From NCBI GenBank assembly GCA_904420025.1, contig CAJFTW010000081.1:1-51720 (forward strand): a stretch of 51,720 nt of DNA, read 5' to 3'. The notes below the pieces were generated by a model. The model searched no databases and was not told the origin of the DNA. It saw only the letters and a program-made list of their open reading frames with translations. A program made the translations under genes and the position numbers. Source of the DNA: Candidatus Pseudolachnospira avium (GTDB taxonomy: Bacteria > Bacillota > Clostridia > Lachnospirales > Lachnospiraceae). Shown one piece after another: positions 1 to 51,720 of this stretch (positions are counted from its first letter, which is position 1; the number at the start of each line of letters is the position of its first letter).

Positions 1-86
1 AAATCTCTGGGAAGTCAGTAAAATCAAGTGTTTTGAGTTAATCAGCAGGCACTATATACACAAGGGCCATACCTACCGTACAGCCG

Positions 87-1055
87 TCAGTCCTCTCCGT
101 TCTCCGGGAAGAACTCCCGCAGCAGGGCCAGCAGATCCTCCATGGTCTCCACCTGGTTGGCCCGCCCCCGCAGCGCGGAGGAGCGGGGGAAACCGGCGGT
201 ATACCAGGCCAGGTGCTTCCGCATTTCCCGCATGGCCGTATACTCGCCCTTATACTGTACCAGCAGGCGGCTGTGCCGCAGCACCATGTCCCGGATTTCC
301 CCTGCGGAAGGACGGGCAGGGATGGACGCTCCGGACAGGGCCGCCTGGATCTCCCGGAACAGCCAAGGGTTGCCCTTGGCTCCCCGGGCAGCCATCACCC
401 CGTCACAGCCGGTTTCCCGCACCATCCGCACCGCATCCTCCCCGGAAAAAATATCCCCGTTTCCAATGACAGGGATGGATACGGCATCCTTGACCTGGCG
501 GATCATCTCCCAGTCCGCCCTGCCGGAATAATACTGTTCCCGGGTGCGGCCATGGACGGCCACCGCCGCCCCGCCTGCCGCCTCAATCCGCCGGGCAATC
601 TCCACCGCATTCCGGCTGGAGTCATCAAAGCCTGCCCGAATCTTTACCGTCACCGGCTTTTTCAGCCGCCGGGCCATGGCCTCCACAATCCGGCTCACCA
701 GCGGCGGATCCTTCATCAGGGCGGAGCCCTCCCCGTTGTTCACCACCTTGGGGACCGGGCAGCCCATGTTCACGTCAATGAAGTCAAAGTCCTCCTCCAG
801 CTGGGCAGCCATCTCCGCCATCAGCTCCGGATCCGAGCCAAAAAGCTGCACCGCTATTGGGTGCTCCTCCGGCTCCGTCAGCAGCAGCGCCCGGGTATTC
901 TTGCTTTTATAGTACAGGGCCTTGGCGCTGACCATCTCCGTACACATGACATCGCAGCCCTGCTCCTTGCAGAGCAGCCGGAAGGGCAGGTCTGTGACAC
1001 CGGCCATGGGCGCCAAAAAGGCCGGATGCTCCCAGGAAAAATTCCCCAGCCTCAT
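87..1055 (-). CDS. dusB: tRNA-dihydrouridine synthase
   Basis: MRLGNFSWEHPAFLAPMAGVTDLPFRLL...DVNMGCPVPKVV...VHGRTREQYYSG...IPVIGNGDIFSG: Dus TIM-barrel motifs. The supplied ORF runs to 1211, but the Met at 1055 fits the family start and overlaps the upstream stop (ATGA). Confidence 0.93.
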   Translation of the reverse strand: MRLGNFSWEHPAFLAPMAGVTDLPFRLLCKEQGCDVMCTEMVSAKALYYKSKNTRALLLTEPEEHPIAVQLFGSDPELMAEMAAQLEEDFDFIDVNMGCPVPKVVNNGEGSALMKDPPLVSRIVEAMARRLKKPVTVKIRAGFDDSSRNAVEIARRIEAAGGAAVAVHGRTREQYYSGRADWEMIRQVKDAVSIPVIGNGDIFSGEDAVRMVRETGCDGVMAARGAKGNPWLFREIQAALSGASIPARPSAGEIRDMVLRHSRLLVQYKGEYTAMREMRKHLAWYTAGFPRSSALRGRANQVETMEDLLALLREFFPENGED

Positions 1056-1465
1056 GGCTCGTCCTCCGGATCCTCTTTCTCGTACTCCTCCAGCCCCTCC
1101 CCGCCGTAGTCCTCCTCTTCCAGGTCCTCGCCCAGGAAGACCACCCGGAAATACCGCTCCAGGGCTACCAGCAGTTCCTCGTGCTCCCGTTGGATCTGCC
1201 GGATCTTCCACTCACTGCCAATCTCATCAAACAGATAGTCCCCGTCCGCATGGGTCACATTCAGGGTCAGCGTCCCGTCCTCCCGGAATTCCAGGGTCAG
1301 GATGCCGCCCACATCCTCCGTAAACAGCACGCAGAGGATCTGCAGCTCCTGCTTCACCTGCTCCGGAAGGCTGGAAAACTCCGGGTTCAAATAGTATTTT
1401 TGCTCGTAGGCGTTGGCGCCGCAGAGCACCATGCTTTCTTCTTCCATATTCCTCCTCACCTGCAC
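1052..1465 (-). CDS. small acidic conserved protein (possibly DUF6145-like)
   Basis: ORF 137 aa, translationally coupled to dus by a 4-nt overlap; family name is from memory and uncertain. Confidence 0.6.
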   Translation of the reverse strand: MQVRRNMEEESMVLCGANAYEQKYYLNPEFSSLPEQVKQELQILCVLFTEDVGGILTLEFREDGTLTLNVTHADGDYLFDEIGSEWKIRQIQREHEELLVALERYFRVVFLGEDLEEEDYGGEGLEEYEKEDPEDEP

Positions 1466-1474
1466 CCTTTCGGG

Positions 1475-2464
1475 TTACACATATCCGTAAAGTCCCCGGA
1501 CGCTGACCTCCCCGGCATCCACTGCTTCTACCTGGCCGGAAGGCCGCCGCACCAGCAGGGATCCATCGGCATGGATGCCCAGGGAGGTTCCCTCCCAGTC
1601 ACCCCCGGGAGCCAGCACCCGAACCGGCCCGCCCAGGCCGGCCAGGGAGCGGTTGTATTCTTCCTGCAGCTCCGACAGATCCTCGGTTTTCAAAAAGATC
1701 CCGTAATAGTGCTCAAAGGCCGCCAGGGAGCGGGCCACCAGCTCCGCCCGGTGGAAATTCCGGCCCGCCTCCATCCGCAGCGAGGTGGCCTTCTCCCGCA
1801 GCTCCTCCGGAAATTCGGTCTGATTCACATTGACGCCGATCCCCACCACCACATATTGGATATACTCCGCCTCCAGAATCATCTCTGTGAGAATACCGCA
1901 GATTTTCTTGCGGTTCAAGGCCAGATCGTTGGGCCACTTGATGGCCGGCCGCAGGCCGCTGACCTGCTCCACCCCGTCCCGCACCGCCAGCGCCGCCAGC
2001 AGGGTCAGCATAGGGGCTTTGACAGGGGTAAAGCGCGGACGGAGAATCAGGCTCATGGCAATGGATGTCCCCGGCGGGGAAGCTGCCCAGGCCCGGCCCC
2101 GGCGTCCCTTGCCGCCCTCCTGCACATCCGCTGCCACCAGGGTGCCGTGGGGTGCTCCGGCATCCGCCAGCTGCCGGGCCCGCAGGTTGGTGGAGTAGGT
2201 GATCCGCGGATGGGCCTCCACGTTCCGCCCTGCCCATTCCCCGGTCACCAAACTGCCGATCTCCGCCTCCGTCAGTACATCTGGGATCTCCTCCAGCCGG
2301 TATCCCCGGTTCTGCACCGCCTCAATCTGGTATCCCTCTTCCTTCAGGCTGTTGATTCCCTTCCACACTGCCGTCCGGGAGACGCCCAGCTGTCCACAGA
2401 TCTCCTGGCCGGACACGTATCCCCTGCTGTGGCGCAGCAGAGACAAAATTTCCGTCTTGGTCAT
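1475..2464 (-). CDS. birA: bifunctional biotin--[acetyl-CoA-carboxylase] ligase / repressor
   Basis: N-terminal HTH (VSGQEICGQLGVSRTAVWKGINSLKEEGY) plus biotin ligase core (GRRGRAWAASPPGTSIAMSL, KWPNDL, GIGVNVN). Confidence 0.94.
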   Translation of the reverse strand: MTKTEILSLLRHSRGYVSGQEICGQLGVSRTAVWKGINSLKEEGYQIEAVQNRGYRLEEIPDVLTEAEIGSLVTGEWAGRNVEAHPRITYSTNLRARQLADAGAPHGTLVAADVQEGGKGRRGRAWAASPPGTSIAMSLILRPRFTPVKAPMLTLLAALAVRDGVEQVSGLRPAIKWPNDLALNRKKICGILTEMILEAEYIQYVVVGIGVNVNQTEFPEELREKATSLRMEAGRNFHRAELVARSLAAFEHYYGIFLKTEDLSELQEEYNRSLAGLGGPVRVLAPGGDWEGTSLGIHADGSLLVRRPSGQVEAVDAGEVSVRGLYGYV

Positions 2465-2767
2465 CTAGCTCCAGACCACCTTTCCACAGGCAATGGACAG
2501 TGCCAGCAAAACCACACAGAGTGCTGCCAGCGCCACGCCAGACAGCCAGTGGGCGCTGGCACTGCCGCGCCGAAAGCGTGCCACGGCCTGCACACCATTT
2601 AAGGCCGCCGCATCCAGAAAAATCAAGGGGAACAAACCCATGGGATTTTCCCGGTTCAGGAAGCTGGCCACCGCCAGCATCACCGCAATCCCGCAGGCTC
2701 CCACATGAAACCAATCATAGAATTTTTCAAAGCTCCGGTTATTTTTCCCAAATTGTATCTGGGCCAT
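2465..2767 (-). CDS. small integral membrane protein, unknown function
   Basis: 100 aa, hydrophobic helices; its stop codon abuts the birA start codon (0-bp spacing). Confidence 0.6.
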   Translation of the reverse strand: MAQIQFGKNNRSFEKFYDWFHVGACGIAVMLAVASFLNRENPMGLFPLIFLDAAALNGVQAVARFRRGSASAHWLSGVALAALCVVLLALSIACGKVVWS

Positions 2768-2800
2768 TCTTCCGCCTTTCCCCGGCGCCCGGCCGGTTTT

Positions 2801-3412
2801 CTATTCCTTTGTACCGGGGGCAGCCCCCTCCGCTGCCGCCGGAGTTGCTGCCGCCGGAGCCGGGGTGTCCGCTGCCCCGGCCGCCTCTGCCCGGCGCAGC
2901 GCCTTCTCCTTCTTCAGCCGCTGCCGCAGCTGCCGGAAAAATTGCTGCAGGATCTCCTGGCACTCCGCCTGCAGTACGCCGGTCTCTACCTCCACCTGGT
3001 GGTTCCACTCCGGCATCTCCAAAATGTTCAAAATGGATCCGGCGCAGCCGGCCTTGGGGTTCATGGTGCCGATAACCACCCGGTCAATCCGGGACTGGAC
3101 CAGGGATCCGGAGCACATCTGGCAGGGTTCCAGGGTCACATACATGGTACACCCCTCCAGGCGCCAGTCCCCTAGCTTGCGGCTGGCCTTGTCAATGGCA
3201 ATCAGCTCCGCGTGGGCCAGGGTGGTCTTGCTGGTATTCCGCCGGTTGTAGCCCCGGCCCACAATCCGATCCCCGGAGACGATCACGCAGCCGATGGGCA
3301 CTTCGCCCAGGGCCAGGGCCTTCTCCGCCTGCTTCAGGGCAGCCCGCATGTACTTTTCCCGGGGATCTGCCGCCGTTCCGGCGGCTTTCCGTTTGTCCGT
3401 TTCTTCCTTCAT
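2801..3412 (-). CDS. tadA: tRNA-adenosine(34) deaminase with Pro/Ala-rich C-terminal tail
   Basis: HAELIAIDKAS and PCQMCSGSLVQSRI zinc/catalytic motifs; tail AAGAADTPAPAAATPAAAEGAAPGTKE is low complexity. Confidence 0.92.
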   Translation of the reverse strand: MKEETDKRKAAGTAADPREKYMRAALKQAEKALALGEVPIGCVIVSGDRIVGRGYNRRNTSKTTLAHAELIAIDKASRKLGDWRLEGCTMYVTLEPCQMCSGSLVQSRIDRVVIGTMNPKAGCAGSILNILEMPEWNHQVEVETGVLQAECQEILQQFFRQLRQRLKKEKALRRAEAAGAADTPAPAAATPAAAEGAAPGTKE

Positions 3413-3437
3413 AAGAGCGTTCCCTCTCCGGCTGCCT

Positions 3438-5156
3438 TTAATACCGGTTCAGGCAGGCATAAATTTCCTGCACCCGGGGCATGGCCAGTCCGAAGGGGAT
3501 GTGGGCCGGGTCGCAGATGGATGCCAAGCCGTCCTTCTCAATTTTAGCCAGCACCTGGCGCACCACCTTCTCCAGCTCCGGCTCCTGCCCTTCCAACGAT
3601 TCCTTCAGATACTGGAGAATGCAGCCCAGGGCCGCAGTCTGCTCCCGGTCCACCAGCTGCTCCACATACCGCAAATCCACCGTGTCCTTCCCCAGCAGGA
3701 AGGAATCCTTGCCCAGAAGCTTCATCTTCAGCCGCTCCGTGACCATGCCAGTGCCCCGGTAATTTTTCCGCTGCTGGGTGGATTTGCCCGGATGGAAGCG
3801 TCGCTTGGCCGTGGGCAGCCGGAAGCCGGGGGCGGAGGTCTCCGGCGCGGGGTATTCCGCCATCACCTGCCGGGCCTTCTCCGTAATATCCACCGGCCGA
3901 TAGTTGTCCATCTGCAGCACCGTATCTGCGATATAAAAGTAGGAACCGCAGCTCCCCACCACCAGGATGGTGGAGACCCCTGCCTGCTCGTACAAATCCC
4001 GGGCCCGCTCCAGGAAGGGCGTAATGGGCTCCTTGTCCCGGGTGATCACCTTCTGCATCAGCTCATCCCGTACCATAAAGTTGGTGGCGGAGGTATCCTC
4101 GTCAATCAGCAGCAGGCGGCTGCCCGCCTCCAGCCCCTCCATAATGTTGGCCGCCTGGGAGGTGCTGCCGCTGGCGTCCAGGGTGGAAAAATTCCGGGTA
4201 TCCCGGCCGTTGGGCAGGTGGTTGATGAACAGGGAGATGTCCACGCCGCTGATCTTCCGGCCATCCTCCGCCCGCAGCTTCAGCGCCGACTCATCGGTGA
4301 TCACAAACTCCCGGCCGTCTCCCCGGATATGGTTGTAGACGCCCTTTTCCAGTGCCTGGAGCACCGTGGATTTTCCGTGGTAGCCGCCGCCGGCGATGAG
4401 GGTGATGCCCCGGTGGATACCCATGCCGGTAACTTCCCCAGCGTGAGGCAGCTGCAGGGTCACCCGCAGGGACTCCGGGGAGGTAAAGGGCAGGCCGTCC
4501 TTCATGGGGCGGTCGGAGACGCCGCTCTCCCGGGGCAGAATAGAACCATCGGCCACAAAGGCCACCAGCCCCCGCTCCGCCAGCTCCCGGCGGATAGCCT
4601 GCTGGTCTTCCGCCAGCTCCACCACCTGCCGCACCTCCCCTGCCGGCAGCCGCCGGTAAAAAAAGGTCTGCTCAATGGCCCGGGGCAGAAACTCAAAGAG
4701 GATCTTTTCCAGCTCCAGGGCCTGGATGGTACGGCCGTTGGCCGGGAAGCCCACGTCAAACCGGGCCAGAATCCCTTCTGCCTGGATCTCGCAGGCGGTC
4801 CGCTCCAATACCTCTTGGCCGCAGCTGCTAACGGCAATCATGCCGCTCTTGCCGGACCCCTTGGCCTGGAAGCTGACCCGCTCCGTCTGGGCCCGGAACC
4901 GCCGGGTCAGGTAGTCCTGCAGAGCCACCCGGGTGTGCTTCTCCCGGTAGGTGTCCGCCGGGAACTCCGCCCGCCGGTGGGAAATCCATACGCTCAGCTT
5001 GGAGGGGGACGCAAAGGGATCCCCCTGTACATGGTCAATGGACAGGCGGTAGCTGCCAAAGTCGTAGCTTCCCTTTAAAGATTTGTAGGCCGGATAGCTT
5101 TTCCGGTGTATTTCGTGCAGCTGCCGGCGCAGCTCTTCCGAAGATTTCATGGTCAT
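3438..5156 (-). CDS. ABC-ATPase domain-containing protein (predicted P-loop ATPase)
   Basis: GGGYHGKSTVLQAL Walker A and LLLIDEDTSATNFMVRDELMQ Walker B; MKSSEELRRQLHEIHRKSYPAYKSLKGSYDF N-terminus typical of this family. Confidence 0.85.
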   Translation of the reverse strand: MTMKSSEELRRQLHEIHRKSYPAYKSLKGSYDFGSYRLSIDHVQGDPFASPSKLSVWISHRRAEFPADTYREKHTRVALQDYLTRRFRAQTERVSFQAKGSGKSGMIAVSSCGQEVLERTACEIQAEGILARFDVGFPANGRTIQALELEKILFEFLPRAIEQTFFYRRLPAGEVRQVVELAEDQQAIRRELAERGLVAFVADGSILPRESGVSDRPMKDGLPFTSPESLRVTLQLPHAGEVTGMGIHRGITLIAGGGYHGKSTVLQALEKGVYNHIRGDGREFVITDESALKLRAEDGRKISGVDISLFINHLPNGRDTRNFSTLDASGSTSQAANIMEGLEAGSRLLLIDEDTSATNFMVRDELMQKVITRDKEPITPFLERARDLYEQAGVSTILVVGSCGSYFYIADTVLQMDNYRPVDITEKARQVMAEYPAPETSAPGFRLPTAKRRFHPGKSTQQRKNYRGTGMVTERLKMKLLGKDSFLLGKDTVDLRYVEQLVDREQTAALGCILQYLKESLEGQEPELEKVVRQVLAKIEKDGLASICDPAHIPFGLAMPRVQEIYACLNRY

Positions 5157-5167
5157 AACTCCTTTTC

Positions 5168-7897
5168 TTATTTTTTCCGGGCCGGTTCTTCCTCGCCGTC
5201 GGGGAGCGCTTTCAGCTGCACCGCCAGCTCCCCCACCAGCTGGTCCAGCAGATAGCTTCTCTCCCCGGGGCGCAGCTTCTCATAAGTTTCCCGGATCTCC
5301 GCCTCCGTCCGGCGAATCTCCTCCTCCAGATCCCGGGCGGACAGCCGCGCCGCCCCCTGGCCCATGATAATGATCTGCTCCAGCCGGTCCGAAGTGGCCA
5401 CGGTTACCCGGTACTTCCGGCTCAGCTCATGGGCCACCTTCTCAATGTACTGGTCCGCGGTTTCCGCCTCCTGGGTGTACACCACATAGATGTTGTGGTA
5501 GGGCAGGATCTCGCAGGCATGGTTCTGCACCTTATAGGCGTCAAAGACCAGGATCACCGTACACCTGCGGAAGCCCTGGTAATTGCAGAGAATATCCATC
5601 AGCCGGGTCCGGGCTCCGTCTATGCTGGCCTCCGCCAGCTGCCGCAGCTCCTCCCAGGCAAAAATAATATTGTACCCGTCCACCAACAGATATTCCTGCA
5701 GAGGCTCCGTCTCCTTGGCTTTTGCTCCCGGCCGGTAGGAGGTTTCCGCGCTCTGCCGCCGCCAGATATTCCGCCCCTTGCCCCCGCCGCTGTTCCGGTA
5801 GGTACGGGCAAAAATCTCCTGCAGCTCCTTCTCATCCGCCCCAAAATCCACCGGAGCGGATGCCGCCGGCGCTGCCTGCCGTGCCTCCTCCTGCCGCTCT
5901 GGCCGGAGGACGCTCTCCAGGTGCATGTGCTCCTCCACCTGATCCCAGGTGACCAGGTAGCCCGCTCCGTGGGAGCAGAACACAGAGCCAGTGGGGTTCT
6001 CCAGATCCCGGTCCGGGTCATAGCCCATGGCCGCCACCACCTCCTCCTGGTTATGACAGGGCTGATAGCCCTGGAACCGACAGAACAGCCGGCCCCGGCC
6101 CCGGGTGTAGGAGATCACCTCCCGGGGGTAATCCTGCATGGTGGCCACCGGGGCGCTGCCCTCGATTACCGTCCGCTCCCCCTCGGTCTGGGGATCCCCA
6201 AAGGTGCCGTTCATCCGCTGAATATCCGTCAGGGCCCGTCCCACCAGCTCCGCCGGGATCTCCAGCCGGAAAGCGTAATAGGGCTCCAGCAGCACACAGT
6301 CCGCCTTCATCAGCCCTTGGCGCACTGCCCGGTAGGTGGCCTGGCGGAAGTCACCGCCCTCGGTGTGTTTGGTGTGGGCCCGCCCTGCCGCCAGGGTGAT
6401 CTTCATATCCGTTATGGCCGACCCGGTGAGGACGCCGGGATGCTCCCGCTCCGCCAGGTGGGTCAGCACCAGCCGCTGCCAGTTCCGGTCCAGCTGATCC
6501 TCACTGCACACCGAAGTAAACACCAGGCCGCTGCCCGGCTCCCCTGGCTCCAGGATCAGGTGGACCTCCGCGTAGTGGCGCAGAGGCTCAAAGTGGCCCA
6601 CACCCTCCACCCGGCTGCGGATGGTTTCTTTATAGACAATGCTGCCGGCGCCGAAGGTCACCGGAACCCCAAACCGCTCCTGGATCAGGCTCTGGAGGAT
6701 TTCCGTCTGGACCTCCCCCATCAGCTGCACCCGGATCTCCTCCGCCTCCGGATCCCAGACCAGATGCAGCTCCGGCTCCTCCTCCTCCAGCTGCCGCAGC
6801 TTGGGCAGCATCTGATGTACATCGCAATCCTCCGGAAACTGGAGCTGATAGGTGAGCACTGGCTCCAGCATGGGCTGCCGGGCATCTGGCTCCACTCCCA
6901 GGCCCTCCCCCGGGTAAGTATGGCTGAGGCCCACCACGGCGCACACCTCCCCGGCCTCCGCCTCCGGCACCGCCTCGTGCCGGGCGCCGGAATACAGACG
7001 GATCTGGTCCGCCTTCTCCTCCCAGGTTTCCTCCCCCTCCGGGCCAGCGCACCGGCCGGTGAGCACATCCTTCACCCGCAGCCTTCCGCCGGTAATCTTC
7101 AGATAGGTCAGCCGTTTCCCTTGGTCATCCCGGGCAATCTTGAACACCCGGGCGCCAAATTTCTCCGGATACGCCGGGCTCCGGGTGTAGGCATCCAGCC
7201 CCCGGAGGAACTCCTCCACGCCGGAAAGCCGCAGGGCAGAGCCAAAATAGCAGGGGAACAGCCGCCGTTCCCCAATGGCCCGGGCCAGCTCTTCTCCGGG
7301 CAGCACCTCCTGCTCCAAGTACCGCTCCATCAGCTCCTCGTCACAGCAGGCCAGCTCCTCCCAGTCCTCCGGTGTCTCCAGGCGGCCAAAATCCGCCATA
7401 CGGCTGGACAGCCGGCTCCGCAGCTCCGCCAGCAGCGCCTCCCGGTCCGTGCCCGGCTGGTCCATCTTGTTGACAAACAAAAAGGTGGGGATCCGGTACC
7501 GCTCCAGCAGCCGCCACAACGTCTCCGTATGGCCCTGGACGCCGTCCGCACCGCTGATCACCAGCACCGCATAATCCAGCACCTGGAGGGTCCGCTCCAT
7601 CTCCGCGGAAAAGTCCACATGGCCCGGGGTGTCCAGCAGGGTGATGCGGGTATCCCCCAGGGTGAACATGGCCTGCTTGGAAAAGATGGTAATGCCCCGG
7701 TCCCGCTCCAGCCGGTAGGTGTCCAGGAAGGCGCTGCCGTCATCCACCCGGCCCATCTTCCGGATGGCGCCGGTGCCGTAGAGCATGGCCTCCGAGAGGG
7801 TGGTCTTGCCCGCATCCACATGGGCCAGAATGCCCAGGCAGATGCGCTTGGGGGAGGCGGGATGGTTCTTGGTTTTATTTTCAGACGTATTTTCCAT
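5168..7897 (-). CDS. TetM/EF-G-like translational GTPase fused to C-terminal YacP/Rae1-type NYN ribonuclease domain
   Basis: G1 AHVDAGKTT, G3 DTPGHVDF, G4 NKMD; TetM-like domains III-V (LLEPYYAFRLEIP); C-terminal ~174 aa starts YLLVDGYNIIFAWEEL and carries LVFDAYKV, EAETADQYIEK, VATSDRLEQ: YacP/Rae1 motifs. Confidence 0.92.
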   Translation of the reverse strand: MENTSENKTKNHPASPKRICLGILAHVDAGKTTLSEAMLYGTGAIRKMGRVDDGSAFLDTYRLERDRGITIFSKQAMFTLGDTRITLLDTPGHVDFSAEMERTLQVLDYAVLVISGADGVQGHTETLWRLLERYRIPTFLFVNKMDQPGTDREALLAELRSRLSSRMADFGRLETPEDWEELACCDEELMERYLEQEVLPGEELARAIGERRLFPCYFGSALRLSGVEEFLRGLDAYTRSPAYPEKFGARVFKIARDDQGKRLTYLKITGGRLRVKDVLTGRCAGPEGEETWEEKADQIRLYSGARHEAVPEAEAGEVCAVVGLSHTYPGEGLGVEPDARQPMLEPVLTYQLQFPEDCDVHQMLPKLRQLEEEEPELHLVWDPEAEEIRVQLMGEVQTEILQSLIQERFGVPVTFGAGSIVYKETIRSRVEGVGHFEPLRHYAEVHLILEPGEPGSGLVFTSVCSEDQLDRNWQRLVLTHLAEREHPGVLTGSAITDMKITLAAGRAHTKHTEGGDFRQATYRAVRQGLMKADCVLLEPYYAFRLEIPAELVGRALTDIQRMNGTFGDPQTEGERTVIEGSAPVATMQDYPREVISYTRGRGRLFCRFQGYQPCHNQEEVVAAMGYDPDRDLENPTGSVFCSHGAGYLVTWDQVEEHMHLESVLRPERQEEARQAAPAASAPVDFGADEKELQEIFARTYRNSGGGKGRNIWRRQSAETSYRPGAKAKETEPLQEYLLVDGYNIIFAWEELRQLAEASIDGARTRLMDILCNYQGFRRCTVILVFDAYKVQNHACEILPYHNIYVVYTQEAETADQYIEKVAHELSRKYRVTVATSDRLEQIIIMGQGAARLSARDLEEEIRRTEAEIRETYEKLRPGERSYLLDQLVGELAVQLKALPDGEEEPARKK

Positions 7898-7901
7898 GAA
7901 A

Positions 7902-7957
7902 ATACCCCTTTCTGTGCTATGATCACATATCCTTAATCATAACACAGAGAGGGGCAT
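7902..7957. promoter_or_regulatory. large imperfect inverted repeat (22-nt arms, 12-nt loop) covering the RBS of the GTPase-NYN gene
   Basis: Left arm atacccctttctgtgctatgat (7902-7923), right arm atcataacacagagaggggcat (7936-7957); 19/22 positions complementary. The gene's AAAGGGG RBS lies in the left arm. Confidence 0.8.
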
Positions 7958-7967
7958 AAGTCGACAA

Positions 7968-9249
7968 TCAATCCTGTTTTCTTGCTTTCCTGTATCGGCG
8001 GCCTTTCTTTTCCCCTGTTGGATCGATTTGTTCAAGCCGTATCAATTCCCTTGTCAACTCACGTGCTCTTGTTTCTTTAATCCCAAGGAATTCTGCGATT
8101 TCAGAGATTCTATATTCTCGATCCGGTTCCATCCATCCTATTATTTTTTCCAACTGCTGCCTCGTCTTATTGGTAAATTTCTTTTTATCAGCGCTTTTTA
8201 TCAACGCTTTTTTATTCTCGCTTTTTACAAACGACAATTTCAAAATGGTTCTGTCTGGTCCGTATTCTTCTATGACTTCCGGTTGCCTCCATCCCTGCTG
8301 TTCCCACACGCCGTATATATCCGGCACGCCGCTGCCGGCTCTCTCGCCGATACCGATCAGATTGAACATTTTCATCAAGGCTTTATTGCGCGGGTCGGAT
8401 ATGCCACCCTTCAGCATCTGTGCTTTACCGGTCCGGATGCTTCCCGGATTCTCCAGTCCAATCACCGGAACTGGACTGCAGCCTGTCCGTCCAGCGGATT
8501 GTCGGGTCGAGAACTTCCCGGTAGTCCAGAAAATACTCCGGGAATTCATACAAAATTTTATACTCTTCTCCAAACATGAGAAGCCCGGCAGCCGTAGGAT
8601 GCAAAGCATGATCCCTGGCAGACAGCTTTGCAGCACCGATCCGCTCTAAATATTCTTCATCCCCCAGTCTCTCCCATACGTGCTCCGTCCTATAGGCTAT
8701 ATGCCGGTTGCGATAAGCGCGCACGGTCTCCTCATGCAGCACGTCAAGCGGTATATCCTACAAAACCTTCATATCCGCTGTTTCTTCCGGCTGATCCCGG
8801 AGCATTGCCAGCACCTCGCTGCGGTCGCAGTGATAATCGCCCTCCCAGTTTCTGCGGAAGGTTCCCTGAAACATATCGTTGTTAATATAAACCGGTTTCT
8901 GCTCGCGCTTTGCCCTGGGGACATGGATCACCATGATCACACCGCTATTTTCTTCATATATCTCCACATCCCGATCCGTCAGCAGGTTGGCGGAAACCTT
9001 CTGTTTATTGTTGATCGTGTTCCAGAATTCTCTTCGCAGTTTCGCCGCATCTTCCAATCCTGTTACAGACCAACTGCCATCTTTGTTTTCTGTGACTCCC
9101 AGAATGATAACTCCGCCATAGCAGTTGGCAAAAGCAGAGTACGTTTCCCATAAGGAAACCGGAAGCCCACCTTTTGCTTTTTTCACTTCCCGCCGGTTGT
9201 CCTCCCGGTACGAGTCAAATTGGGACATTTCAAAACTCACAGGTTTCAC
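7968..9249 (-). pseudogene. AlbA_2/Schlafen-type ATP-binding transcriptional regulator, disrupted
   Basis: N-terminal piece 8758-9249 (YREDNRREVKKAKGGLPVSLWETYSAFANCYGGVIILGV) ends at in-frame TAG 8758-8760; reading continues in frame (DIPLDVLHEETVRAYRNRH) to ~8470, where an out-of-frame deletion joins to LENPGSIRTGKAQMLKGGISDPRNKALMKMF. Confidence 0.85.
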
Positions 9250-9268
9250 CTCATTCTATCCTTCTTCC

Positions 9269-9997
9269 CTACCGCTCCCCCTCCCCATAAAATGGGCAGC
9301 GGATTTGGATGCACTGATTATTCTGTGAGGAGCGGGAACAGACAATGGGCTGCGTTTCCATGGATATGCCCAGCTGTTCTTTTGTAAAATCCACTGCCTC
9401 CAGGATGGCCAGGTAGGAATCCCGCTTGCAGCAGCGGGGGCCGCCTATGGCGCCGATCTGGCCCAATGCGCGGGAGGTCATCTGGTTGGACAGCCCCCAG
9501 GCTTTCCCGGCCAGGGGCGTTGCTTTGGTGACAATGGACAGATACATACCCGTGCTGATTCCGGCTCCGCAGGCGCCCCAGAAGCCACAGGCGCCTCCGG
9601 GCACCGTCTTGCCCCGCCGGTACATCTCCGACAACGCCTGGGGCAGATCCAACTCCCCGCCGGCATTCTGGTATGCAGTTAAGAGCGCTGCCCCCACCAT
9701 CACGTGGTGCTCCGGCCCGTGCATGTGGCAGACGGGCATGGACATCATTTTCTCCAGAATCTGGATGGGATTCCTGGTTTTTTCCCGGAGGCACAGATCC
9801 AGGATCTGATCCATTCCCCTAGTATGACAGTCGTTGCATACATAGTGTCCCTTTACGCACCGGGTTTTGCTGGCTTCCTGCTTATGGCAGATGGCGCACT
9901 CCATGATCTGGTCTTCTTCCAGATATTCCAGCGGTGCGTGGCAGATCAAACATTCCTCGCTCAATTTGTTTTCCTCCCATTTCGGCGCAGCGATCAT
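9269..9997 (-). CDS. DUF5714-like cysteine-rich protein
   Basis: CLICHAPLEYLEEDQIMECAICHKQEASKTRCVKGHYVCNDCH zinc-ribbon-like N-terminus; HGPEHHVMVGAALL, VPGGACGFWGACGAG core. Confidence 0.8.
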   Translation of the reverse strand: MIAAPKWEENKLSEECLICHAPLEYLEEDQIMECAICHKQEASKTRCVKGHYVCNDCHTRGMDQILDLCLREKTRNPIQILEKMMSMPVCHMHGPEHHVMVGAALLTAYQNAGGELDLPQALSEMYRRGKTVPGGACGFWGACGAGISTGMYLSIVTKATPLAGKAWGLSNQMTSRALGQIGAIGGPRCCKRDSYLAILEAVDFTKEQLGISMETQPIVCSRSSQNNQCIQIRCPFYGEGER

Positions 9998-10085
9998 GGC
10001 CGCTTTGCGGCTATTCCGAAAAAATTATAGCAAAAAATTCTCCTTCTGAAAAGCGCCATGGCCTGCTGTTCATCCATATCGAATA

Positions 10086-10280
10086 TTGCCGGACGCCCTG
10101 GAGATGAACCCCTCCTATATCAGCACCGCCTTCCACCGAGAGACGGGCATGACCATCAAGGAATACATTCTCTGGCAGAAAACAGAAGAGGGAAAACGGC
10201 TTCTGTCCGCCACCCGGGATTCCATCTCCAAGGTCAGCACAGAACTCCATTTTCCCTCATCCGTTTCCCCTCCCGGCCTG
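10086..10280 (+). pseudogene. AraC-family HTH remnant
   Basis: DALEMNPSYISTAFHRETGMTIKEYILWQKTEEGKRLLSATRDSISKVSTELHFPSS matches the AraC HTH; truncated at both ends, N-terminal residues (FIHIEY) in another frame. Confidence 0.75.
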
Positions 10281-10286
10281 GCCCCG

Positions 10287-13271
10287 TCAATAGGAGTACA
10301 GCTCCACCAGCTCCCCGCTTTCCGCATCCAGCAGGTACACCGTTGACCGCTCCCGGGTATAGCCTGGCCGCCAGCCCATGTCCGAGCTGCTGTCCCGCCG
10401 GCTCCAGTCCACGGTGAACACATAGTCCTCCCCCACCACGTCCAGGGAGGAGATCAGGACCAGGGTTTCCTCCGTCCCCTGGGGATAGTCCACAAAGCCA
10501 AAGGAGGCTGCCGCCTCCGGCGTCAGGATAGTCTGATACGTGCGGCTGTTTTCCTGGATCCGGTAGATGCCGCCGCCCATGCAGACAAAGGAGCCCGGGC
10601 GGCTCAAGGCATAGTCGGAGGACTTGTTTTCCCCGGTGTCCAGGTTTTTCACCATGCAGCTGCGGTAGGGGTAGTCATCCCAGAAGCCGATGTAGGAGCC
10701 CATAGTGTCCCCGGTCCCAATGTAATAGAGGAAGGTCTGGCCGTCCTGCTCCTCCACCAGGAACTCCTCCGCCTGCATCTGCCCGTAGTCCACACAGTCC
10801 CGGGGATTGCTGCCGTCCACTCCCACGGCACGGATGCCGCCGCCTTGGAAGAAGCCGCCGGTACCGGCATAAAAGCCGTAGGAATAGTACAGGGTATCCC
10901 CCAGCCGGGACAGCTCCATGAGATTCAGGGACATAGCCTCCGGCGGCCCGGAAACCGTGTCCAGCTCCCGGATCTCGCTGCCGTCGGACGCTGCCGCCAG
11001 CAGGGTTGCCGAGGCGGTATCCCCGTAGCTGCTGGCCCCAAAGTAGTAGTACCCGTCAAAGCTGCCCAGGAAGATGTCCCCCCGGTCCATAAGCTGGGTA
11101 ATCTGGTGATCCTCGCTGCTGATGCGGAACACACCGCCGCCCCGCTCGTAACTGGTGCCCCAGAGCATTCCGGTCTCCAGATCCGCCGCCCACGGCTCAA
11201 AGGCACCGTGCTCCACCCGGTCGCTGCCATCCAGCGCCACGGAGTACAGCTGGCCTCCGGCCTGCAGATAGATCCGCTCTCCGGCAATGAAAATCGGCCC
11301 AGCGCCCTGGGAAGTCAGCAGCACCTCCTCACTGCCGTCCGCCTGGCGGCAGACCAGCTGGTTGGCGATGTTTGTCAGCGGATAGTAGGAGGCATAGTTG
11401 GCCGGGGAAGAATAGCTGGCCTCATTGTATTTCCAGTAATACAGGCATCCCTGATACCCCACCACATTTCCGCCGTTGTTCTCCACCTGCCGGGGGATCA
11501 CATACTCCGGCGGGATTTTCTGCCGGCAGGCCCCGCTCTCCGTGCTGTACAGATTGGAAAAATCCTCATACAGCAGCAGGCTGGGCAGGTACTGCTCCGC
11601 CTCCTGGAAACGCAGGGCAAAGGTCTGGCTGGCAATCAGCTTGCCGCCGATGGCCCCCATGGAATAGCCGCTCTCCTCCCAGGCCATGGCTTCCTCCTCG
11701 GTGATGGAGGGGTCCTCCTTCCGGGCCAGGGAGAAGGCCGCGGAATACAGGGCGTCCAGGCTGTGGGCATTGACGGAGGCCAGCAGCTTGCCGGTATCGC
11801 AGAGCTCCTGCAGGGTTTCCAGGGATCGGCCATGGTCCCGGATGACCCGGAGGATCTGATCCGCGTACACTGCCCGCAGCAGGACGGAGACATCGCACAG
11901 CCGCTTGGCAATGGACACCGAGTCCCCCGCCGCCAACAGGCTGGCCACCTGGGGGTTGATCTGTTTGGCCACCACCACACTGGCCTTCAGCGCGTTGAAG
12001 ATAATCCCCGCCGGCGTCTTTCCCATGGCAATGTCCGCCGCGCTGAACGCCAGGGACTGGGCCCCCTCCCAGAGGAAGTTGCCTGCCGGGTTCCCGTATT
12101 CGCTGAGAAGCCCTTGGGCTGAGGTGCGCACCAGCTTGCAGTCCTCCTCATAGCTGGGGTGATCCAGCTCCGCCAGCATCCCCAGCTGCTCCACATACCC
12201 CTCGGTCCACTCCAGATACCGCACGGAGGTCTGCAGGGCGGACAGCAATCCCACCGCAGTGGAAAACCCGTCCATGGCCGGCCCCATATAGTCCGGCATC
12301 TTATAATCCTTCCAGGCAGTAAAGCTGGTGGCCAGGGCGTCCAGGGTGGAGACGATCCCCCCTCCCAGCGTGCCGAACTCCTGGCTCATCTCCATCAGCG
12401 CGCCCACGTAGGGATCCGCCGCTGCCTCTGCCTTTGTCTGCAGCGCCCCGCTCAGGTTCTCACAGGGGATGGCCAGGGTCAGCAGCGCCTCCTCCACCCG
12501 GTCCAGGTTGTAAAAATATTCCACGCAGACCTTCCAGTCAATGTCATCCGCCAGGGCCAGTATGGCAAAATAGTAGCCCTTGGAGTTGAAGGACCCCTCC
12601 TGGGTACAAAAGATCTCCCCGTAGGTGGGCTGGTTCTGATACAGGGAAGAAAGATCCGCCACAATATCCCACAGGGTCTCCTCCGGGGCAAAGCAGTACA
12701 CACAGCCCTGGCTGCAGAACCACTGGACCTGCAGCAGGTACAGCATCTGCTCCAGCGGAAAAAACAGTGCTTCTTCCTCCGCGTCCCCCGGCTCCTCCCC
12801 AGGCACCGGCAGGGTGCGGATCCCCTCCAGCACAAACTCCTGATCCCCGTACAGCTTCCAGCCCACCGGCAGCAGGCCTGTGGCCACCTGGCCGGTCTTA
12901 GCATCCACACTGACCACGTAGCTGCTCCGCTGAAAATTGTACTGGCTGCCCTCCACAGACAGGGAAGCGTCCGCCAGCGCCGCAATGGTCTCCGGCTCCG
13001 CCAGCACCCGCTCCTCCGCATCCAGGGCAGCCCGCACCTTCTGCCCGCCGCCGTCCCGGGTAAAGACCGAAAGATCTCCCAGCTGGGCGTCTGTCTCATC
13101 CGCCGCCAGCGCCGGGGAGGCGTGGAGCGGTTCCGAGGCACCGGACAGGAGGACCCGGCCCGGTACCTGGCCCCATGCCGGAACGGCCCCGGCCAGCGCC
13201 AGCACCGCAGCCAGCAGCAGGGCGGACACCCGTTTCCCCATTCCCTTTCTCATTCCCGCCCAACGTCTCAT
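10287..13271 (-). CDS. secreted protein with C-terminal beta-propeller-like repeats (DUF5050-like)
   Basis: Signal peptide MRRWAGMRKGMGKRVSALLLAAVLALAGAVPAWG; repeats such as IYLQAGGQLYSVALDGSD. Start set at 13271 (ATGA overlap with the upstream gene), not 13931. Confidence 0.8.
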   Translation of the reverse strand: MRRWAGMRKGMGKRVSALLLAAVLALAGAVPAWGQVPGRVLLSGASEPLHASPALAADETDAQLGDLSVFTRDGGGQKVRAALDAEERVLAEPETIAALADASLSVEGSQYNFQRSSYVVSVDAKTGQVATGLLPVGWKLYGDQEFVLEGIRTLPVPGEEPGDAEEEALFFPLEQMLYLLQVQWFCSQGCVYCFAPEETLWDIVADLSSLYQNQPTYGEIFCTQEGSFNSKGYYFAILALADDIDWKVCVEYFYNLDRVEEALLTLAIPCENLSGALQTKAEAAADPYVGALMEMSQEFGTLGGGIVSTLDALATSFTAWKDYKMPDYMGPAMDGFSTAVGLLSALQTSVRYLEWTEGYVEQLGMLAELDHPSYEEDCKLVRTSAQGLLSEYGNPAGNFLWEGAQSLAFSAADIAMGKTPAGIIFNALKASVVVAKQINPQVASLLAAGDSVSIAKRLCDVSVLLRAVYADQILRVIRDHGRSLETLQELCDTGKLLASVNAHSLDALYSAAFSLARKEDPSITEEEAMAWEESGYSMGAIGGKLIASQTFALRFQEAEQYLPSLLLYEDFSNLYSTESGACRQKIPPEYVIPRQVENNGGNVVGYQGCLYYWKYNEASYSSPANYASYYPLTNIANQLVCRQADGSEEVLLTSQGAGPIFIAGERIYLQAGGQLYSVALDGSDRVEHGAFEPWAADLETGMLWGTSYERGGGVFRISSEDHQITQLMDRGDIFLGSFDGYYYFGASSYGDTASATLLAAASDGSEIRELDTVSGPPEAMSLNLMELSRLGDTLYYSYGFYAGTGGFFQGGGIRAVGVDGSNPRDCVDYGQMQAEEFLVEEQDGQTFLYYIGTGDTMGSYIGFWDDYPYRSCMVKNLDTGENKSSDYALSRPGSFVCMGGGIYRIQENSRTYQTILTPEAAASFGFVDYPQGTEETLVLISSLDVVGEDYVFTVDWSRRDSSSDMGWRPGYTRERSTVYLLDAESGELVELYSY

Positions 13272-13792
13272 GGCGTCTCTCCTCCCTCCAGCAGCCGGTT
13301 CATCAGCGAAGGATAGCCGCCCAAAAGCGCGTCCGAAAGCTCCGGCGTCATCACCAGCTGCCAGCCTTCTGCGCCTTCCTGCAGTTCCAGCTCCACCGGA
13401 AATTCCCGCATGGGCACGTCCTCCGCCTGGAAAGCGGCCAGCAGGGCCTCCCGGGCCTCCGCCTGGCTGGCAATCTCCGCCGGCAGCGATTCCAGCACCG
13501 CCTCCACGTCCACATTGGTGATCACTGCCGGCACCCAGATCATCTCCTCCCCGGTCTCCGGCTCCTCCAGCTCCCACTCCGCCCGCCGGGCCAGGGCCGT
13601 CTGTAGCTCCCCCAGCTGGGCGCTGTCCTCCGGAAGGCCCAGCAGGCGGGCAACCGTCGGATTGTCCCCCTGGGCGTAGGCCTCCAGGAACTCCTGGCAG
13701 GCCGCTTCCGCCTCTGACGCCGGCATTCCGCCGCTGCAGCCGGCCCCAAAGGCGGCCAGGAACAGCAGCAGAAACAGTCCTCTTTTGACCAT
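13268..13792 (-). CDS. putative lipoprotein
   Basis: MVKRGLFLLLFLAAFGAGCSGG lipobox; 174 aa; overlaps the downstream secreted-protein start. Confidence 0.8.
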   Translation of the reverse strand: MVKRGLFLLLFLAAFGAGCSGGMPASEAEAACQEFLEAYAQGDNPTVARLLGLPEDSAQLGELQTALARRAEWELEEPETGEEMIWVPAVITNVDVEAVLESLPAEIASQAEAREALLAAFQAEDVPMREFPVELELQEGAEGWQLVMTPELSDALLGGYPSLMNRLLEGGETP

Positions 13793-13827
13793 CCTTGACT
13801 CCCCCTTCTTTCTGCGTGGCCTGGCTG

Positions 13828-15222
13828 CTACAGCCCCAGCTGTTCCTGCAGCCAGTCATACTCCTCCAGGCCGCCCTGGCCATCCCACACCGGGAATGCA
13901 TCCCCCTGGGTCCAGTAGCCATACGAATCATTGGCCTGCAGCGCCGATGTCAGGGAGCCGTCCGCAGCGGAGGAGGCCTCCACGGGCGTCAACTCCGTTT
14001 CCGCCTTGGTCCAGCCATAAACCTTGGCCAGGCCCTCCGCCGAAAGCTCCGGGTAGGTTCCCAGCTCCCAGCTGCACACAAACTGGTACACATAAGGATC
14101 GCTGCAGGTGACCGTGCCGATGTTGCCGCAGCAGGCGATGTCGCCGTCCCGTTTCCCGATGGCAAAGGCTTCTCCGCTCTCCCCGCCGTCCACCAGGCCG
14201 GCGTTGACATTGTAGCGCAGGGTGGAGCCGTTTTCCGCCACAATGCCGAAGGCGCTGCCGCCGTCGGATGCCGTCACCGTGCCGTAGTTGACGCAGCCGA
14301 TCACCAGCCCGTCATAGTAGCTGCTGCCGCTGTGGACGGCAAGGATCCCCGCCGCGTCATCCCCGGTGACCGTACCATAATTCTCGCACTGGACCAGGTA
14401 GCTGTACCCGCCTGCAATGCCCGCAATGCCGCCGGCTTCTTCCCCGGATACCGTCCCGTAATTCGCACAGCGCAGCAGCAGCGTCTCGTCCCCCTCCGCG
14501 CATCCCGCCACGCCGCCGGCGCGACCCTCCGGGGAGGCCACCGTCACCGTTTCCGCCGTCACACAGTTTTCCAGGACGCTGTAATTCCGAAAGATTCCCA
14601 CAAAGGCTCCCACATATCCATCCCCGGTAAAGCTGCTGTCCGCAATGGTCAGGTCATGGATGCTGGCAACATCGCCGGCATTTCCGTCACTGCTGGATAA
14701 CTGGCCAAACAGCCCGGCTGCCTGCCCCCGGCCGGTTGTGTCCACCTGCAGGCCGGAGATGGTATGGCCGCCGCCATCAAATTCTCCGCGGAAGCTGGCC
14801 TGGACCAGCTCTTCCTCCCCGTCCGCCTCCATGGGATAGGGGCCGCCCAGGGGCAGCAGGTCACTGTCCGGGGAGAGGACTTCCGACACGTCAATGTCCG
14901 CCAGCAAAACCGCACTCTGGTCCAGGCGGTGGTCAGCGTCCTTCTCCTCCCACGCCTGCAGCGCCGAATCCTTCAGCAGCTGGGCGTAGGCCGCAAAGTC
15001 CTCCGCCGAGTCTATCTCGTAAAAGCCTTCCGCATTCTGCGTCAGGCCGCTGCCGCCTCCGACTTCTCCCTGGGAATCCCCGGCAGGGGTCTCCGCCGCC
15101 GCTCCCGGGCTGCCGCCCTCTCCCTGGGGCTCGTCCCCGGACCCGCCGCAGGCCGTCAGGCTCAGCGCCAGGCAGCCGGCCAGCAGCACGCTGCACCATC
15201 TGTTTCGGATTGTCTGTTTCAT
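13828..15222 (-). CDS. lipoprotein with GLUG-like repeats
   Basis: MKQTIRNRWCSVLLAGCLALSLTACGGSG lipobox; repeated C-x-NYGTV(S/T)G-x-xAGGIAG units. Start at 15222 rather than 15324. Confidence 0.82.
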   Translation of the reverse strand: MKQTIRNRWCSVLLAGCLALSLTACGGSGDEPQGEGGSPGAAAETPAGDSQGEVGGGSGLTQNAEGFYEIDSAEDFAAYAQLLKDSALQAWEEKDADHRLDQSAVLLADIDVSEVLSPDSDLLPLGGPYPMEADGEEELVQASFRGEFDGGGHTISGLQVDTTGRGQAAGLFGQLSSSDGNAGDVASIHDLTIADSSFTGDGYVGAFVGIFRNYSVLENCVTAETVTVASPEGRAGGVAGCAEGDETLLLRCANYGTVSGEEAGGIAGIAGGYSYLVQCENYGTVTGDDAAGILAVHSGSSYYDGLVIGCVNYGTVTASDGGSAFGIVAENGSTLRYNVNAGLVDGGESGEAFAIGKRDGDIACCGNIGTVTCSDPYVYQFVCSWELGTYPELSAEGLAKVYGWTKAETELTPVEASSAADGSLTSALQANDSYGYWTQGDAFPVWDGQGGLEEYDWLQEQLGL

Positions 15223-15356
15223 CTTCTTATCTCCCTTCCTATTTTTGTCGTTTTTTTGGACAGCAGGAAAACGCCCGAAGGCGCTTCCGGCTAAAAAACG
15301 TATTATATTGTATTCGTATCTCATACAGGGGTTAGGGACAGGAAATGAAATTTTTT

Positions 15357-17330
15357 TTACTTTATTCTGCCGCAGCAGTGCTTATATTTTTTCCCGCTTC
15401 CGCAGGGGCAGGGATCGTTCCGGCCTACCTTGGGCTGGCTCCGCACATAAGTACCGGGTTCCTCCGTTTTCCCTCTCTTCGCCTTTGCCAGCAGGTATTG
15501 GAACTCCTCCGATTGGATCCGGTGCCCATTCTGATATGCCTCCAGTTGATGCAAAACCGGTGGATTTTGCCTTTGGGCCTCCCACATCCATTCCTGCACC
15601 TGCCAGGGGAAAGCGTCCATGGCTTTCTCACGGCCGGACTCTCCGCCCGTAGGCGCTGCCTCCCCGGCCATCTGGACGCTCCAGGGGGAGAGCCGTTTCT
15701 CTCTGGCATATTCCTGCCGGCTGCGGCCCTTCAGCATGGGAAGCGGGAACTCCAGCATCAGGGAGGACACGCTTTCCCATAGGCTGCAGCGGATTGAAAG
15801 GGGTACATCCGCTGCAGATCCCTGAATTGTCCGCAGCACCGCTGGCAGATCGGCTCCGCCCATGATCTTGAAAAGGGCATCGTTCAAAAGCTGCATGCTT
15901 TTTGTCCCCGTCAGATACAGCTCCTGACAAAGCGTGCGGTACAGGCTGCCAATGCTGGGATAATATCCGCCCCGGTCCTGCACAATGCGCTGGAATTCCC
16001 GGGGCGTAAATTCTTTGTAATCCAGATCTCCCGCATACTTCTCCATTCCGATCAGCGCAGCGTCCAAATCCACCTCATACACCCCGGCATACTGCACACC
16101 CGCATCCGTATGACCCGTAATCAGCTTGTCATTCATGCGTGCGTGCCAATAGAGGAAGCGCAGAAATTCCTCCTCTTCCATGGATTCTCCAAACAGTTTG
16201 CAGAAGATGCGGTAAAGACTGGGGACTTCGATCACTCCATACAGCATCATCACATCGCCCAGCTGATCCGACAACCGGTTCAGCCTGCGGTAGTATTTGC
16301 GAAGCGCCCGCTCATCCATGGCCGGGCGAAACGACTCCGCATCCACTGCCAGGCTCAGCCGCACATACGCCGGATTGGAAAAGTCCGCATCCAGCAATCC
16401 CAGATCCATCGCCTTGCTCCTTGTCGTTTTCGAAAGCAGCTGCCCCTGGATTTCCCCCAGCGGGAGGTTTTGAAACGCCTGCCACTCCTGAAATTCATCC
16501 TCCGAAAGCACATACAGCAAATACTCCGGATGTTTCCGGAAGATTTGGGAGATTTTCGCCGCCATCTGTTCTTTATTCCAGGATTTTCGCGCAGGAATCT
16601 GCAGATATTTGCAGTAATTTTCCAAATCCTCCCGGCTTTTCAGGCGGAGCAGCTGCTGGTTTGTCATACTTCCCGCAATTTTCTCTTGCTGGCCGCCATT
16701 CTGCTCCGGATTTTCCTTCAGCCACTTTGTTATTTTTTGATCCGTGGAAGAAGCCTGGGAGAAAAATATCTTTTGTATGCTTTCCTTTCCCAACTGGGAA
16801 ATGGCTTTCTCAAACGCCTGCTGCGCTATCTCCACCAATTTTTCTTCGTTCAGGCGTTTCTGAGCATTTCTTTTTCCCCAGGCTTCTGAAAGCTCCTGGT
16901 TCTCCGGAAAATCCAAGAATGACAACCGCCTTTGTGTTTGCTCCGCATCCAACGGTCCTCCCTTGGCTTTCAGCAGAATCGGCGCTCTTCCCTCATACGC
17001 TTCGTCCTGCTTTTCCAGTTGAATTTTGAGTCTCCCCTTATCGCCAAAATCATAGGTATAGCGGAAGGATTTTTGCAGCTCCAGTGCTTCTTCCAGCAGC
17101 GTCTCCTCCCCTTCCCAGTCAAACAGCACTTCTCCATCCGCCTGATTGGGGCCAATGGAAATTTTCAGGGAGGGGAGGGAAAACGCATGGGCGTGGCCTC
17201 CGTCCCAGTCAAACAGCACCTGAATCACTCCATCCAGATCCGCAAAGGTAATCTTCTCAGGCACCAAAACCCGGCGCCATACCGGAGGATGGGCATCCTC
17301 CAGGGAAATTTTCAATATGTATCCCGCCAT
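15357..17330 (-). CDS. plasmid pRiA4b ORF-3-like domain protein with C-terminal SEC-C zinc motif
   Basis: N-terminus [48 protein letters not shown]-terminus [20 protein letters not shown]. Confidence 0.88.
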
Positions 17331-17341
17331 GGCAGTTCTCC

Positions 17342-19138
17342 TTATCTTTTATTCCGGCTCATCCCACAGTCCCGCAGCGCCGCGTGGAAAGAGGAATGCC
17401 GGGGGAATTCCCTCCGGTAATGCTGGAGGATGTTCTCCTTGGCGCCCCGTTCCCCACGGGACTCTTTCACCTCTCCCAGGGCCGCCGCCAGCTGTGCCGA
17501 AGCATAATAGTGATTCCGGAACTGGCCGGAGACAATGGCCCGAATCCGTTTGTCAATGAGCGTCTCCAGCTTCCGCAGATACAGATTCGCCTGTTTTTCC
17601 GTTAGGGGGTAAAAACGTTTCCAGCTACAAAAAGCCTTCCAGAAAATTGCTGTTCCCTGGGCCGGATCCGATTCCGTCTCCCCCTCCTGCCGGGTTCCCT
17701 GCAGATAGTGGGCGGAATCAAAGCCCATGGATTTCATGGCCTCCCAGGCGGCCCCGGCACAGCCGCTCTCCAGCTGCTCTCCCTGGTACAGGAGAAGCAA
17801 AAACAGCGAAATCCCACATTTGACAAAATGGCCGGTCCAGCCCAGAGGCTCCTTCTCCTTCTGGCACTTGGACCAGGCGTAGTCAAAGTCTCCGGCCAGG
17901 AACCGCAGAATGGTTCCGGAATAGGAAACCAGGGCATTTTCCGTTTGCTCATCCGGCATTCTATACAGGCTGGAATCCAGGGACACGGCTCCGAAGTTCT
18001 GCTTCTTTGGTAATTGAGAGGCCATCCGCCGGGCCACCGTCCCGCACTCCTCCGGCTCTCCGCTTTCATTGACCCAGCGCAGATAATTGGTGGGGGTGGA
18101 ATCTGAGAGGAAGGCTTCCCGCCAGCAGACAGCTGCCACCGACTCCTGGCCGGAGCGCAGTGCCGCGCCGGCGGTTTCCCGTGCGATCCGGCTGCGGATG
18201 ACGTACCGGACATCCACCTTCTCCAGCGCCTCTTTTCCCACCTCGGTCCGCTGTCTTTCGGAAGCACTGCCCTTCATCATCTCCAGCGCCTCCAGGTAGA
18301 GAGAAGGGTGGATTTCATACGCCTCCCGGGCCACCTCCAGCATTTTTCCGGCATCAAACTGGCTGCGAATGGTTTCCTTCAGCAGCCACAGGGCCTTCAC
18401 CCCCTGTTGCCGGGACAAAAGCTGGATCCAGGAATCCCAAAACGCCGGCAGGTCCGGCAGTTCTTCCTTTCCGACACGGAGCATGTTTTCCAGGGGGACT
18501 TGCCTGAACATGTCTTTTTGATAATACTGGAACAGCTCCTCTGCCCGCTGCTCCGGCGGAGATACCATATAGGCCGCATACAGGATATAGGCCGCCAATT
18601 CTTTCAAATGGATGGAAGCAATCTTCTCTTCCACCAGCTCCTCCAGCCCCATATCCAAATACTCATCCTCATCGTTCTCCACGGTCACATCCGTATCCAG
18701 CAGGCATTCCGCCAGCTCCTCTGCTTCCGGATAAAAGCCATCGTTGACACACTGCTCCAGAAGAAGGCTGGCCTCCTCATAGATTTCCCCAATTCCCTGG
18801 TCATCCTGGTAGGCCCACTCCCAGTCCGAATCCCAGTACGCCTCCTGCTCCACTTCATAGCTCTCTGCTGTCAGGAACCGTTCTCCCGCCTGGATCTGGC
18901 TGAACAGCTCCAGCAGCCGCTCATATTCCGGACGGATGCCACGGACCGCCGCTGCCTCCTCCGGCTGCGTATCTCCCTCCTGGCCCGTTTCTCCCGCCAG
19001 CCGCAAAAGCTCCAAAAATTCCTCCCGTTCCTTCTCCGGCACCTTTCGGGCAAAATTGTGCAGGAATCCCCGCAGCTCCTCTTGGGACAGGGACTGGGCA
19101 CAGCGGTCCACTTGTTCGGTGAATTCTTCCAGGTTCAT
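17342..19138 (-). CDS. large helical protein of unknown function
   Basis: ~598 aa; starts [45 protein letters not shown]; 4-nt overlap with the upstream ATPase gene, 12 nt before the SEC-C gene. Confidence 0.8.
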
Positions 19139-20859
19139 TTTTCTTCTTTCTCCATCGCCACCCGGCATTTCTTTTTATAGCAAGCGATACCATACTTCAA
19201 GACTGTATGGCAGCCATCATCCAGTAGTTCTTTCCCGTAATCCATTCGCTGAATTTGCTCTAAAGCAGCCTGGCATGTCATTTCATACTGAGCATTTTCT
19301 GCATATTTTATCTCAATTACAATGCCAAGATCGTCATCCTCCACCTTGATAAAAATATCACTATATCCTTCACCAGATTCCCGATTGGATTGCACATACC
19401 ATCCATTTTTATAACCCAGGATTCCCAAAAGAATCCAGTGATAAAACCCTTCTTTGGCAGACTTGCGCACAAAGGTATCACGAATACTTATCGTCCTGCC
19501 CAGGTATTCTGTAAACAGCCGTTCCACCTCTTGGGCATTCCCTTCCTGAAGTGCCTGGCAAAACATTTCCAATGTCTTTCCATCCTGCTCCACACCTTTC
19601 CGGAACATCTCCATAATCTGGCTTTCGAAAATATTCCGGATTTCCTGATTGGGAATGGCCAGTTTGTATCGCCTTCCATCGGAGCTTCCCCGCTGCGTCA
19701 GGTATCCGGTTGCAAAAAGGACACTCCAGATATTTTCCATGGAATCATACAGGCGGTTATACGTCAGGTCCTCCCGGATCTCCTTGGTCACAGTGTCTCC
19801 CGCAACCAGGGCCTCCACCTCACTTTTTGTCAATCCGGTTCCGACTTTCTCCAGGAAATGCCGCACCACATCGTTACTGCTGGTATTGGACCAATAGTCC
19901 TGCGGAAGCAGATCCCGTTTTACCAACAGCTTGTTGACATAGTTGATCACATCCCAGGGGCAATAAACATCCGCGTCTCCAAAACGATAGCCATCGTACC
20001 ATGCTTTTATGGACTCATACTTTTGGTTTAAATTGTAATATTGCAGCATCGTGCGGACTTCTTCATCCGTAAAGCCGAAATAGGAATCACAATCCTCGTC
20101 CGTGATTGAAAAAATACTGGGGTTGTTCAACCCCGTAAAAATACTCTCCTTGGACACGCGCAGGCATCCCGTCAGCACCGCAAAGTACAGGCTGTCATTG
20201 GTTTTCAGTGCCTGCTCCAGTATGTTGCGGATCAGGAGAACCATTTCCTGATAGTATCCCTGCTCATGGGCTTTGGCCAGCGGTACGTCATACTCATCCA
20301 CCAGAATAACAACCTTCTGGCCATAATGCTTCTCCAACAGTACCGATAAGGTCTTGAGGCTTCCCATGAGAACTGCGTCGGGCATGCGGAAGCTCTCTTC
20401 CCCACTGGTATCCACCATGACCAGTTGTTGATACTGCTGTTTTTCCCGACTGGTAAGATTGACATCCTCCAGCAGAAATTGAAACCGCATGGCCTCATTG
20501 CCGATGGCCGCGCACATCAGCGAACGTGCCGTGGCATAATCCCCGCCGTTAATCCCCTTCAGTGTGATTGACACCACCGGATATTTTCCCATGTGTTCCC
20601 GGCAGACCTCTGCATCCTCGGAAACATGCAGCCCCTCAAACAGTGTTTGGTTGCCACCGATTTCCAAAAAGCATTTGAGCATGCTCATATTCAGGGATTT
20701 CCCAAAGCGCCGGGGACGCGTGAACAGATTCACCTTTCCCCTTCTCTGCAGCAGCTCCCGGATCATAGCTGTTTTATCCACATAATAGTAATTGTCCGTC
20801 CGAATTTCTTCAAAGCTTTCAATTCCTACCGGAAGGCGTTTTTTCTCCGCAACGCACAT
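19135..20859 (-). CDS. AAA-ATPase_like / PD-(D/E)XK nuclease superfamily (DUF1703) protein
   Basis: LPVGIESFEEIRTDNYYYVDKTAMIRELLQRRGKVNLFTRPRRFGKSLNMSML; C-terminal ESGEGYSDIFIKVEDDDLGIVIEIKYA nuclease-like motif. RBS GGGAAGGAG precedes ATG 20859. Confidence 0.88.
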   Translation of the reverse strand: MCVAEKKRLPVGIESFEEIRTDNYYYVDKTAMIRELLQRRGKVNLFTRPRRFGKSLNMSMLKCFLEIGGNQTLFEGLHVSEDAEVCREHMGKYPVVSITLKGINGGDYATARSLMCAAIGNEAMRFQFLLEDVNLTSREKQQYQQLVMVDTSGEESFRMPDAVLMGSLKTLSVLLEKHYGQKVVILVDEYDVPLAKAHEQGYYQEMVLLIRNILEQALKTNDSLYFAVLTGCLRVSKESIFTGLNNPSIFSITDEDCDSYFGFTDEEVRTMLQYYNLNQKYESIKAWYDGYRFGDADVYCPWDVINYVNKLLVKRDLLPQDYWSNTSSNDVVRHFLEKVGTGLTKSEVEALVAGDTVTKEIREDLTYNRLYDSMENIWSVLFATGYLTQRGSSDGRRYKLAIPNQEIRNIFESQIMEMFRKGVEQDGKTLEMFCQALQEGNAQEVERLFTEYLGRTISIRDTFVRKSAKEGFYHWILLGILGYKNGWYVQSNRESGEGYSDIFIKVEDDDLGIVIEIKYAENAQYEMTCQAALEQIQRMDYGKELLDDGCHTVLKYGIACYKKKCRVAMEKEEK

Positions 20860-20887
20860 AGAACCGCACACTCCTTCCCTTGATTTT

Positions 20888-21033
20888 GCCGTGCTTCTCA
20901 CGGCATAGAGGTATACCCGGAGGGTGTTTCCTCTGTCTGCCGTGTATCTCACGGCATAGGGGTACACCCGGAGGGTGTTTCCTCTGTCTGCCGTGTATCT
21001 CACGGCATACAGGTACACCCGGAGGGTGTTTCC
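20888..21033. repeat. 51-bp tandem repeat, ~2.9 copies, each with two small hairpins
   Basis: Units at 20888-20938, 20939-20989, 20990-21033; unit gccgtgtatctcacggcataggggtacacccggagggtgtttcctctgtct with GCCGTG/CACGGC and ACACCC/GGGTGT dyads. Confidence 0.95.
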
Positions 21034-21239
21034 GCATAAAGAGCTACCCTTATCATAACACAGGCCGTTGTTTCGGGCAACGCCAACCGGTTCCCCTCTC
21101 CCCCGGTATACTCTCCCTGAATAGCAGCTTTGGAAATCCGCATTGTACTTTGCGGATTCCCCGCTTTATAATAATGAAGGGAAAAATTTTCCCCGGCGCA
21201 GCGGATGCGCCGGAATCCTTGATACAGGAGGCGCATAAT

Positions 21240-21542
21240 ATGAACACTTGGCTGATTACCGGCTGTTCCAGCGGGCTGGGCCGCGGCATTGCCCGGGCTG
21301 CCCTGGAACAGGGAGAACAGGTGGCCGTTACCGCCCGGCATCCGGGGGATCCGGACCGGGGCGGCCGGGTGGTAGTGGAAACCGCACTCCGGGAAGACGC
21401 TCCCTTCCGCCTTCTGCTGGGCAGTGACGCGGTGCGGATGGCGGAAGAGACACTGCAGAACCGCCTCCGGGAGCTTCAGGCCTGGGCGCCGGTCAGCGGA
21501 CAGGCGGATTTTCCTATACACGAACAAACTATGCAAAATTAG
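21240..21542 (+). pseudogene. short-chain dehydrogenase with large internal deletion (still an open frame)
   Basis: MNTWLITGCSSGLGRGIARAALEQGEQVAVTARHP (Rossmann N-terminus) runs directly into VVVETALREDAPFRLLLGSDAVRMAEETLQNRLRELQAWAPVS (SDR C-terminus); catalytic YxxxK region absent. Confidence 0.85.
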
Positions 21543-21571
21543 CAGCTAACCGAATCTCTCACACTCGCAAA

Positions 21572-21614
21572 ACGTAGGAACGGCAGATGCCCCGCGCACC
21601 TGCCGTTCCTACGT
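21572..21614. terminator. strong hairpin between convergent genes (possible bidirectional terminator or element remnant)
   Basis: acgtaggaacggcag ... ctgccgttcctacgt, perfect 15-bp arms, plus inner TGC/GCA; no strong T-run. Confidence 0.5.
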
Positions 21615-21665
21615 CTACCCCGTTTAGGGCTATCTATTTCCCGATAGTCCCTGCCTGTTTCTGTC

Positions 21666-22754
21666 CTACACACCCAAAATCCGCAGGCCTTTATCCACCT
21701 GGTTCAGGACCTCGCAGCCATCCTCGGTGACGATGACCAGATCCTCCACCCGCACACCCATGCGGCCCGGCAGATAGATGCCCGGCTCGATGGAGAAGAT
21801 CATATCAGCCTCAGCGGGCTGTGTGTTCACCGCGCTGACATCCCCTTTTTCATGATCCTCCATGCCAATGAAATGGCCCAGCCGGTGGGTAAAGTATTCG
21901 CCGTACCCGGCTTCGGTGATCACATCCCGGGCAGCCCGGTCAATCTCCTGCAGCGGCACACCAGCCTTCACCAGCGCCTCCGCCCGGGCATTGGCCTCCT
22001 GCACAATCTCATGGATCTTCACATACTCCGGATCCGCCTTTTTCCAGAAAAAGGTGCGGGTCATATCCGAACAATAGTAGTCCTTCTTGCAGCCAATATC
22101 TATCACAATACAGTCACCCTCTTTGACCACCGTATCATCCGGGGAATGGTGCGGATCGGCAGCGTTGGCGCCGAAGGAGACAATCCCGTCAAAGGACTGG
22201 CCTTCACAGCCGTACTCCTCATAGCAAGAAACCAGATACTGGATGCACTCCTTCTCCGTAACCCCTTCCCGGATAAACGCCGCCAGCTTCTCCATGCAGG
22301 CATCGTTGATCTGGGAGGCACGGCGCATCCGCTGCTTTTCCTCCTCATCCTTAATGGCGCGGACCCGATCCACACAGTCCGAACCCACCACCATCCGGGT
22401 ATCCGGGCAAGCGGCCATAATGGGGAGCAGGAACTGGGCCGCCATGGCCTTGTCCACCCCCAGGGTCCCCGGCTGAATGTGGGGCGCAACCAGCTCCGCC
22501 ACATTGGCGTTGTCATCAAAGGTAACGGTGGGCATACCGGTGTCCCCCAGGGCAAACAGGATATTGGCAAAGAGAAGGTTCTCCCCCTCCGCCCGCACCA
22601 GATAAGCCCAGAAGCGCTCCATGGGAACCACATCGAAGCCTGTGAGATAATAGATACTCAGATGATCTGTGACCAAAAGCTGTTCCAATCCTGCCTGCCG
22701 CATTTTTTCCCGTACCCGGGAAATCCGGCTCTGAAAAATCTCCATGTCCCTCAC
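21666..22754 (-). CDS. M24 family metallopeptidase (Xaa-Pro aminopeptidase-like)
   Basis: IVIDIGCKKDYYCSDMTRTFFW, THRLGHFIGMEDHE, MIFSIEPGIYLPGRMGVRVEDLVIV motifs. Confidence 0.92.
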   Translation of the reverse strand: MRDMEIFQSRISRVREKMRQAGLEQLLVTDHLSIYYLTGFDVVPMERFWAYLVRAEGENLLFANILFALGDTGMPTVTFDDNANVAELVAPHIQPGTLGVDKAMAAQFLLPIMAACPDTRMVVGSDCVDRVRAIKDEEEKQRMRRASQINDACMEKLAAFIREGVTEKECIQYLVSCYEEYGCEGQSFDGIVSFGANAADPHHSPDDTVVKEGDCIVIDIGCKKDYYCSDMTRTFFWKKADPEYVKIHEIVQEANARAEALVKAGVPLQEIDRAARDVITEAGYGEYFTHRLGHFIGMEDHEKGDVSAVNTQPAEADMIFSIEPGIYLPGRMGVRVEDLVIVTEDGCEVLNQVDKGLRILGV

Positions 22755-22790
22755 CTCATTGATTTTTTGGATGGATTCTATCCAGCTCCT

Positions 22791-22819
22791 ATCATACTAT
22801 ATGGCTCCCCTTCATGCAA
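22791..22819 (-). promoter_or_regulatory. candidate sigma-70-type promoter for M24 peptidase
   Basis: Minus strand TTGCAT-17 nt-TATGAT upstream of the start at 22754. Confidence 0.6.
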
Positions 22820-22856
22820 GATTTTTCAGAGGCTGCCGGCAAGAATCTGCATCCGT

Positions 22857-23684
22857 CTACTCCAGCGCCTCTGCGGATGCCGCCCGTTCCAGCATATAAT
22901 TCCGCCACACGGATTTATCCACAAAGCCGCTGAAATCCCGGGGATCCGCCGGGTTCACCCCGCTGAGCAGATTGGTCTGGTTGTGGTGGCTGGTCAGGCA
23001 GATGTCAATATCCCACTCCGCCATCTCCCGGCAATCATCCACAAACCGCTGCTTCAGGGTCAGCGGGTAGCCGTTTTCCCGCAAATAGGCGGACGTCAGA
23101 AACGGTGCGGTGCCGGCGCCGCCGTGCATGCCGCAGTGGTAGGTGCGGCCGTCCTCGTCCGTGTCATCAAAGAAGAAGGAGGTGGTGCCTGGAGTATGGC
23201 CCGGGCACAGCTTGGTGCGAATGGTAAACCGGCCCAGGGCAATGGGCTTTTCATCCGCGTAAAATTCGTCCGGCTCAAAGTCCGGGGCGTAGTGGAACAG
23301 CACCCGCTCCGGATACGTTTTCTTGATCTCATAGTCCTCCCGGGACATGTAGACCTTAGCGCCGGTCATCTCCTGCAGGGCCCGCAGGCCGCCGCAGTGG
23401 TCCTGGTGGCCGTGGCTTAAGAGGATCATCTTGATGTCCTTGGGGTTGTAGCCGGCGTCCCGGATGGCCTCGGTGAGCAGGTACAGGGCCCGGATCTCAA
23501 AGGTGTCTATGAGGATCAGGCCTTCCCCGGTGTCCAGCAGGTAGCAGCTCACATAGCTATTGCCGCTGACGTACCAGACATGAGGGGCAATGCGGAAGGG
23601 CGCCTGGGCAATATCCCAGGGATGGTTGTCAATGTAGTCGTAAGGATCGGTTTTGAGGGTCGGGACCCGTCTAAAGTCACTCAT
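22857..23684 (-). CDS. MBL-fold metallohydrolase
   Basis: LLSHGHQDHCGGL, LCPGHTPGTTSFFF. Confidence 0.92.
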   Translation of the reverse strand: MSDFRRVPTLKTDPYDYIDNHPWDIAQAPFRIAPHVWYVSGNSYVSCYLLDTGEGLILIDTFEIRALYLLTEAIRDAGYNPKDIKMILLSHGHQDHCGGLRALQEMTGAKVYMSREDYEIKKTYPERVLFHYAPDFEPDEFYADEKPIALGRFTIRTKLCPGHTPGTTSFFFDDTDEDGRTYHCGMHGGAGTAPFLTSAYLRENGYPLTLKQRFVDDCREMAEWDIDICLTSHHNQTNLLSGVNPADPRDFSGFVDKSVWRNYMLERAASAEALE

Positions 23685-23696
23685 GGATGAAACCTC

Positions 23697-24608
23697 CTAA
23701 TTTTTTGCGCTTCCAATACGCCGTGCGATCAGCTCCGCCGCCGCCCGCCAGTGATTTCCAAAATGGGGGATGAAGCCATGGCAGGTATCCAGGAAACGCT
23801 TTACCGTCACCTCCACACCCACCGATGCCAACCGCCCGGCATATTCCTCATTCTCAAAGCGGAAATTGCAGCCCTCAGCAGAGAGGATCAGTGTGCGGGG
23901 CAGCTTTTTCAGCTGTTCATCCGCCGCGTAGCAGGGGGATGAGTAGACAGATGCCGCTGCCTCCGTATCGCCGCGGAAATACAGCTCCGAAAACGCCAGT
24001 TCCCTGTCCAGGGGAAGGATCCGGGGATAGGCACCCTTTTTGTAAACAGGGCTGTTCACACTGTCCAGCAGCGGGTATCCCAGCACCTGCAGGCACAGCC
24101 GGAAATCCCCAGTGTCCGCCGCCTTCAGGGCCATGCCGGCCACCAGGGTCCCACCGGCGCTGTAGCCGCCGGCGGAAATCCGGTTTTCATCCCCGCCCCA
24201 GTCCGCACATTGGGCAAAGGTATACCGGGCTGCGTCATAGCACTGGTCAAAAGCCACCGGCCAGGGCGCTGTGCCGGAGGTGGTATAATCCAGATCCACC
24301 ACAATGCCGCCAATCCGGTCCGCTAGGTATGAGCTGAACATGGAGTCACAGTCCGCATGGGGATACACAAACCCACCCCCGTGGATATAGATGTGGATGG
24401 GGCAATTTTCCGTCCGGCTCTTGGCCCGGTGCATATACAGCGTATAGGGATAACCGTCCACGGTGCGGGTCAAGACTTCCTCCTCGCACAGCTTCCGGTA
24501 GTCCTGGTATTCCTGGGGATACGCCGGCAGCCCCGCAATAGGGGAACGCCGGGCCGTGCGCTCCAGCACCTCAAACAGTTCTTTTTTCCGTTGCTCACTG
24601 AAAGGCAT
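23697..24608 (-). CDS. alpha/beta hydrolase (HSL-like), paralog A1
   Basis: IHIYIHGGGFVYPHADCDS oxyanion motif, SAGGYSAGGTLVAG nucleophile elbow; paralogous to 27221..28132. Confidence 0.9.
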   Translation of the reverse strand: MPFSEQRKKELFEVLERTARRSPIAGLPAYPQEYQDYRKLCEEEVLTRTVDGYPYTLYMHRAKSRTENCPIHIYIHGGGFVYPHADCDSMFSSYLADRIGGIVVDLDYTTSGTAPWPVAFDQCYDAARYTFAQCADWGGDENRISAGGYSAGGTLVAGMALKAADTGDFRLCLQVLGYPLLDSVNSPVYKKGAYPRILPLDRELAFSELYFRGDTEAAASVYSSPCYAADEQLKKLPRTLILSAEGCNFRFENEEYAGRLASVGVEVTVKRFLDTCHGFIPHFGNHWRAAAELIARRIGSAKN

Positions 24609-24681
24609 TTGGCACCTCCTTCAAACATGCAGGACAGGATGCAGCAAACGCCGCACCCTGTCTCCATACTCGATTCCTCTC

Positions 24682-25549
24682 TTACAGGCTTGCCTCGTTG
24701 ATGGCGCGAAGGATCCGCTCCTGGGCCTGCTGCCACTCGCCCGCCAGGCGGACCGTAAAGCCGTGGGGGCTGTCCATAAAGCACTGGATGGTCACCTCAT
24801 TGCCCATGGCTGCCATCCGCAGGGCATACTGTTCATTATCCTTCTTAAATGGGCAGCTGCCGGCGTTGATCACCAGGGCAGGCGGCAGCTCCTTCAGCAT
24901 GTCATCCGTGGCAAAAATAGGACTGCAAAAGGGAAGCTGAAGCACCCGGTCGTCTCCATCCGCATACAGCTTAGAAAAAGCGCCGGAGCGTTCATTGCCG
25001 CCGGGAAGCACCGACTTATAATTGTCCAGGGCTGCGTAGTCCAGCACCTGCAGGCAAAGGGCAAAGTCCTTGGTAGCCGACGCCCGCATGGCAATGGCCG
25101 CAGCCAGGCAGCCGCCGGCGCTGTGGCCGCCAATGGAGATCCGCTTGGGATCCCCGCCCCAGGCCTCACACTGCTCAAACACCCATTGAACCACCGCATA
25201 GCTCTGCTCAAAGGCACAGGGGAAGGGGTGCTCCCAGGAGGTGGCATAGTCAATGTCCACCACAATCCCGCGGATGCCTGCGGCGATACGGGCACAGTAC
25301 AGATCGTCATCGTGATCCTGTTCATGCACAAAACCGCCGCCGTGCATGTTCACATGGATGGGGCACTTTTCCATTTTATCCTTGGCAGTGGAGATGACCA
25401 GGCGCACCGGGGCAGCGTCAGCTCTCTCTGCTCCACCTGTGCCCCAGGAAAGCAGTGTACTCCTCCGGAATCACCCGCTCTCCCCGCTTTCCATGGGTGT
25501 TCTCAATAATCTCTCTGTAATGTTCCTTTTCTGCTTGTGTCAAAGCCAT
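24682..25549 (-). pseudogene. alpha/beta hydrolase paralog B1, frameshifted near the N-terminus
   Basis: N-terminus MALTQAEKEHYREIIENTHGKRGERVIPEEYTAFL starts at ATG 25549 but goes out of frame; the remainder is read from 25407. Relative to intact paralog 28217..29104 there is a 2-nt insertion and a 19-nt deletion. Confidence 0.85.
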
Positions 25550-25570
25550 AAGAAATCCCTCCTAAAACCT

Positions 25571-26878
25571 TTAGCCGTAAACCGGGAAGAACAGATTGGC
25601 GCTGATAATCAGCGAAACCATCATGATCAGCAGGTACGGTATGGTGAACTTCAGCATCTTCACCGGGTTAAATCCACCGACCGCGTAGGCGATCATGGAT
25701 GCACTGCCGCCTGTGGGGAAAGCACCATCCAAGCAGGAAGCAATGGCCACCAGAGACACCACTGCCCGGGGATCCATGCCGCCGGCCACCGCCGTGCTGG
25801 CCGCAATGGGAACCAGGACGGCAATCGTCCCCATATTGGACAGGAAGGTGGTCATAACAGTAGCCACCACCGTAAAGACGATAGTCACCATCAGGCCGCT
25901 GGGGTTCTCACCCAGCAGGCTCAGCACCAGATTGCCAATGAATTCTCCGGCGCCGGACTGGTTCAGAGCGGTGGAAAACACAACCATGCCCGCCATCATC
26001 CAAACCATATCTCCCGAGAGGCCGGCAATGGCTTCCCGGCTGCTCATAACACCAGAAAAGATAAAGACCACGATCACAACCGCCGGCGCCAGATAAATAT
26101 AGTCGCCCAGCTGGTTAGAAAAGAGAAAGCAAACCAGAGTCACCAGAAAACCCAGGTATACGATGATCTCATGGGCCTTGGACATACTGGAACCGTCTTT
26201 CTGCTTTCCGGCCCCTCCCAGATCCACAGCACCCACCTGCAGTTCCTGTTTTGGGATTAAGCGCCAGGCAAAAAGAGCATAGATGGTGCCGATAATGGAA
26301 GGCAACAGGCCGACCTTCAGGTAATCGAACATTCCCAGCAGCTGATTGGGATCGCCCCCCACCAGCCCTTCATAGTAAGCATTGGCGGACAGGGGCAGTG
26401 CCGCGCCCATGCCAATGGGGAAACGGCCAAACCAAATTGCATTCATCGTCGCACAAAGGAAAAGCATCTGGGAACGGGAAATACCTTTTCCATCTTCACG
26501 GATGCTCTGAACAAACAGGACCATGATCGCCATCACCGCGGTGGCCCCCATCAGCTGTGTCAGCAGGGCCACCAGGGCACAGACCAGCAGGATCAGCAGG
26601 GTGCCGCTTTTTCCCTGCACCTTGCCGACCAAGTCCTGGGCACGCCGGATCAGGCTGGTCCGGCTCAGCTGCCCGGCAATCACCAGCATGGTGGCCACCA
26701 GGACGGTGTTGGTGTTGGAGAATCCGGAAAAAACCGTAGCTACATCAATCACACCGGTCAGCGCCAAAAAAATAATGCCGGTCATAGCGGTCAGGCCATA
26801 GGACCATTTCTGCAGGAGAAAGGAAACGATCATAAAGATCATAACCAGCAGCGTCAGGATCATGTTTAAATTTTCCAA
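25571..26878 (-). CDS. DASS/ArsB-NhaD-like permease, paralog 1
   Basis: Multi-TM; ends FNPVKMLKFTIPYLLIMMVSLIISANLFFPVYG; TTG start at 26878 after GAGGAGGTCC, matching its paralog. Confidence 0.85.
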   Translation of the reverse strand: MENLNMILTLLVMIFMIVSFLLQKWSYGLTAMTGIIFLALTGVIDVATVFSGFSNTNTVLVATMLVIAGQLSRTSLIRRAQDLVGKVQGKSGTLLILLVCALVALLTQLMGATAVMAIMVLFVQSIREDGKGISRSQMLFLCATMNAIWFGRFPIGMGAALPLSANAYYEGLVGGDPNQLLGMFDYLKVGLLPSIIGTIYALFAWRLIPKQELQVGAVDLGGAGKQKDGSSMSKAHEIIVYLGFLVTLVCFLFSNQLGDYIYLAPAVVIVVFIFSGVMSSREAIAGLSGDMVWMMAGMVVFSTALNQSGAGEFIGNLVLSLLGENPSGLMVTIVFTVVATVMTTFLSNMGTIAVLVPIAASTAVAGGMDPRAVVSLVAIASCLDGAFPTGGSASMIAYAVGGFNPVKMLKFTIPYLLIMMVSLIISANLFFPVYG

Positions 26879-27032
26879 AGTAGGACCTCCTCTCTCGAAC
26901 TCCAAGGCATCGGATGCCTTTTCGCAAAGCCGATAAAACCAACGATTCCGGTTATCCCTGTCCGGCGGGCCCTTCCGAACAGGCAGTGGGTCTGGTATGA
27001 ACCTGGAATCCTGTTTCATCTTCTTGGCTCTC

Positions 27033-27061
27033 ATTGTAGCGTTCCAGTCCCCAAACAGCAA
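27033..27061 (-). promoter_or_regulatory. candidate promoter of permease 1 module
   Basis: Minus strand TTGCTG-17 nt-TACAAT; upstream 30-nt element 27058-27087 nearly identical to 30630-30659. Confidence 0.7.
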
Positions 27062-27220
27062 TCCGAAAAAATTTGGAGAAAGCATAGAAAAAATTTATAC
27101 GCTGATGAAATGCGCATATAAGGAAATCAAATATTTTTACCACCGCCGCCCAGGAGCTGCCGTTTTATAAGGGAGCAGAAGAACGCCTTCCCATCCCTCC
27201 GCTCCCTACATTCTTTCCCT

Positions 27221-28132
27221 TTAAAGCCGCGCGCTGCGGATGCTGCGCACAATCAGATCCGTGGCCTCCTGCCAGTACTCTCCAAAATGAGGGATAAACC
27301 CATGGCGGGCGCCCACAAAACGTTTTACCGTTACCTCTACGCCCACTGCTGCCAACCGTCCGGCATATTCCTCATCCTCATAGCGGAAATTGCAGCCGTT
27401 GGCAGAGATAACCAAAGCCCGGGGAGCTTTTTTCAGCTGATCATCGGTGGCGTAGACCGGAGAGCCATAATGGGAGGCCATAGCCTCCTGATCTCCACCA
27501 AAGTACAGCTCCGTAAACGCCTGCTCCCGCTCTGCCGGCAAAATACGGTCCAGTCCTCCCTTTTTATAAATCGGGTTGATGATATTATCCAGCGGCGGGT
27601 ACCCCAACACCTGCAGACAAAGGGAAAAGTCCCCTGTTTCCGCTGACTTCAGGGCAATCCCCGCAGCCAGGGCGCCGCCGGCACTGTAGCCCCCGACAGA
27701 AATCCGGCTCAGATCGCCGCCCCAGGCTTTGCAGTGCTCAAAGGTAAACTGTGCCGCGTCATAGCACTGGTCAAAGGCCACCGGCCAGGGAGCCACGCCG
27801 GAGGTGGTATAATCCAAATCAACCACAATTCCACCAATCTGATCCGCCACATAGGAACTGAACATGGAATCACACGGGGCATGGGGTGCCACAAAACCAC
27901 CGCCATGAATGTTGATGTGAATCGGACAGTTCTCCATCCGGTTCTTGGCACGGTAAATGTACAGGGTATAGGGATAACCGTCCACGGTGCGGGTCAGGAC
28001 CTCCTCCTCACACAGCAGCAGGAAATCCTGGATTTCCTGGGGATACACCGGATCCGGCGCGTTTTTGGGGCGCAGGGAGGTGCGGTCCAGTACATCAAAA
28101 AGTTCTTTCTTGCGTTGCTCGGTTAAAGGCAT
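27221..28132 (-). CDS. alpha/beta hydrolase (HSL-like), paralog A2
   Basis: IHINIHGGGFVAPHAPCDS, VGGYSAGGALAAG; same length (303 aa) as A1. Confidence 0.9.
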   Translation of the reverse strand: MPLTEQRKKELFDVLDRTSLRPKNAPDPVYPQEIQDFLLLCEEEVLTRTVDGYPYTLYIYRAKNRMENCPIHINIHGGGFVAPHAPCDSMFSSYVADQIGGIVVDLDYTTSGVAPWPVAFDQCYDAAQFTFEHCKAWGGDLSRISVGGYSAGGALAAGIALKSAETGDFSLCLQVLGYPPLDNIINPIYKKGGLDRILPAEREQAFTELYFGGDQEAMASHYGSPVYATDDQLKKAPRALVISANGCNFRYEDEEYAGRLAAVGVEVTVKRFVGARHGFIPHFGEYWQEATDLIVRSIRSARL

Positions 28133-28216
28133 TTTACAAAACCTCCTACTCCTTTTACGGAGCCGACTATCCCCAACCTGTGAGCACAGCCGGCTGTTTC
28201 AGTCACTTGCACATTC

Positions 28217-29104
28217 TTACAGGCAGGCCTCTTTGATGGCACGGATAATCAATTCCTGTGCTTCCTGCCACTCTCCAGCCATCCGGATGGTAAAGCCGTG
28301 AGGGCTGTCCATAAAGCATTTAATGGTCACTTCACCGCCCATGGCCGCTATGCGCAGTCCGTACTGTTCATTGTCTTTCTTAAACGGGCAGTGGCCGGCA
28401 TTGATAATCAACGTATGCGGAAGGTTCTTCAGCATATCATCGGTCGCAAAGGCAGGACTGCAGAAGGGCAACTGCAGAACCCGGTCATCCCCGTCCGCAT
28501 ACAGCTTGGAGAAAGCGTTGGAGCGCTCGTTGGCTCCGGGCAGCACCGACTGGTAATTGTCCAGGGCCGCATAATCCAGGATCTGGAGACAAAGGTCAAA
28601 ATCCTTGGTGGCGGCGGCGCGCATGGAGATGGCCGCGGTCAGGCAGCCGCCGGCGCTATGCCCTCCAATGGAGATCCGCTTGGGATCCCCGCCCCAGCTT
28701 TCGCACTGCTCAAATACCCATTTGACCACTGCATAGCTCTGTTCAAATGCACAGGGGAAAGGATGCTCCCAGGAGGTCGCATAGTCAATATCCACCACAA
28801 TCCCGTGGGTAGCCGCCGCCACATGGGCGCAGTACATATCATCATCGTGATCCTGGGGATACACAAAACCACCGCCGTGCATATTCACGTGAATCGGGCA
28901 TTTTTCCATTTTGTCTTTGGCGGTGGAAATCACCAGCCGTACCGGGTACGCCGGGGCATCCAGGGGCAGTGTCAGCTCTTTCTGCTCCACCTGTTCCAGA
29001 AACGCAGTGTACGCTTCCGGGATCACCCTCTCACCACCTCTGTGGCCGCTGGTGCGGTCAATCACCTCTCTGTAATGTGCAAGATCCGCTTGTGTCAAAG
29101 CCAT
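28217..29104 (-). CDS. alpha/beta hydrolase (HSL-like), paralog B2, intact
   Basis: IHVNMHGGGFVYPQDHDDD, IGGHSAGGCLTAA. Confidence 0.9.
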   Translation of the reverse strand: MALTQADLAHYREVIDRTSGHRGGERVIPEAYTAFLEQVEQKELTLPLDAPAYPVRLVISTAKDKMEKCPIHVNMHGGGFVYPQDHDDDMYCAHVAAATHGIVVDIDYATSWEHPFPCAFEQSYAVVKWVFEQCESWGGDPKRISIGGHSAGGCLTAAISMRAAATKDFDLCLQILDYAALDNYQSVLPGANERSNAFSKLYADGDDRVLQLPFCSPAFATDDMLKNLPHTLIINAGHCPFKKDNEQYGLRIAAMGGEVTIKCFMDSPHGFTIRMAGEWQEAQELIIRAIKEACL

Positions 29105-29132
29105 AATAAATCCCTCCTACAAATCAAACTTG

Positions 29133-30443
29133 TCAACCGTAAACCGGGAAGAAGATATTCGCACTGATAATCAGCGAAACCATCATCAAAATATCATATG
29201 GAATCGTAAATTTCAGCATTTTAATAGGATTAAATCCGCCCACCGCATAGGCAATGGTCGCTGCGGAACAGCCGGTAGGGAAAGCAATGGCCAGGCAGGA
29301 TGCCATGGAAACCAGGGACACCACTGCACGGGGATCCATGCCGCCGGCTACAGCCGTGCTGGCCGCAATGGGCGTCAGGATTGCGACTGTACCATTGTTG
29401 GACATAAAGGTGGTCATCACCGTTGCCACTACCGTAAACACAACAGTTACCGTCAGGCCGCTGGGATTCTTACCCAAAAGGCTCAAAACCAGATTTCCGA
29501 TGTACTCACCGGCACCCGACTGGCTCAAGGCTGTAGAGAACACCAGGACACCGGCTACCATCCAGATCATGTCGCCCGTCAGGCCTGCAATGGCCTCCCG
29601 GCTGGTCATAACCCCGGAGAAAATGAACACAATTACTACGACTGTCGGAATCAGGTATACATAATTGCCCAGCTGGCCGGAGAAGAAGAAGCAGACCAGC
29701 GTTGCCAGGAAGCCCAGATATACGATGATCTCATGGGTTTTGGACATATTGGAGGTGCTTCCCTGTTTCGCCGCAGCACCCAGATCAATGGCATCCACCC
29801 GCAGATTCTGTCTGGGTGTCAGCCTCCAGGCAAACAGGCAGTAGACAGTGCCGATGATGGACGGCAGCAGGCCAATTTTCATGAAGTCGAACACACCCAG
29901 CAGCTTGCTCGGATCATTGTCCACCAGGCCGGCAAAATAAGCATTGGTGGTCAGCGGCAGGGCGGCACCCATGCCAATCGGGAAACGGCCAAACCAGGTG
30001 CAGATCATGGTCGCACACAGGAACAGCATACGGGATTGGGAAATGCCGCTTTTGTCATCATCGTTCAGAGTCTGTACAAACAAAAGCATGATTGCCATAA
30101 CCGCCGTCATTCCCATCAGCTGGGTTAACAGACCTGTAAAGGCGCAAATCAAAAGGATCAGTAGAATACCGCCTTTCCCCTGCGCTTTTACCATCAGGCT
30201 ACGGATCCGCATAATCAGACTGGTGCGTCCCAGCTGTCCGGCAATCACCATCATGGTCGCAATCAGGATGGTCGTGGTGTTTGAAAAGCCTGAAAATGCG
30301 GTAGGTACGTCTATGACGCCCGTCAGGGTCAGGATAATGACGCACGTCATCGCCGTCAGGCCATAGGACCATTTCTGAATTACGAAAGAAACGATCATGA
30401 ATACCATTACCGCCAGGGTAATGATTAGATTAATGTTTTCCAA
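29133..30443 (-). CDS. DASS/ArsB-NhaD-like permease, paralog 2
   Basis: Close paralog of 25571..26878; TTG start at 30443 after AGAGGAGG. Confidence 0.85.
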   Translation of the reverse strand: MENINLIITLAVMVFMIVSFVIQKWSYGLTAMTCVIILTLTGVIDVPTAFSGFSNTTTILIATMMVIAGQLGRTSLIMRIRSLMVKAQGKGGILLILLICAFTGLLTQLMGMTAVMAIMLLFVQTLNDDDKSGISQSRMLFLCATMICTWFGRFPIGMGAALPLTTNAYFAGLVDNDPSKLLGVFDFMKIGLLPSIIGTVYCLFAWRLTPRQNLRVDAIDLGAAAKQGSTSNMSKTHEIIVYLGFLATLVCFFFSGQLGNYVYLIPTVVVIVFIFSGVMTSREAIAGLTGDMIWMVAGVLVFSTALSQSGAGEYIGNLVLSLLGKNPSGLTVTVVFTVVATVMTTFMSNNGTVAILTPIAASTAVAGGMDPRAVVSLVSMASCLAIAFPTGCSAATIAYAVGGFNPIKMLKFTIPYDILMMVSLIISANIFFPVYG

Positions 30444-30604
30444 TACAGGACCTCCTCTCACAAAGATATTTTACGGGGTGCAATATCCATTGTACCTTGT
30501 GTCCGTCTCCCTGCCATGCCCGGTGGGCCCTTCCAGGCACTGGAGAAATGTTACTTTTTCCTCCTTATGCAGAAAATTCCGTACACTTTATGGTTTCTGG
30601 TTTT

Positions 30605-30633
30605 ATTGTAGTGAGAGTTCTATGCAATCGCAA
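30605..30633 (-). promoter_or_regulatory. candidate promoter of permease 2 module
   Basis: Minus strand TTGCGA-17 nt-TACAAT; upstream element 30630-30659 shared with module 1. Confidence 0.7.
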
Positions 30634-30752
30634 TCTGAAAAAACTTGGAGTTTTCATAGACAAAACTTATAAAGAAAGTATAAAATATTATAAAAAAACA
30701 CCCCAACCACAAAAGCTCCCAGGAAGCGTGCCTTCATGAATGGCGTTTCCGT

Positions 30753-30781
30753 TTGACATTTGTGCCGATATGGCATACAAT
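30753..30781 (+). promoter_or_regulatory. promoter of LysR gene with LTTR-like T-N11-A dyad in the spacer
   Basis: TTGACA (30753-30758)-17 nt-TACAAT (30776-30781); spacer contains TGCCGATATGGCA (30763-30775). Confidence 0.8.
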
Positions 30782-30851
30782 ATATCTAAAGTTGGCGCTT
30801 TTTTGTGTCTTGTCTGATAAACGCAATCACAAACCAGAGAGGAGGAGTTCC

Positions 30852-31868
30852 ATGAACCTAAAGCAGCTGCCTTACTTTATAGCGATTGCGGAGACCGGAA
30901 GCCTATCTGCCGCCGCCCGGCAGGCGGAGGTTTCCCAACCGGCCATCAGCGGCTATCTGCAGGATTTGGAACGGGAACTGGGGACTCCTCTGTTTGTGCG
31001 CAGCCACCGGAGGATGGTTCCCACCGAGGCGGGCACGGTCTATCTGGATATGGCCCGGCAGGTGCTGGATTTGCAGGCACGCACCCATACCATGATCCTG
31101 GCCCGGCATAATCCCCGCAGACAGACGATTTCGATTGGGCTTTCTCCCCACCGGGGAGCCCAGGTGCTGGCGGCTATTTACCAGCCCTTCAACCAGCGTT
31201 TCCCCCAGACCGAAATTAAGCCGGTGGAAAACTATGCGCAAGGCTTTGGAGAAATGCTGGAGGCCGGGAAATTAAGCCTGGCATTTTCCACCGCGGCGCG
31301 CCCGTTCTCTCCTGACACATTCCGTTTTCTTCCCACACAGCAGGAAGAAATTGTACTGGCACTGCCGGCGTTCCATCCGCTTGCCGCACAAGCCTCCCGC
31401 GAAATTTCCCAGGCTTCCCGAATGCCGCTGAAAGAATTCCAAGATACCCCTTTTGTGCTGATGGCCCCGAATACCACTGTGGGGCAGGTCAGCCAACAAA
31501 TGTTCGTCCAGAGTAATTTCCTGCCCGTGGTGGTGTTTCAATCCAGCAATGTCGTAATGGTTAAGGATATGATTCGCTCTGGTGCCGGCGCAGGGCTGAT
31601 TCCCGCTTTTTATGCCACCCCTCATCCGGATGTGGTCTACTTCCGGCTGACCCAGCCCGGATTTCTGGCTGCGTGTGCAGTCTGGTGCAGACAGCACGCG
31701 CTGACGGAAGCGGAGCGCTATCTCATCTACCTGAAAGCGCGCCTGTGGGATCAAAAAGCCCCTCATTCTCTGACCAAGTTTCTCTGGACAGAGGATCTGC
31801 GCCAGATTTTTCAGGAATTTGAACCGGACTACCCAGATTTCCCGGAGCTGAAAGGGGGAGAGCAATGA
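30852..31868 (+). CDS. LysR-family transcriptional regulator 1
   Basis: MNLKQLPYFIAIAETGSLSAAARQAEVSQPAISGYLQDLERELGTPLFVR; start after GAGGAGTTCC. Confidence 0.92.
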   Translation: MNLKQLPYFIAIAETGSLSAAARQAEVSQPAISGYLQDLERELGTPLFVRSHRRMVPTEAGTVYLDMARQVLDLQARTHTMILARHNPRRQTISIGLSPHRGAQVLAAIYQPFNQRFPQTEIKPVENYAQGFGEMLEAGKLSLAFSTAARPFSPDTFRFLPTQQEEIVLALPAFHPLAAQASREISQASRMPLKEFQDTPFVLMAPNTTVGQVSQQMFVQSNFLPVVVFQSSNVVMVKDMIRSGAGAGLIPAFYATPHPDVVYFRLTQPGFLAACAVWCRQHALTEAERYLIYLKARLWDQKAPHSLTKFLWTEDLRQIFQEFEPDYPDFPELKGGEQ

Positions 31869-32749
31869 CCACACAGGTATTGGAATATCTGCTTGCCATT
31901 GCGGAAGAGCATAGCCTGACCCGCGCCGCCGAACGTTTTTACCTGTCCCAGCCGTCCCTTTCCCATCACCTGGCCAATGTGGAAAAAGAGCTGGGGGTCA
32001 AGCTGTTCCGGAGAGAAGGGCGTACGCTTTTTCCCACAGAGGACGGCATTATTTTTCTCAATAATGCCCGGGCCGTTCTGCACGCAGAGGAACAGGCCCT
32101 TGAGCGTATCGAAAAATTGAAGGCAGAGAAGAGACTGCACTTACAGGTCCAGTCCCCTGAGGCTATGCTTCCCTGGCTCAACAAAACGGTCTTACCCGTA
32201 TTGCGGCAAACGGCTCCGGAAATTGTAGTACAGTTTGCCGCACTGCCGGAGGGAGAGCTTCCCGACAGCCCAACCACATCCCGCCCGGATGCGGTTCTGC
32301 TCCTCCACCGGGATGCCCCGCCTAAATTGCAGATGGATCAATGCGAAGTTCTCCGGCAGGACCGGTGTTATTTTGCTGTTCCCTCGTCCCAGGGAAATCA
32401 GAGGCTCGCTCCAGATTTGAGCCCTTTCTGCTTTATTCGCTGTCTGGAAACACGGATGATGGAAAAATGGCAGATGGAAAGCCTGGATCAGGCCGGACTG
32501 CATCCCAAACTGATATGCACCACCGCGGACCTGGCCTCCGTCGCAGAAATGGTGGCTGCCGGATATGGCTGCGCCTTTCTTCCGAAAAAGAATATCGATG
32601 CCTGGAAGCCGCAGATTGCCATAAGCAAGCAGATAGCATCCTGGCAGGTGTTTTGGTCTGTTTATTTTCAACAGCCCCACCATGCGGAACATGCCGCCGC
32701 CCTGGAAACATTTTTACAGACACTCCGGGAGATTACGGCAGCGCTTTGA
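31865..32749 (+). CDS. LysR-family transcriptional regulator 2
   Basis: MTTQVLEYLLAIAEEHSLTRAAERFYLSQPSLSHHLANVEKELGVKLFRR; 4-nt overlap with LysR 1. Confidence 0.92.
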   Translation: MTTQVLEYLLAIAEEHSLTRAAERFYLSQPSLSHHLANVEKELGVKLFRREGRTLFPTEDGIIFLNNARAVLHAEEQALERIEKLKAEKRLHLQVQSPEAMLPWLNKTVLPVLRQTAPEIVVQFAALPEGELPDSPTTSRPDAVLLLHRDAPPKLQMDQCEVLRQDRCYFAVPSSQGNQRLAPDLSPFCFIRCLETRMMEKWQMESLDQAGLHPKLICTTADLASVAEMVAAGYGCAFLPKKNIDAWKPQIAISKQIASWQVFWSVYFQQPHHAEHAAALETFLQTLREITAAL

Positions 32750-32803
32750 TTTCCCGACCTACCCGGCAGCCGGAAACGAATACCAAAAATGTGCTTGAAA
32801 CAA

Positions 32804-32833
32804 ACGAGGCGGAAGTTCACCCTTCCGCCTCGT
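32804..32833 (-). terminator. hairpin terminator overlapping the GNAT stop codon
   Basis: acgaggcggaag-ttcacc-cttccgcctcgt, perfect 12-bp stem, followed on the minus strand by TTTGTTTC. Confidence 0.7.
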
Positions 32834-33293
32834 GCACATACACCCGGATCGGCTCTCCGCTGTCCTCTTCCCGGGCCATACAGAGGAAGCGCCACCCATA
32901 CCGCTCATAGAAGGACGTATGGTCCGTGATCAGGTACAGGATGGGAATGCCCATCTGTTTCATATCTTCGCAGATGTGGGCCAGCAGTTCTCCGGCTATT
33001 CCCTGGCGCCGGCAGTCCTCCTCCACATAGAGAGCACAGAGATTGGGCGCCAAATCCTTTCGGTCATGAAAATCATTTTCAATCACACCGGCGCCGCCCA
33101 GGATCCGCTGTCCCCTGACCACCAGGTACCACTGAGGGATCCCCTTCCCCTGCTGCACACAGGCCTCTATGCTCGCACGGTATTCCTCCTGGGGAACGCC
33201 CCATTTCTCATAAAACCACGCAGCGGCCCGCTCGATCCATAGGGGATGCTCCCGCAGGTCCAAAATGGTATATTTTCTATTTTGTATCTCCAT
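32817..33293 (-). CDS. GNAT family N-acetyltransferase
   Basis: LCALYVEEDCRRQGIAGELLAHICEDMKQMGI...FYERYGWRFL. Confidence 0.9.
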   Translation of the reverse strand: MEIQNRKYTILDLREHPLWIERAAAWFYEKWGVPQEEYRASIEACVQQGKGIPQWYLVVRGQRILGGAGVIENDFHDRKDLAPNLCALYVEEDCRRQGIAGELLAHICEDMKQMGIPILYLITDHTSFYERYGWRFLCMAREEDSGEPIRVYVHEAEG

Positions 33294-33738
33294 GGCTCAA
33301 TTTCTCCACCTGTTCCCGCAGACGGCGGATTTCTTCTTGGCTGGCCGCCAAGGCCTCTGCCTGCTGCTTCCGCAGAGCCTGCGTCTCCTCCAGCTGTTCT
33401 TGACTCTCCTTCAGCTGTTCCTGAATCTCTTTCAGCTGTCCCAGAATTTCCGCCAGCTGTTCCTGACTCTCCTTCAACATACTTCGTTTCTGGTCAATTT
33501 CCGCCTGCATTTCATCCATCATGTACTGTACCGTGTTTCGATCCAGCTCCTGCAGCTCCTTTGAAAACATCTCCATTACCCCTTCTGTATTCCGGCACAA
33601 TTCATAAATTTCCTGGTAATATACTTGAAATGCCGGATACGCAAGAATCAGCTTCACGATCATCTCCGGGTCATCGGTACTGAGAAACGTGAGCCATGCC
33701 TCCAACAAATTTCCAATACCTTTATTGTGCAGAATCAT
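33277..33738 (-). pseudogene. truncated Rpn/PD-(D/E)XK transposase-like protein: C-terminal coiled coil only
   Basis: LEAWLTFLSTDDPEMIVKLILAYPAFQVYYQEIYE...LDRNTVQYMMDEMQAEIDQK resembles the Rpn C-terminal region; N-terminal nuclease domain absent. Confidence 0.65.
33391..33474. repeat. four 21-nt tandem units encoding heptads
   Basis: cagctgttcttgactctcctt / cagctgttcctgaatctcttt / cagctgtcccagaatttccgc / cagctgttcctgactctcctt. Confidence 0.85.
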
Positions 33739-33842
33739 TTGAAAAATGTCAAGGGGAACAAAGAGATATTTCCCGCCCGGCCAATCCGTATTTTTGTTTT
33801 TTTTATGCGTATTTTCCTAGAGTCTTAAGACCTTTATTTGCC

Positions 33843-33890
33843 AAAAAACGCCGGGAAACGAACCGCCCCACAGCCGTTCTTTCCCGACGT
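33843..33890 (-). terminator. Rho-independent terminator downstream of CMD gene
   Basis: Minus strand ACGTCGGGAAAGAAC...GTTCGTTTCCCGGCGT followed by TTTTTT. Confidence 0.8.
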
Positions 33891-33932
33891 CTCTCAAATT
33901 CCCTATTCCAAGCTGTTTCTTGCCCGTTTCCC

Positions 33933-34688
33933 CTACTTCCCTGTCACCTCATTGATACAGGTGATGGCATTTAGCGTCCGGGGGAAGCCAATGAAGGGCA
34001 GGCACTGGGTCACTGCGTCAATGAGCATTTCCCGGGTGTTGCCCACGCTGAGGTTGGCAGCCGCATGGGACTTGACCTGGGGCTCACATCCGCCCAGGCA
34101 GCAGATGGCACAGAGGGTGATCAGCTCCCGCATCTTCAGATCCAGCGTCCCCCGGGTATAGAAATCCCCAAAGCAATAGGCGGACAGATAGTCCTGGATA
34201 TGCTTCAGCTCCGGCGGGGCAGACTCCCGCATACGGTTGATATTCTCCGCGCCAAAAATCTGCTGCTGCACGGCCAGGCCCTGATCAAAACGGGTCTCCT
34301 CCGTCACCGTTCCCTGCTTTTCCCGGGGAAGGGGAATTTCTTCCTCCCGGAATACCTGGTTGACAACATCCAGGGCACAGCGGACCCGCTCCAGCCCAAT
34401 ATACGGGGCACACTGGTAAAGGGTCTCCTTGATTTCCTCCGGCGCAGCCCCCACATCCAGGGCAGCGCGCACATACGCCGGGAGATGGGCTATGGTCTGG
34501 CAGGTGGCCAGGGCCACCAGGGTCACCAGAGCCTTCTGCTTGTCCGTCAGCACGCCATGCTCCAGCACGTCCCCGCAGAGAAAGCCCCGGGCAAACGCCT
34601 CAAACTCCGGATCATAGCCCTCCTGCGCAAAAGCGCTGCCCCGGAACCACTTGGCATTGTTCTGTTCTATTTTTTCTGTTCTGCTCAT
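33933..34688 (-). CDS. carboxymuconolactone decarboxylase family protein (two CMD-like halves)
   Basis: LTDKQKALVTLVALATCQTIAHLPAYVRAALDVGAAPEEIKETLYQCAPYIG and LKMRELITLCAICCLGGCEPQVKSHAAANLSVGNTREMLIDAVTQCLPFIGFPR. Confidence 0.9.
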   Translation of the reverse strand: MSRTEKIEQNNAKWFRGSAFAQEGYDPEFEAFARGFLCGDVLEHGVLTDKQKALVTLVALATCQTIAHLPAYVRAALDVGAAPEEIKETLYQCAPYIGLERVRCALDVVNQVFREEEIPLPREKQGTVTEETRFDQGLAVQQQIFGAENINRMRESAPPELKHIQDYLSAYCFGDFYTRGTLDLKMRELITLCAICCLGGCEPQVKSHAAANLSVGNTREMLIDAVTQCLPFIGFPRTLNAITCINEVTGK

Positions 34689-34774
34689 GGAAAACACCTC
34701 ATTTCCCCTGCATTTTTGGATGGCCGGTGGCCGCACAGCAGCCACGGCCTTGTACACGGAGCTCGCTCCGCCTG

Positions 34775-35212
34775 TTACTCCAGGGCGCCGTAGGCCGCGT
34801 CATCCACCGGCTCCAGCCACTCATTGGAGGTCTCCTCCCCCGGCACCTCCACGGCAATGTGGGAGAACCAGCTGTCCTTCTTAGCCCCATGCCAGTGCTT
34901 TACCTCCGCTGGGATAGTGATGACGGTGCCCGGCTCCAGGCTCACCGCCTCCTTGCCTTCCTCCTGGTACCAGCCGCTGCCCGCCGTACAGATCAGCAGC
35001 TGCCCGCCGCCGCTCTTGGCGTGATGGATGTGCCAGTTGTTGCGGCAGCCCGGCTCAAAGGTCACATTGGCCAGGGACACCACAGAAGAGCCCGGCGCCG
35101 TCAGGGGATTCAGATAAGAATTTCCAATAAAATACTGGGCAAAGGCCGTGTTGGCCTTTCCCATCCCAAACACGTTCTGCTTATCAAATTCTGCTTTGTC
35201 CGCAATTCTCAT
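34775..35212 (-). CDS. cupin domain protein
   Basis: VTFEPGCRNNWHIHHAKSGGGQLLICTAGSGWYQEEGKEAVSLEPGTVITIPAEVKHWHGA. Confidence 0.9.
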   Translation of the reverse strand: MRIADKAEFDKQNVFGMGKANTAFAQYFIGNSYLNPLTAPGSSVVSLANVTFEPGCRNNWHIHHAKSGGGQLLICTAGSGWYQEEGKEAVSLEPGTVITIPAEVKHWHGAKKDSWFSHIAVEVPGEETSNEWLEPVDDAAYGALE

Positions 35213-35425
35213 GACAAACTCCTTTCCGCAGTATAAAGCACCTTTTACCTTTTTTATTATAAACATAGGAAAGGAATCTGTCTAATACCCATTCTTTATT
35301 GCTTTTCATGTTCTTTTTGCATGGCTCCCTCCACCCAAGTGATATTGCTACAATAATGGTTCATTAGAATAATCCAAACGCTGTTGGTGATTTCGTCACA
35401 GAACTTTTGTGTCGAATCATGTATA

Positions 35426-35476
35426 CTATGGTGCAGATTGCGGGAGCACGTAGTGCGGAGCAATCTGGTATCATAG
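35426..35476. promoter_or_regulatory. long imperfect inverted repeat in the leader of the CoA-disulfide reductase gene
   Basis: ctatg...cagattgc gggagcacgtagtgcgga gcaatctg...catag with inner GCAC/GTGC. Confidence 0.5.
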
Positions 35477-35661
35477 GGTTCAAAATACCTTTTGCCCCCA
35501 ACATCATGCTAGAAAAGTACAGCACTGGATGTCTGCTGCCAGCCCGGCGCCCGGAGCCGCCAGGCAGCAAAACAGCTGCGGCGTATGGGCTATACGCAAG
35601 TAAACCTGCATGCCCGCTGGCGCGGGCATCGCCGTCTATTCTGGAAAGGTGGAACAATATT

Positions 35662-37359
35662 ATGAAAGTTGTAATTGTAGGAGGCGTGGCGGGAGGGGCC
35701 ACCGCCGCAGCCAGAATACGCCGGCTGGATGAGCACGCTGAAATTGTCATATTTGAGCGTTCTGGTTATATTTCTTATGCCAACTGCGGGCTGCCTTATT
35801 ACATTGGCGGCGTGATTGAAGATCCGGAGGACTTAACGCTCCAAACGCCGGAAAGTTTTTTCCAGCGGTTCCGTGTTAACGTGAAGGTATCCCATGAGGT
35901 CCTTGCCATTCACCCGGAGAAAAAGGCCGTCTCCGTAAAAAATCTGGCAACCGGCGAGACCTTCCAGGAAAGCTACGATCAGCTCCTGCTTTCCCCCGGC
36001 GCCCATCCAGTCCGCCCGAATCTGCCCGGCGTGGAAAGCCCCCTGCTGTTCACCCTGCGGACCGTAGAGGACACGTTCCGCATCAAAGAATTTATCCGCG
36101 CAAACAGCCCCAGCTCTGCTGTTATGGTTGGCGGCGGCTTTATCGGCCTGGAAATGGCGGAAAACCTGCGGGAGCTGGGCTTGGATGTCACCATAGTCCA
36201 GCGGCCAAAGCAGCTGATGAATCCCTTTGACCGGGATATGGCCGCCTTCATCCATGCAGAAACACGCAGGCACGGTGTAGAGCTGGCACTGGGCCGCAGC
36301 GTGGAAGGCTTTGTGGAAAAAGATGGCGGCATAGATGTGCTGCTGAAGGAAAAAGCCCCCATTCACACGGACATGGTGGTCCTGGCCATTGGCGTCCGCC
36401 CCGAGTCATCCCTGGCCAGGGACGCAGGCCTGGAATTGGGGAGCAAAGGAGGCATTTGGGTCAACGACCGGATGGAGACCTCCGCTCCTCACATTTATGC
36501 GGTTGGCGATGCCGTGCAGGTCAAGCACTCTGTCACCGGTGAGAATACACAGATTGCCCTGGCAGGCCCTGCCAACAGGCAGGGGCGGATTGCGGCGGAC
36601 AATATCTGCGGAGGGGACAGCCACTATATAGGCAGCCAGGGAAGCTCCGTAATTAAGGTCTTTGACTTAACTGCGGCCGCTACCGGGGTCAATGAAACCC
36701 ATGCCCGCCAGTCCGGGCTGGATGTGGATACTGTGATCCTTTCTCCCATGAGCCATGCCGGTTACTATCCCGGCGGGAAGCTCATGACCATAAAAGTTGT
36801 GTTTGAAAAAGGGACCTACCGCCTGCTGGGCGCCCAAATCGTAGGGTATGAAGGCGTGGACAAGCGTATTGACGTGCTGGCTACCGCCATCCACGCCCGC
36901 CTAAAAGCTACCCAGCTGAAGGATTTGGATCTTGCCTATGCGCCCCCCTATTCCTCCGCCAAGGATCCGGTAAACATGGCCGGCTTTATGATTGACAATC
37001 TGGCCCAAGGCACCTTAAAACAATGGCATTTATCGGATCTGGAATCCCTGCCCCGGGATGGCAGTGTAACCCGGTTGGACACCCGGACAAGAGGAGAATA
37101 CCAGAGCGGGCATATAGAGGGCTTCCTCAACGTCCCTGTGGACGAGCTGCGGGAACGTCTGGACGAGCTGGAAAAATCCAAGCCGGTCTACGTCATGTGC
37201 CAAAGCGGCCTGCGCAGCTACATTGCCTGCCGGATCCTGGAGGGTAATGGCTTTCAGGCATATAACTTTTCCGGCGGCTTCCGATTCTATGAGGCCGTAA
37301 CACGTGACAAGGCGCTGGCGGAAACAGCGTCCGCCTGCGGCATGGAAAAGCAGCCCTGA
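35662..37359 (+). CDS. CoA-disulfide reductase-like FAD oxidoreductase with C-terminal rhodanese domain
   Basis: MKVVIVGGVAGGATAAARIRRLDEHAEIVIFERSGYISYANCGLPYYIGG; rhodanese loop VYVMCQSGLRSYIA. Confidence 0.93.
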   Translation: MKVVIVGGVAGGATAAARIRRLDEHAEIVIFERSGYISYANCGLPYYIGGVIEDPEDLTLQTPESFFQRFRVNVKVSHEVLAIHPEKKAVSVKNLATGETFQESYDQLLLSPGAHPVRPNLPGVESPLLFTLRTVEDTFRIKEFIRANSPSSAVMVGGGFIGLEMAENLRELGLDVTIVQRPKQLMNPFDRDMAAFIHAETRRHGVELALGRSVEGFVEKDGGIDVLLKEKAPIHTDMVVLAIGVRPESSLARDAGLELGSKGGIWVNDRMETSAPHIYAVGDAVQVKHSVTGENTQIALAGPANRQGRIAADNICGGDSHYIGSQGSSVIKVFDLTAAATGVNETHARQSGLDVDTVILSPMSHAGYYPGGKLMTIKVVFEKGTYRLLGAQIVGYEGVDKRIDVLATAIHARLKATQLKDLDLAYAPPYSSAKDPVNMAGFMIDNLAQGTLKQWHLSDLESLPRDGSVTRLDTRTRGEYQSGHIEGFLNVPVDELRERLDELEKSKPVYVMCQSGLRSYIACRILEGNGFQAYNFSGGFRFYEAVTRDKALAETASACGMEKQP

Positions 37360-37361
37360 TT

Positions 37362-38039
37362 TTACCTGTGCAAGGATCCCCATTTGAAATTTTCCGTTCC
37401 GGCGCCAAGTTCAAAATGGTACTTTGCAATACCGAGGTCGATCTTACTGTAAAAGCCAATCCCTGCTTTTGCCGTAACCGTATTGCCTTCCAGGGAAAAT
37501 ACAAACTTCTGCTGATTCATGGCCGTAGGGGCCAGCAGTGCCGCGTCTACACCCCGTATAAACCATTCGGGCGGCGTACCCGAAACCTTCATGACGCTTT
37601 CCCTTGCCTTAACCTTGTGCGCCGCCCCGCCTGTATTGCCGTAGCCAATGGCAATGACGATACATACCTTCTCGCCTGGTTCCAGCTGAAACACCGCCTT
37701 CCCCTTGCTGTAGGTCATGGCAACCCAGCAGGTATGCAGGCCCAGAGTCTGGGCATAAAGCACAATCTTTTCCCCATAATAGCCGCAGGCTTCCTCCAAC
37801 GCCGCGGTCTTCTTTCCGGCCATCACAATATAGTTCCGGACACCAGAAAACTTGCCATAACGCGCCATCATACCCTGAAAAGCACTGGGTTTCTCCAGCA
37901 CCAGCTGGATGTGGAGGCCGCTTTCCTCATTGCACTGGGTGATAAAAGAATGCAGCATATCCTTTATCCCGCCTTCGATCGGTTTATTGGTATAAGAACG
38001 CACCGAATGCCGCTCTCGCATTGCCTGTAATAAATCCAT
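37362..38039 (-). CDS. nitroreductase family protein
   Basis: MDLLQAMRERHSVRSYTNKPIEGG...; conserved FMN nitroreductase layout. Confidence 0.88.
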   Translation of the reverse strand: MDLLQAMRERHSVRSYTNKPIEGGIKDMLHSFITQCNEESGLHIQLVLEKPSAFQGMMARYGKFSGVRNYIVMAGKKTAALEEACGYYGEKIVLYAQTLGLHTCWVAMTYSKGKAVFQLEPGEKVCIVIAIGYGNTGGAAHKVKARESVMKVSGTPPEWFIRGVDAALLAPTAMNQQKFVFSLEGNTVTAKAGIGFYSKIDLGIAKYHFELGAGTENFKWGSLHR

Positions 38040-38160
38040 CTTTTCCTTCCTTTCTGCTTTTAACAATCCCGGCATCCTTCAGAACCTATATATGGTGTGA
38101 CACCGCAGGGCGGGAAAGGCTTGTCTGCTTGGCAATATCAATTACACGGTGCCCACTACA
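38040..38160 (-). pseudogene. ArsR-type HTH remnant with in-frame amber codon
   Basis: Minus strand reads GHRVIDIAKQTSLSRPAVSHHI*VLKDAGIVKSRKEGK; TAG at 38086-38088. Confidence 0.75.
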
Positions 38161-38366
38161 ATCACTTTTTATATAGAACACAAATCCCTTTGTTTAAGCG
38201 CTTGAACACTATAATGTCCGCGTTGCGGCCATTATAGCATACTTCAGGAGAGATTGCACATCCGTAAAGAAAGTCGAGATGGTTCCAATGCCCTGTTATG
38301 CCTGCAATCCTACCTGTATTCACAATCCGGCCTGTCGGCCTACGCTTTGTGACCGGGCTTTCAGCG

Positions 38367-38405
38367 TAAAAAGAGGTTGGCCGGTATTCGCTCCGGCCAA
38401 CCTCT
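38367..38405 (-). terminator. Rho-independent terminator of radical SAM gene
   Basis: AGAGGTTGGCCGG-8 nt-CCGGCCAACCTCT followed by TTTT on the minus strand. Confidence 0.8.
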
Positions 38406-38452
38406 CTGTCTTCTCCATAACCCTTGCTGCCCGCCATCCAGGCGGGGAAAAA

Positions 38453-39811
38453 TCATCCTTCTGCCGATTGTTTCTTTCCGCTGGCCTCCCACAGCCGTTC
38501 CGCCGTCGGCTTCCAGTTGGCGGCGTAGGAGACGCACTTGGCACACAGATGCTCCGCGCTCTCCGGGCTCTGGGGGTCCGTGGAGTGGGCGCCGGTCTCC
38601 GCCACCATGGCCCGCAGCTTTTCCGGGTTTTCCAGCATGGGACAGGGCAGCAGGTGGTTCTCATTGAACGGCTGCCCCTTGTGGTAGGCCATGAACAACG
38701 GGGACCGGAGGCAGTCCAGCAGGCTCTTCTCCCGGATATTGCTATCCGAATAGTGGATAAACACGCAGGGATCCACATCCCCGTTGGCGTTAATGTGCAG
38801 GTACCGCCGCCCGCCGGCTATGCAGCCGCCCACAAACTCGCCGTCGTTCTGGAAATCCATGCCAAAAATGGCCTTGGTCTCCCGGAAACGGCGGATTTGG
38901 TGGTACATAAACTCCCGCTGCGCCGGGCTGGGCAAAAGCGCCGGCACCGCGTCATTTCCCACCGGCATATAGTGAAAATACCAGACAAAGACGGCCCCCC
39001 AGGCAATCATCTGATCGTAAAACTCCTCGCTGCTGATCTTCTCCAGGTTCTGGCTGGTATAGCAGCAGGAAATGCCAAAGGGCAGCCGGTGCTCCTTCAA
39101 AATCCTCATGGCCTCCACCACCTTGCTGTAGGAGCCATTGCCCCGGCGGCCATCGTGGCTGTCTTCGTTTCCTTCCACGCTGATGGCGGGGATAAAATTC
39201 TTTACCCGCAGCATCTCTTTGGCAAAGGCATCGTCAATCAGCGTCCCGTTGGTGAAGGCCAGAAAGACGCAGTCGTCATGCTTTTCGCAGAGGGTGATCA
39301 GGTCCTTCTTCCGCACCAGCGGCTCGCCGCCGGTGTATATGTACAGGTAGATGCCCATCTCCTTCCCCTGGCAGATAATGGAGTCAATCTCATCCAGGGT
39401 CAGATTCAGGCGGTTTCCATACTCCGCAGCCCAGCAGCCGGTGCAGTGCAGGTTGCAGGCACTGGTGGGATCCAGCAGAATGGCCCAGGGAATGTTGCAG
39501 TCATATTTATTCCGGTATTCCTCCTGGGTTTTCCAGCCGACCAGGTTGGCGTTGAGGAAGAAATTGGTCAAAACCGTTTTGACCACCTCCGCATCCGTAT
39601 CCTTCAGCACCCGCAGAATCAACTGATACCAGTTGGATTCCGGGTCGCCGATTACACGCCGGAACACCGCCCTCTGGCCCGGGAAGCTGTTCGGCCCGGT
39701 TCCCGCAAACCGGTCCACCCAATCCATAATCTTGCCCAGGTTCTTTTCCGGGTCTTTTTCCAGGTAATGGTAAACGGTACTGATTCCAGCCTTCTTCAGT
39801 GATGCAAGCAT
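38453..39811 (-). CDS. radical SAM protein of unknown substrate
   Basis: DPTSACNLHCTGCWAAEYG (CX3CX2C), IYTGGEPLVRKKDL; Cys-rich C-terminus CPMLENPEKL...CAKCVSYAANWKPT. Confidence 0.9.
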   Translation of the reverse strand: MLASLKKAGISTVYHYLEKDPEKNLGKIMDWVDRFAGTGPNSFPGQRAVFRRVIGDPESNWYQLILRVLKDTDAEVVKTVLTNFFLNANLVGWKTQEEYRNKYDCNIPWAILLDPTSACNLHCTGCWAAEYGNRLNLTLDEIDSIICQGKEMGIYLYIYTGGEPLVRKKDLITLCEKHDDCVFLAFTNGTLIDDAFAKEMLRVKNFIPAISVEGNEDSHDGRRGNGSYSKVVEAMRILKEHRLPFGISCCYTSQNLEKISSEEFYDQMIAWGAVFVWYFHYMPVGNDAVPALLPSPAQREFMYHQIRRFRETKAIFGMDFQNDGEFVGGCIAGGRRYLHINANGDVDPCVFIHYSDSNIREKSLLDCLRSPLFMAYHKGQPFNENHLLPCPMLENPEKLRAMVAETGAHSTDPQSPESAEHLCAKCVSYAANWKPTAERLWEASGKKQSAEG

Positions 39812-40119
39812 ATAAAATACCCCTTTCGATTCAATGTTCTCTGCCGCCTTTCCTGAAACGGCACGCGGAAGCGGCGGAGCTTTTGCCGGATAATAAAAGA
39901 GACCTATACACAGCCGTCCGCCGTACGGCATTTGAAAACACCGTCCCGCCATTTCCGCCATGCATGAGTCTCGCAACCAATAGCAAGCCAGACCTACCGG
40001 CCGTGTCTGTTGACTTGCTGTGCACCGGGCACGGCGCACTTGCTACTCCCCCACGAAAAGAGTCGCTTTTTGCCTTACGCCCTACAGTTTAAACAAAACC
40101 ACGATTTCCGGCAACAGAT

Positions 40120-40156
40120 AAAAAAGACGATTTCCCCAAATTTTGAGGAAACCGCC
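40120..40156 (-). terminator. Rho-independent terminator of TetR gene
   Basis: Minus strand GGCGGTTTCC...GGAAATCGTC (two G-U pairs) followed by TTTTTT. Confidence 0.7.
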
Positions 40157-40212
40157 TGAATTCATCATTTTTTGCGTAAATCAAGAAAATTATACTAATA
40201 GCAGATACAATT

Positions 40213-40767
40213 TTACTCGTTCCAGGTTTTTACCGTCCACTGAACGTTCTTTTTCAAAATATATGCAATCCGGTCCACGCCTTCCTCTATGTCCCCCTCC
40301 ATCTCCATCCATAAAAACTTCAGGAAAAATCCCAGTATCGCATAGCTGTTGTACTCGGCAATCTCCCGCAAAACAGTCTCCGGAAGGGAGGTATCCCCGG
40401 CCTCCTGCCGAACAATCCGGTAAAAAGTATCATCGGTGGATTCAAAAACATACCGCTCAATACGCTCCCGCGACAGGGATTCAAAAAGATGGTACACCAG
40501 AGCAGAATTCTCCCGCATATCCCGCAGCAGCACCTTCAGCGCTTCCTGCCAGGGCATCTCCTCCATGGCATCCGCAAAATATTTTTTCAGTTTGATCTGA
40601 AGCCATGTCTCCAGCAGGTCATAAATGTCCCGAAAATGATAGTAGAATGTGTTGGGGCTAATCTCACAGTTTGCCACAAGGGCCGAAACCGTAATTTTGT
40701 CAAATGGATTTTTCTGAAGCATGTCCTGAAACGTCTGGAGAATCGCCTTTTTTGTATATTGCGCCAT
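40213..40767 (-). CDS. TetR/AcrR-family regulator
   Basis: MAQYTKKAILQTFQDMLQKNPFDKITVSALVANCEISPNTFYYHFRDIYDLLETW. Confidence 0.9.
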   Translation of the reverse strand: MAQYTKKAILQTFQDMLQKNPFDKITVSALVANCEISPNTFYYHFRDIYDLLETWLQIKLKKYFADAMEEMPWQEALKVLLRDMRENSALVYHLFESLSRERIERYVFESTDDTFYRIVRQEAGDTSLPETVLREIAEYNSYAILGFFLKFLWMEMEGDIEEGVDRIAYILKKNVQWTVKTWNE

Positions 40768-41082
40768 AAAAAACTCCTTCTAAACCTGCACGCCCGCTGA
40801 CGCGGCCACCACCAACCATGAACGCTTTCCAGCTGAACCCGGGATGTATTGTAACATATTTCCCCGTTTTTGTCCTGCTTTTTGCGCTTTCTTCCCAGGG
40901 GCTGGTGACAGGGGCGGATGCAAAAAGCTTTTATTATTTTCATTTTTATTAAAAAGAAAATTTTATTTCATTTTTACAAAACCATAATGCCCCCTTAACA
41001 CAGCCATGGCTATAATACAGATGCAATTGCAAAAGGAAAGTGAGAAACCGAGAAAAGACTTGAACAATCAGGAGGATGAAAA

Positions 41083-41931
41083 ATGGAACTCGCTGGAAAA
41101 CAGACTGCTTCCCAGTCGCAAAAACTGATGATCTTTGTACTGACCATGGCCCTGTACGGCCTGGCCACCCTGTTCACGGAGCTGATCCCCAGCTTTCAGG
41201 CTGGCGTGGTGGAATTCTCCGTGGAATACTTCCTGTTTATCCCGCTGACTTTGGCCATGCTGTTTGACCCGCTCTCCGCGGCGCTGGGCGCTGCCACCGG
41301 CGAGCTGGTGTTCAGCGAAATCATGCTGGGCCAGTTCGGCGGCCTGGGAGAACTGGAGAAATTCCTGACCGTCACCGTAGGCGTCTACATAGCGGGCCGG
41401 ATGGTCCGGAACCCCCAAAATCGCAAGATGGTGGGCCTGGCCGCCATCACCGGCACCGGGCTGCAGCTGCTCATGGGCACTGTGGTGGATATTCTGAAAG
41501 TGCAGTTTGCCGTGGAAGATTTTGAGGCCGTGGCCGGCCTTCCGGAGAGTGTCTTTGCCACTGAGGGCTTTGCCTTCCTCAACGACCTGCTGTTCTCCGG
41601 CATCCTGTTCTGCCTGCTGCCCACCCTGTTCCTGGTCCCCCGGCTTTACGGCAAAATTGAGCCGCTGCTGGGCATGCGTCCCCGGGATGAAAAGGCCTGG
41701 CTGGGCGGCATCAACGGCAAGGTGGTGCTGGGTGCCCTTGTTGCCTTTGCCGCAGCCATCGGTGCGGAGATGCTGGCCACAAGCGGCACGCCCCTGATTG
41801 AATGGGAGGCGGATTGGGCCGAGAGCGGCACAGCCCTGGCCATTGGCATGGTGGTGGCGGCAGCCATTGCCATTCTGGTCCTGCTGGTACTGAAATGTAA
41901 TGCCGGCAAGCGGCGTGTGGAGCAGTCATGA
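41083..41931 (+). CDS. ECF transporter S component, unknown substrate
   Basis: Multi-TM protein immediately upstream of EcfA-like and EcfT-like genes; 4-nt overlap with the ATPase gene. Confidence 0.8.
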   Translation: MELAGKQTASQSQKLMIFVLTMALYGLATLFTELIPSFQAGVVEFSVEYFLFIPLTLAMLFDPLSAALGAATGELVFSEIMLGQFGGLGELEKFLTVTVGVYIAGRMVRNPQNRKMVGLAAITGTGLQLLMGTVVDILKVQFAVEDFEAVAGLPESVFATEGFAFLNDLLFSGILFCLLPTLFLVPRLYGKIEPLLGMRPRDEKAWLGGINGKVVLGALVAFAAAIGAEMLATSGTPLIEWEADWAESGTALAIGMVVAAAIAILVLLVLKCNAGKRRVEQS

Positions 41932-43622
41932 ATATCCTGGAGATCGAAAACCTGACCTATTCCTATCCTGCAGCGGAGACACCCATTCTGCGGAACATCT
42001 CCCTGCAGGTAGAAGAAGGGGACTTTCTGGCCATTGTGGGGAACAATGGATGCGGAAAGTCCACTTTTTGCAAAACCCTCAACGGCCTGATCCCCCATTT
42101 TATAGACGGGGATTTCCAGGGCCGGGTCATGGTGGGAGGCCTGGACACCCGGACGGCGGACGTAGGCACCCTGGCCTGCAAGGCCGGTTACGTATACCAG
42201 GACTTTGAAAACCAGATTGTCCGACCCACGGTGCTGGACGACGCTTCCTACGCCTGCCTCAACTATGCCATGCCGGACTATCTTGCGCGTGGGCGGGAAG
42301 CCCTCTCCCTCTGCGGGCTGGAGGGCCACGAGGAGGATTACGTGTGGCAGCTTTCCGGCGGCCAGACCCACCTGCTTGCCCTGGCCGGAGCGGTTTCCCT
42401 GCGGCCGGACCTGCTGATTCTGGACGAACCCATTGCCCAGCTGGATCCGGCCCATGCAGACCGGATCTACCAAATCCTGCGGGAGCTCAACGAAAAGCAC
42501 GGCAAGACCATTCTGGTCATTGAGCACCATACCGAATACATTGCCGACTACTGCAAGCATGTGATGCTGATGCGGGACGGGGGGATTGCCTGGAAGCTTC
42601 CCACTGCGGAAGCCCTGCGCCGGGTGGAGGAGCTTATGGCCTGCAACATCTTTCCGCCCCAGGTAACCCAGGCCGCCAGCCGTATGCGGCAGGATGGGCG
42701 GATTCCGGCGGAGAGCCCGCTGCCCACCACCGTGGAGGAGGGGCAGGCGGCTTTCCGGGAGCTGCGCTACGCCGCCCTCACCAGCCCCCGTCCCCAGCAG
42801 CCCCGTCCCCAGGCGGAGCCTCTGGTCCGTTTTCAGGATGTATCGCTGGCCTACCGCTCCGTCACCGGGGAGGACCGGCAGGTCTTTGACCACCTGGACC
42901 TGGAAATCCGCCCGGGGGAAAAGATCGCCCTCATCGGCTCCAACGGCGCCGGCAAATCCACGCTGATGAAGCTGATGGTGGGACTTCTGAAGCCAAACTC
43001 CGGTGAAATTTTTCTGGAGGGGGAAAGCATACGCAAGAAAAAGGCAGAGGATCTGTCCCGCACCCTTTCCCTGGTCTACCAAAACCCGGAGGAAATGTTC
43101 ATCAAGGATTCCATCCGGGGGGATATTGCCTACGCCATGGAGGTGCGGCAGGTGCCGGATGCCGCCCGGCGCACCCAGGAACTGCTGGAGCGGTTCCGGC
43201 TCACCGGCCTCCAGGACCGTGACGGGCGGCTGCTGTCCGGCGGGCAGATGCGCCGGGCCAGCCTGGCCATTGGCATTGCCTTAAACCCCCGGATCCTGCT
43301 GCTGGACGAGCCCACCGCCAACCTGGATATAGCTACCCGGAGGGAAATCCTGCAGACCCTCACGGAAATCAAGGACATCACCGACACGGTACTCATTGCC
43401 ACCCACGACATGCAGCTGGTCTGCCAGTGGGCGGACCGAATTCTAGTCCTCTGCCAGGGGAAGGTGCTGGCCGATGGCTCCCGGGATGAAATCTTCGGCA
43501 ACCGGGCCGTGGTGGAGACCGTGGGAATCCGGCCGCCGGAAATTTTCTCCATGGGGCAGGCGCTGGATGAGAGGGCACTCTGCTACACGGTGGAGGAATT
43601 TCTGGAGAGCTTCCACCGCTGA
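41928..43622 (+). CDS. ECF transporter ATPase, two ABC domains fused
   Basis: GNNGCGKSTFCKTL...LSGGQ...LILDEP and GSNGAGKSTLMKLM...LSGGQMRRASLAIGIALNPRILLLDEPTANLD. Confidence 0.95.
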   Translation: MNILEIENLTYSYPAAETPILRNISLQVEEGDFLAIVGNNGCGKSTFCKTLNGLIPHFIDGDFQGRVMVGGLDTRTADVGTLACKAGYVYQDFENQIVRPTVLDDASYACLNYAMPDYLARGREALSLCGLEGHEEDYVWQLSGGQTHLLALAGAVSLRPDLLILDEPIAQLDPAHADRIYQILRELNEKHGKTILVIEHHTEYIADYCKHVMLMRDGGIAWKLPTAEALRRVEELMACNIFPPQVTQAASRMRQDGRIPAESPLPTTVEEGQAAFRELRYAALTSPRPQQPRPQAEPLVRFQDVSLAYRSVTGEDRQVFDHLDLEIRPGEKIALIGSNGAGKSTLMKLMVGLLKPNSGEIFLEGESIRKKKAEDLSRTLSLVYQNPEEMFIKDSIRGDIAYAMEVRQVPDAARRTQELLERFRLTGLQDRDGRLLSGGQMRRASLAIGIALNPRILLLDEPTANLDIATRREILQTLTEIKDITDTVLIATHDMQLVCQWADRILVLCQGKVLADGSRDEIFGNRAVVETVGIRPPEIFSMGQALDERALCYTVEEFLESFHR

Positions 43623-43681
43623 CCCCTGCGGTTCAGGATCTCTCCAGGGACAGCATACAACAAACGGACTGGGAGGTAAAA

Positions 43682-44536
43682 ATGGAATATGCGGAAACCG
43701 GCGCCAAGCGCCGCAAAAAGCTTTCGGAGAGCATTCTGGACAAATTCTCCATGGATTTTCTCCGCAATCAGGTACTGAAAAACGCCTACGGCAACAATGA
43801 CACGGTAATTGCCCAACTGGATCCCCGGATTTTACTGGTGTGGTATCTGTTTTTGGGGCTGGTGCCCTGGTTTGTACAGGATCTGTGGTTCCTGATGGGC
43901 TGCTTTCTCCTGGTGCTGGTGACCACCCGGCTGGCCCGGGTGGCGGGGCTGGTGCTGGTGCTCTTTGCCGTGGGCGTCTTTTCCCAGACCGGATACCTGT
44001 TTCTGGTCTCCCTTCTGTTTGGAGGTGACGCCTCCACGGTGATCCCGCTGCTGGTCCTCACCCTGAAGGTGGCCACCTGCTCCCTGGCGTCCATCACAGT
44101 GTTTTCCGGCCTGGACCCGGACCGTCTCTCCAACGGGCTTATGTGGTATGGATGCCCGGAGCGGCTGTCCTTCTCCATCTCCTACGCCTACCGGATTCTG
44201 CCCATGCTGATGGAGGAGTTCCAGAACATCCTGCTCTCCTACCGGATGCGGGGGAACCCGCCGGCCCATGACACCTTCGGAGGGAAGGTCCGTTATCTGT
44301 TCTACCAGGTGAAGGTGATTATGCACGCCTTCTATCCCCTGATGCTCAACACGGCCAAGCGCTCCCGGACCACCGTGGAGGCGCTGGAAATCAAAGGCTA
44401 CCGGTACGCCGCCGTCAACAAAGAGGTCAAACGGCTGAAGCTGTCCACACTGAAGGTCACCTACAACGACCTGCTGTTTCTGGCCATCTCTTTTTTCTGG
44501 ATTGCCCTGTCCGTGCTGGCATCTACTCTGTTCTAG
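43682..44536 (+). CDS. ecfT: ECF transporter T component
   Basis: DPRILLVWYLFLGLVPWFVQDLWFL...; SRTTVEALEIKGYR resembles the EcfT coupling motif. Confidence 0.85.
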   Translation: MEYAETGAKRRKKLSESILDKFSMDFLRNQVLKNAYGNNDTVIAQLDPRILLVWYLFLGLVPWFVQDLWFLMGCFLLVLVTTRLARVAGLVLVLFAVGVFSQTGYLFLVSLLFGGDASTVIPLLVLTLKVATCSLASITVFSGLDPDRLSNGLMWYGCPERLSFSISYAYRILPMLMEEFQNILLSYRMRGNPPAHDTFGGKVRYLFYQVKVIMHAFYPLMLNTAKRSRTTVEALEIKGYRYAAVNKEVKRLKLSTLKVTYNDLLFLAISFFWIALSVLASTLF

Positions 44537-44548
44537 GAGGGAACTACA

Positions 44549-45385
44549 TTGAAACTGGATTTTCACACCCATGGAAAGCTGGCCAAGCGGCTGCCGTTTT
44601 CCACCCAATATACCCGCTGGCTCTTTGAGGAGGCCAAAAATGCCGGCCTGGACGCCCTGTGCCTCACCGAGCACTTTAACACCCTGCAGTTTGAGGACCT
44701 GTACCGGTATCTGCTCCGCCACAGCCGCCGGGAGGGGGATACCCTGGTGCTGGAAAACGGCCTGCGAGTCTTCCCCGGCATGGAGACGGACATCGCCGAA
44801 GGCGGCCACATTTTAACCCTGGGGCGGCTGGAGGACATTCTGGAGCTGAACCGGCGGCTGGCTCCCCACAAGACCCCGGGGAAATTTCTCCCCTTTGCCC
44901 GGCTGATCCGCCTGTTCCGGGAATACCCGGTGCTGGTGGGGGCCGCCCATCCCTTCCGGGCTGGCGGACACATCCCGGAGCTGCCCGCCCCGCTGCTTGG
45001 GCAGTTTGATTTTCTGGATCTGAACGGCAAGGATGTGGCGGAAAACCGGGAACGGGCCCAGGAGCTGACCTACGCCCTGGGACAGAAGCTGCAAAAGCCC
45101 GTTATCGCCGGCAGCGATACCCACCAGGCGGTGCAGTACGGCTGTATTTACACCGACTTTCCGGGGGAGGCTGACACGGTGGCGGACCTGTACCGGCAGA
45201 TGCAGGCAGGCGCCTACCAGATTGTGATTTCGGAAAATGCCTCCTTCCAGGTGCGCACTGCCGGCCTCCTGAAGCGGGCTCTGAAGGAGATCCACGCGCT
45301 GGGCGGCGACTATGTGCAGATTCTGGTAGGCGCCAAGGAGGCGGCTGACACCTCCCCGCTTGCGCCGGGGACCAAGGTGTGCTAG
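44549..45385 (+). CDS. PHP-domain phosphoesterase
   Basis: FHTHGK, LTEHFN, GAAHPFRAGGH, VIAGSDTHQA: four PHP metal-binding motifs; TTG start after AGGAGGG. Confidence 0.88.
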   Translation: MKLDFHTHGKLAKRLPFSTQYTRWLFEEAKNAGLDALCLTEHFNTLQFEDLYRYLLRHSRREGDTLVLENGLRVFPGMETDIAEGGHILTLGRLEDILELNRRLAPHKTPGKFLPFARLIRLFREYPVLVGAAHPFRAGGHIPELPAPLLGQFDFLDLNGKDVAENRERAQELTYALGQKLQKPVIAGSDTHQAVQYGCIYTDFPGEADTVADLYRQMQAGAYQIVISENASFQVRTAGLLKRALKEIHALGGDYVQILVGAKEAADTSPLAPGTKVC

Positions 45386-45422
45386 ACTGATGGAAAAGGC
45401 AAAGGAGACAGGTGAACACGCT

Positions 45423-46187
45423 ATGGAGCTTTTATCAGCTGCCTGCGCCCTGGTTCGGGAAGCCGGCGCACTGTTTTTTGACCGGGACCGCTCCTCCCAA
45501 ATCCGGGAGAAGGCTCCCACCGACTATGTGACGGAGACGGATACCACCGTCCAATCCTTTCTGCAAAAAAAGCTGGCGGAGCTGGACCCAGGCATTGGCT
45601 TTCTGGGGGAGGAGCAGCCGGAGAGAGCCTGGGATTTTGAGAAACCGGTGTGGGTTCTGGACCCGGTAGACGGCACCACCAACCTGATCCACGCCTTTCC
45701 CCACAGCGCCGTCTCCCTGGCCCTGGTGGAACACGGGCAATCCCAGCTGGGGATTGTCTACAACCCCTACACCCGGGAGCTGTTCACCGCCCGCCGGGGC
45801 GGCGGCGCCTTTTGCAATGGGGAGGCCATCCGGGTCAGCGGGGTCCAAAGGCTGTCCGGCGCCCTGGTCTCCCTTGGCACCGCCCCTGGCTTCCGCCAAA
45901 ATGCAGATGTAAATTTTGCACGGATGCGGCGGGTCTTTGACCGCTGCCAGGACCTGCGCCGCGTGGGGGCTGCTTCCCTGGAGCTGTGCCAGGTGGCCCA
46001 GGGCCGCCTGGACGCCTTCTTTGAGGAACACCTGCAGCCCTGGGACTATGCCGCCGGTATGCTGGTGGTGCAGGAAGCCGGAGGCACCGTCACCGACCGG
46101 CAGGGTGCGCCCCTGGGCTTCCGGCCCAATCAGGAGGTCTATGCCTCCAACGGGCGGATTGCCCGGGAGCTGGCGGCGCTTTTATAG
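45423..46187 (+). CDS. inositol monophosphatase family protein
   Basis: GFLGEEQPE, WVLDPVDGTTNLIHAFPHSAVSLAL, PWDYAAGMLVVQEAGGTVTD. Confidence 0.92.
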   Translation: MELLSAACALVREAGALFFDRDRSSQIREKAPTDYVTETDTTVQSFLQKKLAELDPGIGFLGEEQPERAWDFEKPVWVLDPVDGTTNLIHAFPHSAVSLALVEHGQSQLGIVYNPYTRELFTARRGGGAFCNGEAIRVSGVQRLSGALVSLGTAPGFRQNADVNFARMRRVFDRCQDLRRVGAASLELCQVAQGRLDAFFEEHLQPWDYAAGMLVVQEAGGTVTDRQGAPLGFRPNQEVYASNGRIARELAALL

Positions 46188-46225
46188 ACAGGACGCTTAC
46201 AGGCAGAGTAGAAAGGAACCGTTTT

Positions 46226-47062
46226 ATGTCCATACAGTTTCCTCATACACCGGAACAGCTGACCAAGGCCGAGACCCGGATCCTGGATTACATTTCCTGC
46301 AGCACAGAGGCCTTCCTCTTCTCCTCCATCGGCCAGCTGGCCCAGAAACTGGGGATCTCGGAAGCTACCATCTCCCGTTTTGTCCGCCATGTGGGCTGCC
46401 GGGACTTCAAGGAGCTGAAGCAGGTAGTCATGCAGCAGGCAGCGGCGGAGGCCGGAGGGCCGGCCGCCAAAATGGCCCAAACCCTGAGCCGGGAGGAGCC
46501 CTTCACCGCAGCCGGATGGCTCCGGCTGCAGCAGCAGTATCTGGAAAAAACTCTGGAGGAGCTGGATGAGGCGGCTTTTCAGGAAGCGGTGCAGGCCATT
46601 CTCTCCGCCCGGCGGGTGCTGATCCACGCCAAAAGCGCCTCTGCCTCCCTGGGGCAGCTGCTCTTGTTCCGCCTCCGCCGGCTGGGGATCCCGGTACTGC
46701 TCCTCCCCTCCGGCGGCTCCGAGGTGCTGGAAGGCCTGGCCCAGGCCGGAGCCGGGGATCTGGTGGTGCTGTTCAGCTTCTCCAAGGTCTCCCGGGAAGG
46801 GCGCATGATTTTGGACTATCAAAAAAAGGCCGGCTATCAAACCCTGGCCTTCTGCAGCCGCACCTACATTCCGGAGGAGGAGCAGGCCTCCATCCAGCTG
46901 TTCGTCTACCGGGGGGAGCCCCGGGAGTACCACTCCATGACCGCAGCCGCCGCCCTGGTGGACGGCCTGGTGGTGGAGGTCTCCCGGCAGATGGGCGCCG
47001 CCTCCGTCCAAGCCCTGTCCCAGCTGCATCAGCTGAAAAAGCAGTATGACCCGGACCGGTAG
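46226..47062 (+). CDS. MurR/RpiR-family (HTH_6 + SIS) transcriptional regulator
   Basis: SIGQLAQKLGISEATISRFVRHVGCRDFKELKQVVMQ HTH; C-terminal SIS-like domain. Confidence 0.9.
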   Translation: MSIQFPHTPEQLTKAETRILDYISCSTEAFLFSSIGQLAQKLGISEATISRFVRHVGCRDFKELKQVVMQQAAAEAGGPAAKMAQTLSREEPFTAAGWLRLQQQYLEKTLEELDEAAFQEAVQAILSARRVLIHAKSASASLGQLLLFRLRRLGIPVLLLPSGGSEVLEGLAQAGAGDLVVLFSFSKVSREGRMILDYQKKAGYQTLAFCSRTYIPEEEQASIQLFVYRGEPREYHSMTAAAALVDGLVVEVSRQMGAASVQALSQLHQLKKQYDPDR

Positions 47063-47088
47063 AGCAGCCGGCCCGGGGTTTTGCCTTC

Positions 47089-48255
47089 TCATTTCAAAGT
47101 CTCGCTGTTGTTCAGAACATTCTCACTGTACAGGAACAGCACATCCTGGCCCTCAAAGGATACCATCTCCCCCAAGACAGCTGGGCTGATATACCGGATA
47201 TCCACCAGAAGAATTTCCCGGTATCCTTCTGCCAGCAAAGGCGCCAGGCTGCTCCCGAAGGAATCCCGGAACAAAATCAGCTTCTTCCCCTCCGGGGCCG
47301 CCGGGTTTTCCAGCCGCAGCAGGGATTTGCTGCCGGACAGGAACAGGCTGTAGGGGTCCATGCCTCCCGCCTCCTCCCGGCTGTAAACCGGGATCTCCCT
47401 GCCGGTTTCATAGTCGTACACCCGGCAGTTCTCCAGGAAATCCGCCTCCAGATAAGTCAGGGCGTCCGGGGAGAGGGGCAGGGCGGACTGGCCCCGGTAC
47501 ACCCCGCAGAACGGTTCCGGCAGCGTCACCGGCCGGTAATCCGCCGCCCCCCAGGCCGCTCCCATGGCGCCGGCCAGGGCCTTTGCCACATCCGGAAGCG
47601 CCTCCTGCCGCCAGTGAATATCCGTCCGGTAATAGTCCTCCCGCCCCAACAGCGGGAAGATGTCCACATAGGAGGCGTAGGGCATCTGCTCCGTAAGCTG
47701 CCCTGCCAGGGCGTCAAAGTCCAGGCAGGGGTACCCGTTGTCCTTTGCCAGGAACTGGCTCTTGTCCGGGATCACCGACACATAGACGGCGGAATCCGTC
47801 CCCTCCAGATACCGCTGGTACACATACCGGAACCGCTCCGCCGCATAGTCCACGGAATCCGGATCCAGAGGATAGTCCAGCTTGGCCGCATAGCCGTCCG
47901 TCACATACACCCCATGGTTGTCTTTCTGGCCCAGGATCCCGCAGCGGACCAGCGCCTGGATCTCCCGGAAGGTCTCCCGCAGGGGAAACTGGTCCTGGCT
48001 GTAGGCCTCCGCCTCCTCCATGAACCGGCCGGAGGATACGGCCTCCCACCGGAGGTACGGCGCCTGGGCCAGACGCCGCCGCTCGGAGGCGGATACCTCC
48101 TGGTCCGGAAGCAGAAGGCCGGCCACGGAAAAGCCCAGGATCACCGCGGCCGGAAGCAGGATGGTCAGCACCGCCCGGCAGATACCCAGGCGGGACCGCT
48201 CCTCCGGCTGATCCGGAAGCCCTTCCGGCAAGGTTTCGTTTTCTTTCGGTCTCAT
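47089..48255 (-). CDS. DHHW-family / AlgX-like SGNH protein
   Basis: REDYYRTDIHWRQEAL (DIHW variant) and LFRDSFGSSLAPLLAEGYREI; N-terminal TM. Confidence 0.85.
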   Translation of the reverse strand: MRPKENETLPEGLPDQPEERSRLGICRAVLTILLPAAVILGFSVAGLLLPDQEVSASERRRLAQAPYLRWEAVSSGRFMEEAEAYSQDQFPLRETFREIQALVRCGILGQKDNHGVYVTDGYAAKLDYPLDPDSVDYAAERFRYVYQRYLEGTDSAVYVSVIPDKSQFLAKDNGYPCLDFDALAGQLTEQMPYASYVDIFPLLGREDYYRTDIHWRQEALPDVAKALAGAMGAAWGAADYRPVTLPEPFCGVYRGQSALPLSPDALTYLEADFLENCRVYDYETGREIPVYSREEAGGMDPYSLFLSGSKSLLRLENPAAPEGKKLILFRDSFGSSLAPLLAEGYREILLVDIRYISPAVLGEMVSFEGQDVLFLYSENVLNNSETLK

Positions 48256-48266
48256 GCCATCCTCCT

Positions 48267-49670
48267 CTAAAAGCGGAAATACAGAAACGGGTTGAAGGAG
48301 CCGTCCACCAGGAACGCCGTGCAGGCCAGCAGCAGGCACACGGTGCCCAGGGGCGCCGCCACGCTCCCCGCCGCCCTGCCGGGACCGGAGGAGAACAATT
48401 TTTTCACTGCCCGGGCCGGCAGGGGCGTGGCTCCCAGGGCGGCCAGGAGCAACAGAAAGCCATAGCTTCGCAGGTAGTAAAGGCTCTCCGCCGTCACCGC
48501 CGGCAGCCCTCCCAGGCCCAACAGTGCCCGGAAGGTGCCGGCCGCCTCCCCCAGGCTGGCCGCATCAAAGAGCACAAAACCCAGCACCACCGTCAGCAGC
48601 ACATAGATATGGCTCAACGGCCGCGACTTTTCCAGCAGCCTTCCCAGCCACCATTTTTCCAGGATCAAAAGCATCGCGTAAAAAAGCCCCCAGAGCAGAA
48701 AATTCCAGGCAGCCCCATGCCAGAGGCCGGTGGCCATCCAGACCACCAGAATGTTGCACACCCACCGGGGCCGGGAAACCCGGTTGCCGCCCAGGGGAAT
48801 ATAGAGGTAATCCCGGAACCAGGTGCCAAGGGAGATATGCCAGCGCCGCCAGAATTCCGTGATGCTGGCAGCCACGTAGGGATAGCGGAAATTTTCCAGG
48901 AAGTGGAAGCCGAAGATCCGGCCCAGGCCAATGGCCATATCGCTGTAGCCGGAAAAATCAAAATAGATCTGCAGGGTAAAGGCCACGGCGTACATCCACG
49001 CAAAGAGAAGCGACGGCTCCTGGGATGCCCGGAACAGCTGCACCAGCTCTCCCAGAGTGTTGGCCAAAAGGATCTTTTTGGAGAGGCCCATGACAAAGCG
49101 CTGCACCCCCTCCGCTGTGTCCCCCAGGGTACAGCGCCGCTGCCGCAGCTCCGGCTCCAGATCCGCGTACCGGACAATGGGCCCTGCAATCAGCTGGGGA
49201 AACAGGGCAATGTAGGTGGCCAGGGAGACCAGGTTTTTCTGGGCCGGCACGGTTCCCCGGTATACGTCAATCCCATAGCTTAAAATCTGAAAGGTGTAAA
49301 AGCTGATGCCTATGGGAAGGGAAATCCGCAGAAGGGGCACCGGCAGACCGGTGACCGCCCGGAAATTTTCCAGGAAGAAATCCGCGTACTTGCAGACCCC
49401 CAGGACCCCCAGGCACAAAGTGGCGAAGGCGGCCAGCCACCACCGGGCTGCCCGCCGGTTGGAACCGCAGCCGGCCATCCCCAGCCCGGCCACATAGCCG
49501 CCCAGGATGGTCAGAACCATGAAGAGCAGGAACCGGGGCTCGCCCCAGCCGTAAAAAAAGAGGCTGGACACCAGCAGAGCCGCATTGCGGCCCCCTTTGG
49601 GGACCGCAAAATACAAAATCAACACGCAGGGAAGGAAGTAGAACAAAAAGGGGATACTGGAAAACAGCAT
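48267..49670 (-). CDS. MBOAT-family O-acyltransferase
   Basis: YFDFSGYSDMAIGLGRIFGFHFLENFRYPY, EFWRRWHISLGTWFRDYLYIPLGGNR, GLWHGAAWNF. Confidence 0.95.
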   Translation of the reverse strand: MLFSSIPFLFYFLPCVLILYFAVPKGGRNAALLVSSLFFYGWGEPRFLLFMVLTILGGYVAGLGMAGCGSNRRAARWWLAAFATLCLGVLGVCKYADFFLENFRAVTGLPVPLLRISLPIGISFYTFQILSYGIDVYRGTVPAQKNLVSLATYIALFPQLIAGPIVRYADLEPELRQRRCTLGDTAEGVQRFVMGLSKKILLANTLGELVQLFRASQEPSLLFAWMYAVAFTLQIYFDFSGYSDMAIGLGRIFGFHFLENFRYPYVAASITEFWRRWHISLGTWFRDYLYIPLGGNRVSRPRWVCNILVVWMATGLWHGAAWNFLLWGLFYAMLLILEKWWLGRLLEKSRPLSHIYVLLTVVLGFVLFDAASLGEAAGTFRALLGLGGLPAVTAESLYYLRSYGFLLLLAALGATPLPARAVKKLFSSGPGRAAGSVAAPLGTVCLLLACTAFLVDGSFNPFLYFRF

Positions 49671-49693
49671 AAACCTTCTCCTCCTGCCACCGC

Positions 49694-50284
49694 TCAGCCG
49701 GCGGACACCGGCCCCTGGGATATCACCTGCACGTTTTCATAGGCGGAAGCCAGCTGCTCCTGGAATCCAGACACGTTGTCCGCCGTCCCAAAAACACAGA
49801 CCAGATAGTTGTCCACCGAGGCAATCAGATACTCCTCCGGGAAGCCGCAAAGCCACTGGCGGCTGTCCAGGTTGGAGCGGATGGCCTCCGCCACCGTCTC
49901 CGCGTTCCCGGCATCCTTCAGCCGGAAGGCACCGGCGGTAAAATTATTAGCGTTCATCATGTGCAGCAGGGAAGCCGCATCGTCAATTTGCTCCGCCTCC
50001 GACGCAGGGAAGGCCAGGGTGCCGTCCAACGCCTCCGGGTTTTCCACGGAGAAGGCGCCGGGGGCGTCCATCACGTACGCCTCCGAATCGCCGCCGGCTA
50101 CGGCAAACTTGGATTCCTCCGGCCAGCTCTCCCACACGGTGGTCAGAAGCGCCAGGGAGCTTTCAATCCCGTTGGAAGCCGCGGTGGTCTCCGGAGCGGT
50201 GGTCTCCCCGCCGTTTCCGGAGCCGCATCCGGCCAGGGCCAGAAGGGTCAGCAAGCAGCCAATTACTGCGATCCTTTTTTTCAT
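49694..50284 (-). CDS. DUF4358-like lipoprotein
   Basis: MKKRIAVIGCLLTLLALAGCGSG lipobox; same-strand linkage to MBOAT/DHHW. Confidence 0.8.
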   Translation of the reverse strand: MKKRIAVIGCLLTLLALAGCGSGNGGETTAPETTAASNGIESSLALLTTVWESWPEESKFAVAGGDSEAYVMDAPGAFSVENPEALDGTLAFPASEAEQIDDAASLLHMMNANNFTAGAFRLKDAGNAETVAEAIRSNLDSRQWLCGFPEEYLIASVDNYLVCVFGTADNVSGFQEQLASAYENVQVISQGPVSAG

Positions 50285-50483
50285 GGGTTTTCTCCTCGCT
50301 TGTCATGTTTCTTCCCCTCCGGCAGCACACCTTTCCGCCAGAGGAGGGGGTCTGCCAGACGGCAGCCGATGCCTATTATAGGGGAACCGGCCCCAAATGT
50401 CTACCCATATTTTTCCCGGATTTCCGATTTTCATCCGTCACCGCAGCAGATGGACGGCCCGCCCTGCAGCCGTGCACTCCTCT

Positions 50484-51041
50484 TTATTTGAGAGCCGCAC
50501 CGTCCTGGAACGCCTTGCCCACGCGCTGTCCCAACACGTGGTAGCCCCGGTTGGCCGGTTCGTAGGCGATGGGCCGGAATTTTTCCAGATCCAGGCTGCC
50601 CTCCCCGTCCAGCACCCTCTCGTCTATGCTGACGTTCACAATCTGGCCGATGATGTTGCCATCCTCATTGACCTTGAGGAACCGGCACTCCAGGGCCACC
50701 GGCAGCTCCTCCACCAGCGGTGCGTCCACAAACTCGCTTTTGGTGGTGTGGAAGCCGGACTTCTCCATCTTCCCCGGCTCCTGGTTCCCCGATACAATAC
50801 CGACGTAGTCGGCGGCCACCACATGGGCCGCATCGGCGAAGGCCACGGTGAAGGCGCCCCTCTCCTGGATATTGCGGGTAGTCTTGTGGCCGGCACTCAG
50901 GCAGAGCACCACCTTGTCCGCATCGTACAAGCCGCCCCAGGCAGCGTTCATGGCATTGGGGGTGCCATCCTCATTGTAGGTGCCAATGATCAGCACCGGC
51001 AGCGGGTAAAACCAGGACTTTGTACCAAAATTTTTGCGCAT
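50484..51041 (-). CDS. flavin reductase family protein
   Basis: PLPVLIIGTYNEDGTPNAMNAAWGG, HKTTRNIQERGAFTVAFAD. Confidence 0.9.
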   Translation of the reverse strand: MRKNFGTKSWFYPLPVLIIGTYNEDGTPNAMNAAWGGLYDADKVVLCLSAGHKTTRNIQERGAFTVAFADAAHVVAADYVGIVSGNQEPGKMEKSGFHTTKSEFVDAPLVEELPVALECRFLKVNEDGNIIGQIVNVSIDERVLDGEGSLDLEKFRPIAYEPANRGYHVLGQRVGKAFQDGAALK

Positions 51042-51182
51042 ATCAATCCCTCCCTTGAAAATTTTCTTTCATTATACACCGGTTGGGGGTAGAACAGAAG
51101 ACGCTCTTTGTTATAGGATGATAAGCTTGCGGTTTCTACTGACGGCTGTGGCAAATTGGCGCTTGCGGCGGAGCAGAATGGC

Positions 51183-51650
51183 CTATTCCTTCTGCTCCGC
51201 TCTCCAGACCGCAGCTTCCGCCAAGAGGCAGTCAATCTGCTCCTGTTTTCCCGCTGTATAACGCTTACGGTCATCGGGGAACCGGGAAGCCAGCCTTTGC
51301 TTGCAGGCATCATACATGAATATGCTGGGTCCGTACATCCTTTTCAAAATCTCCCATGACAAACAGCAGCTGCCCTTTCACATCTTCTCCGCGGAAAACA
51401 ACTCCACTCTGTTCCAGCACTGCTTTATAAGCTAGAATATCCTCTAATTTGCGGACACCAACAACCACATCCAGAATTGGTTTGGCATGGATGGAAGGGA
51501 CAGCCGTACTGCCCACATGCTGAATATCCACCGCAACCCCTGCCAAAAGCCCCTTCAAGCTTTCAATGGCCTTCTCTGCCTCTCCGCGCCACTCGTCCTG
51601 ATGCTCTGCCAGTTTTACCGTACCTCTTTTTAAACCAATTCAATCCTTTG
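51183..51650 (-). pseudogene. GrpB family protein with internal deletion/frameshift
   Basis: GLKRGTVKLAEHQDEWRGEAEKAIESLKGLL...IQHVGSTAVPSIHAKPILDVVVGV...RTQHIHV* then, in another frame, CKQRLASRFPDDRKRYTAGKQEQIDCLLAEAAVWRAEQKE*. Confidence 0.75.
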
Positions 51651-51720
51651 GTTCCATCAGCCAATCCAGTAAATACCGTACCTGTATCCCATTGTAATTT
51701 CCGGGCGTTAGCCGATCCAT

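Follow-up and report, generated by a model that had tools for sequence, protein, structure and literature searches.

A translational GTPase fused to a Rae1-type NYN ribonuclease domain is widespread in Clostridia and is the probable Rae1 of its hosts

A single gene of the gut bacterium Candidatus Pseudolachnospira avium encodes an intact EF-G/Tet-type GTPase, a linker and a Rae1-type NYN ribonuclease domain in one polypeptide chain. It lies in the window analysed here, a stretch of DNA of 51,720 nucleotides. Comparative evidence indicates that the fusion is real, intact, widespread and functionally suggestive, and it is very probably the functional Rae1 of the cell. The best overall explanation, in which the fusion is the organism's Rae1 carried on a ribosome-entering GTPase, is given an even chance of being correct.

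A published description of this kind of architecture, from 2015, is earlier than the naming of Rae1 in 2017. In that work, Tet proteins of ten Clostridiales species were stated to have gained an NYN RNase domain of the YacP type, and an RNase-related form of resistance was proposed (Atkinson 2015; PMC4342817). By its description the architecture is the same, and those proteins almost certainly belong to the same family as the fusion in the window. The sentence that PMC4342817 devotes to the Tet-YacP architecture makes it already known; that passage covers its presence and a conjecture about resistance or an rRNA-directed RNase, and does not treat single origin, Rae1 replacement or an unfused sister clade. 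New here, as far as sequence comparison allows, are the replacement of the operonic rae1, descent from one fusion event followed by horizontal spread, and the exclusion of the GTPase from the bona fide Tet proteins. A literature search returned no experimental work on the fusion; the main Rae1 papers, which were outside its scope, may mention it.

Architecture of the fusion gene

The features of the gene are given in Table 1. The fusion occurs in a single frame in 80 of 80 named relatives, each fetched from a separate genome, and is therefore no accident of assembly. The promoter-like hexamers upstream hint weakly that the gene may be transcribed on its own, as the region contains two such sites where 0.9 would be expected.

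Table 1. Features of the fusion gene and its upstream region, with positions in the window.
Feature	Position	Strand	Residues	Details
Complete fusion gene, stop codon included	5168..7897	(-)	909 aa	ATG start, no internal stop
Ribosome-binding site AGAAAGGGG	7905..7913	(-)		ATG 7 nt further on; read by eye
Promoter-like TCGACT-17-TATGAT	7936..7964	(-)		TG ahead of second hexamer; 9/12 matches
G domain	7184..7843	(-)	19-238	HVDAGKTT, RGITI, DTPGHVDF, NKMD; Pfam GTP_EFTU, 1.4e-49
Domain II	6920..7159	(-)	247-326	Pfam EF-G_D2, 24.5 bits, slightly under the 27-bit cut-off
Domain III	6650..6865	(-)	345-416	Pfam EFG_III
Domain IV	6302..6643	(-)	419-532	Tip GRAHTKHTEGGDFRQ; Pfam EFG_IV
Domain V	6047..6295	(-)	535-617	Pfam EFG_C
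GTPase C-terminal extension	5900..6046	(-)	618-666	NPtgSVFCsHGAGf.V.WdqV..hMH; motif common to the unfused sister clade
Linker	5693..5899	(-)	667-735	Mostly disordered (pLDDT); short conserved KELQEIFARTY within residues 689-700
NYN_YacP (Rae1-type)	5210..5689	(-)	737-896	Pfam, 6e-52

In an AlphaFold2 model built with 60 family members, the GTPase is predicted with confidence, as is the NYN domain apart from short segments, and the linker is predicted to be disordered at residues 667-731. Predicted pLDDT falls below 50 at residues 667-693 and 698-731, around a short predicted helix at about 689-700. The NYN domain folded alone without an alignment was modelled poorly (pLDDT 51). The sequence-only reading had assigned the N-terminal ~700 residues to the GTPase; the GTPase is indeed N-terminal, and it ends near residues 617-660, so that this extent was slightly too long because residues ~667-731 form the disordered linker. 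Across the fused family the linker measures 64-123 residues (median 79) and varies in both length and sequence, with one conserved segment, KELEEIF.RTYG. A linker of 64-123 residues would let the NYN domain reach many sites, so that the A site is not favoured over others on geometric grounds.

Other genes surround the fusion in the window. Upstream on the same strand, the open reading frames at 8758-9249, 8425-8742 and 7968-8636 (together 7968-9249) are pieces of an apparent Schlafen/AlbA_2-type protein with a RecG-C-like part, which looks frame-broken or affected by an assembly indel. An open reading frame of ~1180 residues (10287-13838, same strand) has no Pfam match, and neither do those at 13268-13792 and 13828-15228. 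Directly downstream (3438-5156, same strand) is an ABC-class ATPase gene (PF09818 and MRB1590_C), followed by tadA-like deaminase, birA and dusB-like genes, which adjoin the fusion in almost no other locus.

The NYN domain belongs to the Rae1 family

The C-terminal domain had been assigned to YacP/Rae1 from the motifs LLVDGYN, VFDA, ETAD and ATSD, placed at 5171-5692. All four are present and the assignment holds, with a profile match that spans slightly less (Table 1). The match to NYN_YacP (PF05991) reaches 176.4 bits against a curated cut-off of 24.6 and covers profile positions 1-162 of 166, and the B. subtilis YacP structures 5mq8/5mq9 are homologous across ~140 residues (1.7e-25). In an alignment with B. 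subtilis YacP, residues D740, N743, D786, D815, E819, T835, D837 and Q841 of the window protein, which include the catalytic acids D740/D786/D815/E819/D837, correspond to D7, N10, D53, D81, E85, T102, D104 and Q108. The full set of catalytic-type residues is thus common to the window domain and B. subtilis Rae1. The two differ in context: Rae1/YacP is a stand-alone protein of ~170 residues encoded in the rlmB-sigH operon, whereas the window version is the tail of a 909-residue GTPase at an unlinked, non-conserved locus. The fusion does not lie in mrnC-rlmB-yacP-sigH, a mark of the family that is positional and not definitional for activity.

That the NYN tail is catalytically dead and serves as a ribosome- or mRNA-binding domain seems very improbable. 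All eight aligned positions, the acids together with N743, T835 and Q841, are conserved at 100% in 129 fused sequences as well as in 82 stand-alone homologues, and the fusion is the sole YacP of most genomes that bear it. Such a reading could draw on two positions that are relaxed in part of the fused clade. The position of B. subtilis R118 is Arg in 82 of 82 stand-alone domains and in 69 of 129 fused ones, with Leu in 55 of the 129, and the E123 position is Glu in 80 of 82 stand-alone versus 64 of 129 fused domains. The window protein retains the Arg (residue 851) and has Asp at the E123 position. The R118 position appears to be loosened or altered in part of the fused clade and may matter for substrate or ribosome contact; the Arg-to-Leu change could possibly reflect a changed contact of this kind in one fused sublineage.

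The GTPase half and its relation to Tet proteins

The GTPase had been described as TetM/EF-G-type. The G motifs are intact and membership of the EF-G/Tet superfamily is upheld, but likeness to TetM extends only to the superfamily level. The G1-G4 motifs, domains II-V and EF-G fold of the EF-G/EF2 group are all present, with domain II marginal by Pfam; an alignment of 60 fusions shows little or no variation in the G motifs, and the best Foldseek matches of the GTPase are EF-G structures (2e-53). The five-domain EF-G-like architecture and G motifs are also common to Tet(M) and Tet(O), and the C-terminal extension is apparently related. The fusion nevertheless lies far under the curated cut-offs for these proteins, scoring 443 bits against 775 for the Tet protection model NF012153 and 296.5 against 1100 for the TetM/W/O/S model NF033148. 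A genuine TetO from a relative (G030), used as a control, scored 851 and 1308 bits, respectively.

The domain IV tip differs as well. It reads GRAHTKHTEGGDFR where TetM and TetO have YYSPVSTPADFR; TetO YYSPVSTPADFR aligns with RAHTKHTEGGDFR of the window protein, with Lys where TetM has Pro509, and GRAHTKHTEGGDFR stands where TetO reads GLYYSPVSTPADFR. From this comparison, the contact residue Pro509 of TetM is replaced by Lys in the fusion. In TetM, Pro509 contacts C1054 in the drug site (PMC8161019). Glycine substitutions in the three domain IV loops of Tet(O) abolish resistance, according to a review (PMC8807479), and these loops therefore matter for the drug function of Tet proteins. His508 of the window protein aligns with the tip His of EF-G, so that the fusion combines an EF-G-type tip His and an NYN tail, both of which set it apart from Tet(M)/Tet(O). 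EF-G shares its fold, catalytic G motifs and tip His with the fusion; it has, in addition, a domain IV loop insert (RQSGGRGQYGH) that the fusion lacks, and the window genome carries a separate EF-G.

By the models and residues compared, the window GTPase does not appear to be a bona fide Tet protection protein. This bears on the published proposal for these fusions (PMC4342817, in its brief treatment of them), under which the GTPase would eject tetracycline and the NYN domain would act as an accessory RNase on the rRNA or mRNA of drug-stalled ribosomes. Superfamily kinship with TetO/TetM speaks for it, as does the RefSeq name of an Agathobacter rectalis fusion (WP_306784676.1), "TetM/TetW/TetO/TetS family tetracycline resistance ribosomal protection protein"; another fusion is named "translation factor GTPase family protein" in RefSeq. 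The scores and the tip without the Pro509 loop argue against it, and so do two facts of distribution: within its family the fusion is present almost universally and in single copy, unlike a patchy resistance gene, and relative G030 has the fusion plus a real TetO. A resistance role is therefore considered improbable, and the RefSeq resistance name of the A. rectalis fusion appears unsupported by the Tet models and residues compared.

The closest relatives of the fused GTPases are unfused Tet-like GTPases of Lachnospirales from six loci, which are sister to the fused clade at 44-48% identity. They share the tip KHTEGGDFR and the SVFC...MH extension with the fusion, but stop at ~650-690 residues and have no linker and no NYN domain; one can coexist with the fusion in the same genome (G002). 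Two of them reach ~410 bits with the Tet model, which has a cut-off of 775. The unfused clade is probably another uncharacterised ribosome factor and may be annotated as tetracycline resistance. In the GTPase tree, TetO and EF-G fall far outside the fused and unfused proteins; as these rows form long branches, conclusions are drawn only from the fused clade (support 99) and its proximity to the unfused set. The unfused GTPase was also considered as a split partner of stand-alone YacP and rejected: several genomes with stand-alone YacP do not have it, and G002 has it alongside the fusion.

Distribution of the fusion

The fusion is the usual form in the window's family and is common across Clostridia. 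NYN_YacP was found in 51 of the 61 genomes around the window's own, 32 of them with a fused and 19 with a stand-alone form as judged by open-frame length. Within the same family (37 genomes), 29 have the fused form, five the stand-alone form and three no NYN_YacP. A class-wide sample yielded NYN_YacP in 250 of 393 genomes; the 150 best matches listed comprised 81 fused, four probably cut fusions and 65 stand-alone proteins, and the 150 best listed from a phylum-wide sample included 22 fused. Since the matches listed are those with the best E-values, the fused fractions at class and phylum level should not be taken as free of bias. A scan of genome contigs returned at least 589 relatives, from which the 80 single-frame fusions mentioned above were fetched.

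Among the 80 fetched loci, no neighbouring gene family occurs in more than nine, and the genes that flank the fusion in the window hardly ever recur. A conserved gene neighbourhood was thus rejected, and the fusion accordingly works as a single-gene unit. Plasmids or phages as the main vehicle were likewise rejected, as matches were few; the mobile elements found with a fusion were one megaplasmid each of Monoglobus and Agathobacter.

Further YacP matches turned up in mobile-element records. NZ_CP149721.1 and similar C. difficile entries are ~100 kb PLSDB "plasmids" that carry gltX-cysS-mrnC-thyX-rlmB-yacP-sigH-tuf-rpmG-secE-nusG-rplK, and are probably chromosome pieces misfiled as plasmids. 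YacP-type NYN matches also occur in unannotated, phage-labelled fragments (MT835563.1, and OR846600.1 and others from phages of Listeria, Staphylococcus and Enterococcus), which are probably host DNA in phage preparations.

Origin of the fusion and replacement of the operonic gene

The trees of both halves are compatible with a single fusion event followed by horizontal spread. Stand-alone YacP sequences of Lachnospirales surround the fused domains in the NYN tree, and forcing all fused rows into one clade gave a likelihood 24 lnL units higher than the free search (p-AU 0.73). The fused rows also form one clade in the GTPase tree. Multiple independent fusions are unneeded, the one-clade tree being the more likely. 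Fusions from other orders and classes (codes f42, f47, f66, f70, f105 and others) form one well-supported group within the Lachnospiraceae fusions in both trees (99 and 100); f70 and f42 also have stand-alone YacP, which lies far from the fusions in the NYN tree. This combination points to transfer of the whole fused gene. One sequence (L218) sits alone on a long branch in the NYN tree, yet the GTPase tree places it within the fused clade.

Relatives, together with an annotated record of C. difficile, show yacP in its ancestral position, cysS-mrnC-(thyX)-rlmB-yacP-sigH. In two genomes with the fusion (G030 and G179), sigH directly follows rlmB with no yacP between them, and there is no yacP after rlmB in G002 or in the window's own genome. 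The latter, which is 77% complete, holds a single NYN_YacP, the fusion. More than one match was seen in only five of the 250 class genomes having any, and the relatives likewise almost always have exactly one. Because a second YacP is almost always missing from genomes with the fusion, and because yacP is gone where rlmB-sigH is intact, the fusion has usually replaced the operonic rae1 in the genomes that bear it. A check proposed by the sequence-only reading, that genomes with the fusion might lack a stand-alone yacP, therefore holds in nearly all of them, with the operonic copy gone. One clear exception is G339, which has both an operonic yacP in the rlmB region and the fusion at another locus, and is likely a replacement intermediate in which the incoming fusion has yet to displace the old gene.

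The gene content of the ancestral operon, which includes the 23S methylase gene rlmB and mrnC, would also suit a role in rRNA or tRNA processing or in ribosome turnover, with the GTPase bringing the NYN domain to rRNA and not to A-site mRNA. An early proposal assigned NYN domains to rRNA/tRNA maturation (as cited in the treatment of these domains in PMC4342817), and the GTPase fold resembles general ribosome-acting factors. Against this stands B. subtilis Rae1, the only member of the family to have been studied, which is an A-site mRNA endonuclease with an identical NYN catalytic set, and we give a processing role little credence.

Proposed mechanism

Rae1 cleaves mRNA in the A site, on ribosomes that are translating or have stalled (PMC12320835, PMC10100781, PMC6613710), and loss of rae1 suppresses the swarming defect of B. 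subtilis without EF-P, in which ribosomes pause (PMC6613710). Tet-type factors bind where EF-G does and place domain IV in the A site; their departure apparently requires GTP hydrolysis (PMC8161019). The sequence-only reading had the GTPase deliver the nuclease to the A site; as a single bound state this is doubtful, since domain IV and the proposed Rae1 position share the decoding site, and their simultaneous occupancy of the A site looks sterically unlikely. As both cannot occupy the decoding site, a single chain would have to use domain IV and the NYN domain in turn, and we infer that a sequential or alternating model fits better.

In such a model, the GTPase in its GTP form would bind ribosomes with an empty A site, either paused or starved of the next tRNA, at the EF-G/Tet site. 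GTP hydrolysis would then cause domain IV to withdraw from the A site. The NYN domain, which its tether would keep at a very high concentration nearby, would enter the emptied site in competition with aminoacyl-tRNA and cut the mRNA if aminoacyl-tRNA did not come first. Hydrolysis would thus act as a timer, with brief pauses spared and lasting pauses cut, and the ribosome left after the cut would pass to tmRNA-type rescue. Recruitment of the fusion to ribosomes by its GTPase is probable. The full sequential, GTP-timed mechanism is put slightly short of an even chance. More tentative again is its statement in functional terms, a single-chain GTP-timed mRNA quality-control nuclease in which the GTPase tests for A-site vacancy, hydrolysis imposes a delay and the Rae1 domain cuts.

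The NYN domain could instead act as an ordinary Rae1, the GTPase only raising its local concentration on ribosomes or coupling the expression of the two, with no GTP gating. Stand-alone Rae1 works without a GTPase, so that the GTPase is dispensable in principle; it suffices in many Firmicutes that have it, and six genomes with stand-alone YacP are without any such GTPase. The long, disordered linker, variable in length and sequence, would also suit a simple tether. However, each half shows strong conservation of what its own activity requires, no secondary split was found among the fused loci sampled, and the conserved linker segment would be needless in a pure spacer. A simple tether is accordingly regarded as unlikely, though it is a more serious contender than resistance or rRNA processing.

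Implications

What leads bacteria to have the mRNA of a stalled ribosome cut (Rae1, SmrB/MutS2, tmRNA) is a live question. A natural and widespread fusion of this kind, with a ribosome GTPase and an A-site nuclease in one chain, offers a direct way to test whether an mRNA cut is timed by nucleotide hydrolysis. A tetracycline-resistance label on the fusion would inflate resistome counts in gut metagenomes. If the GTP-timed reading is true, the fusion would be the principal endonuclease acting on the mRNA of stalled ribosomes in Lachnospiraceae and in many other gut Clostridia.
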